In this document: positions 1 to 64,000 of the stretch, in pieces
Layout of the letters: every line of letters begins with the position of its first letter
Position numbering within the stretch: the stretch's first letter is position 1
NCBI GenBank assembly: GCA_015521705.1
Contig: WANR01000033.1
Location: 1-64,000 of the forward strand
Origin: Desulfurococcales archaeon
Lineage (GTDB): Archaea; Thermoproteota; Thermoprotei_A; Sulfolobales; Acidilobaceae
DNA length: 64,000 bases
Direction of reading: 5' to 3'
Notes under the pieces: generated by a model
The model's database searches: none
Told to the model about the DNA's origin: nothing
What the model saw: only the letters and a program-made list of their open reading frames with translations
Program-made: the position numbers and the translations under genes

Positions 1-6435: not shown

Positions 6436-9165
6436 CTAGTTGCTTCCCTCCTCTTTGGCCTTAGCTAGTAGCTTTCTTAGAACATACTGCAGTATTCCGC
6501 CGTGCCTGTAGTACTCTACCTCGACCTTGGTGTCTAGCCTTGTCTTAACCTTGAACTCGATGACTCTGCCGTCGGGCTTCGTAGCCCTGACGGTTAGGAT
6601 CTTGCCCGGCTCCAGTCCCTCCTCTACACCTATTATGTCGTATACCTCGCTTCCGTCGAGGCCTAGCTTCTCAGCGTTCTGGCCCTCCATGAATTCTAGA
6701 GGCAGAATACCCATCCCCACTAGGTTGCTCCTATGTATTCTCTCGAAGCTCTCAGCTATAACAGCCTTCACGCCCAGGAGGTAAGGCCCCTTAGCAGCCC
6801 AGTCCCTGCTACTACCTGCGCCGTACTGCTTCCCTGCTATAACTATGAGGGGGATGCCCTGCTCCTTGTACTTCATGGCTGCGTCGTATACGTGCATGAC
6901 CTCCCCCGTGGGCCAGTAGATCGTCCATCCTCCCTCCCTGTCCGGCGTCAGCCTGTTAACGAAGCGGGGGTTGTCAAAGGTTCCCCGCATCATGACTTCG
7001 TGGTTGCCTCTTCTCGAGCCGAAAGTGTTAAGTTGCGAGGGAGGGACACCCTTGTCCATAAGATACTTGCCAGCCTTGGAGTCTGGTAGGATCCTGCCGG
7101 CTGGGCTTATATGGTCTGTAGTGGTTCTGTCGGGGGCCCACACGAGCACCCTAGCACCCCTAATATCCTTTAGGGGTGGGGGTTCTAGGGGCATCTCGTC
7201 GAAGAAGGGGGGCTTCCTTATATAAGTGCTCTCGGGATCCCAGGGGTAGGTCTCCGTTTCTGGCACTTCCAGCGAGTCCCAGAACTCGTCGCCGCGCAGC
7301 ATGGCCTTGTACTTCTCTCTGAAGAGCTCCGGGTCTAGGGCTTTCTCGACAGCTCTCCTGACCTCTTCTTGGCTGGGCCATACATCCTTCAGGTAGACGG
7401 GCCGCCTGTTGGGGTCGAAGCCTAGAGGCTCGCTGGCAAAGTCTATGTCTATCCTGCCGGCTAGGGCGTAGGCTACTACTAGCGGTGGGCTGGCAAGGAA
7501 GTTGCCCCTAGCTAGTGGGTGTATTCTCCCAGAGAAGTTCCGGTTACCGCTAAGCACTGTCACAGCGTATAGGTCGTGCTTCTTAATGGCTTCCTCAACC
7601 TCCTTTCTCAGGGGCCCACTGTTGCCTATACAGACTGTGCAGCCGAACCCAGTTATGTGGAAGCCCAGAGCCTCCAGGTAGGGTGTGAGGCCTAGCCTTT
7701 CCCAGTATTCGGGGACAACCATGCTTCCGGGGGCATTGCTTGTCTTAACCCATGGCTTGGTTCTTAGCCCTTTCCTCACGGCGTTCCTGGCCAGGATCGC
7801 TGCGGCTATCATCAGGGAGGGGTTGCTGGTGTTCGTACAGCTAGTTATGGCGGCGTAGACGATGCTCCCGTCGGACAGCTCGACCTTCTCGCCTCCAATA
7901 TCCACTAGAACCATTCTAGGCTGCCTACCCTTCCGCCTGGCATACTCCTCTATAACGCGTCTAGCATATTCCTTAGCCTCCCTCAGGGGGACCCTGTCCT
8001 CGGGATGGCTCGGCCCGCTAATACTAGGCTCCACGTCGTTCAGGTCAATAACTAGCACGTCTGAGTACCTGGGCTCTGGAGCCTCCACATCGTACCATAA
8101 GCCTAGGGCCCTAGCGTACGCCTCCACCAGCCTGACGTGGGACGGATCCCTCCCGGTCCCGTATAGGTAGTTTATGGTAGCCTCGTCGATGGGGAAGAAG
8201 CCCATGGTGGCCCCGTACTCTGGGGCCATGTTGGCCACGGTAGCCCTGTCGGGGACGCTAAGCGTTTTAACTCCCGGACCGTAGAACTCTACGAACCTGC
8301 CAACAACACCCTTCTTCCTCAGCTTCTCAGTGACATAGAGCACTAGATCCGTAGAGGTGACCCCCTCCCTCAGCTCGCCCTCCAGCCTCACGCCAACCAC
8401 CTCGGGGAGGAGCATGTAGTAGGGCTGGCCCAGCATGACCGCCTCGGCCTCTATGCCCCCCACACCCCAGCCGAAGACGCCTAGGGCGTTGATCATGGTA
8501 GTGTGGCTGTCCGTCCCCAGGAGGCTGTCGGGATAGGCGGCTTCATGCCCATACCTGTCCTTGCCGACCCAGACCACTTTGGCCAGGTACTCTAGGTTGA
8601 CCTGGTGTATTATCCCCTTGCCTGGGGGGAAGACTCTGAAGTTCGAGAAAGCTTTCTGCCCCCATTTGAGCAGGGAGTACCTCTCCCTGTTCCTCTCATA
8701 CTCTTTCTTAAGGTTAAGCTGGAGAGCGTAGGACGTACCGTAGAAGTCCACCTGCACGCTGTGGTCAACTATGAGGTCCACGGGTACCTGGGGGTTAACT
8801 ACCCTAGGATCCCCCCCGAAAGCCTTTATCGCGTCCCTCATTGCCGCCAGATCCACTATAGCAGGGACTCCGGTGAAATCCTGCATCACGACCCTTACCG
8901 GGTGGAAGGGCACCTCGCTCTTGCCAGCGTTCGATCCCCACTTGGCAACAGTTTCTATGTCCTTCATTGTGACCGCGAACCCGTCATAGCTCCTCACGAC
9001 GTTCTCTAGCAAAACCCTGATGGAGAAGGGGAGGGACTCGTAGTCCCCGAGACCCATCTCTGTTATCCTGTTAACCATGTAGACTCTCAGCTTGCGCCCG
9101 TTGACCTCCAGGCGGCCGATGAAGTCACTTATCTCGCTAGGAGGGCTGAGAGACCCTCTCAACAC
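6436..9165 (-). CDS. acnA: Aconitate hydratase (AcnA type)
   Basis: Interconverts citrate and isocitrate in the citric acid cycle with a [4Fe-4S] cluster. The cluster cysteines are visible: SCTNTSNPS (about residue 448 of the longest frame) and GFGCTVCIGNSGPL (two Cys, about 514-517). QVPVDLIVDHS, LLGTDSHTTM and the C-terminal swivel motif GAGSSRDWAAKG are typical of the AcnA/IRP branch. The longest frame begins with ATG at 9189. However, a minus-strand TATA (AATTATAATA, 9201-9210) would start transcription near 9179, downstream of that ATG. I therefore prefer the GTG at 9163-9165 (or TTG at 9160-9162), still leaving about 909 residues. Soluble, monomeric enzyme; divergent from argS. Confidence 0.95.
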   Translation of the reverse strand: MLRGSLSPPSEISDFIGRLEVNGRKLRVYMVNRITEMGLGDYESLPFSIRVLLENVVRSYDGFAVTMKDIETVAKWGSNAGKSEVPFHPVRVVMQDFTGVPAIVDLAAMRDAIKAFGGDPRVVNPQVPVDLIVDHSVQVDFYGTSYALQLNLKKEYERNRERYSLLKWGQKAFSNFRVFPPGKGIIHQVNLEYLAKVVWVGKDRYGHEAAYPDSLLGTDSHTTMINALGVFGWGVGGIEAEAVMLGQPYYMLLPEVVGVRLEGELREGVTSTDLVLYVTEKLRKKGVVGRFVEFYGPGVKTLSVPDRATVANMAPEYGATMGFFPIDEATINYLYGTGRDPSHVRLVEAYARALGLWYDVEAPEPRYSDVLVIDLNDVEPSISGPSHPEDRVPLREAKEYARRVIEEYARRKGRQPRMVLVDIGGEKVELSDGSIVYAAITSCTNTSNPSLMIAAAILARNAVRKGLRTKPWVKTSNAPGSMVVPEYWERLGLTPYLEALGFHITGFGCTVCIGNSGPLRKEVEEAIKKHDLYAVTVLSGNRNFSGRIHPLARGNFLASPPLVVAYALAGRIDIDFASEPLGFDPNRRPVYLKDVWPSQEEVRRAVEKALDPELFREKYKAMLRGDEFWDSLEVPETETYPWDPESTYIRKPPFFDEMPLEPPPLKDIRGARVLVWAPDRTTTDHISPAGRILPDSKAGKYLMDKGVPPSQLNTFGSRRGNHEVMMRGTFDNPRFVNRLTPDREGGWTIYWPTGEVMHVYDAAMKYKEQGIPLIVIAGKQYGAGSSRDWAAKGPYLLGVKAVIAESFERIHRSNLVGMGILPLEFMEGQNAEKLGLDGSEVYDIIGVEEGLEPGKILTVRATKPDGRVIEFKVKTRLDTKVEVEYYRHGGILQYVLRKLLAKAKEEGSN

Positions 9166-9309
9166 CAGCCACCACTTAAGGTAGAACATCTAGCATAGGC
9201 TATTATAATTGTTTATCATAATTACCAGCCTAGCGTACGGGGGCATTGCATGGTTTTTAATGCCTCGATCCTCGCTACTATCTAAGCCTGGGATAGCGGG
9301 GCAAAGGTA

Positions 9310-11268
9310 ATGACGGGGAAAGTTGACCCTGTAACGCTTACTGTCAGGGAGATGGCGTTGTTTTTCAGCGAGACTTTCAAGATACCCCTAGAGCAGGCCA
9401 TGTGGCTAATCCAGCCACCCCGGGAGGAGTACGGAGACCTCTCGTTCCCCCTAATGAGGTATCTGAGGGGGAGTGGCTATGGTGAGAGGGAGATAGTGGA
9501 GACTCTGAGGGGGAGGCTCTGGGAGAAGGGCATCTATTATATATCCCTCAGCGTTGACAGGGGGTACCTGAACCTGAGGTTCGAGGAATCGGAGCTGTCC
9601 AGGCACGTGTTCACGCTAGTCAGGTCGGGCTGGCGCCCAGAGACGGTTAAGGCTGATGCGCCAGAAACTATAGTGGTGGAGCACACGAGCGCTAACCCGA
9701 TACACCCGCTCCACATAGGCCATGCAAGGAATACCAGCATCGGGGATACACTGGCTAGGCTCTTCAAGGCGAGGGGTCACAGGGTTAATACGAGGTTTTA
9801 CATAGACGATGTGGGCAGGCAGACGGCTATAGCGGCTCTGGGATTCCAGATCCTAGGCGTAGATCCTGGGAGCGAGGCTAAAAGGCTTGGAGTCAAGCCA
9901 GACCACTTGGTAGGCTGGGTTTACGCGGCGACACACACGATCCTAGACATATTAGAGGCTAAGAAAAGGCTTGAGAAGGCTGACGCGGGGGAGAGAGAAA
10001 GGATCCAGAGGAAAATAGACTCGCTAATGTCAACCCTCTCAAGGCTTAAGGACTCAGACCCCGGAGGATACATGGGCAAGCTGCTCGACTACTCCTCCAA
10101 GAACGACCTCGAGGATAGGGTCCAGGAAATAATGAGGAGATACGAGAAGGGCTTAGACCCGGAAAAGTCGCTGATTAGAAGCGTGGTCGCCGCAGTCCTG
10201 GAGGGATTCAGGGAGACCCTGGCTAGGATCGGTGCAGAGTTCGACTCATGGGACTGGGAGAGCGACATTGTGTGGTCTAGCAGGGTAGAGAAGCTACTAG
10301 AGAAGGCCAGGGGGAGCAAGTACTACGTGATCCATAAAGGAGCCGAGGCCCTGAACATCCCAGCCATTATAGAAGAGCTTGTTAAGCCCCGCCCCGAACT
10401 CCACGGCTCCTTTAAAACGCCCAAAGGGTTCGAAATCCCCCCACTAATACTAGTGAGGAGCGATGGGACAACACTTTACACGACCAGAGACATAGCTTAT
10501 AGCATTTACAAGTTCGAGCAGGCCCGGGCCGACAGAGTGGTAAATGTTATCGGCGCGGATCAGAGGCTGTCCCAGCTACAGGTCAAACTAGCACTGCTAG
10601 GACTTGGCTATGAGAGAGAGGCAAGGAACATGATCCACTACGACTACGAGATAGTAAGGCTACCCGGCAGGTCTATGAGCGGTAGAAGAGGCGAATACGT
10701 CTCGCTCGACCAGCTACTAGACGAGGTCAAGTCCAGGGCTCTAAGCGAGGTGGAGAAAAGGAACCCTGACATGCCCAGAGAATGGATAGAAGACGTGGCA
10801 GAAAAGGTCACAGCAGGGGCTACGAGGTTCGCACTAGTGCAGGTAAGCTCCAAGAAGCCAATAACCTTCGACTTAGAACGGGTCCTAGACTTCAAGGAGA
10901 ACAGCGGGCCTTACCTACAGTATACACACGCCAGGGCTTCGAGGATCCTGGAGAAACACGGCCCCATAGACTATGGCTCGATCGACTACACGGCAAGCTA
11001 CCACCCGGAGAGGAGGAGGCTGCTCCTACTAGCGCTCAGGTACCCCCTGGTCTCGGCTAAGGCTGCCGACGACATGGCACCTGAGGATCTCGTAGCGTAC
11101 CTTGTGAAACTAGCCGACATATTCAACTCGTGGTACCCGAAGGATAGCGTGATTCACGACCCAGACCCAGGAGCCAGGAACTATAAAGCGGCACTGGTAA
11201 ATCTAGTGAAAGAGGTCTTGTCGGAAGGCATGAAGCTGATAGGAGTGCCGCCGCTGGAGAGGATGTAG
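9310..11268 (+). CDS. argS: Arginyl-tRNA synthetase
   Basis: Class I synthetase charging tRNA-Arg. The 652 residues contain an N-terminal Add-1-like domain, the HIGH motif as PLHIGHARNTS (about 132-142), FYIDDVGRQ, the catalytic-fold NVIGADQRLSQ and a KMSKS-position motif written MSGRRGEY (about 455-462), a known ArgRS variant. A C-terminal DALR anticodon-binding domain contains LQYTHARASRIL and ends near LIGVPPLERM. ATG start follows GGGGCAAAGGT. The TATA-like TTTTTAAT near 9253-9260 lies about 50 bp upstream. Monocistronic and divergent from aconitase. Confidence 0.97.
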   Translation: MTGKVDPVTLTVREMALFFSETFKIPLEQAMWLIQPPREEYGDLSFPLMRYLRGSGYGEREIVETLRGRLWEKGIYYISLSVDRGYLNLRFEESELSRHVFTLVRSGWRPETVKADAPETIVVEHTSANPIHPLHIGHARNTSIGDTLARLFKARGHRVNTRFYIDDVGRQTAIAALGFQILGVDPGSEAKRLGVKPDHLVGWVYAATHTILDILEAKKRLEKADAGERERIQRKIDSLMSTLSRLKDSDPGGYMGKLLDYSSKNDLEDRVQEIMRRYEKGLDPEKSLIRSVVAAVLEGFRETLARIGAEFDSWDWESDIVWSSRVEKLLEKARGSKYYVIHKGAEALNIPAIIEELVKPRPELHGSFKTPKGFEIPPLILVRSDGTTLYTTRDIAYSIYKFEQARADRVVNVIGADQRLSQLQVKLALLGLGYEREARNMIHYDYEIVRLPGRSMSGRRGEYVSLDQLLDEVKSRALSEVEKRNPDMPREWIEDVAEKVTAGATRFALVQVSSKKPITFDLERVLDFKENSGPYLQYTHARASRILEKHGPIDYGSIDYTASYHPERRRLLLLALRYPLVSAKAADDMAPEDLVAYLVKLADIFNSWYPKDSVIHDPDPGARNYKAALVNLVKEVLSEGMKLIGVPPLERM

Positions 11269-11353
11269 GAATGATCGCTTCGGCCCTAGGGAGCGCTCCA
11301 TGGATCTGGAGTTTTTAAAGTATTCCTCTAGCTACAGGAAATGGTAGCTGGAA

Positions 11354-12358
11354 GTGGTTAGGGGTAGCCGCGGGGCTAGGCCCTTGAAACGGTATGGCTT
11401 GTTTCCCTGCTTTTACCAGCGTTGTACAGTATTGCCACCTGGCCTAGTTTTACTAGTCCTTGTAGTGCCCTTGGCCTCTCACGTGGCTGTATCGCAGGTT
11501 TTTGAAGTGTCTAGTGTCACTATTGTTTTATACGAGGATGGTAGTGCTGCTGTGAACGTTACCCTCAGGGTTCAGGATCCCCCGGCAGAAATCACTGTGA
11601 GAGCCCTCGGCGACCCGATCTATTTTGAGCTAGTCTCGGAGGGGGTTTTCCAGCCAGTCTTCTATCAGGGAGGTTTCTTTAATGGAACGGTTTTCGGGGA
11701 AGAGGCCTTCCTCTACTATGTCACGTCAGAGCTGACTTCTAAGAATGGCTCTATATGGATGTTCTCCGCGGAACTGCCATGGCCTGCCAGGGTAGCTCTG
11801 CCCCGCGAGGCTTTAGTACTCGCCGTGAGCCCTCAGCCAAGGATAGTTATAGAGGGGGATACAGTATACCTAGCCTATGAGCCGGGCAGGATCTCCATCA
11901 CTTACGTTATAGTCCCCTTAGAGACTGACGCTAAAACCCCCACCGGAGTGCCCACAGAAACCACGCCACCTATTACTGGGACTTCTCCCGCCGTTACAGG
12001 GACAGACGAGTCTCCACGGGCCGACGGCGGTGCACTGGCAGGTGTGCCCGTCTCCCCGCTACTAGTTCTGGCAATAGCTGCTGTTGTGGCTGGCTTAGTG
12101 CTTCTATCAAGGCTTAGGAGGCGGGGCGTGCTAGCTGTTGAGCTAGACCTGGGGGGAGGGGAGCTTGACGAAAGGGATAGGGCCATTATTGAGGCTGTCA
12201 GGAGGCTGGGCGAGGCTACAACCCATGAGATAATGGAGGCAACTGGTATACCCAAGACGCCTCTGTATAGGAGACTCAGTAAGCTGGTTGATATGGGGTA
12301 TTTAGAGTCCTATGAGAGGGCTGGTAGGAGGAGGTATAGGCTGAAAAAACCTGGCTAA
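11354..12358 (+). CDS. Membrane-anchored winged-helix regulator with exported sensor domain
   Basis: 334 residues in three parts. A hydrophobic leader (about 26-46) leads into a beta-rich exported domain (about 50-195; VFEVSSVTIVLYEDGSAAV). A Thr/Pro-rich spacer and one membrane helix (VSPLLVLAIAAVVAGLVLLS, about 230-250) follow. The cytoplasmic tail has a winged helix: DERDRAIIEAVRRLG, ATTHEIMEATGIPKTPLYRR and a wing GRRRYRLKK. This is the layout of a one-component membrane regulator that senses outside and binds DNA inside, common in Thermoproteota. The ligand is unknown. GTG start; a start further inside (before the leader) is possible. Its stop lies 3 bases from the convergent gapN stop. 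Confidence 0.75.
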   Translation: MVRGSRGARPLKRYGLFPCFYQRCTVLPPGLVLLVLVVPLASHVAVSQVFEVSSVTIVLYEDGSAAVNVTLRVQDPPAEITVRALGDPIYFELVSEGVFQPVFYQGGFFNGTVFGEEAFLYYVTSELTSKNGSIWMFSAELPWPARVALPREALVLAVSPQPRIVIEGDTVYLAYEPGRISITYVIVPLETDAKTPTGVPTETTPPITGTSPAVTGTDESPRADGGALAGVPVSPLLVLAIAAVVAGLVLLSRLRRRGVLAVELDLGGGELDERDRAIIEAVRRLGEATTHEIMEATGIPKTPLYRRLSKLVDMGYLESYERAGRRRYRLKKPG

Positions 12359-12361
12359 CAG

Positions 12362-13903
12362 CTACATGTACTCCCAGATCCCTTTGCCCTTATAGTTGTA
12401 AACTATGGTTTTCAGCGCTGTGACTTGCTCAATACTATACCCTATGCCTTCCCTCCCAATGCCGGAATCCTTTCTACCGCCGAAGGGGTAATAGCCTATG
12501 CCGTGCCTCGGATACTCGTTTATATAGACGGCTCCCACCTCGAGTAGCCTGACCAGCTTCCTTATCTTGTTGATGTCTTTCCCGAAGATTGCTGCATCTA
12601 GCCCGTAACGCCTCTCATTAGAGAGCTCTATGGCCTCGTCCACCGAGTCAACAGGCGTTATTATGGCTATCGATGCGAATATCTCGTCCCTGTAGGCTCT
12701 CAGCTCTTTCAGGATTCTCTTATCCTCTACCTCTATGAGTGTGGGCTCGATATAGTTGCCTCCGAGCCTTCGGCCGCCGAAAAGAACCTTGGCCCCCCTT
12801 TCCTCTGCCTCCTTCACGGCGCTAAGGACTTCTTCCACCGTTGAACTATCAATCACAGGCCCCATGTCTGTGTCTGGCTCCCGGGGATCGCCCACCTTGA
12901 CCTGTTTCAGCTTTTCCACCAATAGCTTGCGGAACTTCTTGTAGACCTGCCTCTCCACTAGGACCAGTTTTATGGCATCGCACCTTTGGCCGGAATAGCT
13001 TGTTATGCCAGTGGCAATCTTCTCGGCCGCCTGTTCTAGGTCAGCGTCTTCAAGCACTATGGCAGGGTCTCCGCCCCCCAGCTCCATTATGAACTGCTTT
13101 ATACCCGCCTTACTTATAACCTTCAGCCCGGTTTCCGTGCTACCCGTAAGGCTTATAACGTGGATCCTCCTATCAGCCACGAGTTTCTCGGACTCAGAGC
13201 CTGGAAGCGGCACTAGTGCTATAGACTCCCTGGGGATCCCGGCTTCCAGGGCAGCCTTTACGAAGTAGAATATAGGTATGGGGTCGGAGGATGGCGGCTT
13301 GATCACGAAAGCGTTGCCCGGCAGGAAGCTGTAGGTGAACTTGTTAACGGTGTCGAAGAGGGGGTAATTGAAGGGTATTATGGCGAGGACTACTCCATAG
13401 GGCTCCCTCCTCACTAGTCCTTCGCTTTCCAGCGTATGAGCGTCCCAGTCGCCGGGAATGTAATCCCCAGGGAGCTTCCTAAGGTCTAGCGGGGCTTTCC
13501 TGAGCCTATCAATACTCGCCTCGACCTCGCCGTACGCAGCCTTCCTAGTCTTCCCAGCATTAACCACGAGTGCGTCGACGAAAGCGTCGAGATGCTCCTC
13601 CATTATGTCAGCGATTTTAGAAAGAATAGCGAGCCTCCTCTCTCCAGGGATGTTTCTCGCTCTCCTCCTACCCTCCCTGTAAACCAGTTCTAGCCCCCTA
13701 TCAACACTCTCCCAGCCTGGCTTGAAGACGCGGGCTATAACGTTACCATCTATGGGCGAGTAAACATCTCTCTTTTCGGGGAACTCTACCCACTCGCCTC
13801 CGATGAAGGGCTTAAATACTGGCACTCCCTCCTCTATCCTGTACGAGTCTTTGAAGAACTCGTCTAGGGGTAGGGACGTTTTACCCTTTATAGCGACCTC
13901 CAC
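12362..13903 (-). CDS. gapN: Non-phosphorylating glyceraldehyde-3-phosphate dehydrogenase
   Basis: Oxidises glyceraldehyde-3-phosphate to 3-phosphoglycerate with NAD(P)+, the catabolic step in the crenarchaeal Embden-Meyerhof variant. The 513-residue aldehyde dehydrogenase has PFNYPLFDT, the nucleotide loop SLTGSTETG, the general-base Glu in FIMELGGGDPAIVLEDADLE (about 273) and the catalytic Cys in SYSGQRCDAIKLVL (about 308). The end, PRHGIGYYPFGGRKDSGI, followed by ALKTIVYNYKGKGIWEYM, matches my recollection of the Thermoproteus/Sulfolobus GapN type rather than general aldehyde dehydrogenases. GTG start after a GGAGGTG site. Fairly sure of the subtype. Confidence 0.9.
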   Translation of the reverse strand: MEVAIKGKTSLPLDEFFKDSYRIEEGVPVFKPFIGGEWVEFPEKRDVYSPIDGNVIARVFKPGWESVDRGLELVYREGRRRARNIPGERRLAILSKIADIMEEHLDAFVDALVVNAGKTRKAAYGEVEASIDRLRKAPLDLRKLPGDYIPGDWDAHTLESEGLVRREPYGVVLAIIPFNYPLFDTVNKFTYSFLPGNAFVIKPPSSDPIPIFYFVKAALEAGIPRESIALVPLPGSESEKLVADRRIHVISLTGSTETGLKVISKAGIKQFIMELGGGDPAIVLEDADLEQAAEKIATGITSYSGQRCDAIKLVLVERQVYKKFRKLLVEKLKQVKVGDPREPDTDMGPVIDSSTVEEVLSAVKEAEERGAKVLFGGRRLGGNYIEPTLIEVEDKRILKELRAYRDEIFASIAIITPVDSVDEAIELSNERRYGLDAAIFGKDINKIRKLVRLLEVGAVYINEYPRHGIGYYPFGGRKDSGIGREGIGYSIEQVTALKTIVYNYKGKGIWEYM

Positions 13904-14079
13904 TCCTTTGATACACCTCCGCAGAGCTGCGGGCTATCAGCACTAGATATTCCAGGAGCGGCTTAATATATTTGAGACTTGAAACTTCGAGGTCCTCACG
14001 GTAAAAACAAGGAACCCCTCCGTCCCCCCGTGCCCACTGAGGGTAAGGATAGAGGCTGCCCAGTTTTTAGCCATGCTAG

Positions 14080-14805
14080 TTAGGCGTGCTTCGACAGCTC
14101 TTCCTTGACTTTAGCTAGGAGGGCTGGGTCGTCTGTTGCTATGCCATCCACGCCTCTCGAGGCTACGAGCTTGGCTAGTGTCGACTCGTTTATAGTCCAA
14201 GTGGCTACTTTCAGGCCTAGCCTGTGTGCGAAACCCACGGCCCTCGGGGTAGCCACGTTGTAGCGCGGAAGCACTATTCTGCACCCAATCCTCTTGCACT
14301 CTAGGATCATGCCAGGCGGCCTAAAGTAGACCACCCCAGTAACTATGCTAGGGTTCATTTTCCGGGCCTTTACTAGGGCTTCCACATGGAAACTGATTAC
14401 AGCCACGTCTAGCACCATGGTTTCTGACTCAACCTCTTCCAGGACCGGCCCAACAGCCTCAACGTCCTTTATTTCCAGGAATAGGGGGATCCTGCCCTTT
14501 GCCGCCTTCAATAGGCTTGAGAGCGCTAGTAGGGGCTCCATGAGGAACTCGTTTATCCTCTCATACGTTAGCTCCCTGACCTTTACCCTCGCGCCACTAG
14601 GGATCCGTATTTCGTCGTCATGCAACACTACAGGTACCCCGTCACGCGTGATCCTTATATCGGCCTCGGCTATCTCCGCCCCCGCCCTTATACTGGCCTC
14701 CAAGGCTGGCAGCGTGTTCTCAGGGCCGAGCTTCCCGCCTAGCCTGTGTGCAATTACAGCGAAAGGCCTGGAGTCCAGGGCTTGCAGGACCCTACTCTTT
14801 TCCAT
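14080..14805 (-). CDS. Glycerophosphodiester phosphodiesterase
   Basis: Hydrolyses glycerophosphodiesters to glycerol phosphate and an alcohol, acting in lipid head-group turnover. The 241-residue TIM-barrel protein shows FAVIAHRLGGKLGPENTLPA (catalytic His and the metal-binding HR..G..PENT block, about 17-36), EADIRITRDGVPVVLHDDEI (second catalytic His with Glu/Asp metal ligands), LFLEIKD, and near the C terminus TWTINESTLAKLVASRGVDGIATDDP, all in family order. No signal peptide, so it is cytoplasmic. Start ATG at 14803-14805. Not obviously co-transcribed with gapN, since a 176-base gap separates them. Confidence 0.93.
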   Translation of the reverse strand: MEKSRVLQALDSRPFAVIAHRLGGKLGPENTLPALEASIRAGAEIAEADIRITRDGVPVVLHDDEIRIPSGARVKVRELTYERINEFLMEPLLALSSLLKAAKGRIPLFLEIKDVEAVGPVLEEVESETMVLDVAVISFHVEALVKARKMNPSIVTGVVYFRPPGMILECKRIGCRIVLPRYNVATPRAVGFAHRLGLKVATWTINESTLAKLVASRGVDGIATDDPALLAKVKEELSKHA

Positions 14806-14884
14806 GCCCCATCACTGTACCTATCAGAGGAACACTAGGCCTGTGGACAGGTACTGTTTAAACCTAGAAACGCTGGAGACATGC

Positions 14885-15361
14885 TCAAAACTCTGCACCA
14901 GCATCGCCGAAGTCCACGTCGAATTCTCCGCCCTCTACATCGCCCTCTTCCTGCCCCCCGCCGTAGTACTCTTCGGAGTAGCCCAGTGGGGCTATCGTTG
15001 CCATGCTTATGAAGCCCAGCCACACTAATAGGGGTAGTATCATTGCTAGCTCCAGGGGCCACTCGCTAACAGGCCTTCCCTCTCTTGCCAGTTTCCTGGC
15101 CTCTATAGAGGCTTTCTCAATGTTCTTCTTGGCCTCGTCGAGGGCACTGACTCCTTTGTCTGTCAATAGGAAAACCTTCTTCTTAAATATGAACCCCTTA
15201 ACCTCGCTCCTTAGATAGCCCGATGCTTCTAGGGAGCGGAGCTTGGATTCTAGAACGCTCGGGTCAACCCCTTTAAATAGGCTAGAGAGCTCGTCGAGAG
15301 TGTTAACGCCGCTAGAGACAGCCATAAGTATGGAGGACTCCAAATAGCCGAGGGACACCAT
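14885..15361 (-). CDS. Winged-helix protein with C-terminal membrane segment
   Basis: 158 residues. Residues 1-78 look like a winged helix: MVSLGYLESSILMAVSSG, a helix pair with SVLESKLRSLEASGYLRSE, and a wing GFIFKKKVFLLTDKGV, as in PadR/MarR-like proteins. A short charged helix follows, then one membrane segment (LELAMILPLLVWLGFISMATI, about 103-123) and an acidic Gly/Glu/Asp tail. It is a second membrane-tethered DNA-binding candidate within 4 kb, here with the DNA-binding part first and no sizeable outside domain. Start ATG at the divergent promoter region with 15519-16025. Confidence 0.65.
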   Translation of the reverse strand: MVSLGYLESSILMAVSSGVNTLDELSSLFKGVDPSVLESKLRSLEASGYLRSEVKGFIFKKKVFLLTDKGVSALDEAKKNIEKASIEARKLAREGRPVSEWPLELAMILPLLVWLGFISMATIAPLGYSEEYYGGGQEEGDVEGGEFDVDFGDAGAEF

Positions 15362-15518
15362 TTAGTCACCTCTTCATTTAGATTACTAATACATAATGTG
15401 GAGCTTATTAGTATACTGTATTTAGAACAGCGTGCCGCGACCCTTAGAGTGCGGGGCTGCCAGCGTTTTAGTCCTCCTTTTAAAGGCCCAACGCTACACC
15501 CATTCAAGGGGCCGAGTC

Positions 15519-16025
15519 TTGGGTATAGCCTTATCAGCGATCGACGCATTCTGGCTTCCCGGCTGGTTTGCTCAGGGTATACTCCTTCTAGTAACCATAC
15601 TGGTCGCCCTCCTGGTCGTAATCCTGCTCTATGTCATCTACAGGGTGCTCGCGAGATCAGGGGTCGAGCTATCTGTGACCATCTCAGAGCACCCGGGGGA
15701 GCTAACCGGCGAGTATCTCGAGAAGGTGGAGAAGAGCCTTGCGGAGAGAGGCATTAGGGCTAGGGTGGAGGAGGGAAGGATCAGGATAATGCTTGTGGGT
15801 TTCTATGTAGAGGCCCGGGGAGTCTCGACGCCTGTCAACAGTGTCGTATATAAGGTGGGGGCCGAGGCCCTAGGCATAGTCCTGGCTATCATCCTCCTGA
15901 TACTCTTCCCGCCTGGCTGGCTGCTTCTAGCCCTAATCCTCGTAATGCTTTATACCAGGTATTCTGAGCTGAGAAAAATAGTGGAGCTAGCGGTTTCTGA
16001 GGGGAAGGGCCAGGCCCAAGGCTAG
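15519..16025 (+). CDS. Small integral membrane protein of unknown function
   Basis: About 168 residues from a TTG at 15519. An upstream frame reaches 15432, but a TATA-like CTTTTAAAG at about 15477-15485 predicts transcription starting near 15508, so I prefer the TTG. There is a first membrane helix (QGILLLVTILVALLVVILLYVIY), a cytoplasmic alpha/beta segment of about 70 residues with YLEKVEKSLAERGIRARVEEG, and two closely spaced hydrophobic helices near the end (ALGIVLAIILLILFPPGWLLLALILVMLY), then a charged tail. No family recognised. It may pair functionally with the divergent wHTH membrane protein (inference from position only). Confidence 0.65.
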   Translation: MGIALSAIDAFWLPGWFAQGILLLVTILVALLVVILLYVIYRVLARSGVELSVTISEHPGELTGEYLEKVEKSLAERGIRARVEEGRIRIMLVGFYVEARGVSTPVNSVVYKVGAEALGIVLAIILLILFPPGWLLLALILVMLYTRYSELRKIVELAVSEGKGQAQG

Positions 16026-17339
16026 CCGAGGGAAGCACTGACTGCCCTATAGGCGTCGACAACGCCGTAGCCGTAGAGGCTGTCATAGCCCGTGTTCCCC
16101 AGGTCTAGAGCGGTCGAGTGGAGAACCCCCCTTATAGTGTCGGGTGTAGTATCGTTCTCTGTGCCGGGAGGCAGGGGCTGGAGCCCGTTGGCTATTCTTG
16201 CAGCCTGTATTAGGGCGACGACGCCGCTTACGTGTGGTGTCGCCATTGAGGTACCGCTCAGGGTCTCATAGGTGTCGTCTGGGTAGGTGCTTAGTATATC
16301 GACTCCAGGGGCTGTTACCTCGGGATTCCTGTTACTCCAGCTGGGCACGTCACCGTTCTGGTCTATAGCTCCTACAGCTATGACCTCGGGGTAGGCTGCG
16401 GGATATGAGGGAGATGAGGCGCCCTCGTTCCCCGCGGCCGCTACTATGACTATTCCAAGATTATAGGCTGCTATTATGACGTCGCGCAGCTCTGGGGGTG
16501 GGCTCGAGCCTCCAAGACTCATGGATATAACCTCCGGGGCGTCGTCTTCAGGATCTCCAACTACTACCCCGTCGTTGTCAGAGTCTATGAGGCCGTCTGG
16601 GCCCTTGACTGCCACATCTATGGCTATTATTAGGTCGCTCCATGACCCCATGCCCGCGTTATTTAGAGCCTTGATCACATAAATCTCCACAGCGTGTGAC
16701 ACCCCGACCACGCCTATCTCATTATTCACAGCGGCCACAGTGCCCGTGACGTGGGTTCCGTGCCCGTTTCTATCGTTAAACCTGTCCGTTATCCTACCGT
16801 TAAGAACGCTGACCCCCCACTTAATGTTGGCCTGCAGGTCTGGATGATCTCTGTCAACACCTGTGTCTATAATAGCGACCTCTATTTCCGAGTCGCCGTC
16901 GCCGTTTATGTCGGCGAACCCGACAGTGTAGTTCCACGCATCTGTTGCATTGATATAGTCAACACCCCATGGGACTACCTGGGGAGGCTGCTGAGAACCC
17001 CCGCCTCCGGGCCTGCCCGGAGGCTTGAAGGCAAAGACCACGCCGTCCTTGCTAACACTTAGCACGCCCGGTAGCTTGGCTAGATCATCAAAAGCTGTAG
17101 CGGGGATCCTAGCAATGACGACGTTGGCCAGGCTAGTCTTGTAGACCACAGAGCCCCCCAGCATCTCTATAATGCCCAGGTCAAAGCCCGGAGAAACCCT
17201 TAGTATGACGGTTTTAAAGCCCGAGCCAAACTGCGGCCCACCGACTTGTAGGGCCTGCGATACAGCCATAACGGGCCCTAATAAAAAGAATCCCTATTAA
17301 CAGGGAAGACGCGGCGAATCCAGACATTTTCCGCGCCAT
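16022..17339 (-). CDS. Secreted subtilisin-like serine protease (pernisine-like), leader out of frame
   Basis: Extracellular protease of family S8. The contiguous frame (16022-17269, 415 residues) has an I9-type propeptide (about 18-80), then catalytic Asp135 (IIDTGVD), His170 (NGHGTHVTG), oxyanion Asn281 (AAAGNEGA) and Ser341 (SGTSMATPHVSG), with Ca-site-like acidic loops (DINGDGDSE). It has no signal peptide. In another frame just upstream, from ATG at 17337-17339, lies MARKMSGFAASSLLIGIL, a perfect signal peptide start. Removing one base from the T5 run (minus strand, 17283-17287) joins the two as ...GILLLGPVMAVSQA. Either a sequencing error, a real mutation or a programmed shift. A TATA-like GTTAAATAG lies about 30 bp upstream of 17339. 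Confidence 0.85.
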
Positions 17340-17789
17340 TCATGTCACACCTAAAACCTCTCAACCCTATTTAACATGCTTAATAGTTGGTGAAAGCCTG
17401 TAAGCTAATAAATTTATCTGTTTTCAATAGGGAAAACCGAACTCAGCCCATAAAAGTAGCGTAGAACAGGTTTTTAACAATTTTACAACGGCCCAAGACT
17501 TCAAAGTTGCAAGCACTCTAGCTCAGGCACAAAAATAACCTGCCAGGGCAAAAGTATCCCTGAAAGTAGGCCATGAAAGGCTGCAAACAAGGGAAGCGGC
17601 AGGCGGCCTCCCTGATGAATAACTGTTACTGGCTTGTCCCCGTGCTCTTTGCTGGCTTTGCTTTTATTAGTGTACTTGTCATAGGGTAGCTACTGGTGTT
17701 TAAGCCGCTAGGCATGATTGTTTGGTGTAGACTTTTTATTCTCACACAATCTGGAGATCATAACATAATTAGGGAACCAGTATATCGTT
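17340..17789. other. 450-base gap between protease and ABC ATPase
   Basis: Left part: the protease promoter (minus, near 17366-17377). Middle: AT-rich sequence with no clear element. Right: a 38-codon frame listed separately, then TATA-like GACTTTTTATTC (about 17730-17741) and a second AT-rich block before the MalK-like gene. No repeats or RNA fold stand out. Confidence 0.4.
17573..17689 (+). CDS. Possible 38-residue single-pass membrane peptide
   Basis: ATG at 17573-17575 opens a frame of 38 codons ending TAG at 17687-17689. The first 14 residues are basic (MKGCKQGKRQAASL). A second ATG gives MNNCYW, followed by a 20-residue hydrophobic helix LVPVLFAGFAFISVLVIG to the end. This is the positive-inside, single-helix layout of small membrane proteins. 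AAAAATAA at about 17531-17538 could be a TATA element. The ribosome site is weak. No family recognised; it could be chance. Confidence 0.35.
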   Translation: MKGCKQGKRQAASLMNNCYWLVPVLFAGFAFISVLVIG

Positions 17790-17810
17790 GTGATTATGGG
17801 GGGCAGTATC

Positions 17811-18917
17811 GTGGCCTCGATCAGGCTTGACAGCATCACCAAGGTTTTCGACAATAACGTCTATGCTGTCAGGGATGTATCGCTCGAGATAAGGGACGGC
17901 GAGTTCTTCGTACTACTGGGGCCTTCAGGCTCGGGCAAGACCACTCTTCTTAGGATCATAGCTGGCCTTGAGATGCCTACAAGAGGAAGGGTCTACATTG
18001 ACGGGGATGATGTTACAGATCTGCCGCCGAGGAAGCGTGACGTAGCCATGGTTTTCCAGACCTGGGCCCTTTACCCTCACATGAAGGTGTTCGACAACAT
18101 AGCGTTCCCGCTGAGGATAAGGAAGATGCCCGAGGCAGAGGTTAGGAGGCGTGTGAAGGAGATAGCTGACCTGCTCGAGATAAGCAGCCTCCTTGACAGG
18201 TACCCGAGGCAGCTCAGCGGGGGACAGCAGCAGAGGGTGGCCCTAGCCAGGGCCCTTGTCAGAAACCCGCGTGCATGGCTTATGGACGAGCCCCTGAGCA
18301 ACCTAGACGCTCTCCTCAGGGTGCAAATGAGGGTTGAGCTCAGGCGGCTCCAGAAGGAACTGGGCATAACGACGGTTTATGTGACCCATGACCAGACAGA
18401 GGCTATGAGCATGGCCGATAGACTGGCTGTTATGAACCAGGGTGTAATCATGCAGGTTGGGACGCCACTTGAAGTCTATGAGGAGCCCGCCAATTCATTC
18501 GTTGGAGGCTTTCTAGGATCCCCGCCGATGAACTTTCTAAGGGGCACCGTGTCACTGACCGATAAAGGGATCCTATTCAAGACGCCTGACTCGCTCGTCG
18601 AAGTATTGGTGCCTGTATCAAGGAGTGTCTCAAGATCGCTAGAGGAGGGCGAAGAGGTGCTGCTCGGCTTTAGGCCTGAACACGCAGCTATTTACCAGGA
18701 GATAGCGGATGCCGCTGGAGGAGTACTCTTCGAGGGCGACCTGGTTCACGTGGAGACGCTGGGGTCGGAGTATCTTGTTAACGTTAGGATAGGAAAGACT
18801 ATAGTGAAGGTCAAGGTGCCCTCACGGGTGCAGATTAGGGGTGAAAGAGTGACTCTCGCCGTCGAGCCCTCCAATATAAGAATATTCCGGGCCAGGGATG
18901 GGAGCAGGCTGCTCTGA
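17811..18917 (+). CDS. ABC transporter ATPase, MalK/sugar-uptake type
   Basis: Cytoplasmic ATPase of a binding-protein-dependent importer. Walker A GPSGSGKTT, Q-loop VFQTWALYPHM, signature LSGGQQQRVALARAL, Walker B AWLMDEPLSNLDA and H-loop VTHDQTEA are all intact. A C-terminal TOBE/MOP-like regulatory domain (about 230-368; FRPEHAAIY) marks the CUT1/MalK branch. The longest frame starts at 17790. I prefer GTG at 17811 because GGGGGG lies 7 bases before it and homologues begin with such an ASIRLD strand. No permease or binding-protein gene is adjacent, so it may serve distant transporters. Confidence 0.9.
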   Translation: MASIRLDSITKVFDNNVYAVRDVSLEIRDGEFFVLLGPSGSGKTTLLRIIAGLEMPTRGRVYIDGDDVTDLPPRKRDVAMVFQTWALYPHMKVFDNIAFPLRIRKMPEAEVRRRVKEIADLLEISSLLDRYPRQLSGGQQQRVALARALVRNPRAWLMDEPLSNLDALLRVQMRVELRRLQKELGITTVYVTHDQTEAMSMADRLAVMNQGVIMQVGTPLEVYEEPANSFVGGFLGSPPMNFLRGTVSLTDKGILFKTPDSLVEVLVPVSRSVSRSLEEGEEVLLGFRPEHAAIYQEIADAAGGVLFEGDLVHVETLGSEYLVNVRIGKTIVKVKVPSRVQIRGERVTLAVEPSNIRIFRARDGSRLL

Positions 18918-19046
18918 CCCCCATGCCCCTTGAATAGCCTGGCTCCTTATTTTCCTAGGGGGCCGTGGCCGGCTGCTCCCCTGTTGTCTAGTGATCCGTT
19001 TTTTATGTTGCTTGTTGCATTGTTAGGGTTCCATGGGTGCCTTGTT

Positions 19047-19844
19047 GTGGGGGACTTGGTAGTACTTGTTAAGGCAGCGCTGAACCCCGAGCTTGTCAGG
19101 TCGAGCGATGGAGACAGGCTGGATCTAGACTCTGTGCCCCTCAAACTGTCTGACATCGACAGGAATGCAGTCGAGGAGGCTGCTAGGCTTAAGAGTATTT
19201 TGGGAGGAAAGCTTTACTCCATAACCGTCCTCACGTGGGGCCCCGCTAGTTTGAGGGAGAAAGACTTGAGACTAGCGGTTCAGGAGGCCCTGGCTAAGGG
19301 CGTTGATGAGGCCATAGTGGTGGCGGACGACTCCGCAGTTCCTGGTGACCAGGTGTTAACGGCTAATATCATAGTGGGCGCTATTAAGAGCTTGGGTTTG
19401 AAGCCCGACATAATAATCGCCGCTGAAGAATCCATAGATGAAGGCACCGGGCAGATACCTGGAAGAGTCGCGTCGAAGCTGGGCTTCCCCTACGTAAGCT
19501 TTGTAAGGAAGATCGACGTATCAGACGGCAAGATTATAGTGGAGAGAGACTTGGAGGAGGTTGTAGAGGTCGTCGAAGCCCCGCTACCCGCCGTGGTTAG
19601 TGTGACCCAGGAGATCAATGATCCCCGGCCTCCCACCCTGATCCAGATCCGGAGAGCCTCCAAGAAGCCCATCAGAACCCTTAAACTGAGCGATCTCAAC
19701 GTAGAGCCCGTGCGTAAGCGGGCTATCAGAGAATTGAGGATAATTAAGGAGGAAAGGAAGGGCGTAGTGATAGAGGCTGAGAGCGTCGATAAGGCCGCTG
19801 ACAGGCTCCTAGAGATCCTGGAGAGCGAGGGCATCCTCAAGTAG
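19047..19844 (+). CDS. etfB: Electron transfer flavoprotein, beta subunit
   Basis: Partner of EtfA in moving electrons from acyl-CoA and similar dehydrogenases to the quinone pool. From GTG at 19047 the product is 265 residues. It shows VLVKAALNPE, the AVEEAARLKSIL region, SITVLTWGPASLREKDLRLAVQEALAKGVDEAIVV (written here as family features, in pieces), GDQVLTANIIVGAI and the ETF signature region VVEAPLPAVVSVTQEINDP. The longer frame from 18930 has a poor leader; TATA-like GTTTTTTATG (about 19000-19009) and a GGGTG site (19035-19039) favour 19047. It sits 18 bases upstream of etfA in one operon. Confidence 0.92.
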   Translation: MGDLVVLVKAALNPELVRSSDGDRLDLDSVPLKLSDIDRNAVEEAARLKSILGGKLYSITVLTWGPASLREKDLRLAVQEALAKGVDEAIVVADDSAVPGDQVLTANIIVGAIKSLGLKPDIIIAAEESIDEGTGQIPGRVASKLGFPYVSFVRKIDVSDGKIIVERDLEEVVEVVEAPLPAVVSVTQEINDPRPPTLIQIRRASKKPIRTLKLSDLNVEPVRKRAIRELRIIKEERKGVVIEAESVDKAADRLLEILESEGILK

Positions 19845-19862
19845 CTTGGGGGTGGAGGCTCC

Positions 19863-20783
19863 TTGAAGATCCTGGTTCTAGGCGAAACCTCTAGGGATAT
19901 TGGTGAGTCGCTAAGTGCGATCTCCAGCATAGAGGGAGACAGGGTTGTGGCCCTATTCTCCACCAGCCATGACGAGGCTTCGAGAGCTTCAGCGCTGGGC
20001 TATAAAGTGTACCACTTAAACACTAGAAACACGGAGGCGGCCTACAAGCTCCTCGTAAAAGTATATGAGGCCGAGAGTCCAGGCCTCATAGTATCCGTGT
20101 CCACGAAGAATCCTAGAGACGTGCTCTCGAGGCTTGCAGGCCTCTTAGACCTCCCCCTAGCTACCAATGTCAGAAAGATAAGCGTGGGCGACGGCAAGAT
20201 AGTTTACGAGAGAGCAGTGCTAAGCGAGAGAAGCATCTCGCTGGAGGAGGCCGACCCCCCAGCTATTCTTCTTGTAATGCCCAGACTCTTCAAGCCAATA
20301 GCCGGCGAGGGACAGGGTAGCATAGAGGAGCTTGAACCTAGTGAGGAGCCGGCGGCTAGGATCCTTGAAGTTAAGAGGAAGGAGCTCGGGGGGGCACGTA
20401 TAGAGGAGGCAGACGTTGTTGTGGGTGTAGGTAGAGGCTTCAGGAGACGTGAAGACTTGAGACTAGCGTTCGAGCTGGCAGAGCTTCTCGGCGGCGCTGT
20501 TGGAGGGTCTAGACCCATAGCCGCCGACCTTAAATGGCTACCTGAGGATGCATGGATAGGTATAAGCGGGAAAAGGATCTCTCCGAAGCTATACATAGCG
20601 GTGGGTATTAGTGGGGCCCCACAGCACATGGCAGGTGTGTCGGGCTCAAAGATCATCGTAGCCATCAACAAGGATAAATCAGCCCCCATATTCAGGTACG
20701 CAGATTATGGCATAGTCGCGGATCTCTACGAGATCCTACCCATATTAATTAGGAAGCTCAAGGAAAGAAAGGGGCTCGGATGA
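19863..20783 (+). CDS. etfA: Electron transfer flavoprotein, alpha subunit
   Basis: FAD-binding half of the ETF heterodimer. The 306 residues have an N-terminal Rossmann-like domain and a C-terminal FAD domain with VVGVGRGFRRREDL, LLGGAVGGSRPIAADLKWLP, AVGISGAPQHMAGVSGSKIIVAINKD and APIFRYADYGIVADLYEILP, the standard EtfA run. TTG start, GGGGGTGG ribosome site about 6 bases upstream. No FixC/FixX-type quinone reductase genes are present, so the electron acceptor is encoded elsewhere or differs. Confidence 0.93.
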   Translation: MKILVLGETSRDIGESLSAISSIEGDRVVALFSTSHDEASRASALGYKVYHLNTRNTEAAYKLLVKVYEAESPGLIVSVSTKNPRDVLSRLAGLLDLPLATNVRKISVGDGKIVYERAVLSERSISLEEADPPAILLVMPRLFKPIAGEGQGSIEELEPSEEPAARILEVKRKELGGARIEEADVVVGVGRGFRRREDLRLAFELAELLGGAVGGSRPIAADLKWLPEDAWIGISGKRISPKLYIAVGISGAPQHMAGVSGSKIIVAINKDKSAPIFRYADYGIVADLYEILPILIRKLKERKGLG

Positions 20784-20799
20784 AGGGTAGTGGTTAGCT

Positions 20800-21909
20800 A
20801 TGGTCGAGCACATAGCCGGAGACCCGATAATGGGCCTCTCTCTGGGCCTCACTGCTATACTCTTGGCAGTTCTTTTCTTGCCGTTCGTCTCGCGCACAGT
20901 TGAGGAGAACCTCGAGCCCTTCTTCCTAGTTATGGGTATAACTGCGGTCTTCATGAACCTCTACTACGGGCTTATAGACGCCGAGGCGCTGAAGGAGGTC
21001 TTCCTTGAAGCCGCTGAGGCCCCCGTTTCCGTCTCCGGCCTACCTATAGGCATAACTCAGGCCGTCCTGTTCTTCGGGCTGCTCTTCTACTTCTACCATG
21101 CAAGGATCTACAGGTCGATAGAGTCGGCCCTGAAAAGGGCTGGTTTCACGGCTTTCATCTTCATAATAGTCCTGTTCCTGGGCTTAGTGTCTAGCGTTAT
21201 ATCCGTTATAGTGACGGCGGTCATTATCTCAGAGCTGATAGCCGCCCTTAAAATACCCAGGGAGGCTAAGGTTAAGCTGGCAGTATATGCATGCTTCGCC
21301 GTGGGGTTGGGGGCTGCTCTCACACCCATCGGCGAGCCTCTCTCCACTATTGCCACTAGAAAGCTGGAGGCACCCTTCGACTTCCTCTTCAGATTCCTGG
21401 GTGTCTACGTGATTCCAGGCGTCGTAGCAGTCGCCGCTTACACAGCCTTCTCCTTGAGAAGGTATTCTAGAAACGTTGAGGGCGTCTCTATGGTCTACGA
21501 GGAAACCCTAAGAGGCGTGATCGGCAGGGCCGTCAGGGTATACATGTTTGTAGCAGCGCTTGAGCTGCTCGGGAAAGGGTTCACCCCCATGGTTGTGTGG
21601 TACTTCTCCAAGCTGCCAAGCTGGGGCCTTTACTGGCTCAACACTATTTCGGCCGTCGTAGATAACGCCACGCTGACAGCGGCTGAGATAGGGCCCTTCC
21701 TGACAGAGGAGCAGATAAGAAGCGCTCTCATGAGCCTACTCATATCAGGGGGGATGCTTATACCAGGCAATATACCCAACATAGTAGCGGCAGGAAAGCT
21801 CAGGATAAGGAGTGGCGAGTGGGCTAGAGTGGGCGTACCCTTCGGGATAGCGTTATTAATCATCTACTTCATAATTATAGAGGTAGCGGGGATCCACGTA
21901 TCACTATAG
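20800..21909 (+). CDS. Polytopic membrane protein, DUF1646-type putative cation transporter
   Basis: 369 residues with about nine or ten membrane helices. Helix-breaking segments GLGAALTPIGEPLSTIATRK and SAVVDNATLTAAEIGP in the two halves resemble the paired re-entrant motifs of ion transporter (IT) superfamily carriers; ISGGMLIPGNIPNIVAAGKL is similar. I recall this pattern from the DUF1646 family, of unproven substrate. It follows etfA by 16 bases and precedes the Usp gene by a few, so the four genes are probably one operon. Start is ATG at 20800; there is no signal peptide apart from helix one. Confidence 0.75.
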   Translation: MVEHIAGDPIMGLSLGLTAILLAVLFLPFVSRTVEENLEPFFLVMGITAVFMNLYYGLIDAEALKEVFLEAAEAPVSVSGLPIGITQAVLFFGLLFYFYHARIYRSIESALKRAGFTAFIFIIVLFLGLVSSVISVIVTAVIISELIAALKIPREAKVKLAVYACFAVGLGAALTPIGEPLSTIATRKLEAPFDFLFRFLGVYVIPGVVAVAAYTAFSLRRYSRNVEGVSMVYEETLRGVIGRAVRVYMFVAALELLGKGFTPMVVWYFSKLPSWGLYWLNTISAVVDNATLTAAEIGPFLTEEQIRSALMSLLISGGMLIPGNIPNIVAAGKLRIRSGEWARVGVPFGIALLIIYFIIIEVAGIHVSL

Positions 21910-21926
21910 CACGGGTGGGGGGACCT

Positions 21927-22775
21927 TTGACCGACGCCTTTACAAGAACGCTTCTACCGCTGGACTTTTCACCGGCCTCGGAAGCCCTTCTAGACGTCGC
22001 AGCCTACATATCGGTGAAGTACGGGTCAGAGATAGTTCTGGCCCATGTGATCGAGGAGTCCCTAATAGAGCACGCCGCCTCTGGCTACAACGTTACCGGG
22101 CTACTAGAGTCCGTCGAGAAAGAGGCTAGGCGCAAGCTAGAGGCTTACAGGGACAGGCTAGAGGAGGCTGGGGCTAGGGTAAGCATACACAGAGACATGC
22201 CAGTAGCCGACCCAGCCGTGGCCATCTCTAGTATAGCCAGTGAGGAGGGTGTCAGCGAGGTCTTGATAGTAAATAAGGGGTGGGGCTGGAGAAGGCTCGT
22301 CCCCTTCGGATCCACTGCCAAGCTCGTGATAGCCTCCTCACCCAAACCCGTGATAAGGATCAGGGCTGTGAAGGTCGAGAAGAAGATTATCCTCGAGTGG
22401 CCTGACAACCCTTTCCACTCAATTCTAGTAGCCCTGGCCCCCGACTCTAAGGCTGAGATGGTGGAGTATGTTGCAAGCATAGCTGAGAAGACCAGTTCCG
22501 ACGTGATACTTCTCCATGTCGGCGAGGAAGAGCCCAGGGAGCCCCAGGTAGTGTCCCAGGCCCACGATATTCTGAGGGAGAGGGGCGTGAATGCCAGGAA
22601 AATGGTCATAGCCGGGAAGCCTCACGCCAGGATCGTCGAGGTGGCCGAACAGCTCGGCGTGACCTCGATAGTTCTGGGGAGGTCGCTACGTTCTAGGCTC
22701 ACAGACATAGTGTTCGGGTCGACCCTCTACAGGGTAGTTGCTGAGGCTAGGATCCCTGTTATAGTGTATCCCTAA
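21927..22775 (+). CDS. Tandem universal stress protein
   Basis: Two Usp folds in one chain of about 282 residues. The first domain starts RTLLPLDFSPASEALLDVAAY and the second HSILVALAPDSKAEMVEYV. The ATP-loop motif (G-2x-G-9x-G-S/T) is approximated by GRSLRSRLTDIVFGSTLYRVV in the second domain and by VNKGWGWRRLVPFGSTAKLVI in the first. The frame extends to a GTG at 21915, but GGGTGGGGGG before the TTG at 21927 makes TTG the better start. Being last in the etf/DUF1646 cluster suggests a link to membrane energetics or salt stress (inference). Confidence 0.85.
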   Translation: MTDAFTRTLLPLDFSPASEALLDVAAYISVKYGSEIVLAHVIEESLIEHAASGYNVTGLLESVEKEARRKLEAYRDRLEEAGARVSIHRDMPVADPAVAISSIASEEGVSEVLIVNKGWGWRRLVPFGSTAKLVIASSPKPVIRIRAVKVEKKIILEWPDNPFHSILVALAPDSKAEMVEYVASIAEKTSSDVILLHVGEEEPREPQVVSQAHDILRERGVNARKMVIAGKPHARIVEVAEQLGVTSIVLGRSLRSRLTDIVFGSTLYRVVAEARIPVIVYP

Positions 22776-22828
22776 GCCGTTAGGGGTCAGGATCCCTGCC
22801 AGACGCCATGCAATACTGGGGCGGCGCC

Positions 22829-23671
22829 CTAGTCTTTCTCCATACCTTTTACTGAGACGTGGTAGCCAGCCAGTAGGGACGCAGAGGCGAATACTAGTAG
22901 TACTGCCAGGCCCGTAATGGGATCCCCGATCTCCTTGCCCACCAGGAAGTACCTGGTTAGGTCGGCCGCATAGGTTAGAGGGTTAAGGACTGCTATCGAC
23001 CTGAGCCATTCTGGCATCTGTTCTACCGGGAAGATAGCGCTCGAGGTGAACATTAGCGGTAGATTGACAAGATTGGCGAGGGCGAAGAGCACTTCCTGGT
23101 TATTGATATGAAACGCTATGGAGGAGAATATGCTTGTGAACCCTGAGGCTACAAGCAGCACGACGATCCACGCGCCCAGCAAGTCTATGATCGATATGCC
23201 CTCCTTGAACCTGAACCCGGCCATGTCGGCTATCAGCAATAATACCGCCGAGAGAACCGTGACCCTGAAAAGCGTCCCGCCCACTTTTGCCAGGAAAATA
23301 CTGCCCCGGGGTATGGGGGCTACGAGTAGCCTGGTTAAGTATCCCAGCCGTTTATCGAAAACCACGCTGACCCCCGAAAACATGCTCTGGAACAAGGCAA
23401 AGACCACTAGGATCCCCGACGTTACGTAGGTAAAGTAATCCAGCGTGCCGAAGAGCTCAACCAGTAGCGAGGACACATACCTCTGAAAGGCCTCGGCCAG
23501 GGGCGCTGGGAACGGGGGCGCTTCCAGTGAGATAAGCCTCAAGAGGTTGAAACTCTTCCCGAAAAGGAGGATCCAGAAGAGCGGCGTCACTATCGAGATC
23601 ACCAGCACCGGCCTCCGGTTAACCCATTTAACAACCTCCCTCCTAAGCAGCACCAGGGTCTCATAGAGCAC
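22829..23671 (-). CDS. ABC-2 type exporter permease
   Basis: 280 residues with six predicted membrane helices in the ABC2 pattern: a cytoplasmic N-terminus ending KWVNRRPVLVISIVTPLFWILLFG, a long outside loop, then a cluster including VFALFQSMFSGVSVVFDKRLGYLTRLLVAPIPR (the coupling region, DKRLGYL) and LVNLPLMFTSSAIFPVEQMPEWLR, the ABC-2 signature area. It ends VSVKGMEKD. It lies 14 bases downstream of its ATPase gene. Resembles DrrB-type drug or lipid exporters. Substrate unknown. Confidence 0.9.
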   Translation of the reverse strand: MLYETLVLLRREVVKWVNRRPVLVISIVTPLFWILLFGKSFNLLRLISLEAPPFPAPLAEAFQRYVSSLLVELFGTLDYFTYVTSGILVVFALFQSMFSGVSVVFDKRLGYLTRLLVAPIPRGSIFLAKVGGTLFRVTVLSAVLLLIADMAGFRFKEGISIIDLLGAWIVVLLVASGFTSIFSSIAFHINNQEVLFALANLVNLPLMFTSSAIFPVEQMPEWLRSIAVLNPLTYAADLTRYFLVGKEIGDPITGLAVLLVFASASLLAGYHVSVKGMEKD

Positions 23672-23685
23672 TTCCAGCCACCCCC

Positions 23686-24681
23686 CTACCTGAGCCTTCT
23701 CAGGTGCAACCTGAACCTTGCAGGGTCCATGGATTCCTCTCTCAGGCTCCTGCCAGTAAGCTCGAGGAAAACCTCCTCCAGGTTAGGCTTCACAACGTTG
23801 ACAGACTTGACCCTATAGCCTGTCAGGGCCCTTATAATGTCTGGAAGGACGGAGCTGGCTTCCTGGACGCTGATGACAACAACCTGCCCCCCGGAAGCTG
23901 GCTCGACACTGCTAGGCCCTAGTAGCTCGTTAAGCGCTGAAACCACCTTATCAGCCTCCCGGGGATCCGCTAGTTCTACGTGTATCCTGTCCCCCCTTAT
24001 CCTAGACTTTAGCTCTTCCGGAGCCCCCTCGGCGACTATCCTCCCGTGATCTATTATTGCGACTCTGTCGGAGAGGTGTTCTGCTTCCTCCATGTAGTGG
24101 GTTGTGAGCATTATCGTTACTCCCTGCCTCTTCAACATAAATACGTAATCCCAGAGGTGCCTCCTAGACTGCACGTCTAGGCCCAGCGTTGGCTCGTCAA
24201 GGAACAGTATCTCAGGGCTATGAACCAGGCTCATGGCTATCTCAAGCTTCCGCCTCATGCCTCCACTGTAGGTAGCCACCCTCCTATCTCTGTGCTCCCA
24301 TAATCCCAGGAGCTCGAGAACCCTCTTGGCCTCCTCTTCCGCCTTTTTCCCTCTAATACCGTATAGCCTTGCTGAGACAAGCACGTTTTCCCATCCTGTC
24401 ATCTCGTCGTCTGCCGTGAGGTCTTGGGGCACGAGGCCTATCAGCCTTCTGACCTTTAGGGGCTCCCTTACAACGCTGTAGCCCCCTACTAGCGCGTCCC
24501 CGGAGGAAGGCTTTGTTAGGGTGCTTAGCATCTTGATCGTGGTAGTCTTGCCGGCGCCGTTGGGGCCTAGTAGCGCGAAGGTCTCTCCTCTCCCTATACT
24601 GAATGATACATCACTAACCGCTACTAGGTTTCCGTATGTTTTTACGAGTCTATCAGCCACGATAGCGTGGGACTCCAACAT
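23686..24681 (-). CDS. ABC exporter ATPase, DrrA type
   Basis: 331 residues: Walker A GPNGAGKTT, Q-loop VPQDLTADDEMT, signature YSGGMRRKLEIAMSL, Walker B ILFLDEPTLGLD and H-loop TTHYMEEAEHL. A C-terminal extension of about 110 residues (VVSALNELLG ... VNVVKPNLEEVFLELTGRS) is the DrrA tail that helps it bind the DrrB permease. First gene of the two-gene operon. Drug, lipid or antibiotic export is typical of the family; the real cargo is unknown. Confidence 0.92.
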   Translation of the reverse strand: MLESHAIVADRLVKTYGNLVAVSDVSFSIGRGETFALLGPNGAGKTTTIKMLSTLTKPSSGDALVGGYSVVREPLKVRRLIGLVPQDLTADDEMTGWENVLVSARLYGIRGKKAEEEAKRVLELLGLWEHRDRRVATYSGGMRRKLEIAMSLVHSPEILFLDEPTLGLDVQSRRHLWDYVFMLKRQGVTIMLTTHYMEEAEHLSDRVAIIDHGRIVAEGAPEELKSRIRGDRIHVELADPREADKVVSALNELLGPSSVEPASGGQVVVISVQEASSVLPDIIRALTGYRVKSVNVVKPNLEEVFLELTGRSLREESMDPARFRLHLRRLR

Positions 24682-24767
24682 CTCCCTCCTCTAGGGGGTG
24701 CCGGAGAAGCGATTAAATATTTATCTCCAATAGATGTTTCCCCGATATATTCTCCCGGGCTTACCAG

Positions 24768-26795
24768 CTATCGCGGGGGCTCTCCTGCGTTGGGTGATGG
24801 GGACTCCCACTCCCAAACGCTTTCCCTGCAGTCGCTTTCTCTCCCCCCGTTGCCTAGGTTCTCCTTGAACCATTCTAGGATCGCCTGGAGCCTTTCAATT
24901 CTAGACCTGGGCCTGCCGCTGCGCGACAGGTCATGGTTCTCTCCTGGGAAAATCGCTATTCTCGCCTTCACGCCTCTCACCTTGAGCGCAGTAAAGAGCT
25001 GCACCGCCTGTTCTAGGGGGCACCTATAGTCCTCTGTCGAGTGTATTATTAGGAGTGGCGTCTCGATCCTATGGGCCTTGAAGAACGGACTCTTCTCTAT
25101 ATAGCCCTGCGGGTCCTTCCACGGCTCCTCTAGCCCGTGGAGGTCTTGCGAGAACCACCAACCTATATCGCTCAGCCCCCAGAACGTGAACCAGTTACTA
25201 CAGCTCCTCTGGGTCGCTGCCGCTCTGAACCTCGAGGTTTTCGTTATTATCCAGTTGGTCATCCACCCGCCATAGCTACCGCCCGTGACGCCTCCCCTGC
25301 CTGGGTCTAGCTCGCTGTGCTTCGACAGGGCGTCATCGACTACTAGCATTAGTTCCTCGTAGTCGTCCTCTCCATATCTCCCCCTTAGATCCGCGAACTC
25401 CTCTGTATAGCCATCACTCCCCCGGGGATTGGAGTAGATCACGTAGAACCCGTTAGAGGCCAGCACGTGGAACTCGTGCATAAAGCCATAGCCGTAACTA
25501 GTCTTCGGGCCTCCATGTATGTAGAGCATCCATGGGAGGCACCTCTCGCACCTCTTATCCCTAGGGCCTAGGACCCAGTACTCGACCCAGTAGCCTCTCC
25601 TCGTTTTCACCCTATGATGGGAGAGGCTAACGCTCCTCCTAACACTCTCCCTTAGCCCCCTGTTATAGTCCGTAACCCTCTCGTAGGCCCCGTTACGCCA
25701 GATATACAGCTCCTTGGGCTCCATAGGGCTCATGGCAGTGAACGCTGCAAAGTCCCTGGAGACGCTGAACTCGTCTATAGTGTATCCCTCGAGACTGAGA
25801 GCCTCGCCCACAGACCCGCTTGAGGGGTCATAGTGGTACACCTTCACCCTACCACCCTCGTTTACCGGGAAGAGTAGCTTACCGTCAGGGCCGACCTGGA
25901 GATCCCTCGTGCACGATGGCCCCTTAACATCGCTGTTAACCCCATTAACCGTGTTCCTGTCCATGCCGCATGTAATGCACCTAGCCTTCCCAGTGTCTAC
26001 CTCGACCTCGTAGATCTTGTGGTGCGTGGCAAACCCCCTCTCCCTCCTATGCCCCCTGACATAGAGTCTTTCCCCGTTACTGCTGAATGCTAGACCGCTT
26101 ACAGTGTAGCCCTCTGCTAGTAGCCTTGTACGCCTAGATTCAAGATCTAAGAGGTGGATCCTGTGCAGGTAGGGCTCTATCATGCTCTCTGACGCCGCGT
26201 ACGCCACCATGCTGGAGTCCGGGGATACTGCGAACGCGGTAATATTGTACTCGCCGCTTGTGAGTCTTTCAACGTTACCACTGGGGTACTCTACTAGGTG
26301 CAGGTGTGAGAACCTGTCAAAGACCCACCCCTCTCCATTGAACCATAAGGGTATTCTCTCGCTTTTCAGGACGCTCCTCTCACCGTAATCCTTCCATTCC
26401 TTCTCGTCCAGCGGGATTCTTGAGAGAGCCAGGATCCCCGTCCCGTCAGGCAGCCATTCCATGGAATAAGCGCCGAACCTGAGCCTTGCAAGGATCCATG
26501 GCTCCCCCCTATCAGGGCTCACAATGCTTATAGACGCTCCCTTTTCGCCCTCCTTGAACCCCCTCCTACTAGTGAACGCTATGAGTCCCTGAGGCCCCCA
26601 CTTTGGACACCTGTCCTCGCCGCCCCCAGTTAGCGGCCTATAGGCGCCGTTCTCGAATAGCCATAAAGACGACACGTACCTATTGGCCCTGACGTCTATT
26701 TTCGTGGCCACGAAGGCTACTCTCCCGCCCGGGCCTGTTTCAGGGCTGGATACAAGGACTATGCTCGACAGGGATCCAGGATCCAGGCCCAACAC
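24768..26795 (-). CDS. Prolyl oligopeptidase-family serine peptidase (S9)
   Basis: 675 residues: an N-terminal seven-bladed beta-propeller (repeated SPD/LPDG blades such as FAVSPDSSMVAYAASE and GLAFSSNGERLYV) followed by an alpha/beta hydrolase domain from about 410. The catalytic triad is Ser507 in GGSYGGWMTN, Asp in STEDYRCPLEQ and His in GENHDLSRSG. WMLYIHGGPKTSYGYG is the oxyanion region. S9 enzymes of this type are acylaminoacyl peptidases or dipeptidyl peptidases acting on short peptides in the cytoplasm. It is longer than the best-known Aeropyrum acylpeptide hydrolase, so a paralogous subfamily is likely. GTG start. Confidence 0.92.
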   Translation of the reverse strand: MLGLDPGSLSSIVLVSSPETGPGGRVAFVATKIDVRANRYVSSLWLFENGAYRPLTGGGEDRCPKWGPQGLIAFTSRRGFKEGEKGASISIVSPDRGEPWILARLRFGAYSMEWLPDGTGILALSRIPLDEKEWKDYGERSVLKSERIPLWFNGEGWVFDRFSHLHLVEYPSGNVERLTSGEYNITAFAVSPDSSMVAYAASESMIEPYLHRIHLLDLESRRTRLLAEGYTVSGLAFSSNGERLYVRGHRRERGFATHHKIYEVEVDTGKARCITCGMDRNTVNGVNSDVKGPSCTRDLQVGPDGKLLFPVNEGGRVKVYHYDPSSGSVGEALSLEGYTIDEFSVSRDFAAFTAMSPMEPKELYIWRNGAYERVTDYNRGLRESVRRSVSLSHHRVKTRRGYWVEYWVLGPRDKRCERCLPWMLYIHGGPKTSYGYGFMHEFHVLASNGFYVIYSNPRGSDGYTEEFADLRGRYGEDDYEELMLVVDDALSKHSELDPGRGGVTGGSYGGWMTNWIITKTSRFRAAATQRSCSNWFTFWGLSDIGWWFSQDLHGLEEPWKDPQGYIEKSPFFKAHRIETPLLIIHSTEDYRCPLEQAVQLFTALKVRGVKARIAIFPGENHDLSRSGRPRSRIERLQAILEWFKENLGNGGRESDCRESVWEWESPSPNAGEPPR

Positions 26796-26913
26796 ACTGA
26801 CACCCAGCTATAGAGTGGCGCCAAACCGTTATATTAGGAGATAGCTTGGGGGCCAAGCAAAAGCGCCGGCCCCAGGCCTGCGAGGCTACAAGACAGCATT
26901 AGGGGTGGCGGGT

Positions 26914-28707
26914 CTAGCGCGAGTTGGCCGCCTTATGGGTTGCAACAGCGACGGCGAACATCCCTGCAGACACTAGGATGGCAGAGGCGCCAGCGTTCAC
27001 GTCTAGATAGTACGACGCGTATACGCCGGCTATAGCGGATACAACCGCTATGCCCACGCTTTTTACCATGAACTCTACCGGCCTCCTCGATATTATGAAG
27101 GCCGTGGCCGGGGGCACCATCATAGCTGCAATGGCCGGGACGTACCCGATGGCGAAGAACGCCGTGACTATTGTCAGGGCTAGTAGTGCCAGCAGAGAGT
27201 AGTGCAAGATCCCCGTTCTTACACCCATTGCGGCTGCTATGACAGGATCCACCACGTAGACTAGCAGGTGCCTCCCTATAGCTATGGTGAACGCTATGAT
27301 CGCTAGGGAAAGCCCCACGGTTCTCGCCATCATCTCCGGCGAGACAGCTGTCACGTCAGCGAATAGCACGTCTTCTATCGATATTGTAGCCCCTCCGGCC
27401 CGTGAGAGCAGCGCTATAGATATAGAGAGCATAGTCACGAAGGTGACTGCTATGACAACGTCGGCCCTTAGCCTGGTGCGCCTCTCCACGGCGCTGACGC
27501 TGAGAGCCACGAATAGGCCTGCAGCCAGGGCTCCGAAGTAAAAGCTGGCCCCAATGAAGTATGCGACGACCAGGCCAGCTAGGGCCCCGTGGGCCAGCGC
27601 ATCGCCGAAGATCGCCCATCCCCTGATGACGGCGAATGAGCCCACAAGGGCAGAGGCAGCCATAGCAGCTATGAGGGTAAGGGTTCCCCTGATCATGAAG
27701 TCGTATCTGAAGGGCTCGAGGATGAAGAGGGAACCCTTGTAAACGCTCTCTCCAGCGCTGGCCTGCCCGTTTTCCCGGCCCCTGGCAAGGTTCTCGACTA
27801 GAGTCATAGTGTTGGCCTTCATGAGTTCTTCGTAGCTACTAACACCTAGCTGTGGCGCTAGGGATTCTATGTAGAGGAACTCTACAGTCCTGACTCCTGC
27901 CTCCTCGGAAATCGTCTCGAGGACCTCCCTTAGCGTCGTGCCTGCCTCCTCATATTCTATGAAGGCTACCCTCACTCCTTTCTCGATCATGGCGTCTAGT
28001 AGTCTCGTAACACTGCCTGCCGTGGGCTCGTAGGTTCCAGGCCTTGCCACTATGAAGCCCACGACCTCGAACCCGTATCTCTCGGCGTAGTATCTCATGG
28101 TGTCCCTGACGGTGACAAGTAGTCTTTGGTCCTCGGGTATCAGCGAAACCTTCTCCTTTATCCACTCATCCAGCTCTAGGAGTCTCTCCCTCAACTGGGC
28201 GGCCCTGGACTCATAGTACTGCCTCCCCTCCGGGTCTACCCTGGAGAGTATATCTACCAGGTAGTCCAGGGAGTTAGCGGTTCTCAGCGGGTCTAGCCAG
28301 AAATACGGGTTGTCTTCCGAAGCTATCCCGGCAGGCTCTAGGACGTCTAAGAGCCTTACGACGCCCCTATATTCCCTGATACTCTTAGCGTACTCCCCTA
28401 GGACCTCCTCGCTCCCATACCCCACGTATATGAAGATGCTTGCCTCCTCGATTCTCGCAGAGTCTCTTGGGGTTAGCTCGTAAGTAATAACGGCTATGCC
28501 TGGGCTTACGAGGCTTTCCACTGTAGCCCTCTCCCCAGCTATCCCGGATATAATGTCGGCCAGGACTGGCAGGGTAACTAGTATGTACGGCTTGTCCCCG
28601 CTGTCCTCCAGGGGCACGGTTCCAGCATAAGCTGTAGGGACCGCAAGAGCCAGTAGCAATAATAATAGAAGCGCGTAGGCGATCCTGCCGCTCAACCCCA
28701 TGCTCAC
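26914..28707 (-). CDS. Fused metal ABC transporter: binding protein plus permease
   Basis: 597 residues. Residues 1-28 are a signal peptide (LLLLLLLALAVPTAYAG). Residues about 40-325 are a cluster A-I (ZnuA/TroA) metal-binding protein: ILVTLPVLADIISGIAGE, NPYFWLDPLRTANSLDYLVDIL, a connecting long helix and FIEYEEAGTTLREVLETISEEAG. From about 338 the chain is an ABC-3 (ZnuB/MntB) permease with about eight helices: GSFAVIRGWAIFGDALAHGALAG, RLRADVVIAVTFVTMLS, VDPVIAAAMGVRT and GYVPAIAAMMVPPATAF. Usually these are two genes. The ZnuA histidine positions are partly replaced: an Asp-rich DPLRT where HxWLDP is common. It overlaps the ATPase gene by 4 bases. Confidence 0.88.
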   Translation of the reverse strand: MSMGLSGRIAYALLLLLLLALAVPTAYAGTVPLEDSGDKPYILVTLPVLADIISGIAGERATVESLVSPGIAVITYELTPRDSARIEEASIFIYVGYGSEEVLGEYAKSIREYRGVVRLLDVLEPAGIASEDNPYFWLDPLRTANSLDYLVDILSRVDPEGRQYYESRAAQLRERLLELDEWIKEKVSLIPEDQRLLVTVRDTMRYYAERYGFEVVGFIVARPGTYEPTAGSVTRLLDAMIEKGVRVAFIEYEEAGTTLREVLETISEEAGVRTVEFLYIESLAPQLGVSSYEELMKANTMTLVENLARGRENGQASAGESVYKGSLFILEPFRYDFMIRGTLTLIAAMAASALVGSFAVIRGWAIFGDALAHGALAGLVVAYFIGASFYFGALAAGLFVALSVSAVERRTRLRADVVIAVTFVTMLSISIALLSRAGGATISIEDVLFADVTAVSPEMMARTVGLSLAIIAFTIAIGRHLLVYVVDPVIAAAMGVRTGILHYSLLALLALTIVTAFFAIGYVPAIAAMMVPPATAFIISRRPVEFMVKSVGIAVVSAIAGVYASYYLDVNAGASAILVSAGMFAVAVATHKAANSR

Positions 28708-29462
28708 CCGCTGCTCCCACCAGCCATGCTGGGGTTCAGTCTGGGGAGAACCTCTTCGGGCTTCCCTACAGCTAGTATCCTCCTATTTACGTAGATCACC
28801 CTGTCTACAGCGTCCAGGCCGTTCATGTGGTGCTCCGCTATGATTACGAGCTTGCCCCTCTTCTTCTCCCTGACAAGGAGGTCCATTATTATGGACTCGC
28901 TCTGGGCATCTATGGACTCGAAGGGCTCGTCTAAGAGGTATATTTGTGGTTCCTGGACTAGGGCCCTGGCTATGAGGGCTCTAGCCAGCATGCCGCCGGA
29001 GAGCTCGGACAGCTTCTTGTGGGCCTTGTCTGAGAGCCCCACCAGTTCTATGCTCTCGTTAACTATTCTCACGTCCTCCTCTGGCAGCCTAAAGAGCGCC
29101 CCAAAACGGGGACGCCTCCCCAGGGACACGAGATCCCAGAGCGTGAGAGGCGCGTATATGTTGAGCTCGCTGATCTGGGGGACGTAGCCTATGAGCCTCC
29201 TTACATCATTATCTTTGGAGGGGTCCCTGCCGAGGACCAGCACTCTCCCTTTCTCAGGCTTTACGAGCCCGAGTAGTGTCTTGATTATAGTGCTCTTACC
29301 GCCCCCATTGGGCCCGGCTAGTAGCACCATCTCGCCCAGCTCGGCCTTGAAGGAGACCCCTTCTATGGCTGGCGGCGAGTTTTGGGAGTACCTGACAGTA
29401 ACGTTCTCCATGATGCATGCTGGCGCTTTAGCTCCCAGTGTCAATTTAGATTCACCTAACAT
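28704..29462 (-). CDS. Metal ABC transporter ATPase (ZnuC/MntA type)
   Basis: 252 residues: Walker A GPNGGGKST, Q-loop VPQISELNIYAP, signature LSGGMLARALIARAL (GG with Met where Q is usual), Walker B IYLLDEPFESID, and H-loop IIAEHHMNGLD. The pair with an ABC-3 permease marks a zinc/manganese importer. ATG at 29460-29462 sits in the centre of a perfect palindrome, and the predicted TATA places transcription start within a few bases of it, so the message is probably leaderless. First gene of the operon. Confidence 0.9.
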   Translation of the reverse strand: MLGESKLTLGAKAPACIMENVTVRYSQNSPPAIEGVSFKAELGEMVLLAGPNGGGKSTIIKTLLGLVKPEKGRVLVLGRDPSKDNDVRRLIGYVPQISELNIYAPLTLWDLVSLGRRPRFGALFRLPEEDVRIVNESIELVGLSDKAHKKLSELSGGMLARALIARALVQEPQIYLLDEPFESIDAQSESIIMDLLVREKKRGKLVIIAEHHMNGLDAVDRVIYVNRRILAVGKPEEVLPRLNPSMAGGSSG

Positions 29463-29469
29463 TGTTAGG
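29455..29469. promoter_or_regulatory. Perfect palindrome over the metal transporter start, likely operator
   Basis: CCTAAC-ATT-GTTAGG is a 6+3+6 inverted repeat containing the ATPase start codon. A TATA-like element on the minus strand lies about 25 bp upstream (29483-29492), so a bound protein would block initiation directly. The half-site CCTAAC/GTTAGG is reminiscent of DtxR-family sites. Regulator assignment is inferred. Confidence 0.55.
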
Positions 29470-29482
29470 CCAGGCTAAATCC

Positions 29483-29492
29483 TATTAATATG
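29483..29492 (-). promoter_or_regulatory. TATA box of the metal transporter operon
   Basis: CATATTAATA on the minus strand, about 25 bp before the ATG at 29462. Implies a leaderless transcript overlapping the palindrome. Confidence 0.5.
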
Positions 29493-29587
29493 TTTATCCG
29501 GCGCCTGGCGGAGCACAGCGTGGGTAGGCGCTAAAACTGGGCAAGCTACAAAACAATCACAGAATATTGGGAGGCACGGGAGAACTC

Positions 29588-30010
29588 ATGCCCAGCTATT
29601 ACTGGAAGGATCCGCCGGACTGTAGCTATATCCTGTCACGGTACTCATGGCTCGTGCCTCTGGTTTGGGCTGTGAGGGAGGGCGCGTCTGGTATACGCGA
29701 GGTAAGGGAGCTTCTGGGCTGCAATAGTAGGTTGGCGAAGTCCCTCATACACTATGGTCTCAGGCTTGGAGTCCTAGGTCCTGGAATGGAGCTAGCCGCT
29801 TGCCGTGTAAACCCCCCGGTTTACAGGGTTTTGTCACGATACCTAGCAATAGATAAATCCTACCTAGTGTATTGCAGGGTAACCCGCAAGAAGGTGCGCT
29901 GCAGCAGGACGGCCTGGAAAGGGTTTCACACAATTATACGGGCCGGGCCTAGAGACTTAAAGGGCGGCCTAAAAGGGGTGCTCACGGTAATAGGGCAGCC
30001 TTTCAGGTAA
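29588..30010 (+). CDS. Small protein with predicted HTH, unknown function
   Basis: About 140 residues from ATG at 29588; a TTG at 29567 is the other option. A GGGAG site lies 6 bases before the ATG. GASGIREVRELLGCNSRLAKSLIHYG reads like a helix-turn-helix with its recognition helix, so DNA binding is plausible. Several Cys (DCSYIL, LGCNS, AACRV, VYCRV, VRCSR) are spread along the chain. The C-terminus is basic (KGGLKGVLTVIGQPFR). It is divergent from the metal transporter and could be a local regulator, but I recognise no family. Confidence 0.6.
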   Translation: MPSYYWKDPPDCSYILSRYSWLVPLVWAVREGASGIREVRELLGCNSRLAKSLIHYGLRLGVLGPGMELAACRVNPPVYRVLSRYLAIDKSYLVYCRVTRKKVRCSRTAWKGFHTIIRAGPRDLKGGLKGVLTVIGQPFR

Positions 30011-30045
30011 GGCACGCCCTAGCCGCTGAACTGGCCCCAGGGCCA

Positions 30046-30312
30046 TTAGCCGAACTCGAATAGATCCTCTATGAACTCGAATAGACCCCTCTTCTTTTTA
30101 CGCTTAACACGCTTCTCCTCCACTTGCTTAAATTCCTCGTGCGACTTGTATTCTGCCTCGTACTCTTTGATCTTTGCCACTAACTTGTTCAGCTCCCCGC
30201 CGTCGAGCCAGACCCCATGGCACTTCACACAGTAATCCACCTCTATTTCATACACTATTCTCGGCTTTAGCTCGACACCGCAGAGAGGGCACAGCTTAAC
30301 CATATTATACAC
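30046..30312 (-). CDS. zf-TFIIB-type zinc ribbon protein
   Basis: 88 residues: a zinc ribbon CPLC (8-11) ... CVKC (28-31) followed by HGVWLDGGELNKLVAKI, the recognisable zf-TFIIB (small putative zinc-ribbon) pattern, then a Glu/Lys-rich helix and a basic KKKKRG near the end before FEFIEDLFEFG. Such proteins are common in bacteria and archaea, with no fixed function. ATG start on the second or first Met (MYNM); a minus TATA near 30340 is likely. Confidence 0.85.
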   Translation of the reverse strand: MYNMVKLCPLCGVELKPRIVYEIEVDYCVKCHGVWLDGGELNKLVAKIKEYEAEYKSHEEFKQVEEKRVKRKKKRGLFEFIEDLFEFG

Positions 30313-30578
30313 CTCCGGATTCGTCTTTACGCACCATAGTTATTAAACTTGGCCTTGCTCGGCCTTAGCCTTTACGGCCCTGCTGGTTTGTCGGGGTGCA
30401 GGCTACGGAGTAATCGCTGGAAGACCCGTGCAGCGGCCTCCTCACGTTATTCCGGGGTAGCATTTAAGGATCCCCTGGAATAAACTCTATTTGGTGGGAT
30501 GAGGAAGCGGGCAGCATGGGATCGGTGACGTTGCCTAGTTCACGCTGACCACCTCTCATGCCCATCGGGTGCTATCGG

Positions 30579-31049
30579 ATGGAGACCAGAGTTGTTGAGG
30601 GTGCTATAGTTATTCTGGATCTGGATAGGTTTGGAGAAGAGGTTGAGAAGAGGGGTCTAAGCGAGTACTCTCCCAACATTGCCACGGGAACCCTTACAAG
30701 CCTAGTCGAGGCCTTCGTGTCCAAGTGGAGTGCCGTAGTCCTGTACGGGCTCGATCATGCTAGGGGGACAGAGGAGGCTGTCATTGTGGTTCCCGGCGTG
30801 GATCCCTGGGAGCTTGAAGAGGATCTAGTCGGCATCGCTAGGGCGATAGAGGAGTTGGGTTTCTCAGTATCCATAGTGGCTGATAGGATCCCCGTAGTAG
30901 CCTATAAGCCTCTCAGGGAGAGGAGGCTCTACGAGCCCCATTATAGGAGGGTCAAGCGCCTTCTAGCCTCTGTTAAGAGGCGTGGGGGAGGCATGGTTGT
31001 TATCGAGGGTAGCGTAGCCTACAAGATAGGCGGCTCCCGGAGTGGCTGA
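30579..31049 (+). CDS. Conserved-looking archaeal protein with a possible palm-type fold
   Basis: About 156 residues from the ATG at 30579, chosen because GGGTG lies 7 bases upstream; an in-frame ATG at 30558 lacks one. It begins with a hydrophobic strand and an acidic turn VILDLDRFGEEVEKRGLSEYSP, then VEAFVSKWSAVVLYGLDHARGTEEAVIVVPG, then a basic tail (RRVKRLLASVKRRGGG). ILDLDRF resembles the metal-binding first strand of GGDEF/adenylyl-cyclase palm domains, though the second acidic motif is not clear. I do not assign a function. It is upstream of tbp. Confidence 0.6.
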   Translation: METRVVEGAIVILDLDRFGEEVEKRGLSEYSPNIATGTLTSLVEAFVSKWSAVVLYGLDHARGTEEAVIVVPGVDPWELEEDLVGIARAIEELGFSVSIVADRIPVVAYKPLRERRLYEPHYRRVKRLLASVKRRGGGMVVIEGSVAYKIGGSRSG

Positions 31050-31134
31050 CTTCTCCACTCACCTGAAGACCCGGCCTTTATGGGTAAATATGGGGGCTTT
31101 ATGCGGCAAAAACAAAATAAAGGTTTTTAATAGG

Positions 31135-31144
31135 CTTTATAAAG
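31135..31144 (+). promoter_or_regulatory. Palindromic TATA box before tbp
   Basis: CTTTATAAAG is a perfect 10-bp palindrome about 23 bp before the GTG start of the TBP gene, so the message is nearly leaderless. TBP could regulate its own gene here; that is inference. Confidence 0.6.
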
Positions 31145-31166
31145 TGGCTTGGTGGTGTGCTAGGTC

Positions 31167-31760
31167 GTGGCTTTGGGTCGAAGCTTCTCTGGTAGCCCTC
31201 AGCCAGAGCATAGCATTGAGAACATAGTTGCTACTGTCATCCTAGAGCACTCTCTCGACCTCAACCTGATAGAGACCAGGATACCCGATGTCGATTACAA
31301 CCCAGACCAGTTCCCCGGGCTTGTCTATAGGCTCCACAACCCTAAGGTCACGGCCCTGATCTTCAAGTCAGGCAAAATGGTTATAACGGGGGCTAAGAGC
31401 ATTAAGCAGCTAATACACTCGGTCAAGAGGATCCTGAAAACTTTAATGGACAACGGCATACCGATCTATGGGAAACCGCAGATACAGATCCAAAACATAG
31501 TAGCCTCGGCTAACCTGCACGTGATAGTCGACCTGGAGAAGGCGGCTTTCATACTCGAGGGCAGCATGTACGAGCCAGAGCAGTTCCCCGGGCTCATATA
31601 CAGGATGCCTAAGCCCAGGGTCGTTTTACTGATCTTTAGTAGCGGGAAGATGGTTATAACGGGGGCTAAGAGGGAGGAAGAGGTGGGCATAGCTGTTAAC
31701 GAGATATACAACACGCTTAAAAACAACTCGTGCATAGTCAGCGAGCAGTACTACTACTAA
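31167..31760 (+). CDS. tbp: TATA-box-binding protein
   Basis: General transcription factor that bends TATA DNA and recruits TFB and RNA polymerase. The 197 residues contain two direct repeats. Repeat one runs from [18 protein letters not shown] to [12 protein letters not shown] and repeat two from [24 protein letters not shown] to [12 protein letters not shown]. Each has the paired hallmark [12 protein letters not shown] ([24 protein letters not shown]). The C-terminus ends EQYYY, lacking the long acidic tail of some archaeal TBPs. GTG start with a GGTGGTG site. Confidence 0.97.
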
Positions 31761-31836
31761 CCACATAGCTAGTATGCAAACCCATAAGGGCTTGTATGCC
31801 CGCCTCCTGCCCCATACTCCACGCTTCTAGGCGCTT

Positions 31837-32604
31837 CTAGGCAGTAAGATCTACAAGCTCGGCCAGCCTTGCCAGGGGTATCACGCCTAGCTTGTCATCA
31901 TATATCAGGGGCACGGCGTCTTCGACTACTCCCCGCTCCTTTATCATTGGTGAAAGATAGTTGTCCCTGTGGAGCGACACGTCGTTACCAGCCTGGTACG
32001 CCCCTATGGGGGGGAGAACTAGCGCCCTGCTGCCATCCTTCATTGGTACTGAGAGGTAGACTGGCAGCTTTATCTTGGATCCCCCGATGCTAACGTTTAT
32101 CGCCGGGTGCTCATGGCCGAGTATTGCAAAGTCAAAGCCCCTAACATCCTTGTGTCCGTGGGTCACCGTGATCCCAGAGCCCAGGTCCAGCCTCTCTTCG
32201 ACGAATTCCACTCCAAGGGACTTAAGAATCCCGGAGACGTAGTTGTCATGGTTACCCCTAACCACTATCACCTCTCTAAACCCTGCATCGAACGCCTCCC
32301 TGACAAGCTTCGGCACCTCGAGCTTCTCTTGTCTCGTTAGCTTCTCGAAGACATGCTTTATATCCCCGTTAATGACTAGCCTCGAAGCCCCAGTTTCCTC
32401 CTTAGCCCTCTTAATGAGTTCTACAGCCTTTCGTAGCTGAACCATGGGCAGGAAGACGCCTGTCCTCGCGAGCGCGGACTCGTAGCCCAGATGCACGTCT
32501 GCCACAACAACTATGTCGCTCCTTGGGAGAAACACCGCGGGGCTCCTCGATAGGGCCCATATCCCTCTAACGATTTCTAAGCGTCCACCACTACCCTTCA
32601 ACAC
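31837..32604 (-). CDS. Calcineurin-like metallophosphoesterase
   Basis: 255 residues with the five dimetal motifs: VVADVHLGYES, LVINGDIKHVFEK, VRGNHDNYV, TVTHGHKD and ILGHEHPAI. Archaeal members of this group are often encoded near Lhr-type helicases and are called DNA-repair-type or ICC-like phosphoesterases; no helicase is adjacent here. Cytoplasmic. The activity (phosphodiesterase or nuclease) cannot be told from the sequence alone. Confidence 0.9.
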   Translation of the reverse strand: MLKGSGGRLEIVRGIWALSRSPAVFLPRSDIVVVADVHLGYESALARTGVFLPMVQLRKAVELIKRAKEETGASRLVINGDIKHVFEKLTRQEKLEVPKLVREAFDAGFREVIVVRGNHDNYVSGILKSLGVEFVEERLDLGSGITVTHGHKDVRGFDFAILGHEHPAINVSIGGSKIKLPVYLSVPMKDGSRALVLPPIGAYQAGNDVSLHRDNYLSPMIKERGVVEDAVPLIYDDKLGVIPLARLAELVDLTA

Positions 32605-32900
32605 CGACCCCTTTCTGGAACAGGCTCTAGTCTTTAAGGGGTAGAGTCCAACGGTAATACTTTTTGGGAGGAGACTTTTATGGTTACAGAGCGTTTAGCT
32701 GGTAAGAGATCTCCTTAGCGAGAACCACTGGCAGGAGCCAGCCCAAGAAAAGCAATACCCTCCAGGCGTGCCTGAGAGAGACTCTACTCTAAAGGGTTGG
32801 GGTATGTATTGATGGGCTCGGGGCTTGTTGCCTTGTTGTATGGGGATCCTTTCCTCTGGTGGGGAGGGTGTCTGGAGGAGCCCTCCTGGCTTGGCCACTC

Positions 32901-33012
<112 letters not shown>

Positions 33013-33154
33013 ACAGCCAAGCGTCTATTAAGTGTGTCAGGGGCTTTTAAGCGTTCCTTGGGGGCTCACACCCGTGGGCTTCCTATCCTGTAATCCTGGT
33101 TTTGATGCTTGTGGGCGAATATTTATTCTCTTCGAGCCCGCGTTATCTCACTAG

Positions 33155-33520
33155 GTGTTTGTCGTGTTAGGGTTTAATCCGAGGGATCTAAGGCGCATGA
33201 TGAAGAGGATGGGGCTAGAAGTCGAGCAGGTGAGTGCGACGCTGGTTTCGGTAGAGCTAGACGATGGGTCTAGGCTGGAGGTTAGGGAGCCACAGGTCTT
33301 CATAATAAAGGCTAAGGGGCAACAGCCCATGATGTACGTTATGGGGAGTATGGTCAGGATAGAGCCCCAGGCCAGCGAATCCGAGGAGATAAGCGAGGAG
33401 GACGTGAGGCTTGTAGCAGAGCAGGCCGGCGTGAGCCTGGAAGAGGCCAGGAGGGCCCTCGAAGAGACTAAAGGCGACATAGCTGAGGCTATTCTCAGAC
33501 TTCAGGAGAAAAGAGGTTAA
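33155..33520 (+). CDS. nac: Nascent polypeptide-associated complex protein, archaeal alpha-type
   Basis: Ribosome-associated chaperone that meets new chains at the exit tunnel. The 121 residues show GFNPRDLRRMMKRMGLEVEQV (N-terminal NAC helix), FIIKAKGQQPMMYVMG (the NAC beta core) and a C-terminal UBA domain (SEEDVRLVAEQAGVSLEEARRALEETKGDIAEAILRL). GTG start; the TATA-like GAATATTTATTC lies at about 33116-33127. Its 3' end overlaps the convergent HTH gene by 26 bases. Confidence 0.95.
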   Translation: MFVVLGFNPRDLRRMMKRMGLEVEQVSATLVSVELDDGSRLEVREPQVFIIKAKGQQPMMYVMGSMVRIEPQASESEEISEEDVRLVAEQAGVSLEEARRALEETKGDIAEAILRLQEKRG

Positions 33521-34256
33521 CCCTCGCAGCCCTGGCCCTGAGCCGCGAGACCAGCCTCTCAACGCTTTCTGCAAGGCTTAGTATGAGGGGTATCCCCTCT
33601 AGCTTAGAAATCTCTACGGCTAGGGGGTCTACGTCGTCACGGGGGCCATGGATCACTATGGCTCCAGGCTTTACCGGAGAGACTCTCACGGCGACCATTG
33701 GACTTCTCCCGTACCTGACCCCTGTGAAGACTATGCACCTCTGCGGGGTGCCTCCCATTAGGGCGTAGAACTGTATACCGCTGAGGCTCATGATCGCTCT
33801 TATACTATCGACAACGGTATAGCCGTAGACCTGTATCTTGGGCTGGTCTAGTGGTATGAGCAGCTTGCCCTCCACCAGGTCCACCAGTTCCACGATGCTT
33901 ACTGGTTCGTCGAAGTCTGCCATGTCTATTATAGCCCCAGCAGGTATACCCATCAGTCTGGCGAGCTCTTTGAGCTTCTCCCATCCCCTACTCTTATCGT
34001 ACTCCAGTAGGGCTATGACGAATTTCCTGATAAACTTGGATCCCGGAGCCCTCCTCCCCTTCTCATAATCAGTCACAACGCTTGGAGAAACCCCCATAAG
34101 CCTGGCTACTTCAACCTGGCTGACGCCGAACTCTTCCCTCCACCATTTGAGACGCTTACCGGGCTCCTCGCTGAAGGCGATGTCGCCGGCTATTCTCCTG
34201 GCCACGCTCTCTACTACAAAGTCTCCCTGGATGCTCTTAGACAATAGACGAAGCAC
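33495..34256 (-). CDS. Archaeal HTH-type transcriptional regulator (XRE-like N-terminus)
   Basis: 253 residues. Residues about 35-70 form a Cro/C1-type HTH: LKWWREEFGVSQVEVARLMGVSPSVVTDYEKGRRAPGS (given in parts). The rest is an alpha/beta domain (about 120-245; VYGYTVVDSIRAIMSLSGIQFYALMGGTPQRCIVFTG), a conserved archaeal arrangement usually annotated as a putative HTH regulator. Target genes unknown. A minus-strand TATA, ACTTTATATCACC, lies about 25 bp before the start. Confidence 0.85.
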   Translation of the reverse strand: MLRLLSKSIQGDFVVESVARRIAGDIAFSEEPGKRLKWWREEFGVSQVEVARLMGVSPSVVTDYEKGRRAPGSKFIRKFVIALLEYDKSRGWEKLKELARLMGIPAGAIIDMADFDEPVSIVELVDLVEGKLLIPLDQPKIQVYGYTVVDSIRAIMSLSGIQFYALMGGTPQRCIVFTGVRYGRSPMVAVRVSPVKPGAIVIHGPRDDVDPLAVEISKLEGIPLILSLAESVERLVSRLRARAARVNLFSPEV

Positions 34257-34309
34257 CCGCTTGAAGTAGTTGCCAGGGGTGATATAAAGTTTTTAACAAT
34301 GGATCCACG

Positions 34310-34316
34310 TTTAAAG
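34310..34316 (+). promoter_or_regulatory. TATA box of tRNA-Pro
   Basis: TTTAAAG centred 26 bp before the first base of the tRNA, the expected spacing for an archaeal promoter starting at the tRNA 5' end. Confidence 0.6.
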
Positions 34317-34338
34317 GAGTACTGGGGGCCAGCAGGGA

Positions 34339-34454
34339 GGGCCCGTCGTCTAGCCTGGCTAGGATGCGGGGTACGCCGAGGCCCTCTAGAAAGAGGGGTC
34401 GGTGCCCGACTCGGGACCCCGTGGTCCGGGGTTCAAATCCCCGCGGGCCCACCA
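34339..34454 (+). tRNA. tRNA-Pro(CGG) with an intron near position 32/33
   Basis: Acceptor GGGCCCG (34339-34345) pairs with CGGGCCC (34444-34450), then A73 (34451) and encoded CCA (34452-34454). D arm GTCTAGCCTGGCTAGGAT. The T arm is CGGGG-TTCAAAT-CCCCG. The anticodon stem is CGGGG (34367-34371) with CCCCG (34417-34421). The loop reads T plus TCGGGA, giving TTCGGGA with anticodon CGG at 34412-34414. The 38 bases between, about 34373-34410, are an intron with a CCCTCT/AGAGGG hairpin and a CCGA/TCGG helix. The junction, 31/32 or 32/33, is not settled. The mature tRNA has 75 bases. Confidence 0.88.
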
Positions 34455-34558
34455 AGGCCTTAGGAGCATCCTCGCTGCTCCACCCCCTTAAAAACTAATG
34501 CTTAAAAATCTCAAGATACTTGGATTAACATAGGGGAAAGAATTAAAGGGTTAAACCC

Positions 34559-35038
34559 ATGACCAGTTACAGCATACCCAGAGAAACCAGAAGATCCAGG
34601 CTCACACAGCGCAATATAGACTATCTGCGTTCTGTGTACAAGCTGGGAGGCAAGCCGGGCGGCTGCAAGGTTAGGATAAGCGACCTCTCCAAGTCTTTAG
34701 GAGTCTCCGCATCTACTGTAAGCATAATGGTGAGACGCCTAGAGTTCAAGGGGCTACTAGACGTGGAGGACAATACAGGCGTTTGCCTAACCAGGGAGGG
34801 CATGAAAGTGCTGGTGGAGCACCTATGGAAGCACGGGATCATAGAAGTAGCACTTTTGAGGGCCGGCGTAGATGAAGCTACGGCAAAGGAGGTGGCGGAT
34901 AACATGTCTACATGCATGGATTCAGGGACCACGGAAAAGCTGGCTAAGGCGCTAGGAAACCCGGATAGGTGCCCCCATGGAAAGAGGATCCCGTATCCGG
35001 GAGAAGACCTCATAGGCTACGACTATTGTGGGCTCTAG
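34559..35038 (+). CDS. DtxR/MntR-type metal-dependent regulator
   Basis: 159 residues. N-terminal winged helix: RNIDYLRSVYKL, KVRISDLSKSLGVSASTVSIMVRRLEFKGLLDVEDNTGVCLTREG (in parts). Then a dimerisation and metal-binding helix region ending NMSTCMDSGTTEKLAKALGNPDRCPHGKRIPYPGE. The LGxPxxCPHGxxIP segment is the family's signature, with Cys and His metal ligands. No C-terminal SH3-like domain, so it is the short form. It is divergent in position from the HTH gene and may control the Zn/Mn transporter operon about 5 kb away. Confidence 0.9.
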   Translation: MTSYSIPRETRRSRLTQRNIDYLRSVYKLGGKPGGCKVRISDLSKSLGVSASTVSIMVRRLEFKGLLDVEDNTGVCLTREGMKVLVEHLWKHGIIEVALLRAGVDEATAKEVADNMSTCMDSGTTEKLAKALGNPDRCPHGKRIPYPGEDLIGYDYCGL

Positions 35039-35194
35039 GAGTTTTCAGCTATTCGCATCCTTCGAGGAATCTGGTAGTAACTATGAGGGCCGTTAGATGT
35101 GTACGATAAAGTGTTGGAGATTATGGGTTAAATGCTCCAGGTAAAAATGCTTGGGGACTGTTTAAGTGCTCCTGTTTTAAGGCTCTTTGGCTCC

Positions 35195-35872
35195 CTACTT
35201 GCCCTCTTTAACCTTAGCAGCACCCTCCTGCGGGGACGTTGGGGCGAACTGCTCTATCGTGGGTAGCTCTGGGAAGTGCTGCTTCAGCCTCTGCTCTGCT
35301 ATTATGCTCGCGTCTCTCAGTATCTTCTGTGCTTCCTCCGTCACTATGGCTGAGTCTAGGGAGACGGGAACGCTCATTGATACCTGGGTCATGCTTGTCT
35401 GTAGCGCCTCGTCTATTTCTACTAGTTCTGTGAATACGTCCGGCATCATGCCCTTCAGGTAGCCCGCTATCTGTCTTAGGGCCACTATTGCAGGGGCCAG
35501 TGTGGCGTGGGTCTCGCCGACGACTAGGGCGGTCTCGAGCTTTATCCTTACCCTCTCGAGGGCATGTCTCACAGTCATTATGACCTTGGCCATCTTCCTG
35601 ATCTCGGCTACCTCGTTGGCGTACATGACTGCCTTGCTCTTGTCTCCCTCTACTAGCGAGTTGACGGTCTTCTCGAAGAGCTGCTTGTCGTAGGCCTGCA
35701 GTTTCCCTAGGCTGTAGTCTAGCTTGTGTATCTGGGCGTTAAGCCTGTATATGGCGTTTATTATCTGCTGCTTTATCGGGGCCGGCGGGCTGATGAACTC
35801 CTTTATCTTCTTAGCCACAGTCTCCCTGGCGGGCGGCGTATTCCACCTTTTAGACCACTCAGTTAAACCCAT
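35195..35872 (-). CDS. cdvB: ESCRT-III-family cell-division protein (CdvB paralogue)
   Basis: Forms membrane-remodelling filaments for crenarchaeal division and vesicles. About 225 residues from the ATG at 35870-35872, chosen for a GGTGG site 8 bases upstream; a GTG at 35884 is also in frame. Predicted as a long basic helical hairpin: FISPPAPIKQQIINAIYRLNAQIHKLDYSLGKLQ, LFEKTVNSLVEGDKSKAVMYANEVAEIRKMAKV and HALERVRIKLETAL, then helix 3-4 with VSLDSAIVTEEAQKILRDASIIAEQRL. The acidic C-terminal part is short and I see no clear winged helix, unlike full CdvB, so a CdvB1/B2-like paralogue is likely. Confidence 0.88.
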   Translation of the reverse strand: MGLTEWSKRWNTPPARETVAKKIKEFISPPAPIKQQIINAIYRLNAQIHKLDYSLGKLQAYDKQLFEKTVNSLVEGDKSKAVMYANEVAEIRKMAKVIMTVRHALERVRIKLETALVVGETHATLAPAIVALRQIAGYLKGMMPDVFTELVEIDEALQTSMTQVSMSVPVSLDSAIVTEEAQKILRDASIIAEQRLKQHFPELPTIEQFAPTSPQEGAAKVKEGK

Positions 35873-35951
35873 GAGGTTTCCCACCTGGTTAGAAGGTTCG
35901 GCCGTCTGGCTCTAAGAGTGGGGAGACCCCGTCTAACAGTGGTTTCCCCCC

Positions 35952-35958
35952 TATAAAT
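35952..35958 (+). promoter_or_regulatory. TATA box in the cdvB/cdvA intergenic region
   Basis: TATAAAT sits about 55 bp before the cdvA TTG. Its complement ATTTATA faces the ESCRT-III gene at about 80 bp, so it may serve one or both directions. Confidence 0.45.
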
Positions 35959-36006
35959 CCGCCGGGCCAAAGCAGGTGACCGAGTGTAGCCTCGGGGTGT
36001 GCATGC

Positions 36007-36741
36007 TTGGAGCTGAAGGTAGAGTACATATCAAACATAGTGGGGGAGGAGATACAGGACGAGTACGGGAGAAGCATGGGCTTCCTCGTGAGCATCACGG
36101 GCGACATAGACGGCTTCGTTAAGCAGGTAGAGATAAAGGTTGCAGACCGAAGCGTGGAAAGGATCCCCGTCGAGAGGCTGAGGGTAAAGGATGGGAAACT
36201 AATGATCGTGCCCGAGTGGAAATACGAGGCGATAAAGGTCATTGAGTCCCTAGACAGGGCTTACAGGAGGAGGAAGGCCGTAGAGTCCGTCCTAAGCCAA
36301 GGGGATATACCGGGGGAAGTAATAGAGACAATGAAGAGGAGGCTTACAGAGGAGATCAAGAGGCTCAGGGTAAGAGCTGAGGAGGTGAAGAGCATCATAA
36401 GGGCTAGGATAAACGAGATAGACGACGAGACCCTAAGACTCTCAAGTGCCATAGCGAACCTACAAGTCCTATACTTCAGCGGCGAGGTAGGCGAAAAGGG
36501 CTATACGCACGGCATGAACCAGCTCAGGAAGCTCAAGAACATCCTAGAAGAGGAGAAGTCCGACGCCAAAAAGGTCCTAGACAGGCTGGAGAAGATCCTG
36601 GAAATAGCCAGGGCTCCCGAGAAGTATATGAAGACCGCGCGCCACGCCAAGGAGGAGAAGCACGCTAAGAGAGAAGTTGAAGCGAAGCCGCCGGCAAGAG
36701 TGCCGTCTGACGACTCCATAGTTGTGAAGATAGAAGAGTAA
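36007..36741 (+). CDS. cdvA: Cell division protein CdvA
   Basis: CdvA marks the division plane and recruits ESCRT-III. The 244 residues have the expected three parts: a PRC-barrel-like N-terminal domain (about 1-75; GRSMGFLVSITGDIDGFVKQVEIKV and VERIPVERLRVKDGKLMIVPEWK), a coiled coil (about 80-205; long Lys/Glu helices with RAYRRRKAVESVL and RRLTEEIKRLRVRAEEV), and a linker to a C-terminal E3B peptide DDSIVVKIEE that binds the CdvB winged helix. TTG start with GGGGTG 7 bases before it. The gene is divergent from the ESCRT-III gene rather than co-directional as in Sulfolobus. Confidence 0.88.
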   Translation: MELKVEYISNIVGEEIQDEYGRSMGFLVSITGDIDGFVKQVEIKVADRSVERIPVERLRVKDGKLMIVPEWKYEAIKVIESLDRAYRRRKAVESVLSQGDIPGEVIETMKRRLTEEIKRLRVRAEEVKSIIRARINEIDDETLRLSSAIANLQVLYFSGEVGEKGYTHGMNQLRKLKNILEEEKSDAKKVLDRLEKILEIARAPEKYMKTARHAKEEKHAKREVEAKPPARVPSDDSIVVKIEE

Positions 36742-36862
36742 AAGGGTTCTGGAGCTGGTTATTGCCGCGCCGTCCCCGCCGTGCTAGGCTCAGGAGCTAT
36801 ATCAGGTCTTTTAAGCTCCATCCCTCCAGCTTAGAGAAACCGTTTTCCAGCCATGCCAAACG

Positions 36863-37450
36863 GTGCCAGTATTGGGGGAGTTCAAGCTTGTAGTCCGCAG
36901 GGGTGTCTTTACGTATTCTTTTAAGGCGTCCTCGGTGAGCGAAGCCTTCGGCATACTTGAAGATATTGGCGGAGGCTTCTTCCAGCTAGTAGATAGTGGT
37001 GGTAGGGTAAGATCCGTGGGCCACGTCTTCTTTTACAAGCCATCTTGGAGTAGCTGTAGCGCTGAGTGCCTAACAGTGGTGATGGATCAAATGTTCAAGG
37101 GCCTTGGGGGCCTACTCGTTGAGAGGCTCACCTGCATAAAAGCCCGCGTCTACGAGGTAAACGAGGACGCCTGGGGGCGCCTGGAGGGGGGAGAGGTCTC
37201 GGCCGTGAGGGCCTCGAGCGACGAAGACATTATACGGCTACTAGAAAAGATAGCCGGCGAGGGGAGGATCGTCGTACTATTTACTGGTGACAAGAAGCTG
37301 GCGACAGCCGTTAAGGAGAAGGGGTCCCTGGTAGAGGCACACTACATACCGCCAGGCAAGCACGAAGACGGAAAGGACATAGTAGAGGAAATGGCCATGA
37401 GGATAATGGCCAGGGCCGGCGTGTACTGTGGCGAGTCACAAAACAAATAA
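36863..37450 (+). CDS. Archaeal protein of unknown function
   Basis: 195 residues, soluble, alpha/beta. The N-terminal half has beta strands (VVRRGVFTYSFKASSVSEAFGIL, GGGFFQLVDSGGRVRSVGHVFFY) and a Cys pair in SSCSAECLTVVM. The second half has IVVLFTGDKKLATAVKEKGSLVEAHYIPPGKHE, a Rossmann-like strand-helix. I recognise no family. It is 26 bases ahead of rps25e on the same strand and probably co-transcribed with it. GTG start. Confidence 0.65.
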   Translation: MPVLGEFKLVVRRGVFTYSFKASSVSEAFGILEDIGGGFFQLVDSGGRVRSVGHVFFYKPSWSSCSAECLTVVMDQMFKGLGGLLVERLTCIKARVYEVNEDAWGRLEGGEVSAVRASSDEDIIRLLEKIAGEGRIVVLFTGDKKLATAVKEKGSLVEAHYIPPGKHEDGKDIVEEMAMRIMARAGVYCGESQNK

Positions 37451-37476
37451 CCCCGTAAAGACGCTCACACAACCCG

Positions 37477-37812
37477 GTGGATAAAGTGCTGGAACAAAGG
37501 GATCCCGCTAAGGAGGCAGAATTAGACCCCAGGATTACAAGCGAGATCCTGGACAGGGCATTCAAGGAATTACCGCGCGAGAAATCCCTGACACCCTTTA
37601 AGGTGGCTACAAGGCTCGGGATCCCTATATCCTCGGCCAAGAGGGTGCTGAGACTGCTTGAATCCAAGGGGCTAGTCAAGCTATACTCGCCTAACAGGAG
37701 AAACCCCATATACGTGCCCCAAGCCACACCCGGGAAAGAACAGCCAGTAAAGGCGGCTGAAAGAAAAGAGCAGCCTAAGAGGGCTAGAAAACAAAGAAAG
37801 ACAAGCAAGTAA
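37477..37812 (+). CDS. rps25e: Small ribosomal subunit protein S25e
   Basis: Archaeal/eukaryotic-type protein of the 30S head, 111 residues. The winged-helix core reads DRAFKELPREKSLTPFKVATRLGIPISSAKRVLRLLESKGLVKLYSPNRRNPIYVP (in parts), the S25e domain, and a basic tail PKRARKQRKTSK typical of ribosomal RNA contact. GTG start in the same direction as the preceding gene. Confidence 0.92.
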   Translation: MDKVLEQRDPAKEAELDPRITSEILDRAFKELPREKSLTPFKVATRLGIPISSAKRVLRLLESKGLVKLYSPNRRNPIYVPQATPGKEQPVKAAERKEQPKRARKQRKTSK

Positions 37813-37965
37813 TTAACTTAATTATATCTCGGCTACAGTATCCTGCCGGGCCTCCCTAGTGTGTACCGCCTTCACGTTGCCCGCTTCCATAAAAACTGTA
37901 TGATGGGGTTATCCTGTGGCGCAGCCCTGTTTCCTGTTAGGCTTCTTTTATCCCCTACTGCTTCA

Positions 37966-38421
37966 CGCTTCTCCTACTACGAACTCTCCTACCATGCCAA
38001 GCCCTCTGTGCGGCTTGCAGTAGAATGTTATCTTATCAACCCCGCTGGGTATCACTATTTCGACGGTTCTTTCTTCGCCAGGGTTAAGCGGTATGTCTAT
38101 GTTTAGCTCGTCTATGGTGAATGTGTGGAAGATCCTGCCAGTATTCTTGACAGTCACTATTAGTCTCTCGCCTGGGCTCACCTTAATACTGCCTGGCTCG
38201 TACTCGTACTCAGTAGCGTCTATGGTTAGCTTCCTGGCTTCCTGCGCCTCCCCCGCTGGAGTTGTTTCGGCAGCTGCCGGGGTTGTTTGTGCAGGCGTTT
38301 CTCCTGCTGGAGCCTCTTCAGGAGCCTCTCCGTATTGCGGTATTATATTTGTAGCTAGGATAACGGCTATCACAATGACTATTACAGCCACGCCTGCTAT
38401 TAGAACTGTTCTAGCCATCAA
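37966..38421 (-). CDS. Membrane-anchored blue copper (cupredoxin) protein
   Basis: 152 residues. An N-terminal helix (about 5-26) anchors it outside the membrane. A Thr/Ala/Pro/Glu-rich linker (about 30-62) leads to a plastocyanin/azurin-like domain (about 63-150). The four copper ligands are visible: His99 (IFHTF), Cys135 and His138 (YCKPH) and Met143 (GLGM). An electron carrier, most likely between a bc-type complex and a terminal oxidase. Possibly works with the cytochrome c at 2.0 kb and the Rieske/cyt b at 50 kb. Confidence 0.9.
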
Positions 38422-38647
38422 TCACACCCCTCTAACAAGGCTCTCGGTGTGGTGAGCCTGAGGCATGGGGGAATAACGTTTTCCCAAATTCTAGCCAAAA
38501 TCTACAAGCACTACTTAGGAAAATCGAGTGGCTGTGGTGGTTAGGAGTGTTCGGCCGCTCCTTAAGGGATTCCCGTGTAGGGAGCCCTGGGACAAGTAAA
38601 ATAAAACACGTTGTTTATGTGGGAGAAGAGTGCTCTGTGCATTTACT

Positions 38648-38986
38648 TTATATGACGAACAGGATTAGCAGCGATACTAGTAGGCCGTAGATCGCTATAC
38701 CCTCCCCGAGGACCACGTAGAGCAGGGCTATACCCTGCATCTCCCTCTTCTCTGAGACGGCGCTTATAGCTGCTGCCCCTGCTACCCCGACCGCGTAGCC
38801 CCCGCCTATGCCTGCTAGTCCGACTGCTAGGCCTGCCCCGACGAGCTTCAAGCCCTCCCTAATACCGCTGCCAATAGTGTCTTCCTGCGCGTGTGCCACT
38901 AGTGCTGTGGCCGGTAGTATAATAGCGGCTAGTAGCATGGCGTAATATGCCAGCTTTCTCGAGTCCATAGGCTGCACCTCGGGCAT
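38648..38986 (-). CDS. atpK: A-type ATP synthase proteolipid, subunit K (c)
   Basis: Forms the membrane rotor ring that carries protons or sodium. The 112 residues have an N-terminal leader (about 11-34) likely cut at AHA-QED, then two membrane helices: LKLVGAGLAVGLAGIGGGYAVGVAGAAAI and GIALLYVVLGEGIAIYGLLVSLLILFVI. The essential carboxylate is Glu95 in VVLGEGIAIYG. The single-hairpin form is usual in Thermoproteota. Other ATPase subunits are not in the window. A minus-strand TATA ACATATAGG lies about 35 bp upstream. Confidence 0.92.
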   Translation of the reverse strand: MPEVQPMDSRKLAYYAMLLAAIILPATALVAHAQEDTIGSGIREGLKLVGAGLAVGLAGIGGGYAVGVAGAAAISAVSEKREMQGIALLYVVLGEGIAIYGLLVSLLILFVI

Positions 38987-39200
38987 GTATGGTCTCTCTT
39001 CGCTGAAAATAGTTTTCCCTATATGTCTTCAAGCGATTCTGGCTTATTACCACTGACAAGTAGTAAACGGGGAAGGCGCCTAGGCTACGGGGTAGTTGCA
39101 GGCACCACATAATAGCCCTGTAATACTGGGCATTATCTCTTCTCTAGTGCTAAGGGCTCAACTAGCCTACCCGGGTACCAGGATCTCAAGGTGACTCCGA

Positions 39201-39752
39201 GTGATACTAAGCGATAGGGACATATTAGCACTTATCAGAATAGGGGATTTAGTCGTAGATCCACTGGAAAGAGAGGTTATCAGGGAAAACGGCCTCGACC
39301 TAAGGCTGGGCAGATTCTACTGCAGGTTTAAAAGGACAAGTAGGGTTTTCGATCCCAGGAGCCCCGGTGATCCGGGGGAGTTCTACGAGTGCGGCGAATC
39401 AGGCAGCATAGTCGTGGGGCCTGGAGAGCACATACTGCTCCACACCATAGAGTATCTAAGGCTCCCCTCGTACATTGCTGGCCTCGTGAATCTGAGGAGC
39501 ACGTGGGCCAGGCTGGGCCTCTACATACCAGCCACGGTCGTGGACGCGGGTTTCGAGGGGCAGCTGACTATTGAGGTCGTGGGGTCCAGCTTCCCGGTAA
39601 AGCTGTATCCTGGAGACAGGTTCCTGCACCTGATCCTAGTAAAGCTGGGCACTCCAGCTATGAAGCCCTACGAGGGCGAGTATAGTGGCCAAAAGGGTGT
39701 GAGGCTACCCAAGTTCTTTAGGCTCCAGGGAGCTGGTAGAACCGCTACCTAG
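39201..39752 (+). CDS. dcd: dCTP deaminase (dUTPase-like fold)
   Basis: Converts dCTP to dUTP, or in bifunctional archaeal forms straight to dUMP. The 183 residues show ILSDRDILALI, the PLERE/ENGLDLRLG loop, the nucleotide-binding NLRSTWARLGL (Ser100, Arg104) and the catalytic Glu119 in TVVDAGFEGQLTIEV, then DRFLHLILVKL. ATG and GTG alternatives exist nearby; the ORF start at 39201 gives the family's usual N-terminus. Whether it is mono- or bifunctional cannot be read here. Confidence 0.9.
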   Translation: MILSDRDILALIRIGDLVVDPLEREVIRENGLDLRLGRFYCRFKRTSRVFDPRSPGDPGEFYECGESGSIVVGPGEHILLHTIEYLRLPSYIAGLVNLRSTWARLGLYIPATVVDAGFEGQLTIEVVGSSFPVKLYPGDRFLHLILVKLGTPAMKPYEGEYSGQKGVRLPKFFRLQGAGRTAT

Positions 39753-39849
39753 CAATTGAAACAAGGCGGGAAAGCGGGGGAACGAAAACAACATAAGAAC
39801 ACGGTAGCCCCCTAGATCCTTAGAGGGACCTTTCCCGAGGGTTACAGTC

Positions 39850-40317
39850 TTGGGTTTAAGGATCCGCGAAGGAGACCCCTTCCCAGACCTAGAACTGGTA
39901 CTGCACGACGGCTCTAGGGCTAGGATCTCTGACTTTAAGGGCAAGATACTGGTGGTCTACTTTTATCCGAGAGCTTTTACGCCAGGATGTACAAGGGAGA
40001 CAAGAAAGTTTGCTGAGATATACGAGGAGTTTAAGAGGCTCGGCGCCGAGGTTATAGGAGTGTCACTTGACCCTGTGGATGTTAATTCAAGGTTCGCGCT
40101 TAAAAACAAGGTAGGCTTTAAGTTAGCTAGCGACATGGAAGGCTCAGCGTGTAAGATTCTCGGGATCCTCGGCGGGCTCGGCCCCCTGAGGTATGCGAAG
40201 AGGGTGACTTTCATTGTCGGCCCTGACGGGAGAGTCGCTAGGATCATTAAAGGAGTCAAAGCAGAGGAACACGCCCTCAGGGCCTTAGAAGAGGTTAAAA
40301 GGCTACTTAACGATTAA
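39850..40317 (+). CDS. Peroxiredoxin (Bcp/PrxQ type)
   Basis: Thiol peroxidase that detoxifies hydroperoxides. The 155 residues have FTPGCTRETRKFAEI with the peroxidatic Cys47 and the catalytic Thr44-Arg pair context, and later VTFIVGPDGRVARI. The resolving Cys that PrxQ enzymes carry five residues later (PGCTxxxC) is Arg here. The only other Cys is in GSACKIL (about 104), so it is a 1-Cys-like or atypical 2-Cys enzyme. TTG start; ribosome site in the GGGAC/GAGGGTT region is weak. Confidence 0.88.
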   Translation: MGLRIREGDPFPDLELVLHDGSRARISDFKGKILVVYFYPRAFTPGCTRETRKFAEIYEEFKRLGAEVIGVSLDPVDVNSRFALKNKVGFKLASDMEGSACKILGILGGLGPLRYAKRVTFIVGPDGRVARIIKGVKAEEHALRALEEVKRLLND

Positions 40318-40613
40318 AGCATGCAGTTACCAGAAACGGTTCTTTAGGCTTGCATGTTTGTTTGCCCACAACTACTACCTGGCTTACCACAAAGAACAAG
40401 AGGGGATGCCTCATCTTTAATAGTTTTATAGTTTCTTTATGGTTACCCGTCTACTCTTTGCACGGTTCCCTGCAAGCTACTTTCCAGTCTTAACCTTAGG
40501 GATCCCGGCATTCGGGCTCCCTAGAGCCCGCTACACTATTTTCTGGCTCTGGCTTTATGCCCTCTTATTTTTCCCTGGTTTTATCCATATATCTACGTGG
40601 CGGGTGGTTCTTG

Positions 40614-42032
40614 TTGGCTGTGAGGATTAGCCTCGATAGCTGTCCTTCGCTCGGCGACCTCTACAGGGTCTCTGTGGAAAACGAGGGTGTCGACGTGGAT
40701 CATGGGGTGTATGAGTCGCTTGAGGCTGCCAGGAAAAGGTTCCTGGAAGAGGCCTCTAGGAGAAAAGTGTATGGCATGTGCACGGGGCTCGGCGACTTGT
40801 ACGACGTCCCGGCTAGTTGTAATGGCGGATCCGAGACCGAGGTTCTCAGGGAGCACGCGGTGGGCATAGGACCGAGAGCTCCAGAAGCCATAGTCAGGGC
40901 TTTCCTCTTTGCCCGCCTAGCGCAGCTCTCGAGGGGTGCTGCCCCTGTCAGGGGGATGGTGGCCAGAAGACTGGAGGAGGCCCTTAACGCGGGCATTCAC
41001 CCAGTAATACCAATGCTGGGGAGTCTGGGGGCTAGTGGTGATCTGGCTCCGTCGTCGCATGCCTTCCTCTGTATTCACCTTGGAGTGGGGGACGCGGTTT
41101 ATGAGGGCAGGCTGGTTAAGTGCAGGAGAGCTTTAGAGAGGGAGGGGCTAGACGTTGTACAGCTGGAGCCAGGCGAGGCTCTAGCCCTTATAAACAATAC
41201 TGCCTGGAGCACTGGCATAGCCGGGTTGGCGCTTGCAGCCTCCATTGCCGTCGTCGAGGAGTCGTTAAAAACGGCCGTGGATTCGTTGGTCATCACCGGG
41301 TGTAATAGCGAGCACTTCAGCATTGACGCTGCTAGGGCTAAGAAGCTGCCCCACATAGCCACAGTCGCCGAAAGAGTTATGGCCGGCACGTGTGATGGCA
41401 GGAGGCTGCAGGATCCCTATAGCATAAGGTGCATACCAGTGATCTACGGGTCCGTTCAGGCTTTCCTAGAGTTCTCAGCGGCCATAGTCGAGTCCGAGCT
41501 GTGCGCCTCTCCAGAGAACCCGGCTGTCATTGATGGGAAGATTTACCACACGTGCAACTTCCACTCGGCTAGCGTCGGAATGGCGTGCGACTCCGCCGCC
41601 ATAGCCTTGGCCCATGTAGCCAACATGGCTGAGAGGAGGATAGCCCAGCTACTCAATGGCAAGACCACAGGGCTGGCCGATTACTTGAGGTGGGAGGGGA
41701 GCCCCTCGGGGGCCATGATCCTGCAATACACGGCAGCATCCATAGCCATGGAGCTAAGGCGGGCGGCCCAGCCGGCTACTGTTCATAACATCCCCACAAG
41801 CGGCTTGCAAGAGGACGTGGTCCCCAACTCTCCCGCTGCTGCTATGAAGCTGCTTAGCGCAGCGCGCAGATTAGCATACCTAGTCTCCATGGAGAGGGTT
41901 CTCCAGAGCATTGCTGCAACCCTTACAAGGGGCCAGAAACCCGTGTTCCCCTACCTCTCTCTGCTAGTGGAGGAGGAGGATAGTAGGCTGTCTAGAAGAC
42001 TGGGCCTCGACAAAGTAGTGCCAAGCCATTGA
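40614..42032 (+). CDS. hutH: Aromatic amino acid (probably histidine) ammonia-lyase
   Basis: Non-oxidative deaminase that makes its own MIO cofactor from Ala-Ser-Gly. From TTG at 40614 the chain is 472 residues. ASG is at 140-142 (SLGASGDLAPSSH). KVYGMCTGLGD supplies the conserved Tyr of the inner loop. REHAVGIG aligns with the His that marks histidine ammonia-lyases, which favours histidine over Phe/Tyr. ALINNTAW and the later RLQDPYSIRCIPVIYGSV and HNIPTSGLQEDVV complete the family set. The longer frame from 40557 has an unlikely hydrophobic start; GGGTGG precedes 40614. Rare in hyperthermophilic archaea; no other Hut genes adjoin. Confidence 0.88.
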   Translation: MAVRISLDSCPSLGDLYRVSVENEGVDVDHGVYESLEAARKRFLEEASRRKVYGMCTGLGDLYDVPASCNGGSETEVLREHAVGIGPRAPEAIVRAFLFARLAQLSRGAAPVRGMVARRLEEALNAGIHPVIPMLGSLGASGDLAPSSHAFLCIHLGVGDAVYEGRLVKCRRALEREGLDVVQLEPGEALALINNTAWSTGIAGLALAASIAVVEESLKTAVDSLVITGCNSEHFSIDAARAKKLPHIATVAERVMAGTCDGRRLQDPYSIRCIPVIYGSVQAFLEFSAAIVESELCASPENPAVIDGKIYHTCNFHSASVGMACDSAAIALAHVANMAERRIAQLLNGKTTGLADYLRWEGSPSGAMILQYTAASIAMELRRAAQPATVHNIPTSGLQEDVVPNSPAAAMKLLSAARRLAYLVSMERVLQSIAATLTRGQKPVFPYLSLLVEEEDSRLSRRLGLDKVVPSH

Positions 42033-42051
42033 ACCTAAGGATTAAGCCCGG

Positions 42052-43086
42052 CTACACAGACTCGGGAGCATCAGCATGCTCCGGGTATTTCGGGGGAAGT
42101 ACTGGCACATTGCTGGAGTCTATGATCTTCAAGTACTCCTCTATCTGCTTCCTATATGGTTCTAGCCAAGATGGTAGCACCAATCTCTGGCCTTTGCCAG
42201 CCGGCTCGTCGACCCCATATCCCGGTCCTGGCGTTGCAACCTCAAGCAGGTTGCCCTCGGGATCCCTAAAGTAGAGGCTCCGGAACCATACCCTATCAAC
42301 GAGGCCCGAGTTGCTCCACCCCATTCTATCCAGTCTCCTCATAACCTCTACCTGCATTTCGGGCTCTGCCGTTAAAGCTATGTGATGTATCCCTCCGTAA
42401 CCCATAATGCCTGGCCTTGCTCTGGGCAAGTATAGGTAGTGGAGGAATGCATCCTCGCCCAGGCCGAGCCCCACTATCAAGGCGCCTCCTGGGCTTCTAT
42501 CCTTAAACACGGGGCGGAGGCCAAGGACTTTCTCAGCGAATCTTTCCACTAGCACTGGGTCCCCTGTTAGGGGGGATGCGTGGTCGAAGGGCCCCAGGAT
42601 TGGGGCCCTCTCAGAGCTATCAATGTTATCCATCTTCTCTATCTCTTCTGTCAGGTAGTCTGCCAGCATTTTCCCGCTAGCACGGGCACATATCTCCAGG
42701 CGGCTCCCGTCGGGATCTCTAAAGTATATGGACACGCGCCCCGCGTACTCCACGGGCCCCTTAAAGGGGACCCCGTTATATTTTAGCCACGATGCTATCC
42801 TGGCCAAGTCGTCTACGGATCTGACCCTGTAGGCTAGGTGGTGGTGGACACCAATACCAGGCCTCGCCTCTTGGGCATCAGTGTACTCGAAGAAGGTAAT
42901 GGCGCCGCCTAGTTCTGCGCCTGGTGGCGAGTAGAATACGTGCCTGTGCAGCGGGTCGTCCTGGTTAACACTGTACTTAACTACATGCATCCCCATTATC
43001 TTGGTGTAGAACCACCTATTAACAGCGTAGTTCCTAGTTATAAGCGTTATATGGTGCAAGCCCCTAACCAGAGGACTCATAGCCAT
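42052..43086 (-). CDS. VOC-family ring-cleavage dioxygenase-like protein
   Basis: 344 residues made of two vicinal-oxygen-chelate modules: HHITLITRNYAVNRWFYTKIMGMHVVKYS and, after residue about 165, FDHASPLTGDPVLVERFAEKVLGLRP. Metal ligands look like His residues in GLHHIT and VHHHLAY and Glu in GSRLEICA, with a second GIHHIALTAE and GNLLEVATP set in the other half. Resembles MhqO/hydroquinone dioxygenase or glyoxalase-like proteins. The substrate is unknown. Convergent with the ammonia-lyase gene (stop codons 20 bases apart), so no operon link. Confidence 0.85.
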   Translation of the reverse strand: MAMSPLVRGLHHITLITRNYAVNRWFYTKIMGMHVVKYSVNQDDPLHRHVFYSPPGAELGGAITFFEYTDAQEARPGIGVHHHLAYRVRSVDDLARIASWLKYNGVPFKGPVEYAGRVSIYFRDPDGSRLEICARASGKMLADYLTEEIEKMDNIDSSERAPILGPFDHASPLTGDPVLVERFAEKVLGLRPVFKDRSPGGALIVGLGLGEDAFLHYLYLPRARPGIMGYGGIHHIALTAEPEMQVEVMRRLDRMGWSNSGLVDRVWFRSLYFRDPEGNLLEVATPGPGYGVDEPAGKGQRLVLPSWLEPYRKQIEEYLKIIDSSNVPVLPPKYPEHADAPESV

Positions 43087-43215
43087 GGATCTCTAGCCAC
43101 CCACCTTAAGGTTCTCCTATTCCCTGTCCTTATGGCCTTAGCTAGACTTATTGACGGCTGGTATTTGTTTTAAACAGTTAAAAGCGGGAAGGCTGGATAA
43201 TTTCTGGGGAGGGTA

Positions 43216-44103
43216 TTGAACGGTTTAAAGATTCTTGAGGGGCACACCATAGACTCATTGGTAGATCCTAAGGCTCTAATCGACAATATAAGGGAAGCTC
43301 TTCTAGGCGGAAGAGCTGTTGAGCGGGTATCTATGGAGGAGTCTGGTTCTTGGCTGGGCCTCATGGGGGCCTCGTCTCCCGGGTTCTTTGCTGTCAAGAT
43401 AGTTGGGGTTTACCCGGAGAACCCTGCCAGGGGGCTTCCCCTAGTTAGGGGGCTTCTCCTACTGCTCTCGGCTAGTAGCGGTGAAGTGCTGCTAGCGGCC
43501 GATGCGGGCCCCGCTACCGGGTGGAGGACTGCGGCGGCCACAGCACTGGCACTGAGCCTTATGGGGTATAGCGGGGGCGGGGTTCTCGGCGTTATAGGGG
43601 CCGGTGTACAGGCTAGGTACCACCTGGAAGTACTCTCCAGGATCTACAGGCCGTCCAGGATCATCATTACCAGCAGGACCAGGGCCAGGGCCGAGGCCCT
43701 GGCTTCAGAGTACGGCGCAGAACTGGCCAGCCTCGAAGACCTGCTCTCAGCATCGCAAGTCGTGGTGTCGGCAACTAACTCCAGAGAGCCAGTAGTTAGG
43801 GGCAGCCTGCTAAGATCCGGAGTCCTCGTAGCAAGCGTGGGGGCCCCTAAACCCGTCAGAGAGCTCGACGGCACGGTTATTGAGAGGTCTAGGTGCGTGC
43901 TCGTAGACACCAGATCCGGGGCTGAGAGGGAGACTGACGATGTAAAGGGGGCCAGGGAAGTAGTTGAGCTCAGGGAGATGCTCGAGGGAAGAAGGTGCGA
44001 GTGGGGCGACATCAAGGTATACAAGTCAGTGGGCTATTCCCCCCTCGACCTAGCCATAGCCCTACACCTCTATAGCAGGGCAGCGAAGGATGATCCAAGG
44101 TAG
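43216..44103 (+). CDS. Ornithine cyclodeaminase/mu-crystallin family dehydrogenase
   Basis: NAD(P)-dependent enzyme of 295 residues. SSGEVLLAADAGPATGWRTAAATALALSLMGYSGGGVLGVIGAGVQARYHLEVLSRIYRPSRIIITSR contains the conserved substrate region and the Rossmann GxGxQA motif (written in pieces), then VVSATNSREPVVRG and GAPKPVRELDGTVIERS (Asp near the catalytic loop). The family includes ornithine cyclodeaminase, archaeal alanine dehydrogenase and ketimine reductase, which sequence alone does not separate. TTG start at 43216 after GGGGAGGG. The end overlaps the broken gene on the other strand. Confidence 0.88.
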   Translation: MNGLKILEGHTIDSLVDPKALIDNIREALLGGRAVERVSMEESGSWLGLMGASSPGFFAVKIVGVYPENPARGLPLVRGLLLLLSASSGEVLLAADAGPATGWRTAAATALALSLMGYSGGGVLGVIGAGVQARYHLEVLSRIYRPSRIIITSRTRARAEALASEYGAELASLEDLLSASQVVVSATNSREPVVRGSLLRSGVLVASVGAPKPVRELDGTVIERSRCVLVDTRSGAERETDDVKGAREVVELREMLEGRRCEWGDIKVYKSVGYSPLDLAIALHLYSRAAKDDPR

Positions 44104-44537
44104 AATGTGGAGGCGCTCACAAACCTGTCAGAACCTCGTATCCATATCCTGGCGTGCAGTAGTTTCCCTTCCAGGCATGCTACTAGCGTGAGCAATGACG
44201 GCGCATTGTTGTAGGCTGATAGACCCCTCTCCAGCGCTAACTTGTAGTCCAGGTAATCGCCTACCCCCCTAACATAGACGGCCGAGTCTATGCCCCGAAC
44301 GGCCTATGTCCAAGAAAGGAGCCGAACGCTATAGCCAGCAACACCTCCCTGCGCACCCTTAATGCCTCCCCTACATGATCTAGTACCCTCCTACGCTTGC
44401 CGGGCTGCACGTCGTAGAACCTAAAATACTCACGCTCCTCCAATTCTAGAGGCAAAGGATCTCACCTCTTCAACGAACCTCCTAACAACTTCAAGCCCAT
44501 TACCGCGGGCTTCCCTAAAAACCCTCACATCATCCAC
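44070..44537 (-). pseudogene. Broken nucleotidyltransferase (MNT-type)
   Basis: Three pieces in two frame changes. From a GTG at 44535-44537, VDDVRVFREARGNGLEVV reaches a TGA at 44430-44432. A second frame, ELEEREYFRFYDVQPGKRRRV and REVLLAIAFGSFLGHRPF, ends at TAG (44288-44290). A third frame resumes GIDSAVYVRGVGDYLDYKLALERGLSAYN and continues into the end of the upstream dehydrogenase gene, stopping at about 44070. AFGSFLGHRPF-x-GIDSAVYV is the GS...D.D nucleotidyltransferase signature with the second Asp lost. Such genes often act as MNT/HEPN antitoxins; no HEPN partner is intact nearby. Confidence 0.6.
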
Positions 44538-44650
44538 CCAGCACTAGCCAAAATCAGAGTATTCCATACTAGTGGATAAGGGTTTTCCGCCGGGATCTCT
44601 CCCATGATTCCTTGCCAGGGTATATTGGAGGCTTCTTGCCGCCACGCACG

Positions 44651-46120
44651 CTATGTGCCCAACTCTATTACCTTGGAGGGGTTCATCAAGCCCTTGGGGT
44701 CGAACGCCCTCTTTATGGCAGTCATTATCTCGGCTAGCTTCCTCGAGCCCCTGGCTTCTAGCTCCATTTGTAGGCCCTTCTTCTTCAGCACCCCGATGCC
44801 GTGCTCCGCGCTAATGGTTCCCCCGCTCTTCACGGCTATCTCCATCACCTTGGAGTACCACTCTTCCACCATGCTCCGGGAACGCGGGTCCTCCGGGTTG
44901 AAACCCACTGTGGGGTGTAGGTTCCCGTCGCCTATGTGGCCGCCTACAACGACGTGTAGGCCCCTCTTCCTGGCCTCGCTGGTGATCTGCTCGTATACCT
45001 CGGGGATCCTCGAGGGAGGGACGGCTATGTCTTCTATGTAGACCATTACATCCCTCCTACCCAGCCTCCGCCTGAAGGCCTCTATCGACGCCGCGAAGAA
45101 CCCTCTCCTCACCTCTAGAAGCCCCAGGCTCTCGGCCTCCGCCTGGCTACCAGCTATGGTGACTTTCGCGGCGCCGCTACTCTCGAGAACGGATCTTATC
45201 CACGAAGCCATCCTCTGGGAGGCCTCCCTGTTAGCGTCTACACCTACCAGGAATAGGTGGCCCTCAGGCCTTATCGGGGATCCGAGCCTCCTGCTAGAGA
45301 TAGTAGCAGACTCCTGATCCATGAACTCAGCTATCAGGGGCTGAACCCCGGCCTCCTTAATCGCCTTGAGTGCGTCCACAACGCCCTCAAGGCTCTTGTA
45401 GAACCCTAGTCCGTAAACGACTGCTTCGGGCATGGGTGTAATCCTCAAGTTTGCCTCCACCACTATGCCTAAAGTGCCCTCGCTCCCCACAACTAGCCTG
45501 GTAAGGTCGTAGCCCTGCCTGCACTTTAGCGTCCTACACCCAATCTCGAGGATGGAGCCCTCAGCGTCTGGGACCGCTAGCTTCAACCCTAGAACCCAGT
45601 CCCTCATTGTCCCATACTTGGCCCCCCTCATGCCTCCGGCCCCGCTGTTAATGGCCCCACCCACGGTAGCTACTGAGACGCTTCCAGGATCTACGGGGAA
45701 CATATAGCCGTGGCGTGACAGCTCCATGTTCAAGTCACCCAGCCTGAGGCCAGGCTCTACAACGGCTAGAGAGTCCAGGATACTGACCTCCCTGATCCTC
45801 CTCATCCTGTCAAGACTCACTATTATGCCGCCAGACGGCACACTGCTGCCGGACAAGCTCGTGGCAGAGCCCTGGGGATACACTGGGACTTCATGCCTAT
45901 AAGCTATAGACAGGACAGCACCTACATCGCCCGCATCTTCGGGGAACACAACTGCCCACGCTTCCCCCATAAGACCACTAGCCTCCCTAGAGTAAAGCGA
46001 GACTATTTCAGGGTCGCTAACTACCTTACCCCTGCCCAGGGTCCTAACCAGCGACTCCACAGCCCTCTTAGCACTCTCGCCCATGATCTGTCCACCAAGA
46101 AGCGTTACAAAGCTATCCAC
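44651..46120 (-). CDS. FAD-linked oxidase, GlcD/D-lactate dehydrogenase type
   Basis: 489-residue flavoenzyme of the PCMH family. PQGSATSLSGSSVPSGGIIVSLDRM is the FAD-pyrophosphate loop; GVVDALKAIKEAGVQPLIAEFMDQESATIS leads into the substrate domain, and the end has VVGGHIGDGNLHPTVGFNPED and GTISAEHGIGVLKKKGLQMELE, the standard C-terminal histidines. Oxidises a 2-hydroxy acid (glycolate, D-lactate or similar) and passes electrons on, possibly to the ETF or quinone. A GTG at 46118-46120 follows a minus TATA (about 46146-46155) closely; a Met 13 residues in is an alternative. Confidence 0.9.
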   Translation of the reverse strand: MDSFVTLLGGQIMGESAKRAVESLVRTLGRGKVVSDPEIVSLYSREASGLMGEAWAVVFPEDAGDVGAVLSIAYRHEVPVYPQGSATSLSGSSVPSGGIIVSLDRMRRIREVSILDSLAVVEPGLRLGDLNMELSRHGYMFPVDPGSVSVATVGGAINSGAGGMRGAKYGTMRDWVLGLKLAVPDAEGSILEIGCRTLKCRQGYDLTRLVVGSEGTLGIVVEANLRITPMPEAVVYGLGFYKSLEGVVDALKAIKEAGVQPLIAEFMDQESATISSRRLGSPIRPEGHLFLVGVDANREASQRMASWIRSVLESSGAAKVTIAGSQAEAESLGLLEVRRGFFAASIEAFRRRLGRRDVMVYIEDIAVPPSRIPEVYEQITSEARKRGLHVVVGGHIGDGNLHPTVGFNPEDPRSRSMVEEWYSKVMEIAVKSGGTISAEHGIGVLKKKGLQMELEARGSRKLAEIMTAIKRAFDPKGLMNPSKVIELGT

Positions 46121-46529
46121 TCACCACTAGTTAAGCCCCCGAGACTATAATCTATGAACACTAGCCGGGAACCATTCGCCACAAGTAGGCCTGCTAACAC
46201 TAAAAAGCCGTTGCTATGCCAACATACTATTAACGGGCCCGCGGCAGTCCAACCCCCCGCCCCTCGGCGAGAGGGCCCTTAAAGGCCTTAATCAATGAAC
46301 CGAGGATTCCCTGCCGCGAGCCCGCTTTTCCTTGTTTCCGTGTCCATATTGCTCACCAAGACTTTAGAGCTGCACGCTAGAACCCTCTTTCTTGGACCCT
46401 TTTCGCTAACGTAAATATATGCGTGGAAGTATTACTCAATAACAGGGTTAATTCGGACAACTTAAGTATGCTTTGGGACAGTAAACTTATTATATAGCGA
46501 AGTAGCAATACTCAAAAAGGTGAATCATC
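46121..46529. other. Promoter-rich gap before the roadblock operon
   Basis: 409 bases without a convincing gene. It holds the minus promoter of the GlcD-like gene near 46146-46155 and a CCTC/GAGG small hairpin (about 46260-46273). At the right end are the plus-strand TATA TTATTATATA (46488-46497) and ribosome site AAGGTGA (46517-46523) that drive the next gene. Confidence 0.4.
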
Positions 46530-46895
46530 ATGTCGGCAGCTGTAGGTAGAGTTCTGACGGACATGATTAGAGTACCAGGCGTCGTAGCGGTTTTTGTGGT
46601 AAGCAAAGACGGATTTATAGTCGAGAAGGCAGTAGGCGGCGGGCTTGAAGTAGACGAAGACGCCATCGCCGCTATGATAACCGCCGTATATGGATCCACT
46701 AACCAGCTGGGCGAGGAGCTGAAGATGGGCACGCCGGATACTGTGACGCTAGAATACCCCGGCCACTATGTGCTACTTCACGACCTCGGCGGGGAACACA
46801 TGGTCGCCGTCATGGCTGAAAAAGCTAGAGCCGTGCTTGGAAGGCTTAGGTATGAGATCAGAAAACAGGCTCCTAGGATAAAGCAGTCATTGTGA
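46530..46895 (+). CDS. Roadblock/LC7 domain protein
   Basis: 121 residues that fill one roadblock/LC7 (MglB-like) fold: VGRVLTDMIRVPGVVAVFVVSKDGFIVEKAV (helix then strands), DAIAAMITAVYGSTNQLGEELKMG (the long dimerising helix), VTLEYPGHYVLLHDLGGEHMVAVMAEKARAVLGRLR (strands and last helix). In bacteria MglB stimulates the MglA GTPase; archaeal relatives occur beside small GTPases. Here no GTPase is adjacent. ATG with AAGGTGA. First gene of the three-gene operon. Confidence 0.88.
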   Translation: MSAAVGRVLTDMIRVPGVVAVFVVSKDGFIVEKAVGGGLEVDEDAIAAMITAVYGSTNQLGEELKMGTPDTVTLEYPGHYVLLHDLGGEHMVAVMAEKARAVLGRLRYEIRKQAPRIKQSL

Positions 46896-46921
46896 AGTAA
46901 CTGGCGGGTGAGAGTGACGGT

Positions 46922-47437
46922 ATGGGCGAGGAGATGTCATTGTCTGAGAAGATAACCATACCAAGCGGCCTCATAAACGCAATAATAGCGGGCTACCAGG
47001 TAGCCCTAAACAGGACGCTCGGCAAAGGAGCCGCCGCCATGACGCAGCTACTCATTAAAGACATTGGCGAAGTGCTGGAGCACCTTCTCGAAGAGTCTGG
47101 CTTCGAGCTCCACGAAGTTAAGGATCTCAAAAAAGACATCAAGAAGGCTTTTAGCATGCTGAATATAAGCAACAAGGTAAAAGTAGAGGTGCCTAAGGAC
47201 GGCACAGAAGCTGGCGACAAGTATGTCATAAAAATACACGACAGCATATTCAAGCCTGTTGCAAGGCTTCTCTACAAGAAGGGGATACCCTACACCCTAA
47301 GCCCTGAATCATTCATAGCAGCGGCCCTGGTCAGAATGGCTATACGCAAGGTCAAGCCAGACGCACAGGTTAAGGTGAAGGTGCACCCCCAGGAGAGCCC
47401 CGACGACCCCCTCGTGATCGAGGTAATAGTGCGCTAA
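46922..47437 (+). CDS. Unknown helical protein in the roadblock operon
   Basis: 171 residues, soluble. N-terminal half is helical (SGLINAIIAGYQVALNRTLGKGAAAMTQLLIKDIGEVLEHLLEESG), the second half mixed (VKVEVPKDGTEAGDKYVIKIHDSIFKPVARLLYKKG, then strands VKVKVHPQESPDDPLVIEVIVR). A nucleation such as IKIHDSIF and the mixed layout recall V4R-like or heme-sensor folds, but I do not assign one. It starts 27 bases after the first roadblock gene. An in-frame ATG at 46934 is an alternative. Confidence 0.7.
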   Translation: MGEEMSLSEKITIPSGLINAIIAGYQVALNRTLGKGAAAMTQLLIKDIGEVLEHLLEESGFELHEVKDLKKDIKKAFSMLNISNKVKVEVPKDGTEAGDKYVIKIHDSIFKPVARLLYKKGIPYTLSPESFIAAALVRMAIRKVKPDAQVKVKVHPQESPDDPLVIEVIVR

Positions 47438-47475
47438 GCCCCTCAACAAACAACAGTGGGGAGGTTTAAACGTCT

Positions 47476-48231
47476 ATGCTTTCAAGGGAGCCTAGCCGAC
47501 TACCCGACCCCAAGACACTGGCCTCAGTAGTTGAGTTCGCCTCGAAACTCACAGGTTTTGAATACCTAGTGGCTTCGGCCGAGGGCTTGCCCATAGCTTA
47601 TACTGGTACAAGCAGGGAGAAAGCTGAGAGCATGGCTGCTCTCAGCGTTGACATAGTAGAGCCCTCCTATAAGGTGCTCCGAGAAATAGTGGGACAAGAG
47701 CCAGGCTACGTCTATATTAATATAGATGAAGGAAGGGCCCTTGCCTTCTCTAGAACAGGAGGGCTCATACTAGTAGCTTACGGTAAAACCAAAGTACTGA
47801 GAGAAGCGCTAAACGCAGTATCACGGCACCTAGCAGGTACCAAAATAAAGTGCGGCGCCTGTGGCGGGGATCTCACTCTTGCAACCCACAAGTGCCCCCA
47901 CTGTAAGAGCACCATACCCTTCATATCTAGCGAGTGCCCCCTATGCGGCGCTACAGTAAGCGTTAAGAAGTGCCCCTACTGTAAGACCAGCATCCTTATT
48001 GACAGAGAACTTGTCGAAGCTGGACGACCCGTGGCCCAGTATACGTCGAGGAAAGTGGCGCTCCTAGCACTAACTGCTACCGGATCCGTGGCTGCAGGCA
48101 TCATATCAGGCTATGCAATAAGCCAGGCGTGGGGTATTGATGCAGGCATCCTATCCGCTATCGGTGTTGGAGGCCTAGTGGGACTCATAGCTGAAGTGCT
48201 AGCTCTCCGGAAGATGCGCCAAGCTGTTTAA
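47476..48231 (+). CDS. Roadblock, double zinc ribbon and membrane-anchor fusion
   Basis: 251 residues. The N-terminal roadblock fold (about 10-122) reads FEYLVASAEGLPIAYTGTSREKAESMAALSVDIVE. Then two zinc ribbons with four CxxC pairs, CGAC, CPHC, CPLC and CPYC (about 130-180), with a SECP spacer. A C-terminal pair of hydrophobic segments (LLALTATGSVAAGIISGYAI and GILSAIGVGGLVGLIAEVLAL) ends in RKMRQAV. So the protein would sit on the inner membrane with its roadblock and ribbon domains in the cytoplasm. Third gene of the operon, 38 bases after the second. ATG after GGGGAGG. Confidence 0.82.
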   Translation: MLSREPSRLPDPKTLASVVEFASKLTGFEYLVASAEGLPIAYTGTSREKAESMAALSVDIVEPSYKVLREIVGQEPGYVYINIDEGRALAFSRTGGLILVAYGKTKVLREALNAVSRHLAGTKIKCGACGGDLTLATHKCPHCKSTIPFISSECPLCGATVSVKKCPYCKTSILIDRELVEAGRPVAQYTSRKVALLALTATGSVAAGIISGYAISQAWGIDAGILSAIGVGGLVGLIAEVLALRKMRQAV

Positions 48232-49025
48232 TATAGGAGAAAGCCTAGCTCTGAAAGGAACTCGGCAGAGCTACGATAGCACTTTGACTCAAGTAGTTTT
48301 TCGTTCCTTATTGCAAGCAGCATGTATTGGCACTCGTCGTTATTACTAGCCTCACCCTGATTAGTCCTCGCCAGGCAGTACACGTTTTCCTCACTCCTAT
48401 AATACCCTATGCCGTCGACTATTGCCTGCAGAATAGCACCCGCCGGGTTCACCGAGGGATCGTGCTCCCTAATATAATCCAGGCACACCCTCAACGCTTC
48501 CGGCCTGGAGTCTTCCCAGCTCTCATGTCCAAGATCTTCAATACCCACACCAGCCTGTGTAGGCCGGGAATACTGTTCATATCCCAGGAGAGCCAGCAAT
48601 TCTGCCAGTACTTCATTTAAATTCTCTCTGTGGAGAAGTTTCATCCTAAGTGAAGACGCCCTGCTAGTCTCTAAATCTATCATGTCGTCTGAAACCAGGA
48701 AAAACTCGTATGAGACTGCATAAACCCCACGTGAGTTGAAGTTGCTATCAATGTTTGACACTATGGAGTAACTCTTAGGATCTCTCTTAAACACGCGCAC
48801 CTCATAAAAACCTCCGCTCATAGTGTAGGGCTCTGTTTCCAGGACAAGCCTAAGGGCACACCTATCATCAATCTTTAAGCAGAGATTGTTAAACATGCCT
48901 AGCAAAGACTGGGTTACATCCCTTAACTCCTTACCCTCTTCAAGCCTTTCAAAGCCATTGCCTAATACACGTCTAAACTCTATTGGTGGTAGCTCGCGAG
49001 GCCCTGAATCAGCGGATTCATGCAT
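48228..49025 (-). CDS. Orphan protein, unknown function
   Basis: 265 residues, mostly acidic and polar, with no membrane helix or signal. It has scattered Cys (NNLCLKIDDRCALRL, RVCLDYI, YCLART, ECQYMLL, ESKCYR). Its codons are richer in A and T than those of neighbours (for example frequent ATA, TTA, AAC/AAT). That may mark foreign origin. No family recognised. The start at 49025 is ATG in a run of ATGC repeats (CATGCATG), and 70 bases further is a tandem 15-bp repeat on its promoter side. It ends 4 bases inside the last roadblock gene. Confidence 0.65.
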   Translation of the reverse strand: MHESADSGPRELPPIEFRRVLGNGFERLEEGKELRDVTQSLLGMFNNLCLKIDDRCALRLVLETEPYTMSGGFYEVRVFKRDPKSYSIVSNIDSNFNSRGVYAVSYEFFLVSDDMIDLETSRASSLRMKLLHRENLNEVLAELLALLGYEQYSRPTQAGVGIEDLGHESWEDSRPEALRVCLDYIREHDPSVNPAGAILQAIVDGIGYYRSEENVYCLARTNQGEASNNDECQYMLLAIRNEKLLESKCYRSSAEFLSELGFLLY

Positions 49026-49094
49026 GCATGTGTTCCTCCCACTATCACAAGAATACGGATCAAAAATCTGAGGGTTTAAAATTTTTTCTTCTTT

Positions 49095-49177
49095 ACTCTT
49101 ATAGTTAATACTCTTATAGTTAATACTCTTATAGTTAATACTCTTATAGTTAATACTCTTATAGTTAATACTCTTAT
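49095..49177. repeat. 15-bp tandem repeat, 5 full copies plus 8 bases
   Basis: Unit ACTCTTATAGTTAAT starts at 49095, 49110, 49125, 49140 and 49155, with a partial copy ACTCTTAT at 49170-49177. The copies are identical. On the minus strand the unit is ATTAACTATAAGAGT, and each carries a TATA-like core, so the array could be a multi-copy promoter or binding site for the orphan gene that starts at 49025. It is not a CRISPR: units have no spacers. Slippage or recent amplification would explain identity. Confidence 0.85.
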
Positions 49178-49623
49178 TTAGCTTCCTTGCCCCTTACCTG
49201 CCTGCCACTCCATGGGGTCTCGGCCCACGCATGGTCCCATGGCCGGGGCTTCTATCTCTCCATAGTCTTAAAGGCTGGCACTGGATTGGATAGTAGGGAT
49301 GGGGGTACTATAAAAATCTTTAGTCATAATCTAATGCTGGGAACCGACTCTATAGGCTTAGCTAGTGTCGAGGATGTAGGTGTTTTGTGGATCGTTTTTC
49401 CCACTAGGTACTCGAGCATTCATTAGTGGGCTCTCCGGCGAAACAGTTGGTGCAAAGTATCAATGGCAGTAGGTGTGTTGGTTATTTTGTTGTTAATACC
49501 CACTGCATAAAATTTATGGCTCTTCACTTGGCTGCATTCTTTCTTGCTCGGAAAAGGTCTATTACATGGTTATAGTTTTTAATATTCTTGGCTGTGGTTA
49601 TTTTCTTGGTGGTGGGTTTATAG
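49178..49623. other. Gap between repeat array and next gene
   Basis: About 450 bases with no supported gene; a 79-codon frame (49187-49426) looks random. It is AT-rich in parts (AAAAATC, TTAATATTC). A plus TATA, TTATAGTTTTTAATATTC (about 49569-49586), would serve the next gene. Confidence 0.4.
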
Positions 49624-50265
49624 TTGGGAGAAGAACAGTACGAGTGGGTGAAGAAGTATCTTGTTAGCAGGCCTTCAGTGGTTGGCGTGTACGCGGCGCT
49701 TCTAGCCTTTAGGGTTGCCTATGTTAAGAGGCTTTACTTGAGGGACACGATAGACATAGATGCCATGATTGATGCCGTGCTGGATGATGTGAAGCTGACA
49801 ATTCCCAGGTTCACGGGGAGGCCGGTTGAGGCTATAGAGGCTGGGGGACAGTTCCTCAGGGACTTGATAACGGATCTTGGCGCCACGGACAGCTTGGAGG
49901 AAGCAAAGTTCTCCCTGGAGGAGATAGAACTTAAGTATATTAACAGGTTCAACGAACCTCTCAAGAGATACTCTGACAGGCTTGTCAGATCCCTCGATCC
50001 CGAGGAGACTGACGTGCTGTCCAGGATACTCTTAAGCGTTAAGAGGAGAGAGATCATTGGAGAGTACACAGCGGCCGGCTCTGCCCTCATATACATGCCT
50101 GGGCTCAGCCTAAACGCTTACTCTATAGCAGGCTTGGATCCCCTGGACCTGGAGGATCTGTTCTCATGCATGGTAATAGCTAGGGTGGGAGAGGACGCCG
50201 CTATCCCCAGCTACTTCTTCTCCAGGGAGTTCGAGGAAAAACTGGCTAAGGCGGCTAGGGCCTAG
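49624..50265 (+). CDS. Archaeal protein of unknown function
   Basis: 213 residues, helical, no signal or membrane segment. AAGAGATACTCTGACAGG region gives the basic LKRYSDRLVRSLDPEE; DAMIDAVLDDVKLTIPRF and GAGEY-like turns suggest a four-helix fold. A short hydrophobic run (YTAAGSALIYMPGLSLNAYSIAGL) lies near 150-175. No family recognised. TTG start at 49624 after GGTGGTGG. It sits upstream of the Rieske gene, so it may be an accessory of that complex, but spacing (about 93 bases) and its own TATA argue for separate transcription. Confidence 0.65.
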   Translation: MGEEQYEWVKKYLVSRPSVVGVYAALLAFRVAYVKRLYLRDTIDIDAMIDAVLDDVKLTIPRFTGRPVEAIEAGGQFLRDLITDLGATDSLEEAKFSLEEIELKYINRFNEPLKRYSDRLVRSLDPEETDVLSRILLSVKRREIIGEYTAAGSALIYMPGLSLNAYSIAGLDPLDLEDLFSCMVIARVGEDAAIPSYFFSREFEEKLAKAARA

Positions 50266-50358
50266 CCCTCCTCCTTGCAACTGTTCCATGCATGCTTTTA
50301 TAATTCTTAGCGTATCAATTGACCACTGGCTATGTAAGGTGAGCGGCGGGGGTTAGGG

Positions 50359-51144
50359 TTGGGCATCAAGAGGAGGGACTTCCTGAGGATACTAGGAGCA
50401 GCTGGGGCTGTCGGCGCCCTGGGAGCCTTTATACCTCCAGGCCTGAGATACATATCACCCGAGATACCTCCACAGCAGCCCTACCCTAGGTCCCTCCTGG
50501 TATGGGAGGACGGCTCTCCTGTTAAAGCTTCGGAGCTGGAAGTAAACAAGCCATACCTCTTCCACTACCCCCTAAAAACCACTCCCGCGTTCCTCTTCAA
50601 CCTAGGCGACGCTGACGGCAACCCGGTAGAGGTCCCCCCGATGGAGCTCCCGTACAGCATGGATCCCCTAGAGGAGGAGCCCTATGTCTTCAGGATTAGG
50701 GGTAACCGTGTGGAGGTTGTGGATATAAGGGGTAGGGGCGGCGTTTACCAGTTCCCCGGGGGCGTGGGGCCCAACAAGTCTATAATAGCGTTGAGCGGTA
50801 GGTGCCAGCACTTCGCGTGCGATGCCCCCGCTGCGGTGAAATACTACCCTCCAGGCAAGCCCGTGCCCTTGGCCAGGTCACCCATACTGGAGAAGGGGGG
50901 AGTGATCTACTGTATATGCCACGGTTCGGCATACGATCCCTACAGGGGTGGGATCGTGCTCCTAGCCCCGGCTCCCAGGCCTCTGCCCCCCATAATACTT
51001 GAGTGGGATCAGGCTAACGATACACTGTACGCTGTAGGCATGCCTGAGGGATCACCGACCATCCTCAAACTCTTCTGCAATACATGCGCCGAGGAGGAGG
51101 AGCTGGCGGAGAGCGAGGTCATAGTGACCCCCATAGAGGTGTAG
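50359..51144 (+). CDS. Rieske iron-sulfur protein (Tat-exported)
   Basis: High-potential [2Fe-2S] subunit of a cytochrome bc1/b6f-like complex. The twin-arginine signal KRRDFLRILGAAGAVGAL (about 4-20) sends it folded across the membrane. Ligands: Cys149 and His151 (CQHFACDAP), Cys185 and His188 (CICHGS). Cys154 and Cys187 form the disulfide of classic Rieske proteins. 261 residues with an inserted outside region before the cluster. TTG start at 50359, separated from the cytochrome b gene by 4 bases, so one transcript. Confidence 0.92.
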   Translation: MGIKRRDFLRILGAAGAVGALGAFIPPGLRYISPEIPPQQPYPRSLLVWEDGSPVKASELEVNKPYLFHYPLKTTPAFLFNLGDADGNPVEVPPMELPYSMDPLEEEPYVFRIRGNRVEVVDIRGRGGVYQFPGGVGPNKSIIALSGRCQHFACDAPAAVKYYPPGKPVPLARSPILEKGGVIYCICHGSAYDPYRGGIVLLAPAPRPLPPIILEWDQANDTLYAVGMPEGSPTILKLFCNTCAEEEELAESEVIVTPIEV

Positions 51145-51148
51145 AACC

Positions 51149-52900
51149 GTGGCCATAGGGAGGGGCCTAGTCGGCAGGGTCTGGGAGTGGATACGTGAAA
51201 GAGCGGGCCTCGACAGGCTCCCCTTCTTCAGGGTTCCCTACAACTATATGAGCCTCAGCTTCTGGCTAGGCGCTATAGTTGCTGCCTCCTTCATGCTGCT
51301 AGCCATTACGGGCCTTCTCCTCCTGTTCTACTATGACCCCGGCGACCCTGTGGGCAGCAACAAGGAGCTCATAGAAAACAAGCCCTTCGGCAGGTTCCTG
51401 CTAACAACCCACCTATACGCTGCACACGCTATGCTACTCTCGGCGATTGTCCACATGTTCAGGAACTTCATAGTAGGGGCTTACAAGAAGCCGAGAGAAC
51501 TGGTGTGGATCGTTGGCGTTATAACGGGCTTCATAGCCTTGCAGGCAGCATTCTTCGGCTACAGCCTCCTAGGCGACAGAATAGCCCAGGAGGCCATAGC
51601 TATAGGCACGGGCCTCGTTGAGCAGTCTCTTGGAATAATGGTTAAGATAGGCGATACTACTGTAGAGCTGGGCAAATTCCTGGTAGCCCTAGCCTTTGAC
51701 GTGGACGAGGAAGCCAGGTACTATAGGCTGCTGGCCCTCCACATAATCATGGCTACCCTCCTATTCCTCCTATTCGCTCTACACTTTGGCCTCTTCGAGC
51801 AACACGGCCCCCAGCCCAGCCACGAGGAGACAGGATGGAAGACGGAGCCCGAGAGAATAAGCCAGGACAGGCCGGACCTAGCCCCCTGGTTCCCCGTCAA
51901 CTTCATGTATATACTGGTTATAACGCTCGGCATTTGGGGGGTCATAGTGTTGGCCAGCGCTGCATCGCAGGCAGCAGGGTTTGTCCACCAGCTACTATAC
52001 CCCCTACCCATCTATGAGGGCACTGAGGTAGCCGAGCTCGCGAGACCCATGCCCCCATGGTTCCTGGTTTACGCCTTCAAGCTCTTCCAGCTGGACTTCC
52101 TATACGTCGACATCCCTGGAATGTCTGCAATACTCGTGTTCCTCATATCACTGGTCTTGCCGCCGCTCGTGCTTATCCTGATACCCTTCCTAGACAGGTC
52201 CAAGTCGACCCACCCGCTGGACAGGCCCAAGACCATAATAATGGGTGGGCTCCTTCTGATCTACTTCTGGCAGCTGACCGTCTGGGGCGCCCTGGGGCTA
52301 GGCTACCATAGCAAGTGGTTCACAGCCGCCATATTCCTTGTACCCCTGCTAATAGTCTCCAGCGGAGTCTATCTAATGAGGAGCGTCAGGTCGGGCTCCG
52401 GGGCCAGCCCGGTTCTAGGGCTAACCTTAATAGCTACAGTGATCGTAGCCTTCATCCTGCCACTACTGCCCAGGCTCTTCGGCCAAAGAGCTGTCAGCTG
52501 GCCGGACGCGGCAACGCTTTTCCTCGGGACAGCCCTTTCGATAGGCTACCTGGGCCTCCTAGCATCAATGACCCTGGGAGGCGGCAAGAGTAGCGAGAAG
52601 AAGCTGGCAGGAGGCTCGGGGGCACCCTCAGAGATCCCCCTGTCAGTCCTAGTGCTTGCAATAATAGAGCTGGCCATAGTGATATATTCCGGCACGTTCT
52701 TAGCTACAGCCGTAGATCCTGTCTCACAGCCAGCGCTCTCCTCAGCACTGGCAGGGCTAATGCTCCTAGCCGTCGCGGGGCTGCTGCACATAGTCTATAG
52801 AGTCGTAGTATCCGACAAGATACCCCTACACGGGCTATCCAGTTTCAAGTCGCATGCACTGCTAGTAATAGCCCTTCTAGTGGTAGCCGCGGCAGCTTGA
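51149..52900 (+). CDS. Cytochrome b of the Rieske/cyt b complex
   Basis: 583 residues, about 12 membrane helices. Haem-ligand His pairs are visible: HLYAAHAMLLSAIVHMFR and LALHIIMATLLFLLFALHFG. A first block (FRVPYNYMSLSFWLGAIVAAS to about 220) is cyt b N-terminal (b6-like) and the following part (about 240-583) holds extra helices, similar to the SoxC/SoxN-type long cytochrome b of archaea. It reduces the Rieske protein from quinol. Forms the respiratory complex III equivalent with 50359-51144. Starts GTG, with the 3-base gap after the Rieske stop. Confidence 0.92.
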   Translation: MAIGRGLVGRVWEWIRERAGLDRLPFFRVPYNYMSLSFWLGAIVAASFMLLAITGLLLLFYYDPGDPVGSNKELIENKPFGRFLLTTHLYAAHAMLLSAIVHMFRNFIVGAYKKPRELVWIVGVITGFIALQAAFFGYSLLGDRIAQEAIAIGTGLVEQSLGIMVKIGDTTVELGKFLVALAFDVDEEARYYRLLALHIIMATLLFLLFALHFGLFEQHGPQPSHEETGWKTEPERISQDRPDLAPWFPVNFMYILVITLGIWGVIVLASAASQAAGFVHQLLYPLPIYEGTEVAELARPMPPWFLVYAFKLFQLDFLYVDIPGMSAILVFLISLVLPPLVLILIPFLDRSKSTHPLDRPKTIIMGGLLLIYFWQLTVWGALGLGYHSKWFTAAIFLVPLLIVSSGVYLMRSVRSGSGASPVLGLTLIATVIVAFILPLLPRLFGQRAVSWPDAATLFLGTALSIGYLGLLASMTLGGGKSSEKKLAGGSGAPSEIPLSVLVLAIIELAIVIYSGTFLATAVDPVSQPALSSALAGLMLLAVAGLLHIVYRVVVSDKIPLHGLSSFKSHALLVIALLVVAAAA

Positions 52901-53120
52901 AGCGCGACTAGTCTCAGTAGCCTTTAACATGGCCTATTTATTCATGCATGTACAGAAGCTTTTGTCCCAGCCTCCTTACTTTGCCCATTGGACTGTTCTC
53001 GAGACCCTGGGTTCTGGGAGACTGGAGTTGCTGGTCTTGCTGGGGCTAATTAATGCTTGGAGGAAGCCTGCGAGCAATGTAGCAATCGGGGTTAGAAAAC
53101 GGTCTGGCTTTCCAGACGCT

Positions 53121-53528
53121 TCATCTGCCGAGCGTTAAAGAAGCGCCTAGCATCATGGCCCCCAAGCTGGCTACTAGTGCTATTGACGCTATCACAGCCT
53201 CTCTGGTCTCCACTCTTCCCTTCTTGACGATTGAGTGGTGGGCGTAGCCCATGAGGGCTGCTATCAAAATGTAGGTTGTTATCTTCTCCCCGATCCTTCC
53301 TATCTGCGTCCCGAACTTGAACCAGGATCCTGGGTCACCGTATTCCGTGAACGCCATGTATAGGCCTGTGACTCCTATTAGCGCGAGGCTTGCCACCATG
53401 AGCCTGGCAACTCTAAGGTAGACCCTAAAGAAAGCCTCCTCCTTGTAGGAAACCAGTAGGGAGGCAAGACCCCCTACCCATAACGACACGAAAAGCACGT
53501 GGAGCCAGTGGAAGGCTATGTCCTCCAA
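53121..53528 (-). CDS. CopD-like small membrane protein
   Basis: 135 residues and four membrane helices: FHWLHVLFVSLWVGGLASLLVSY, VARLMVASLALIGVTGLYMAF, ITTYILIAALMGYAHHSIVKK and AVIASIALVASLGAMMLGAS. HWLHVLFVSLWVGG with the paired His near the front, plus GYAHHS, matches the CopD copper-transport domain (DUF-type). TTG start. A minus TATA GCAAAAATATATAC (about 53593-53606) lies about 65 bases upstream. It is near the bc-type genes, so a role in copper supply to oxidases is possible (inference). Confidence 0.72.
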   Translation of the reverse strand: MEDIAFHWLHVLFVSLWVGGLASLLVSYKEEAFFRVYLRVARLMVASLALIGVTGLYMAFTEYGDPGSWFKFGTQIGRIGEKITTYILIAALMGYAHHSIVKKGRVETREAVIASIALVASLGAMMLGASLTLGR

Positions 53529-53672
53529 CTCCCACAGCCCCCCGTGAGGCTATAGGCTCTCACCTAAAGTGTTGCTTGAAGCCGTAAACAAAAATGAGTA
53601 TATATTTTTGCATACCCTTGAAGGGGCATATCTCCGCCAGCAGCTGGGAAACCCGTGCCAATGCCCGGCCGT

Positions 53673-54857
53673 TTACTCTATAAGCAGGAACGCCGTCTTT
53701 AAGTACTCCAGGTACTCTTCCCCCCGGAGCGAGTGATCCGGCGGTAGCCCCCTAACACTGCCCATCATCCTATACTCGTGCCCTGCACTCGAGATAGACC
53801 TTGATACCAGCTTTACAAACTCTCTCCTCCCAAGGAAGTAGCTACAGCTGCTGAGAACGGCTATTGAGCCAGGCTTCGCCTTAGAAGCCAGCCCCGTGTA
53901 AGCCCTGAGATAAGCCTTTGCACCCTTCCTCTTAGCCTCGGGGCTATCGGACTGGATGAATGCTGGCGGGTCTGCCACCAGGATGTCGAAGAATCCCTCC
54001 AACCTATTAATGGTCTCCCAGAAGCTCCCAGGGAGGATCTCGTACTCTGATACCCTGTTTAGTCTAAGGTTCTCTCTCAGGAGCTCTAGCGCCACCGGAT
54101 CCTCCTCTAGGAAAAACACCCTGGAAGCCCCGGCTAGTGCTGCATGGATCCCGAAGCCCCCCGTGTACGAGAAAGCGTCTAGAACCCTTTCACCGCCCGA
54201 TACTAGTCTAGCCGTTTCTAGCCTGTTTAGCCTCTGGTCGAGGAAGAAGCCTGTCTTCTGCCCACGCACAACATCGACTACGAAAACAGCGTCTCCCTCC
54301 CTGATAACCGTTCTCGGCTTCCCCCCAAGCAGCCACCTAGCCCTGGGCCCGAGGCCTATGTCGATCCTGCTCCGCTGCGTGCTCTTCTCGTAGACGTGGC
54401 CGGCTCCCGTGAGCTCTGCAATCGCTGGAGCAAGGCTGTTGACCAGAGAGTCAAAAGCATAGCTGCTGGACTGCACGACAGCCACGTCATTATAGACGTC
54501 CACTATGAGCCCGGATAGCATGTCCCCGTCGCTATTGACCAGCCTATAGCCTGACTCCCCGCCGAAGCCCATGGCCCGCCTAGCCCTGAATGCCAGCTCC
54601 AGCCTCGACACTACAGCCTCTAAAGCATCTGAGGCCGGGCAACTCCCCCGGAAAAGAACCCTTACTGCAACGGGACCGTGGGGTTCCCACAGCCCGCACC
54701 CCACGTAGTCTCCCCGAGGGCCCTCGAGGTCCACCAGGCTACCAGCAACTGTAAGCCCCCTGGCTGATACCCACTTCCTAAACACTATAGAGGAGCCGGA
54801 GAGAACCCTTCTATACCCCTCACCGCCCACCCTGACTAGAGCTCTCCCGCTCGACAC
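53673..54857 (-). CDS. rRNA (cytosine-5) methyltransferase, RlmI-like
   Basis: 394 residues. An N-terminal PUA-like domain (GSSIVFRKWVSARGLTVAGSLVDLEG) leads to a Rossmann methyltransferase: RGQKTGFFLDQRLNRLET, VLDAFSYTGGFGIHAALAGASRVFFLEED, and the catalytic VADPPAFIQ (the PP motif that in RlmI sits near the nucleophilic Cys). SSCSYFL near 340 supplies a further Cys typical of 5-methylcytosine enzymes. The RNA target is unknown. ATG at 54855-54857. Confidence 0.88.
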   Translation of the reverse strand: MSSGRALVRVGGEGYRRVLSGSSIVFRKWVSARGLTVAGSLVDLEGPRGDYVGCGLWEPHGPVAVRVLFRGSCPASDALEAVVSRLELAFRARRAMGFGGESGYRLVNSDGDMLSGLIVDVYNDVAVVQSSSYAFDSLVNSLAPAIAELTGAGHVYEKSTQRSRIDIGLGPRARWLLGGKPRTVIREGDAVFVVDVVRGQKTGFFLDQRLNRLETARLVSGGERVLDAFSYTGGFGIHAALAGASRVFFLEEDPVALELLRENLRLNRVSEYEILPGSFWETINRLEGFFDILVADPPAFIQSDSPEAKRKGAKAYLRAYTGLASKAKPGSIAVLSSCSYFLGRREFVKLVSRSISSAGHEYRMMGSVRGLPPDHSLRGEEYLEYLKTAFLLIE

Positions 54858-54967
54858 TAGTCACGGCACCGCGAGGCTTTTCCATGATCACAACCGTCCT
54901 GGCCGGGTCTTTTTGCTCTTGCGCTCCATAGGCAAGGCCTATAGGCTCTTAGACCCCGGGAGAGTTC

Positions 54968-55627
54968 TTAAGCACGCCTGGCTGCTTCTCGGCGTTTAAC
55001 AGCTTTCACGCATACAAACCCCTTTCCACGCACTTCCCCGCTTGGCTTTTCTAGTCTGGGTTCTTCGTGAGGCGCGAACCCTAATACTCCTCTCTCCTCC
55101 GTTATCTCGAAGCCTGCACCCAGTATTAGCCGTCTCAGCTCGCCTAATGACAGGAATCTTGCCCTAGAGTAGAACGGGTGCCCAGTTCTTCCCAGTTCTT
55201 CGTAAAAGATCCCCCATGGGGTGTCCCTTGGAACGATGCATGCCACCAGGTCTCCATCGCCTGTGAGGACTCTCCTAGACTCTAGGAGGACTTTGCGCGG
55301 GTCTTCCACAAAGCACAGGGTGACAACTACTAGGACTGTAGAGAAGACGGAGTCCCTGAAGGGGAGTCTCTCGCCCACGCCCCTTACAAGGAGGGAGTAA
55401 CGCATTCTCCGGGCTGCCCTGCTTAGCATGGAGATGCTTGGGTCTATCCCGGCCTCGGCGCTGACTCTCGAGGCGAAGAACCCCGTGCCCGCCCCGATCT
55501 CTAGTATTGGCCTCTTGTCAACCATTGAAGATACAAGCCTGGCCTCTGCCTCGGCTATTATCCTGTTCCTCTCGAACCAGGAGTCGTATCTATCAGCCAG
55601 CGCCTCGAAGACGTCAATGCCAGGCAT
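54968..55627 (-). CDS. SAM-dependent methyltransferase (type 11)
   Basis: About 219 residues from ATG at 55625-55627; a TTG at 55661 would add 12 residues, but GGAG six bases before the ATG favours it. Motif I is ILEIGAGTGFFASRV, followed by PFRDSVFSTVLVVVTLCFVEDP, FYSRARFLSLGELRRLI and a C-terminal basic tail. The fold is the small-molecule/UbiE group; the substrate is unknown. It follows the EamA gene by 9 bases from its TTG or 45 from this ATG and is probably in the same transcript. Confidence 0.82.
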   Translation of the reverse strand: MPGIDVFEALADRYDSWFERNRIIAEAEARLVSSMVDKRPILEIGAGTGFFASRVSAEAGIDPSISMLSRAARRMRYSLLVRGVGERLPFRDSVFSTVLVVVTLCFVEDPRKVLLESRRVLTGDGDLVACIVPRDTPWGIFYEELGRTGHPFYSRARFLSLGELRRLILGAGFEITEERGVLGFAPHEEPRLEKPSGEVRGKGFVCVKAVKRREAARRA

Positions 55628-55671
55628 GACGGCTCCAAGGTTCTGTACCGTGATGGCCGGCAAGTAAATAC

Positions 55672-56538
55672 CTATCTGGAAGACATGGCGGCTGCCGTTA
55701 TCACCATTCCGGCCCCAACTATTTGGAGGACTGTAAACTCTTCCCCCAGGAACAGGTGCGCTAGTATGATTGCTGCAACGGGCTCTACGAGCGAGATCAC
55801 CGAGATCCTATGGGCCGGCGCCAGGGAGAGGGCCTTTACGTGCAGAATATAGGGGATTAGTGTGGCGGCGAAAGCCAGGTAAAGGATCCAGGGCACATCA
55901 GTTGGGCTGGGATACCCGGAAGGCCTAATGACTACCATTGTTATCAGGGCAGCTACTGGTATGGAGAAGACGCTTATCTCGAGCGTCGAGGCGCCGCGCT
56001 TCGATGCGAGCCTGGCGAGGACCATGTAGGCTGCATAAGTTACCCCCGAAAGGAGCCCTAGCAGGACTCCAAGCGGGTCTAGCGGCAAGCTCCCGGTCCA
56101 TGATACTAGGAAGGCTCCCGAGAGTCCCAGGGGGACAATGGCTAGATCTAGCCTTGAAGGCTTCTCCCCTAGAACAATGCCCCCGGCCAGGGTGACCCAA
56201 AGAGGGGCAGTGTAGAGTAAGACGCTGGCCGCCGCAGCCCCGATCCTCTCTACTGATAGGGGGTAGAAGACGTAGAGGGGGCCGAGGCCCAGGAGGCCGA
56301 CAGCAATGCTCCACCTAGAGGGGGATCCCAGCCGTAGAGCGGCAACTATAACAGCGGCTATTGACGCCAGCAGGGGCCTGCCAATTATCATCCACTCGCC
56401 CGAGGCGCCGCGCTCCAGGCCCATTTTAAAAGACACGCCCAGAGACCCCCAAAGAACGGCGGCTGTTACAGCTAGCAGGGCCCCCCTGATGGGGGTGTTG
56501 AGCGTCTCAGCCCGACCCGAAGGCCCTGTGTTCTCCAC
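55672..56538 (-). CDS. EamA/DMT-family membrane transporter
   Basis: 288 residues, ten predicted helices in two repeats of five, as in the drug/metabolite transporter superfamily. Typical motifs include LLAVTAAVLWGSLGVSFKMGLE at the start, LLYTAPLWVTLAGGIVLGEKPS ending repeat one and SLVEPVAAIILAHLFLGEEFTVLQIVGAGMVI ending repeat two. The conserved Pro-Glu-Pro residues are present. Substrate unknown (amino acids, sugars or drugs). GTG/ATG start. Confidence 0.88.
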   Translation of the reverse strand: MENTGPSGRAETLNTPIRGALLAVTAAVLWGSLGVSFKMGLERGASGEWMIIGRPLLASIAAVIVAALRLGSPSRWSIAVGLLGLGPLYVFYPLSVERIGAAAASVLLYTAPLWVTLAGGIVLGEKPSRLDLAIVPLGLSGAFLVSWTGSLPLDPLGVLLGLLSGVTYAAYMVLARLASKRGASTLEISVFSIPVAALITMVVIRPSGYPSPTDVPWILYLAFAATLIPYILHVKALSLAPAHRISVISLVEPVAAIILAHLFLGEEFTVLQIVGAGMVITAAAMSSR

Positions 56539-56677
56539 GGATCCCTTGCCCTCCCGTCACCTATATTGTCGTCTTTAACTCACCGTTCTATCGTTTAGAA
56601 CTTTAAACCTTAGCCACGTAATAGGATTAAAAGGCGTATTGCTGAAGGGGTTCTAGCCTCCAGAAGGTGAGTCATGG

Positions 56678-57673
56678 TTGGGCAGTAGTAGCCGCAGGCT
56701 CTGGCTTCTAGCGCTCACAGGCCTGCTCATAGCGCTTGCCTTCCCCTTCATATACCCCCTGGCAACTGATACCCTCCAAGAGTCAAGGCTGCCAGAGGAG
56801 TCCTCGCTGCCAGAGCTTATGGCTAGGGCTGTGGCTCTCTTCAATGACTCTCTAAGAGTTATAGAGTCCTCGTACAGGCCTGGGGGTATCGAAGTAGCTA
56901 ATGCCTCAATCTACTCTGAGGAGGCTATGAACGTTTCCTCGAAACTGCTGGAAGAGGCAGCAGTCTTCTTAGGCGTCATCGAGGACAACACGCTAGTAGC
57001 TGCTGCAACCGAGTACGCGAGGCTAGCCGAGGCTGCCTCCCTCGTGTACTCGGGATCCATGGAGGCTTCCAGAGTCTACACGGGGCTCAGCCGGGCTCTA
57101 TCCTACCTGGCCAACTGCATGGTAGACGAGGCTCTGAGAGAGTGGAACGACGTCAAGCCGGGCTATGCTGTCGTGGAGAACTCTCTAGTCTCCTCCCTAA
57201 ACACCCTAGCAGAGCTCAACACTAGCAATCTGCTCTCGGAGGACCACAAGAAGCTGGCAGGCGACGGGATGGAAGTGCAGCAAAAAGCGCTAAGGGCCCT
57301 GGGAGAGGCCGGAGAGCTTCTCATGCTGGCGGAGAAGTACAGGGACCTGCTGGAGTCGCTCTGTAGCGCAAGCGGCCAGGTAAACTTCTCCGTGCTCCCA
57401 CAGTTCCAGAACCAGCTATCCCAGGTCAGGCCAGAGCAGGCGGGTAATCTAGCGTATGAGGTTCAGTCTGCGGTTAATGCTCTAAGGTCTCTCATAAACA
57501 ATGCCCTGCAACAGACAGGAAGCCAGGCTGCGGGCGGGGCAAGCGAGGCCACAGGTATGGGAGGGGGAGGAACAGGGATGGATGGCCAGGGTCAGGGCCA
57601 GATAGGGGAAAGCGAGGGCAGAGGTGGTGGCGGTAGTGGTGCTGGGAGAGGCGAGCCTCCTAGCGACGACTAG
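56678..57673 (+). CDS. Secreted helical protein, first gene of a VWA operon
   Basis: 331 residues. A leader (LWLLALTGLLIALAFPFIYPL, about 8-28) sends it out of the cell. A long helical body (about 35-275) has many Asn-X-Ser/Thr sites (NDS, NAS, NVS, NTS, NFS), so it may be glycosylated. The C-terminus is rich in Gly, Gln and Asp, without a clear anchor. I recognise no family. TTG start with AAGGTGAGT ahead. It overlaps the next gene by about 50 bases, so the three genes are one operon. Confidence 0.72.
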   Translation: MGSSSRRLWLLALTGLLIALAFPFIYPLATDTLQESRLPEESSLPELMARAVALFNDSLRVIESSYRPGGIEVANASIYSEEAMNVSSKLLEEAAVFLGVIEDNTLVAAATEYARLAEAASLVYSGSMEASRVYTGLSRALSYLANCMVDEALREWNDVKPGYAVVENSLVSSLNTLAELNTSNLLSEDHKKLAGDGMEVQQKALRALGEAGELLMLAEKYRDLLESLCSASGQVNFSVLPQFQNQLSQVRPEQAGNLAYEVQSAVNALRSLINNALQQTGSQAAGGASEATGMGGGGTGMDGQGQGQIGESEGRGGGGSGAGRGEPPSDD

Positions 57674-58607
57674 CATTTTCGGCATTGGTTTCGACACGCC
57701 CCTATACATGCTGGCGTCGCTGCCTGGGGCGCTGATGGTCTTCTTCCTGGTTCTAAGGGCTTCGAGGCTTAGGAGAAGGTATGTGTCACTCCTTGGCGGC
57801 AGGGTTTCTAGGGGGGTCTTGCTTGTCGAGGCTTCCAGGATCCTGGGCCTGGCCCTACTAGTCCTGTCAGCGGGGACCCCCTATACCGTGGACGTGAAGT
57901 ACGTAGAAGTCAAGCCTGGCGATATAGAGGCTCTTAGATCTGTCGGCGCGCTCCACGTGATCCTGGTGGACAACTCCATAAGCATGGGCTACTCGGAGGG
58001 CTTGACGAAGAGGATAGACGTGGCTAGGGACTTTATTAGGGAGTATCTTTTGGAGCTGAACGAGACGGAAAGAGTGGAGATATATTCCTTCAGTTCCACC
58101 ACGAAGCTCCTATGCAAAGGATCCCCTACTGACTGCATGGAGTACCTGGACATGCTGAACGCCAGCGAGAGGTACTCTGCTATCGGCACAGCCCTGGGGG
58201 CCGGGATCTCGCGCATGGAAGCAGCCAAAGAACCGGCCCTGGTTCTGCTAGTCACGGATGGCGGCAACAATTATGGCCCTGACCCCAGGGACGTGGCACG
58301 CGGCATAGGCCAGCTCTTCACCGATAAGTCCCCAATAGCCATAGTAAAGGTGGGCAACGACCCCAGGGCCAGTGTATTGGAGGAGGTGTCGGGCCTGGCA
58401 AAGGGCTTCCTCTACGACGCCGGGGTCTCGGGCGGTGACGTGCTCGACGACTTATCGGAGGAGGTCTATACCAGCGTTAAATACCAGGCACTGGAGGCTA
58501 GAGCTGAAACCCGGATAGAGGTAGAGTCCAAGGACTACTCAATACAGTGGGTCTTCGCAGTGCTAGGAATAGCCCTTATTCTGGCCTCCCTGGTGATCTA
58601 CCCTTGA
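57624..58607 (+). CDS. Membrane-anchored VWA-domain protein (1)
   Basis: 327 residues. A hydrophobic N-terminus with two likely helices (about 25-45 and 65-90), a von Willebrand A domain facing out (about 100-290) with an intact MIDAS motif DNSISMG (about 116-122) and TDGGNNYG (the conserved Thr-Asp element), and a C-terminal helix (WVFAVLGIALILASLVIYP). The layout resembles BatA/BatB-type membrane VWA proteins. Several in-frame GTG starts exist from 57624 to 57639, so the exact start is uncertain. Partner of the next gene. Confidence 0.85.
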   Translation: MVAVVVLGEASLLATTSIFGIGFDTPLYMLASLPGALMVFFLVLRASRLRRRYVSLLGGRVSRGVLLVEASRILGLALLVLSAGTPYTVDVKYVEVKPGDIEALRSVGALHVILVDNSISMGYSEGLTKRIDVARDFIREYLLELNETERVEIYSFSSTTKLLCKGSPTDCMEYLDMLNASERYSAIGTALGAGISRMEAAKEPALVLLVTDGGNNYGPDPRDVARGIGQLFTDKSPIAIVKVGNDPRASVLEEVSGLAKGFLYDAGVSGGDVLDDLSEEVYTSVKYQALEARAETRIEVESKDYSIQWVFAVLGIALILASLVIYP

Positions 58608-59593
58608 CCCTGGATGAACTGTTCTCAGCGCTGGTCGGTGCGGGACTGGAGAGGCCTGAAGCCCTCCTACTTGCCCCAATAGCGTCGCTAGCCCTCATAG
58701 CCGGCCATGTCTTCCTTAAAAGGCTTGCAGGCTCGCAAGTAAGGCTTGTCAACCCCCTGGCCCGCTGGGCTAGCGGCGCGTTCCCCAGGGCACGGGGGAT
58801 AGTTGTATTGAAGGCCGTGCTCGTCCTCTTGGTATCCATCCTTCTGGCACAGCCCTGGGTAGAGTACGAGCGCCTGATAGAGGGGGAAGCCGGCGGGGAG
58901 GTCACCTTCGAGCTACCCCCCAGGCCCGGGGTGGTTGTTATCATAGACGTTTCGGGTAGCATGGCTGGCGCGAAGATAGAGGAGGCCAAGAGGGCCCTAA
59001 TAGAGTTCATGGACGGGCTCAACAGGAGCGTTGATCTCGGGTTCATAGCTTTCTCCCACCAAATAGAGGACGCAGTGCCCCCGTCCAGCGACTGGTCGAT
59101 GGTGAGGGATGCTATCCTCCAGCTAAGTGCAAACGGGGGCACCATGTATTCCTACCCCCTACTGACAGCCTATAGCTGGCTCAAGATATACAGGGACTTC
59201 AACCTGCCAGCAGTGATAGTCTTTGCCTCAGACGGCATACCAGGTGACCCGGTTGAGTATAAAAGAGTCGTGGAAAGGCTGGCTAAAGCGGGTATAGTAG
59301 CTTACACCATTTTCATCGGCTCAGACAGCCAGGGCCTAGGCGAGATAAAATATATCGCGGAGAAGACGGGTGGCAAATGGTTCAACGCCAAGACGGCTGC
59401 AGAGATACCGAGGGTCTTCGAGGAGGTAGGGGCCGAGACGAGTAGGGCCGTTAAGAACGTTACGGTAGAGTACAGATACAGGGAAACCGTTAAGGAGAAG
59501 AAACCGCTCACAGGAGAAATAGCAGTGGCAACTATTTACCTCGCCGCCCTTGTGACCCTCGCGAGGCATAGAGTCTTGAAGCTATCCATCTAA
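58604..59593 (+). CDS. Membrane-anchored VWA-domain protein (2)
   Basis: About 329 residues from a TTG that overlaps the previous stop as TTGA; the longer frame from 58547 is unlikely. Helix one (LLLAPIASLALIAGHVFLKRL) and a second (AVLVLLVSILLAQPWV) precede the VWA domain with MIDAS DVSGSMAG and ASDGIPGDP; the C-terminus has a helix (VATIYLAALVTLARHRVL). The paired VWA gene order is shared with BatA/BatB, which bacteria keep next to a MoxR ATPase and DUF58 gene. Neither is adjacent here. The stop is inside the convergent gene by 62 bases. Confidence 0.85.
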   Translation: MTLDELFSALVGAGLERPEALLLAPIASLALIAGHVFLKRLAGSQVRLVNPLARWASGAFPRARGIVVLKAVLVLLVSILLAQPWVEYERLIEGEAGGEVTFELPPRPGVVVIIDVSGSMAGAKIEEAKRALIEFMDGLNRSVDLGFIAFSHQIEDAVPPSSDWSMVRDAILQLSANGGTMYSYPLLTAYSWLKIYRDFNLPAVIVFASDGIPGDPVEYKRVVERLAKAGIVAYTIFIGSDSQGLGEIKYIAEKTGGKWFNAKTAAEIPRVFEEVGAETSRAVKNVTVEYRYRETVKEKKPLTGEIAVATIYLAALVTLARHRVLKLSI

Positions 59594-60542
59594 CCCACGA
59601 GAAAGCCCTGCCAGTATACAGCTCCGGGTTCCTCCTAGCATCGTAGACAAGTAGTAGAAGGCTGGCACCTATCACCGAGAAGAGCCTCCAGTACTCGTAG
59701 AGGCCAGGATCTATGCTTGAGTTTATACTAATGCTAACTATCTCCCCTATAACGCCTGCAACATAAGTGACGTAGGCGCGGCTAATGCCCGGCCCCGCTG
59801 TAGTGGCGGTCACAGTGGTTTGGGGCACGGTAACAGTTGCAACTTGTGGGTGGCCAGGCGGCACGGCAGGGTGCGGGCTAGGGCTGCCGCTAGCGGACGG
59901 TACTTGTATAGATATGAGCCCGGTCTTCTCGCCTTCCTCTAAGGCTTCTCTGAGCTTATCCCCGCTTACAAGCACCTTGTTGTTAACGCTGTCTACTATC
60001 ATGGCGTCGTCTACCTGGCTTCTTGCAATAAAGACCACAGCCACAGGGACTCGGGATATGTCTACTCTAAACTCGCATTTGCCGCCCTGGGCCTGTCTCG
60101 TGATTTTCTCGTCAGAGTACTTGGCCAGGTCTGAGAGTATCAGGCTCATCTCGGCCTTGCCGAATAGCTTGTCCAACGAGCTGAATACCGCGTCTACGGG
60201 GTACCTCATTAATGTCGCCATTTTCGCCTGGTCATAAACTATGTAGAGGACACACTGGTCTAGCCTGGTCGATGTCATGTAGGTCCCTGTTATGAGCTTG
60301 CTCGGGTACTCGATCGATATTTGAAGGGAGTACATGCTAGCCCCCACCTGTGTCCTTCCAATGTAGAATGGCATCCTATACCCTGCCATGAAGTACACGT
60401 TATTCCCGTCGTATCCTATGAGTGCGGGGCTGCTAAAGCTCCATATCTTAGGGTTCACATCGCTAACTTCTGCCCCAACCATGAATATTCCCAGCACTAC
60501 TGAGACCACTAGTAAAGTCGAGGCCAGGATCTTCACAATCAC
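59532..60542 (-). CDS. Exported/membrane protein, third gene of an ABC operon
   Basis: 336 residues. A leader helix (ASTLLVVSVVLGIFMVGAEV) leads to an outside domain of about 220 residues with strands (NNVYFMAGYRMPFYIGRTQ), then a Pro/Thr/Val linker (VTVPQTTVTATTAGPG) and a second helix (RLFSVIGASLLLLVYDA), then a basic end. It follows the ABC permease by 4 bases and could be an accessory, for example a binding subunit. No family recognised. Confidence 0.72.
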   Translation of the reverse strand: MIVKILASTLLVVSVVLGIFMVGAEVSDVNPKIWSFSSPALIGYDGNNVYFMAGYRMPFYIGRTQVGASMYSLQISIEYPSKLITGTYMTSTRLDQCVLYIVYDQAKMATLMRYPVDAVFSSLDKLFGKAEMSLILSDLAKYSDEKITRQAQGGKCEFRVDISRVPVAVVFIARSQVDDAMIVDSVNNKVLVSGDKLREALEEGEKTGLISIQVPSASGSPSPHPAVPPGHPQVATVTVPQTTVTATTAGPGISRAYVTYVAGVIGEIVSISINSSIDPGLYEYWRLFSVIGASLLLLVYDARRNPELYTGRAFSWVRWIASRLYASRGSQGRRGK

Positions 60543-60546
60543 GATG

Positions 60547-61353
60547 TCACACCTCCATCCTGTTCCTCACATACCACCTTGAGACCGCTAGGGTAACAGC
60601 TGAGACTACAGAAACCAGCACAACTTCCTTCAAGAGACCCTCCCAAGTAACTATAGCGTCTTCTAGGAAGAGGACTAGTGCAGGGTAGTAGGCCATGAGG
60701 GTCATCTCCACCGTGTCGCTTGTGACATCGATGACATCAATTGCGTCAAGCACGGCCAGCGTCACTACAGTGGCTATCGGGAGCACTAGGAGGAACCCTA
60801 TTATGAGGCCTATTATCCTAGTCCTGGTCTTCAACACTAGGGCGGCACTTGAGAAGATGACCGAATGGTATATTAGCTGGCCTATAACAGCTACCAGTAT
60901 GCTAACAATCTCCCAAACCGCCAAGGCTCGTGGCGCCACTATGAGTAGTGGGACCGCGAAGCCCAGCGTATAAATGGCTGTGAACATTATGGTGGTGGAG
61001 AAGATCCAGGAGTAGTAGTACTCGCTCTTGCTCAGAGGCGTGGAAAGGTATAGGAGGGTCTCGCCGCTCTCAAGCTCTCCTGCAGCCTGCGAGGCCATGA
61101 AGCCTACAAGTATGGATACCAGGAACGACATAAAGAGGACCAAAACTAGCAGTATCTCGAGCTCTGGGGGATAGACCAGGGTCATGAAAATTGCCAGGGG
61201 CAGGGCGGCCCCCAGGCCCGTGCCCAGGTATATTCCAGAGTTCCTGTTAACTATGTAGGACATGTGGGCTATGGCTCTCGGCGATAGCCTCCAGGCTATC
61301 TTTTCGAGGCTATGTTGCAATAGCCCTCTCATATATCTCACCCAGGTAGCCAC
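60547..61353 (-). CDS. ABC-2-type exporter permease
   Basis: 268 residues with six helices. The basic N-terminus with PRAIAHMSYIVNRNSGIYLGTGLGAALPLAIFMTLVY begins the first pair, and SGETLLYLSTPLSKSEYYYSWIFSTTIMFTA is the cytoplasmic coupling loop. Overlaps its ATPase gene by 44 bases in another frame. Together with the ATPase it forms an ABC-2 exporter; cargo unknown. Confidence 0.82.
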   Translation of the reverse strand: MATWVRYMRGLLQHSLEKIAWRLSPRAIAHMSYIVNRNSGIYLGTGLGAALPLAIFMTLVYPPELEILLVLVLFMSFLVSILVGFMASQAAGELESGETLLYLSTPLSKSEYYYSWIFSTTIMFTAIYTLGFAVPLLIVAPRALAVWEIVSILVAVIGQLIYHSVIFSSAALVLKTRTRIIGLIIGFLLVLPIATVVTLAVLDAIDVIDVTSDTVEMTLMAYYPALVLFLEDAIVTWEGLLKEVVLVSVVSAVTLAVSRWYVRNRMEV

Positions 61354-62242
61354 TCCTAACCTCGACCCTCGAGGCCAGATCCCCCCCCAGGCTGTCTACT
61401 AGCCTGAGGAACTCTTCCCCCGCCAGGGGATCTATGTGGACCTCAACATACTCCCCCCTCTCGACAACGCCCCTCACGTAGTCCACGTCGACGAGCCTCT
61501 TCATCAGTGTTCTCGGGTTCCTCGTGTATACTGCATAGACTATTCGGGCCCCGTATTTCGAGGCCAGGTAGTCTATGGATCCGTAGTCCACCACCTTCCC
61601 TCGAGCTATCAGTATGGCCGAGTCTATGACCTGCTGTAGCTCTGGCAGTATGTGGCTAGAGATGATTATTGTGGCTCCGAGGTCCCTCTTCAGGATAGAC
61701 ACGAGCCTGAGTATCTCGATCCTAGCCTTAGGGTCGAGGTTCGCAGTGGGCTCGTCTAGCAGTAGTATCTCGGGGTCTCCTAGAAGGGCTATAGCCAGCC
61801 CTAGCCTTTGGAGGTACCCGCGGGAGAGGGCCGAGACCTGGTGCTCCATGTACCGTTCTATACCTACCAGCCTTGCTATCCTGGATACGTCGAAGCGCGA
61901 GGCGTACTTCAGCCTGGCCACGTGGCCCAGGAGCTGGCTGACCCTGATGTTCCTGGGGTATATGGGGGATTCCGGGAGGAACCCTGTGAAGGCTCTGACG
62001 ACTTCGCCCTCCATCCAGGGGTCGTGTCCCAGGATCTCTATTTCCCCTGAATCCCTTCTCAGGAGCCCTAGCATCAGCTTCAGGCTTGTAGTCTTTCCGC
62101 TCCCATTAGGCCCTATCAGGCCCGCCATTGAGCCCTTTTCAACCCTGAAGGAAGCATCATGGAGGGCCGCTGTTCTCTTAAAGCGCTTAGTGACCCCCTT
62201 AAACACTATCAATCCCGGAACCCTTTGAAAGTAATTAGCCAT
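61310..62242 (-). CDS. ABC exporter ATPase
   Basis: 310 residues: Walker A GPNGSGKTT, Q-loop LPESPIYPRN, signature LSRGYLQRLGLAIAL (S-R-G-Y in place of LSGGQ), Walker B ILLLDEPTANLDP and H-loop ISSHILPELQQ. The C-terminal extension (about 230-310) helps dimerise or regulate. First gene of the ATPase-permease-exported protein operon. The start ATG gives a short leader before the VFKGVTKRF strand. Confidence 0.9.
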   Translation of the reverse strand: MANYFQRVPGLIVFKGVTKRFKRTAALHDASFRVEKGSMAGLIGPNGSGKTTSLKLMLGLLRRDSGEIEILGHDPWMEGEVVRAFTGFLPESPIYPRNIRVSQLLGHVARLKYASRFDVSRIARLVGIERYMEHQVSALSRGYLQRLGLAIALLGDPEILLLDEPTANLDPKARIEILRLVSILKRDLGATIIISSHILPELQQVIDSAILIARGKVVDYGSIDYLASKYGARIVYAVYTRNPRTLMKRLVDVDYVRGVVERGEYVEVHIDPLAGEEFLRLVDSLGGDLASRVEVRSGYLGEIYERAIAT

Positions 62243-62308
62243 AGCTTTCCTAATAAAACTAGTGTATCGAACACCAATCAGAGCGGGGGTTGCGTGAGGG
62301 CTTAGGCC

Positions 62309-63190
62309 ATGAGGCTGAAAGAGGCAGCTACATGGGCTCTTGCGGCGGCTGCTACTATAGCTGTGACCGGCGGGCTTATCTCCTGCAAGACTGGGCCCCT
62401 CACGGCCTGCAAGGCTGTAACTGTAACCGGGGACGAGACCTTTTACATGCCAGTCCTGGCCCTGGTATACGCGGTTTACAGGGGAGCCACGGGAGTCGTC
62501 CTGGTGTCCTCGCTCCTGGCTGCGTCATCCGCCACAGTGTTCCTCAAGGCTCTTATAGGCTCTCCTAGGCCTCCCCCTGAAGAGTGGCTTGTCGAAGCCT
62601 CCGGCCCCGGTTTCCCTAGTGGCCATGCAACGCTGAGCGCCGCTTTCTGGACAGCAGCTTACGGTCTTTCCAGGGATCCTAGGATCCTGTTGTTGGGCGT
62701 GCTGCATGCCTCCGCGGTTTCATATTCCAGAGTAGCGCTTGGAGTCCACTACCCCGTGGACGTTATCGGGGGGCTACTAGTCGGCTCCTCTATAGCTGCC
62801 CTGGTATATGCTTTCATCAACAGTAGGGGGCTCTTCCCCGGGGTTCCCCTGGTTCTCGTTGCCTCGCTGCTACTCTCAGTAATAGCCTCGCTCCTCGACC
62901 CCTCATACCAGTCCTCCCTGAAACTCTCGGGCCTTACGCTGGGATCGCTTGCAGGCTACACCATGGTTATAGCCAGGTATCCAGACTCCCTGGGAGCAGG
63001 CGGGCTGAGCCATAGAGCCATAGCCGGCCTAATAGCGTCTGCGGCCCATGTAGCCCCTCTCCTTGCGGGAGACCTGGGAGCCCCTGCTGCTATACCTGTC
63101 TTCGCCCTGTACGCGCTCGCTGTAGCCCTCTCGAGGCCTATAGCCCTGCTACTAGCACCCGGGAGGATAGGGGAGAGCAGGCTTGGCTAG
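62309..63190 (+). CDS. PAP2-family membrane phosphatase
   Basis: 293 residues with about eight helices. All three PAP2 motifs are present: KALIGSPRPPPEEW (KxxxxxxRP), GPGFPSGHATLSAAFW (PSGH) and SRVALGVHYPVDVIGG (SRxxxxxHxxxD). Such enzymes remove a phosphate from lipid or polyprenyl phosphates at the outer membrane face. The third-helix pair is typical. ATG start at 62309. Overlaps kptA by 8 bases. Confidence 0.92.
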   Translation: MRLKEAATWALAAAATIAVTGGLISCKTGPLTACKAVTVTGDETFYMPVLALVYAVYRGATGVVLVSSLLAASSATVFLKALIGSPRPPPEEWLVEASGPGFPSGHATLSAAFWTAAYGLSRDPRILLLGVLHASAVSYSRVALGVHYPVDVIGGLLVGSSIAALVYAFINSRGLFPGVPLVLVASLLLSVIASLLDPSYQSSLKLSGLTLGSLAGYTMVIARYPDSLGAGGLSHRAIAGLIASAAHVAPLLAGDLGAPAAIPVFALYALAVALSRPIALLLAPGRIGESRLG

Positions 63191-63854
63191 GGACATATAT
63201 CTCTGCAAAGACGGATCCTTCACCGAGGACCCAGACTCCTGCCCCGGCGGCGTGGAAGACTCCCTACCTGGCCACATGAGGGAGAGGCTCAGCAGGATGC
63301 TTTCTGGCATACTAAGACACTTCCCCAGCGATTATGGCGTGTCTGTCGACGAAAGGGGATGGGCCGGGATAGGCGAGATAGTGGGGTCGCTTAGGAGGCT
63401 AAGAAGCTACTCCTGGGTGGAGGAGTGGCACCTAAGGGCTATAGCTAGCCTTGACCCTAAGGGGAGATTCGAGGTGTCCGGCGGCAAGATCAGGGCCCGC
63501 TATGGGCACTCCATTAGAGTGAAAGTGGAGCCCCTAAGCTACGAAGCCCCCCGTACCCTCTACCACGGAACCTCGAGGGACAGGCTACCCTCTATACTGG
63601 AGAGGGGAATAGTGAGGATGAAGAGGCTTAAAGTCCACCTAACAGAAAACCTTGGGCAAGCCCTCGAGGTCGGCAGGAGGCATGGGGATCCTGTGGCAGT
63701 CTCCATTGATACCGGGTGCCTAGAGCGTAAAGGCCTCAGGGTGGAACAGGCGTCAAAGACCGTGTATACGGTAGACTATGTGCCCCCGGACTGCATAAGA
63801 GAAGTTGTACCGGGAGAACGCACGTCAGCTTCAGGCAAAAGTCGTAGAAGCTAG
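63183..63854 (+). CDS. kptA: RNA 2'-phosphotransferase
   Basis: KptA/Tpt1 removes the 2'-phosphate left at a splice junction, passing it to NAD+. The 223 residues show SRMLSGILRHFPSDYGVSVDERGWAGIGEIV (N-terminal winged helix), RARYGHSIRVKV (substrate loop with the RxxxGHS motif), LYHGTSRDRLPSILERGI and VHLTENLGQALEVGRRHGDPVAVSIDT, the NAD domain. An N-terminal extension holds two Cys in LCKDGSFTEDPDSCPGG, possibly half of a zinc site. TTG start. Archaea use a ligase without 2'-phosphate, so its target is open. Downstream of the PAP2 gene with overlap. Confidence 0.9.
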   Translation: MARDIYLCKDGSFTEDPDSCPGGVEDSLPGHMRERLSRMLSGILRHFPSDYGVSVDERGWAGIGEIVGSLRRLRSYSWVEEWHLRAIASLDPKGRFEVSGGKIRARYGHSIRVKVEPLSYEAPRTLYHGTSRDRLPSILERGIVRMKRLKVHLTENLGQALEVGRRHGDPVAVSIDTGCLERKGLRVEQASKTVYTVDYVPPDCIREVVPGERTSASGKSRRS

Positions 63855-63895
63855 AGCAAAATTATTTAGACCGCAACTATCTCAGGAAACTCGCG

Positions 63896-64000
63896 GTGTC
63901 TATTGTGAGAGCTTCATGGTCGTGGCTAGTAGTACTGATTGCTCTTCTCGCAGGGATGGGGCTGCAGCCCCTACTTTCCTGGATAGAAGCGGCTGCGCAG
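63896..64000 (+). CDS. Secreted or membrane protein, N-terminus only (runs off the window)
   Basis: A GTG at 63896-63898 (or at 63905) starts an open frame to the window end. The first 35 residues read VSIVRASWSWLVVLIALLAG followed by MGLQPLLSWIEAAAQ, a basic N-terminus and hydrophobic core typical of a signal peptide. A TATA-like AAATTATTTAG about 25 bases upstream (63868-63879) suggests a nearly leaderless message. The mature protein is outside the window. Confidence 0.6.
   Translation, partial: MSIVRASWSWLVVLIALLAGMGLQPLLSWIEAAAQ

Follow-up and report, generated by a model that had tools for sequence, protein, structure and literature searches.

What does a pair of roadblock proteins do when it is encoded with a protein of another kind and with no GTPase gene beside it? 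This question is raised by three adjacent genes (P1, P2, and P3) of a heat-loving Desulfurococcales archaeon. The window, a stretch of 64,000 nucleotides, is part of a host genome of 1.66 Mb in 55 contigs that is about 82% complete, and its named relatives are Acidilobaceae and Desulfurococcales, mostly metagenome-assembled genomes (MAGs). An earlier note on this DNA had placed three ORFs on one strand at positions 46530 to 48231, in the order roadblock, unknown, roadblock, and the locus is arranged as it described. The features considered are as follows.

46490..46523, + strand: TATA-like TTATATA (46490-46496) and Shine-Dalgarno (SD)-like AAGGTGA (46517-46523), 5' of P1; sequence read directly
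46530..46895, + strand: P1, stand-alone roadblock/LC7 protein, 121 aa (Pfam Robl_LC7, match to PDB entry 7f8m, ortholog identity)
46922..47437, + strand: P2, predicted V4R/Bet3 (TRAPPC3)-fold protein, 171 aa, cysteine-less (AlphaFold2, Foldseek, hhalign)
47476..48231, + strand: P3, roadblock domain, two zinc ribbons, and predicted two-helix membrane hairpin, 251 aa (Pfam, Cys pairs, hydrophobic C terminus)
48228..49025, - strand: cl3, 265 aa, fold unrecognised; convergent with P3, overlapping its stop codon, and operon-linked in Acidilobaceae

The genes and the two roadblock proteins

P1, P2, and P3 are three + strand ORFs separated by intergenic gaps of 26 nt (P1/P2) and 38 nt (P2/P3), and the SD-like sites GGTGA and GGAGGT lie 5' of P2 and P3, respectively. 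The promoter was judged by eye, AT-rich stretches are also present upstream in several relatives, and a single transcript probably extends across P1 to P3. Compared with the two closest relatives, pN/pS ranged from 0.10 to 0.15 for P1 and P2 (about 0.10 for P1) and from 0.40 to 0.45 for P3, which shows purifying selection and indicates that all three ORFs are coding.

P1 and P3 passed the curated Pfam Robl_LC7 cutoff of 23 bits, with 34.3 bits (E value, 2e-8) and 25.1 bits (E value, 1.4e-5), respectively, and the whole available host genome contains no other roadblock match. In a PDB search, P1 matched the Robl_LC7 protein 7f8m (E value, 7.9e-5) and, as the second match, CvnB5, which comes from a conservon; its operon orthologs share 50 to 85% identity with it. 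The roadblock domain of P3 spans about aa 10 to 118 and is followed by a Pfam double zinc ribbon (DZR; E value, 3.9e-6, above the cutoff), with four CxxC pairs at aa 126, 140, 154, and 166, and by two hydrophobic segments (aa 193 to 215 and 219 to 247) that end the protein. The four Cys pairs, one of which is CxxxH in some proteins, and the hydrophobic C terminus are present in 19/19 P3 orthologs compared. The two zinc ribbons and the membrane anchor previously read in the last protein of the set are thus borne out, the anchoring as a prediction from the two hydrophobic segments.

P2 and the V4R/Bet3 superfamily

P2 matched nothing in sequence searches of Pfam, NCBIfam, or the PDB. Among 23 members of its family, Pfam V4R gave no match at an E value of ≤1 and Pfam recognised no TRAPP domain; weak Pfam matches of P2 (HTHP and FeoA) were at chance level and inconsistent and were discarded. 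P2 had been called helical, and an AlphaFold model built from 23 homologs (mean pLDDT, 84.6) predicts instead an alpha/beta protein of four helices and four strands, in the order long helix 1, helix 2, two strands, two helices, and two strands, which rules out a plain helical unknown. In the model, the helices lie on one side and a twisted four-stranded sheet on the other, as in the V4R/Bet3 fold. In a Foldseek search of the PDB, the 24 best matches of the P2 model were all Bet3-family subunits of TRAPP, followed by the V4R sensors MopR and PoxR and by H-NOX. The best TRAPP match had an E value of 8.7e-6, a probability of 1.00, a TM-score of 0.59, and an rmsd of about 5 Å, values that place it at the level of fold only and not of orthology. 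Compared with the thorarchaeal TRAPPC3 structure 7yh3, the TM-scores were 0.58/0.63. A viral identity of P2 was also considered and was rejected, since a fold comparison with viral proteins gave nothing significant.

The alignment of P2 by hhalign with the V4R proteins of Ignicoccus and Pyrodictiaceae covered 143 columns (E value, 1.6e-6) and scored 46.1, against a maximum of 24.1 in 100 column-shuffled controls and less than 16 for reversed and unrelated families. V4R has been described as homologous to Bet3, with paired glycines in two helices (PMC2253512). The fold matches, together with an hhalign score above all controls, indicate that P2, on these comparisons, belongs to the V4R/Bet3 superfamily as a divergent member. 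We do not file it in the V4R family itself, because it lacks cysteines and, as aligned, has a small residue at just one of the two positions in each paired-glycine motif. The 19 operonic P2 proteins contain 0 cysteines and carry no V4R Cys metal site. The paired glycines of V4R, as aligned by hhalign, are not kept in P2, which has the small residues G49 and A135 with the partners I45 and M/K139, the alignment of the second helix being uncertain. In addition, a V4R profile search of the host genome gave no match.

Prokaryotic V4R proteins, including Igni_1332 (PMC2253512, PMC5468417), resemble P2 in that they are homologous to it by profile alignment; P2 differs from them in being unmatched by Pfam V4R and cysteine-less, in keeping half of the glycine pairs, and in being encoded with roadblock genes. 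An assignment of P2 as the ortholog of Igni_1332 is unsupported: in Ignicoccus hospitalis (G181), the P2 homolog lies at position 1166943, and Pfam V4R matches a separate locus, at position 1185707, which is the likelier Igni_1332 by gene order. The main addition to what was earlier read at this locus is the predicted TRAPPC3-like identity of P2, at the level of fold.

Distribution, gene order, and neighboring genes

Within the family, P2 is present in 12 and a roadblock protein in 14 of 48 genomes, and all P2 genomes also have a roadblock protein (12/12; P = 1.3e-9 by a Fisher test that ignores shared ancestry). Across the order, P2 is found in 34 and roadblock proteins in 46 of 214 genomes, and 33/34 P2 genomes have both (P = 5e-27 in the same kind of test); the sole exception, G517, is 72% complete. 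The concern about shared ancestry is reduced because P2 and roadblock presence varies within genera: in four of them (g3, g9, g11, and g12), the two are present or absent together. Among 398 genomes sampled from the phylum, P2 turned up within this order only. The pairwise identities of P1, P2, and P3 correlate with one another (r, 0.74 to 0.85), and the P1-P2-P3 set is maintained as a unit.

Clusters of the three genes occur in 22 distinct P2-bearing genomes, which belong to the Acidilobaceae (f1) and to two other families (f2 and f8). The order is P1-P2-P3 in Acidilobaceae and P4-P1-P2-P3 in most f2 and f8 genomes, P4 being a frequent fourth protein of the cluster that adjoins P1. L037, which is the same contig as L181, has P3 in the opposite orientation but still next to its partners, and the genes of the G445 cluster fall on two contigs. 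The earlier note had included in its refuting condition that the two roadblock proteins are not conserved together, and this part of the condition failed, as P1-P2-P3 is kept in three families and P2-P1-P4 in a genus of another (g199 of f3). In Ignicoccus (G181), Pyrolobus (G119), and most Pyrodictiaceae, P2 homologs and roadblock genes are not next to each other. In addition, several roadblock cassettes, P1-P3-P4 and P1-P4, are without P2, which indicates that P2 is not obligatory.

cl3 is convergent with P3, on its 3' side, in 9/11 Acidilobaceae contigs (HMM search) and is fast-evolving, with C181, C217, C232, and C249 invariant. No domain was recognised in it, and no fold match had a usable TM-score; FatA-like Foldseek matches were discarded at a TM-score of about 0.2. 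A colinear but weak alignment (E value, 0.003 in a pair comparison) is suggestive of a relationship between cl3 and the P4 family. An assignment of P4 as a DUF4388/PATAN protein was also rejected, as the match is sub-threshold only.

Other neighborhoods hold further features. A Thermodiscus sp. MAG carries two divergent cassettes, P1-P3-P4 and P1-P2-P3 (L033:5177-9954), which suggests duplication. A Pfam V4R protein is encoded about 4 kb from a P4-P1-P2-P3 operon (L095 / L103, G378:C31), and L107, L110, and L111 of f2 encode, beside a GspE-like secretion ATPase, a V4R protein whose N-terminal domain is ACT-like (assigned by eye). In three Ignicoccus-family genomes (L096:9451-10290, L097:9903-10736, and L204:4911-5687), the gene immediately after the P2 homolog encodes a conserved protein of 260 to 280 aa, whose sole match, to a beta-propeller (WDR19; E value, 0.0028), is sub-threshold. 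At G514:C30:47430-47910, the P2 homolog is seemingly split into two frames.

Small GTPases and the role of the operon

The earlier note had described the operon as being without a GTPase, which is true of the operon and of the whole available genome (about 82% complete), in which the Ras, Roc, Arf, and SRPRB profiles found no Ras-like small GTPase. The same four profiles found none in the operon-bearing relatives, several of which are about 99% complete. Matches over the threshold were all in frames of 344 to 732 aa, and two such frames of the host genome were read as an HflX/Obg-type GTPase and aIF5B. Two sub-threshold partial matches occur in shorter frames (G510 and G514). A hidden small GTPase was rejected as a candidate, the profiles passing the threshold only in long frames. 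The note's own model, in which the roadblock proteins form a GAP or GEF platform like MglB or Ragulator for a small GTPase encoded elsewhere, is disfavoured because no such GTPase was found in the host or in operon-bearing genomes. We consider it quite improbable, although MglB/MglA, Ragulator, and actinobacterial conservons are cases in which a roadblock dimer binds a Ras-like GTPase (PMC4316618) and the second PDB match of P1 is a conservon protein.

The explanation that we prefer, and to which we give about an even chance, is that the operon encodes a GTPase-independent, TRAPP- or Ragulator-like membrane scaffold with a V4R/Bet3-fold subunit. P1 would pair with the N-terminal roadblock domain of P3, and the C-terminal hairpin of P3, with both termini inside as the positive-inside rule suggests, would anchor this pair to the membrane on its inner face. 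P2 may dimerise through its long first helix, comparable to the Asgard TRAPPC3-like protein Thor-TRAPPC3, which dimerises via two N-terminal helices (PMC10933270). The zinc ribbons of P3 would provide a docking arm, with P4 or cl3 as a variable partner. The P2 dimer would dock on the roadblock pair, comparable to the contact that Bet3 subunits make with the longin pairs of TRAPP. Since no Ras-like GTPase was detected, such a platform would work without a GTP switch; it would be a constitutive or ligand-gated tether or organiser that serves processes at the membrane or surface, and the gate may be a hydrophobic ligand in P2. The membrane-linked platform proposed earlier thus stands at the level of its parts, which are conserved together and include a predicted anchor and a P2 with the predicted TRAPP fold, and loses its GTPase. 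Because the predicted P2 fold is one known from TRAPP, a eukaryotic complex that tethers membranes, a membrane platform gains in plausibility. However, fold similarity is not function, and the existence of P2 apart from roadblock genes in Ignicoccus and most Pyrodictiaceae, like the several cassettes without P2, counts against a scaffold.

Also counting against a scaffold, V4R proteins are mostly regarded as sensors of hydrophobic ligands. The operon may instead encode a sensor relay, in which P2 would bind a lipid or aromatic ligand and the roadblock pair and membrane arm would signal, without tethering, to an effector such as P4/cl3 or a transcription or enzyme target. We regard this as possible though rather unlikely. 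The homology of P2 to V4R by controlled hhalign comparison, the description of V4R proteins as hydrocarbon-binding regulators (PMC2253512), and the variable partner P4 with its sub-threshold DUF4388 match beside P1 point to such a relay, whereas P2 has neither the V4R Cys metal site nor full glycine pairs and no DNA-binding or enzymatic effector is constant across the operon neighborhoods. Regulation of a type IV pilus (T4P)-like surface structure, comparable to the control of bacterial pili by MglA/MglB, is highly improbable. Roadblock genes of arCOG02603 are often found in archaeal T4P loci (PMC4858521), which points away from a membrane or contact role, and GspE-like ATPases occur in three of the neighborhoods searched, but neither the window operon nor the vast majority of neighborhoods has one nearby. 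By GspE-like ATPases, which were the search target, any T4P linkage is only scattered.

TRAPP is built on a core of TRAPPC3/Bet3-C6 with longin C1/C4 and has a Rab substrate. The operon resembles it in encoding a predicted Bet3-fold subunit together with small, putatively dimerising alpha/beta platform subunits and in its proposed membrane association, and differs from it in having, by Pfam, roadblock proteins in place of the longin heterodimer, its own predicted transmembrane anchor, and no Rab-family substrate by the GTPase profiles; the similarity is at the fold level only, and the longin subunits and Rab substrate of TRAPP argue against a scaffold here. In Asgard archaea, families with the roadblock and TRAPPC3-like folds are both present, as in this operon, but there they are accompanied by many Rab-like GTPases and are reported to be not generally operonic with them (PMC10933270), whereas the P2 set is operonic and belongs to Thermoproteota. 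Being cysteine-less, P2 also lacks the four-Cys Zn site of the Asgard TRAPPC3-like proteins. Ragulator-Rag and MglB/MglA resemble the operon, as proposed here, in the roadblock pair and in membrane anchoring (in Ragulator by the partner p18); in the operon, no Rag/MglA-type GTPase was found by profile searches, the anchor is a predicted transmembrane hairpin fused to a roadblock domain, and there is an extra predicted V4R/Bet3 subunit. The earlier note knew of no described system with this order, and in the open-access papers searched, no description of a roadblock and V4R/TRAPPC3 operon was found.

The V4R protein Igni_1332 has been located both at the inner membrane of Ignicoccus and at its putative fusion sites (PMC5468417), and the Ignicoccus roadblock protein Iho_0929 is three-fold up with Nanoarchaeum (PMC3149612). 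These facts fit a membrane or contact role. Proteins related to parts of the operon are found in Ignicoccus, and Iho_0929 and the Ignicoccus P2 homologs gain a candidate common system. Ignicoccus has an endomembrane system.

Roadblock/longin and Bet3 subunits form the core of eukaryotic TRAPP, and to our knowledge their partnership has so far been traced only to Asgard archaea. What is new is that, in Thermoproteota, the gene for a protein with a predicted Bet3/V4R fold consistently accompanies those for two roadblock proteins, of which one is predicted to be membrane anchored, with no Ras-like GTPase detected by the profiles. As its parts are kept together and no partner small GTPase was detected, the set may be a simple prokaryotic relative of eukaryotic traffic platforms. 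The bolder proposal, a GTPase-free prokaryotic counterpart of TRAPP in which an anchored roadblock pair and a Bet3-fold dimer tether or shape membranes in hyperthermophilic Thermoproteota, is unlikely; if true, roadblock-type and Bet3-type modules can partner outside Asgard archaea and without Rab control. The Thermoproteota set makes testable the long-standing question of whether such platforms predate small-GTPase switching and can dispense with it.

Elsewhere in the window, at 2985-5837 (+ strand), an RtcB-like ORF of 950 aa carries an intein-like insertion that extends from CLPPGTKVLTPLG to near VADGFVVSNC.
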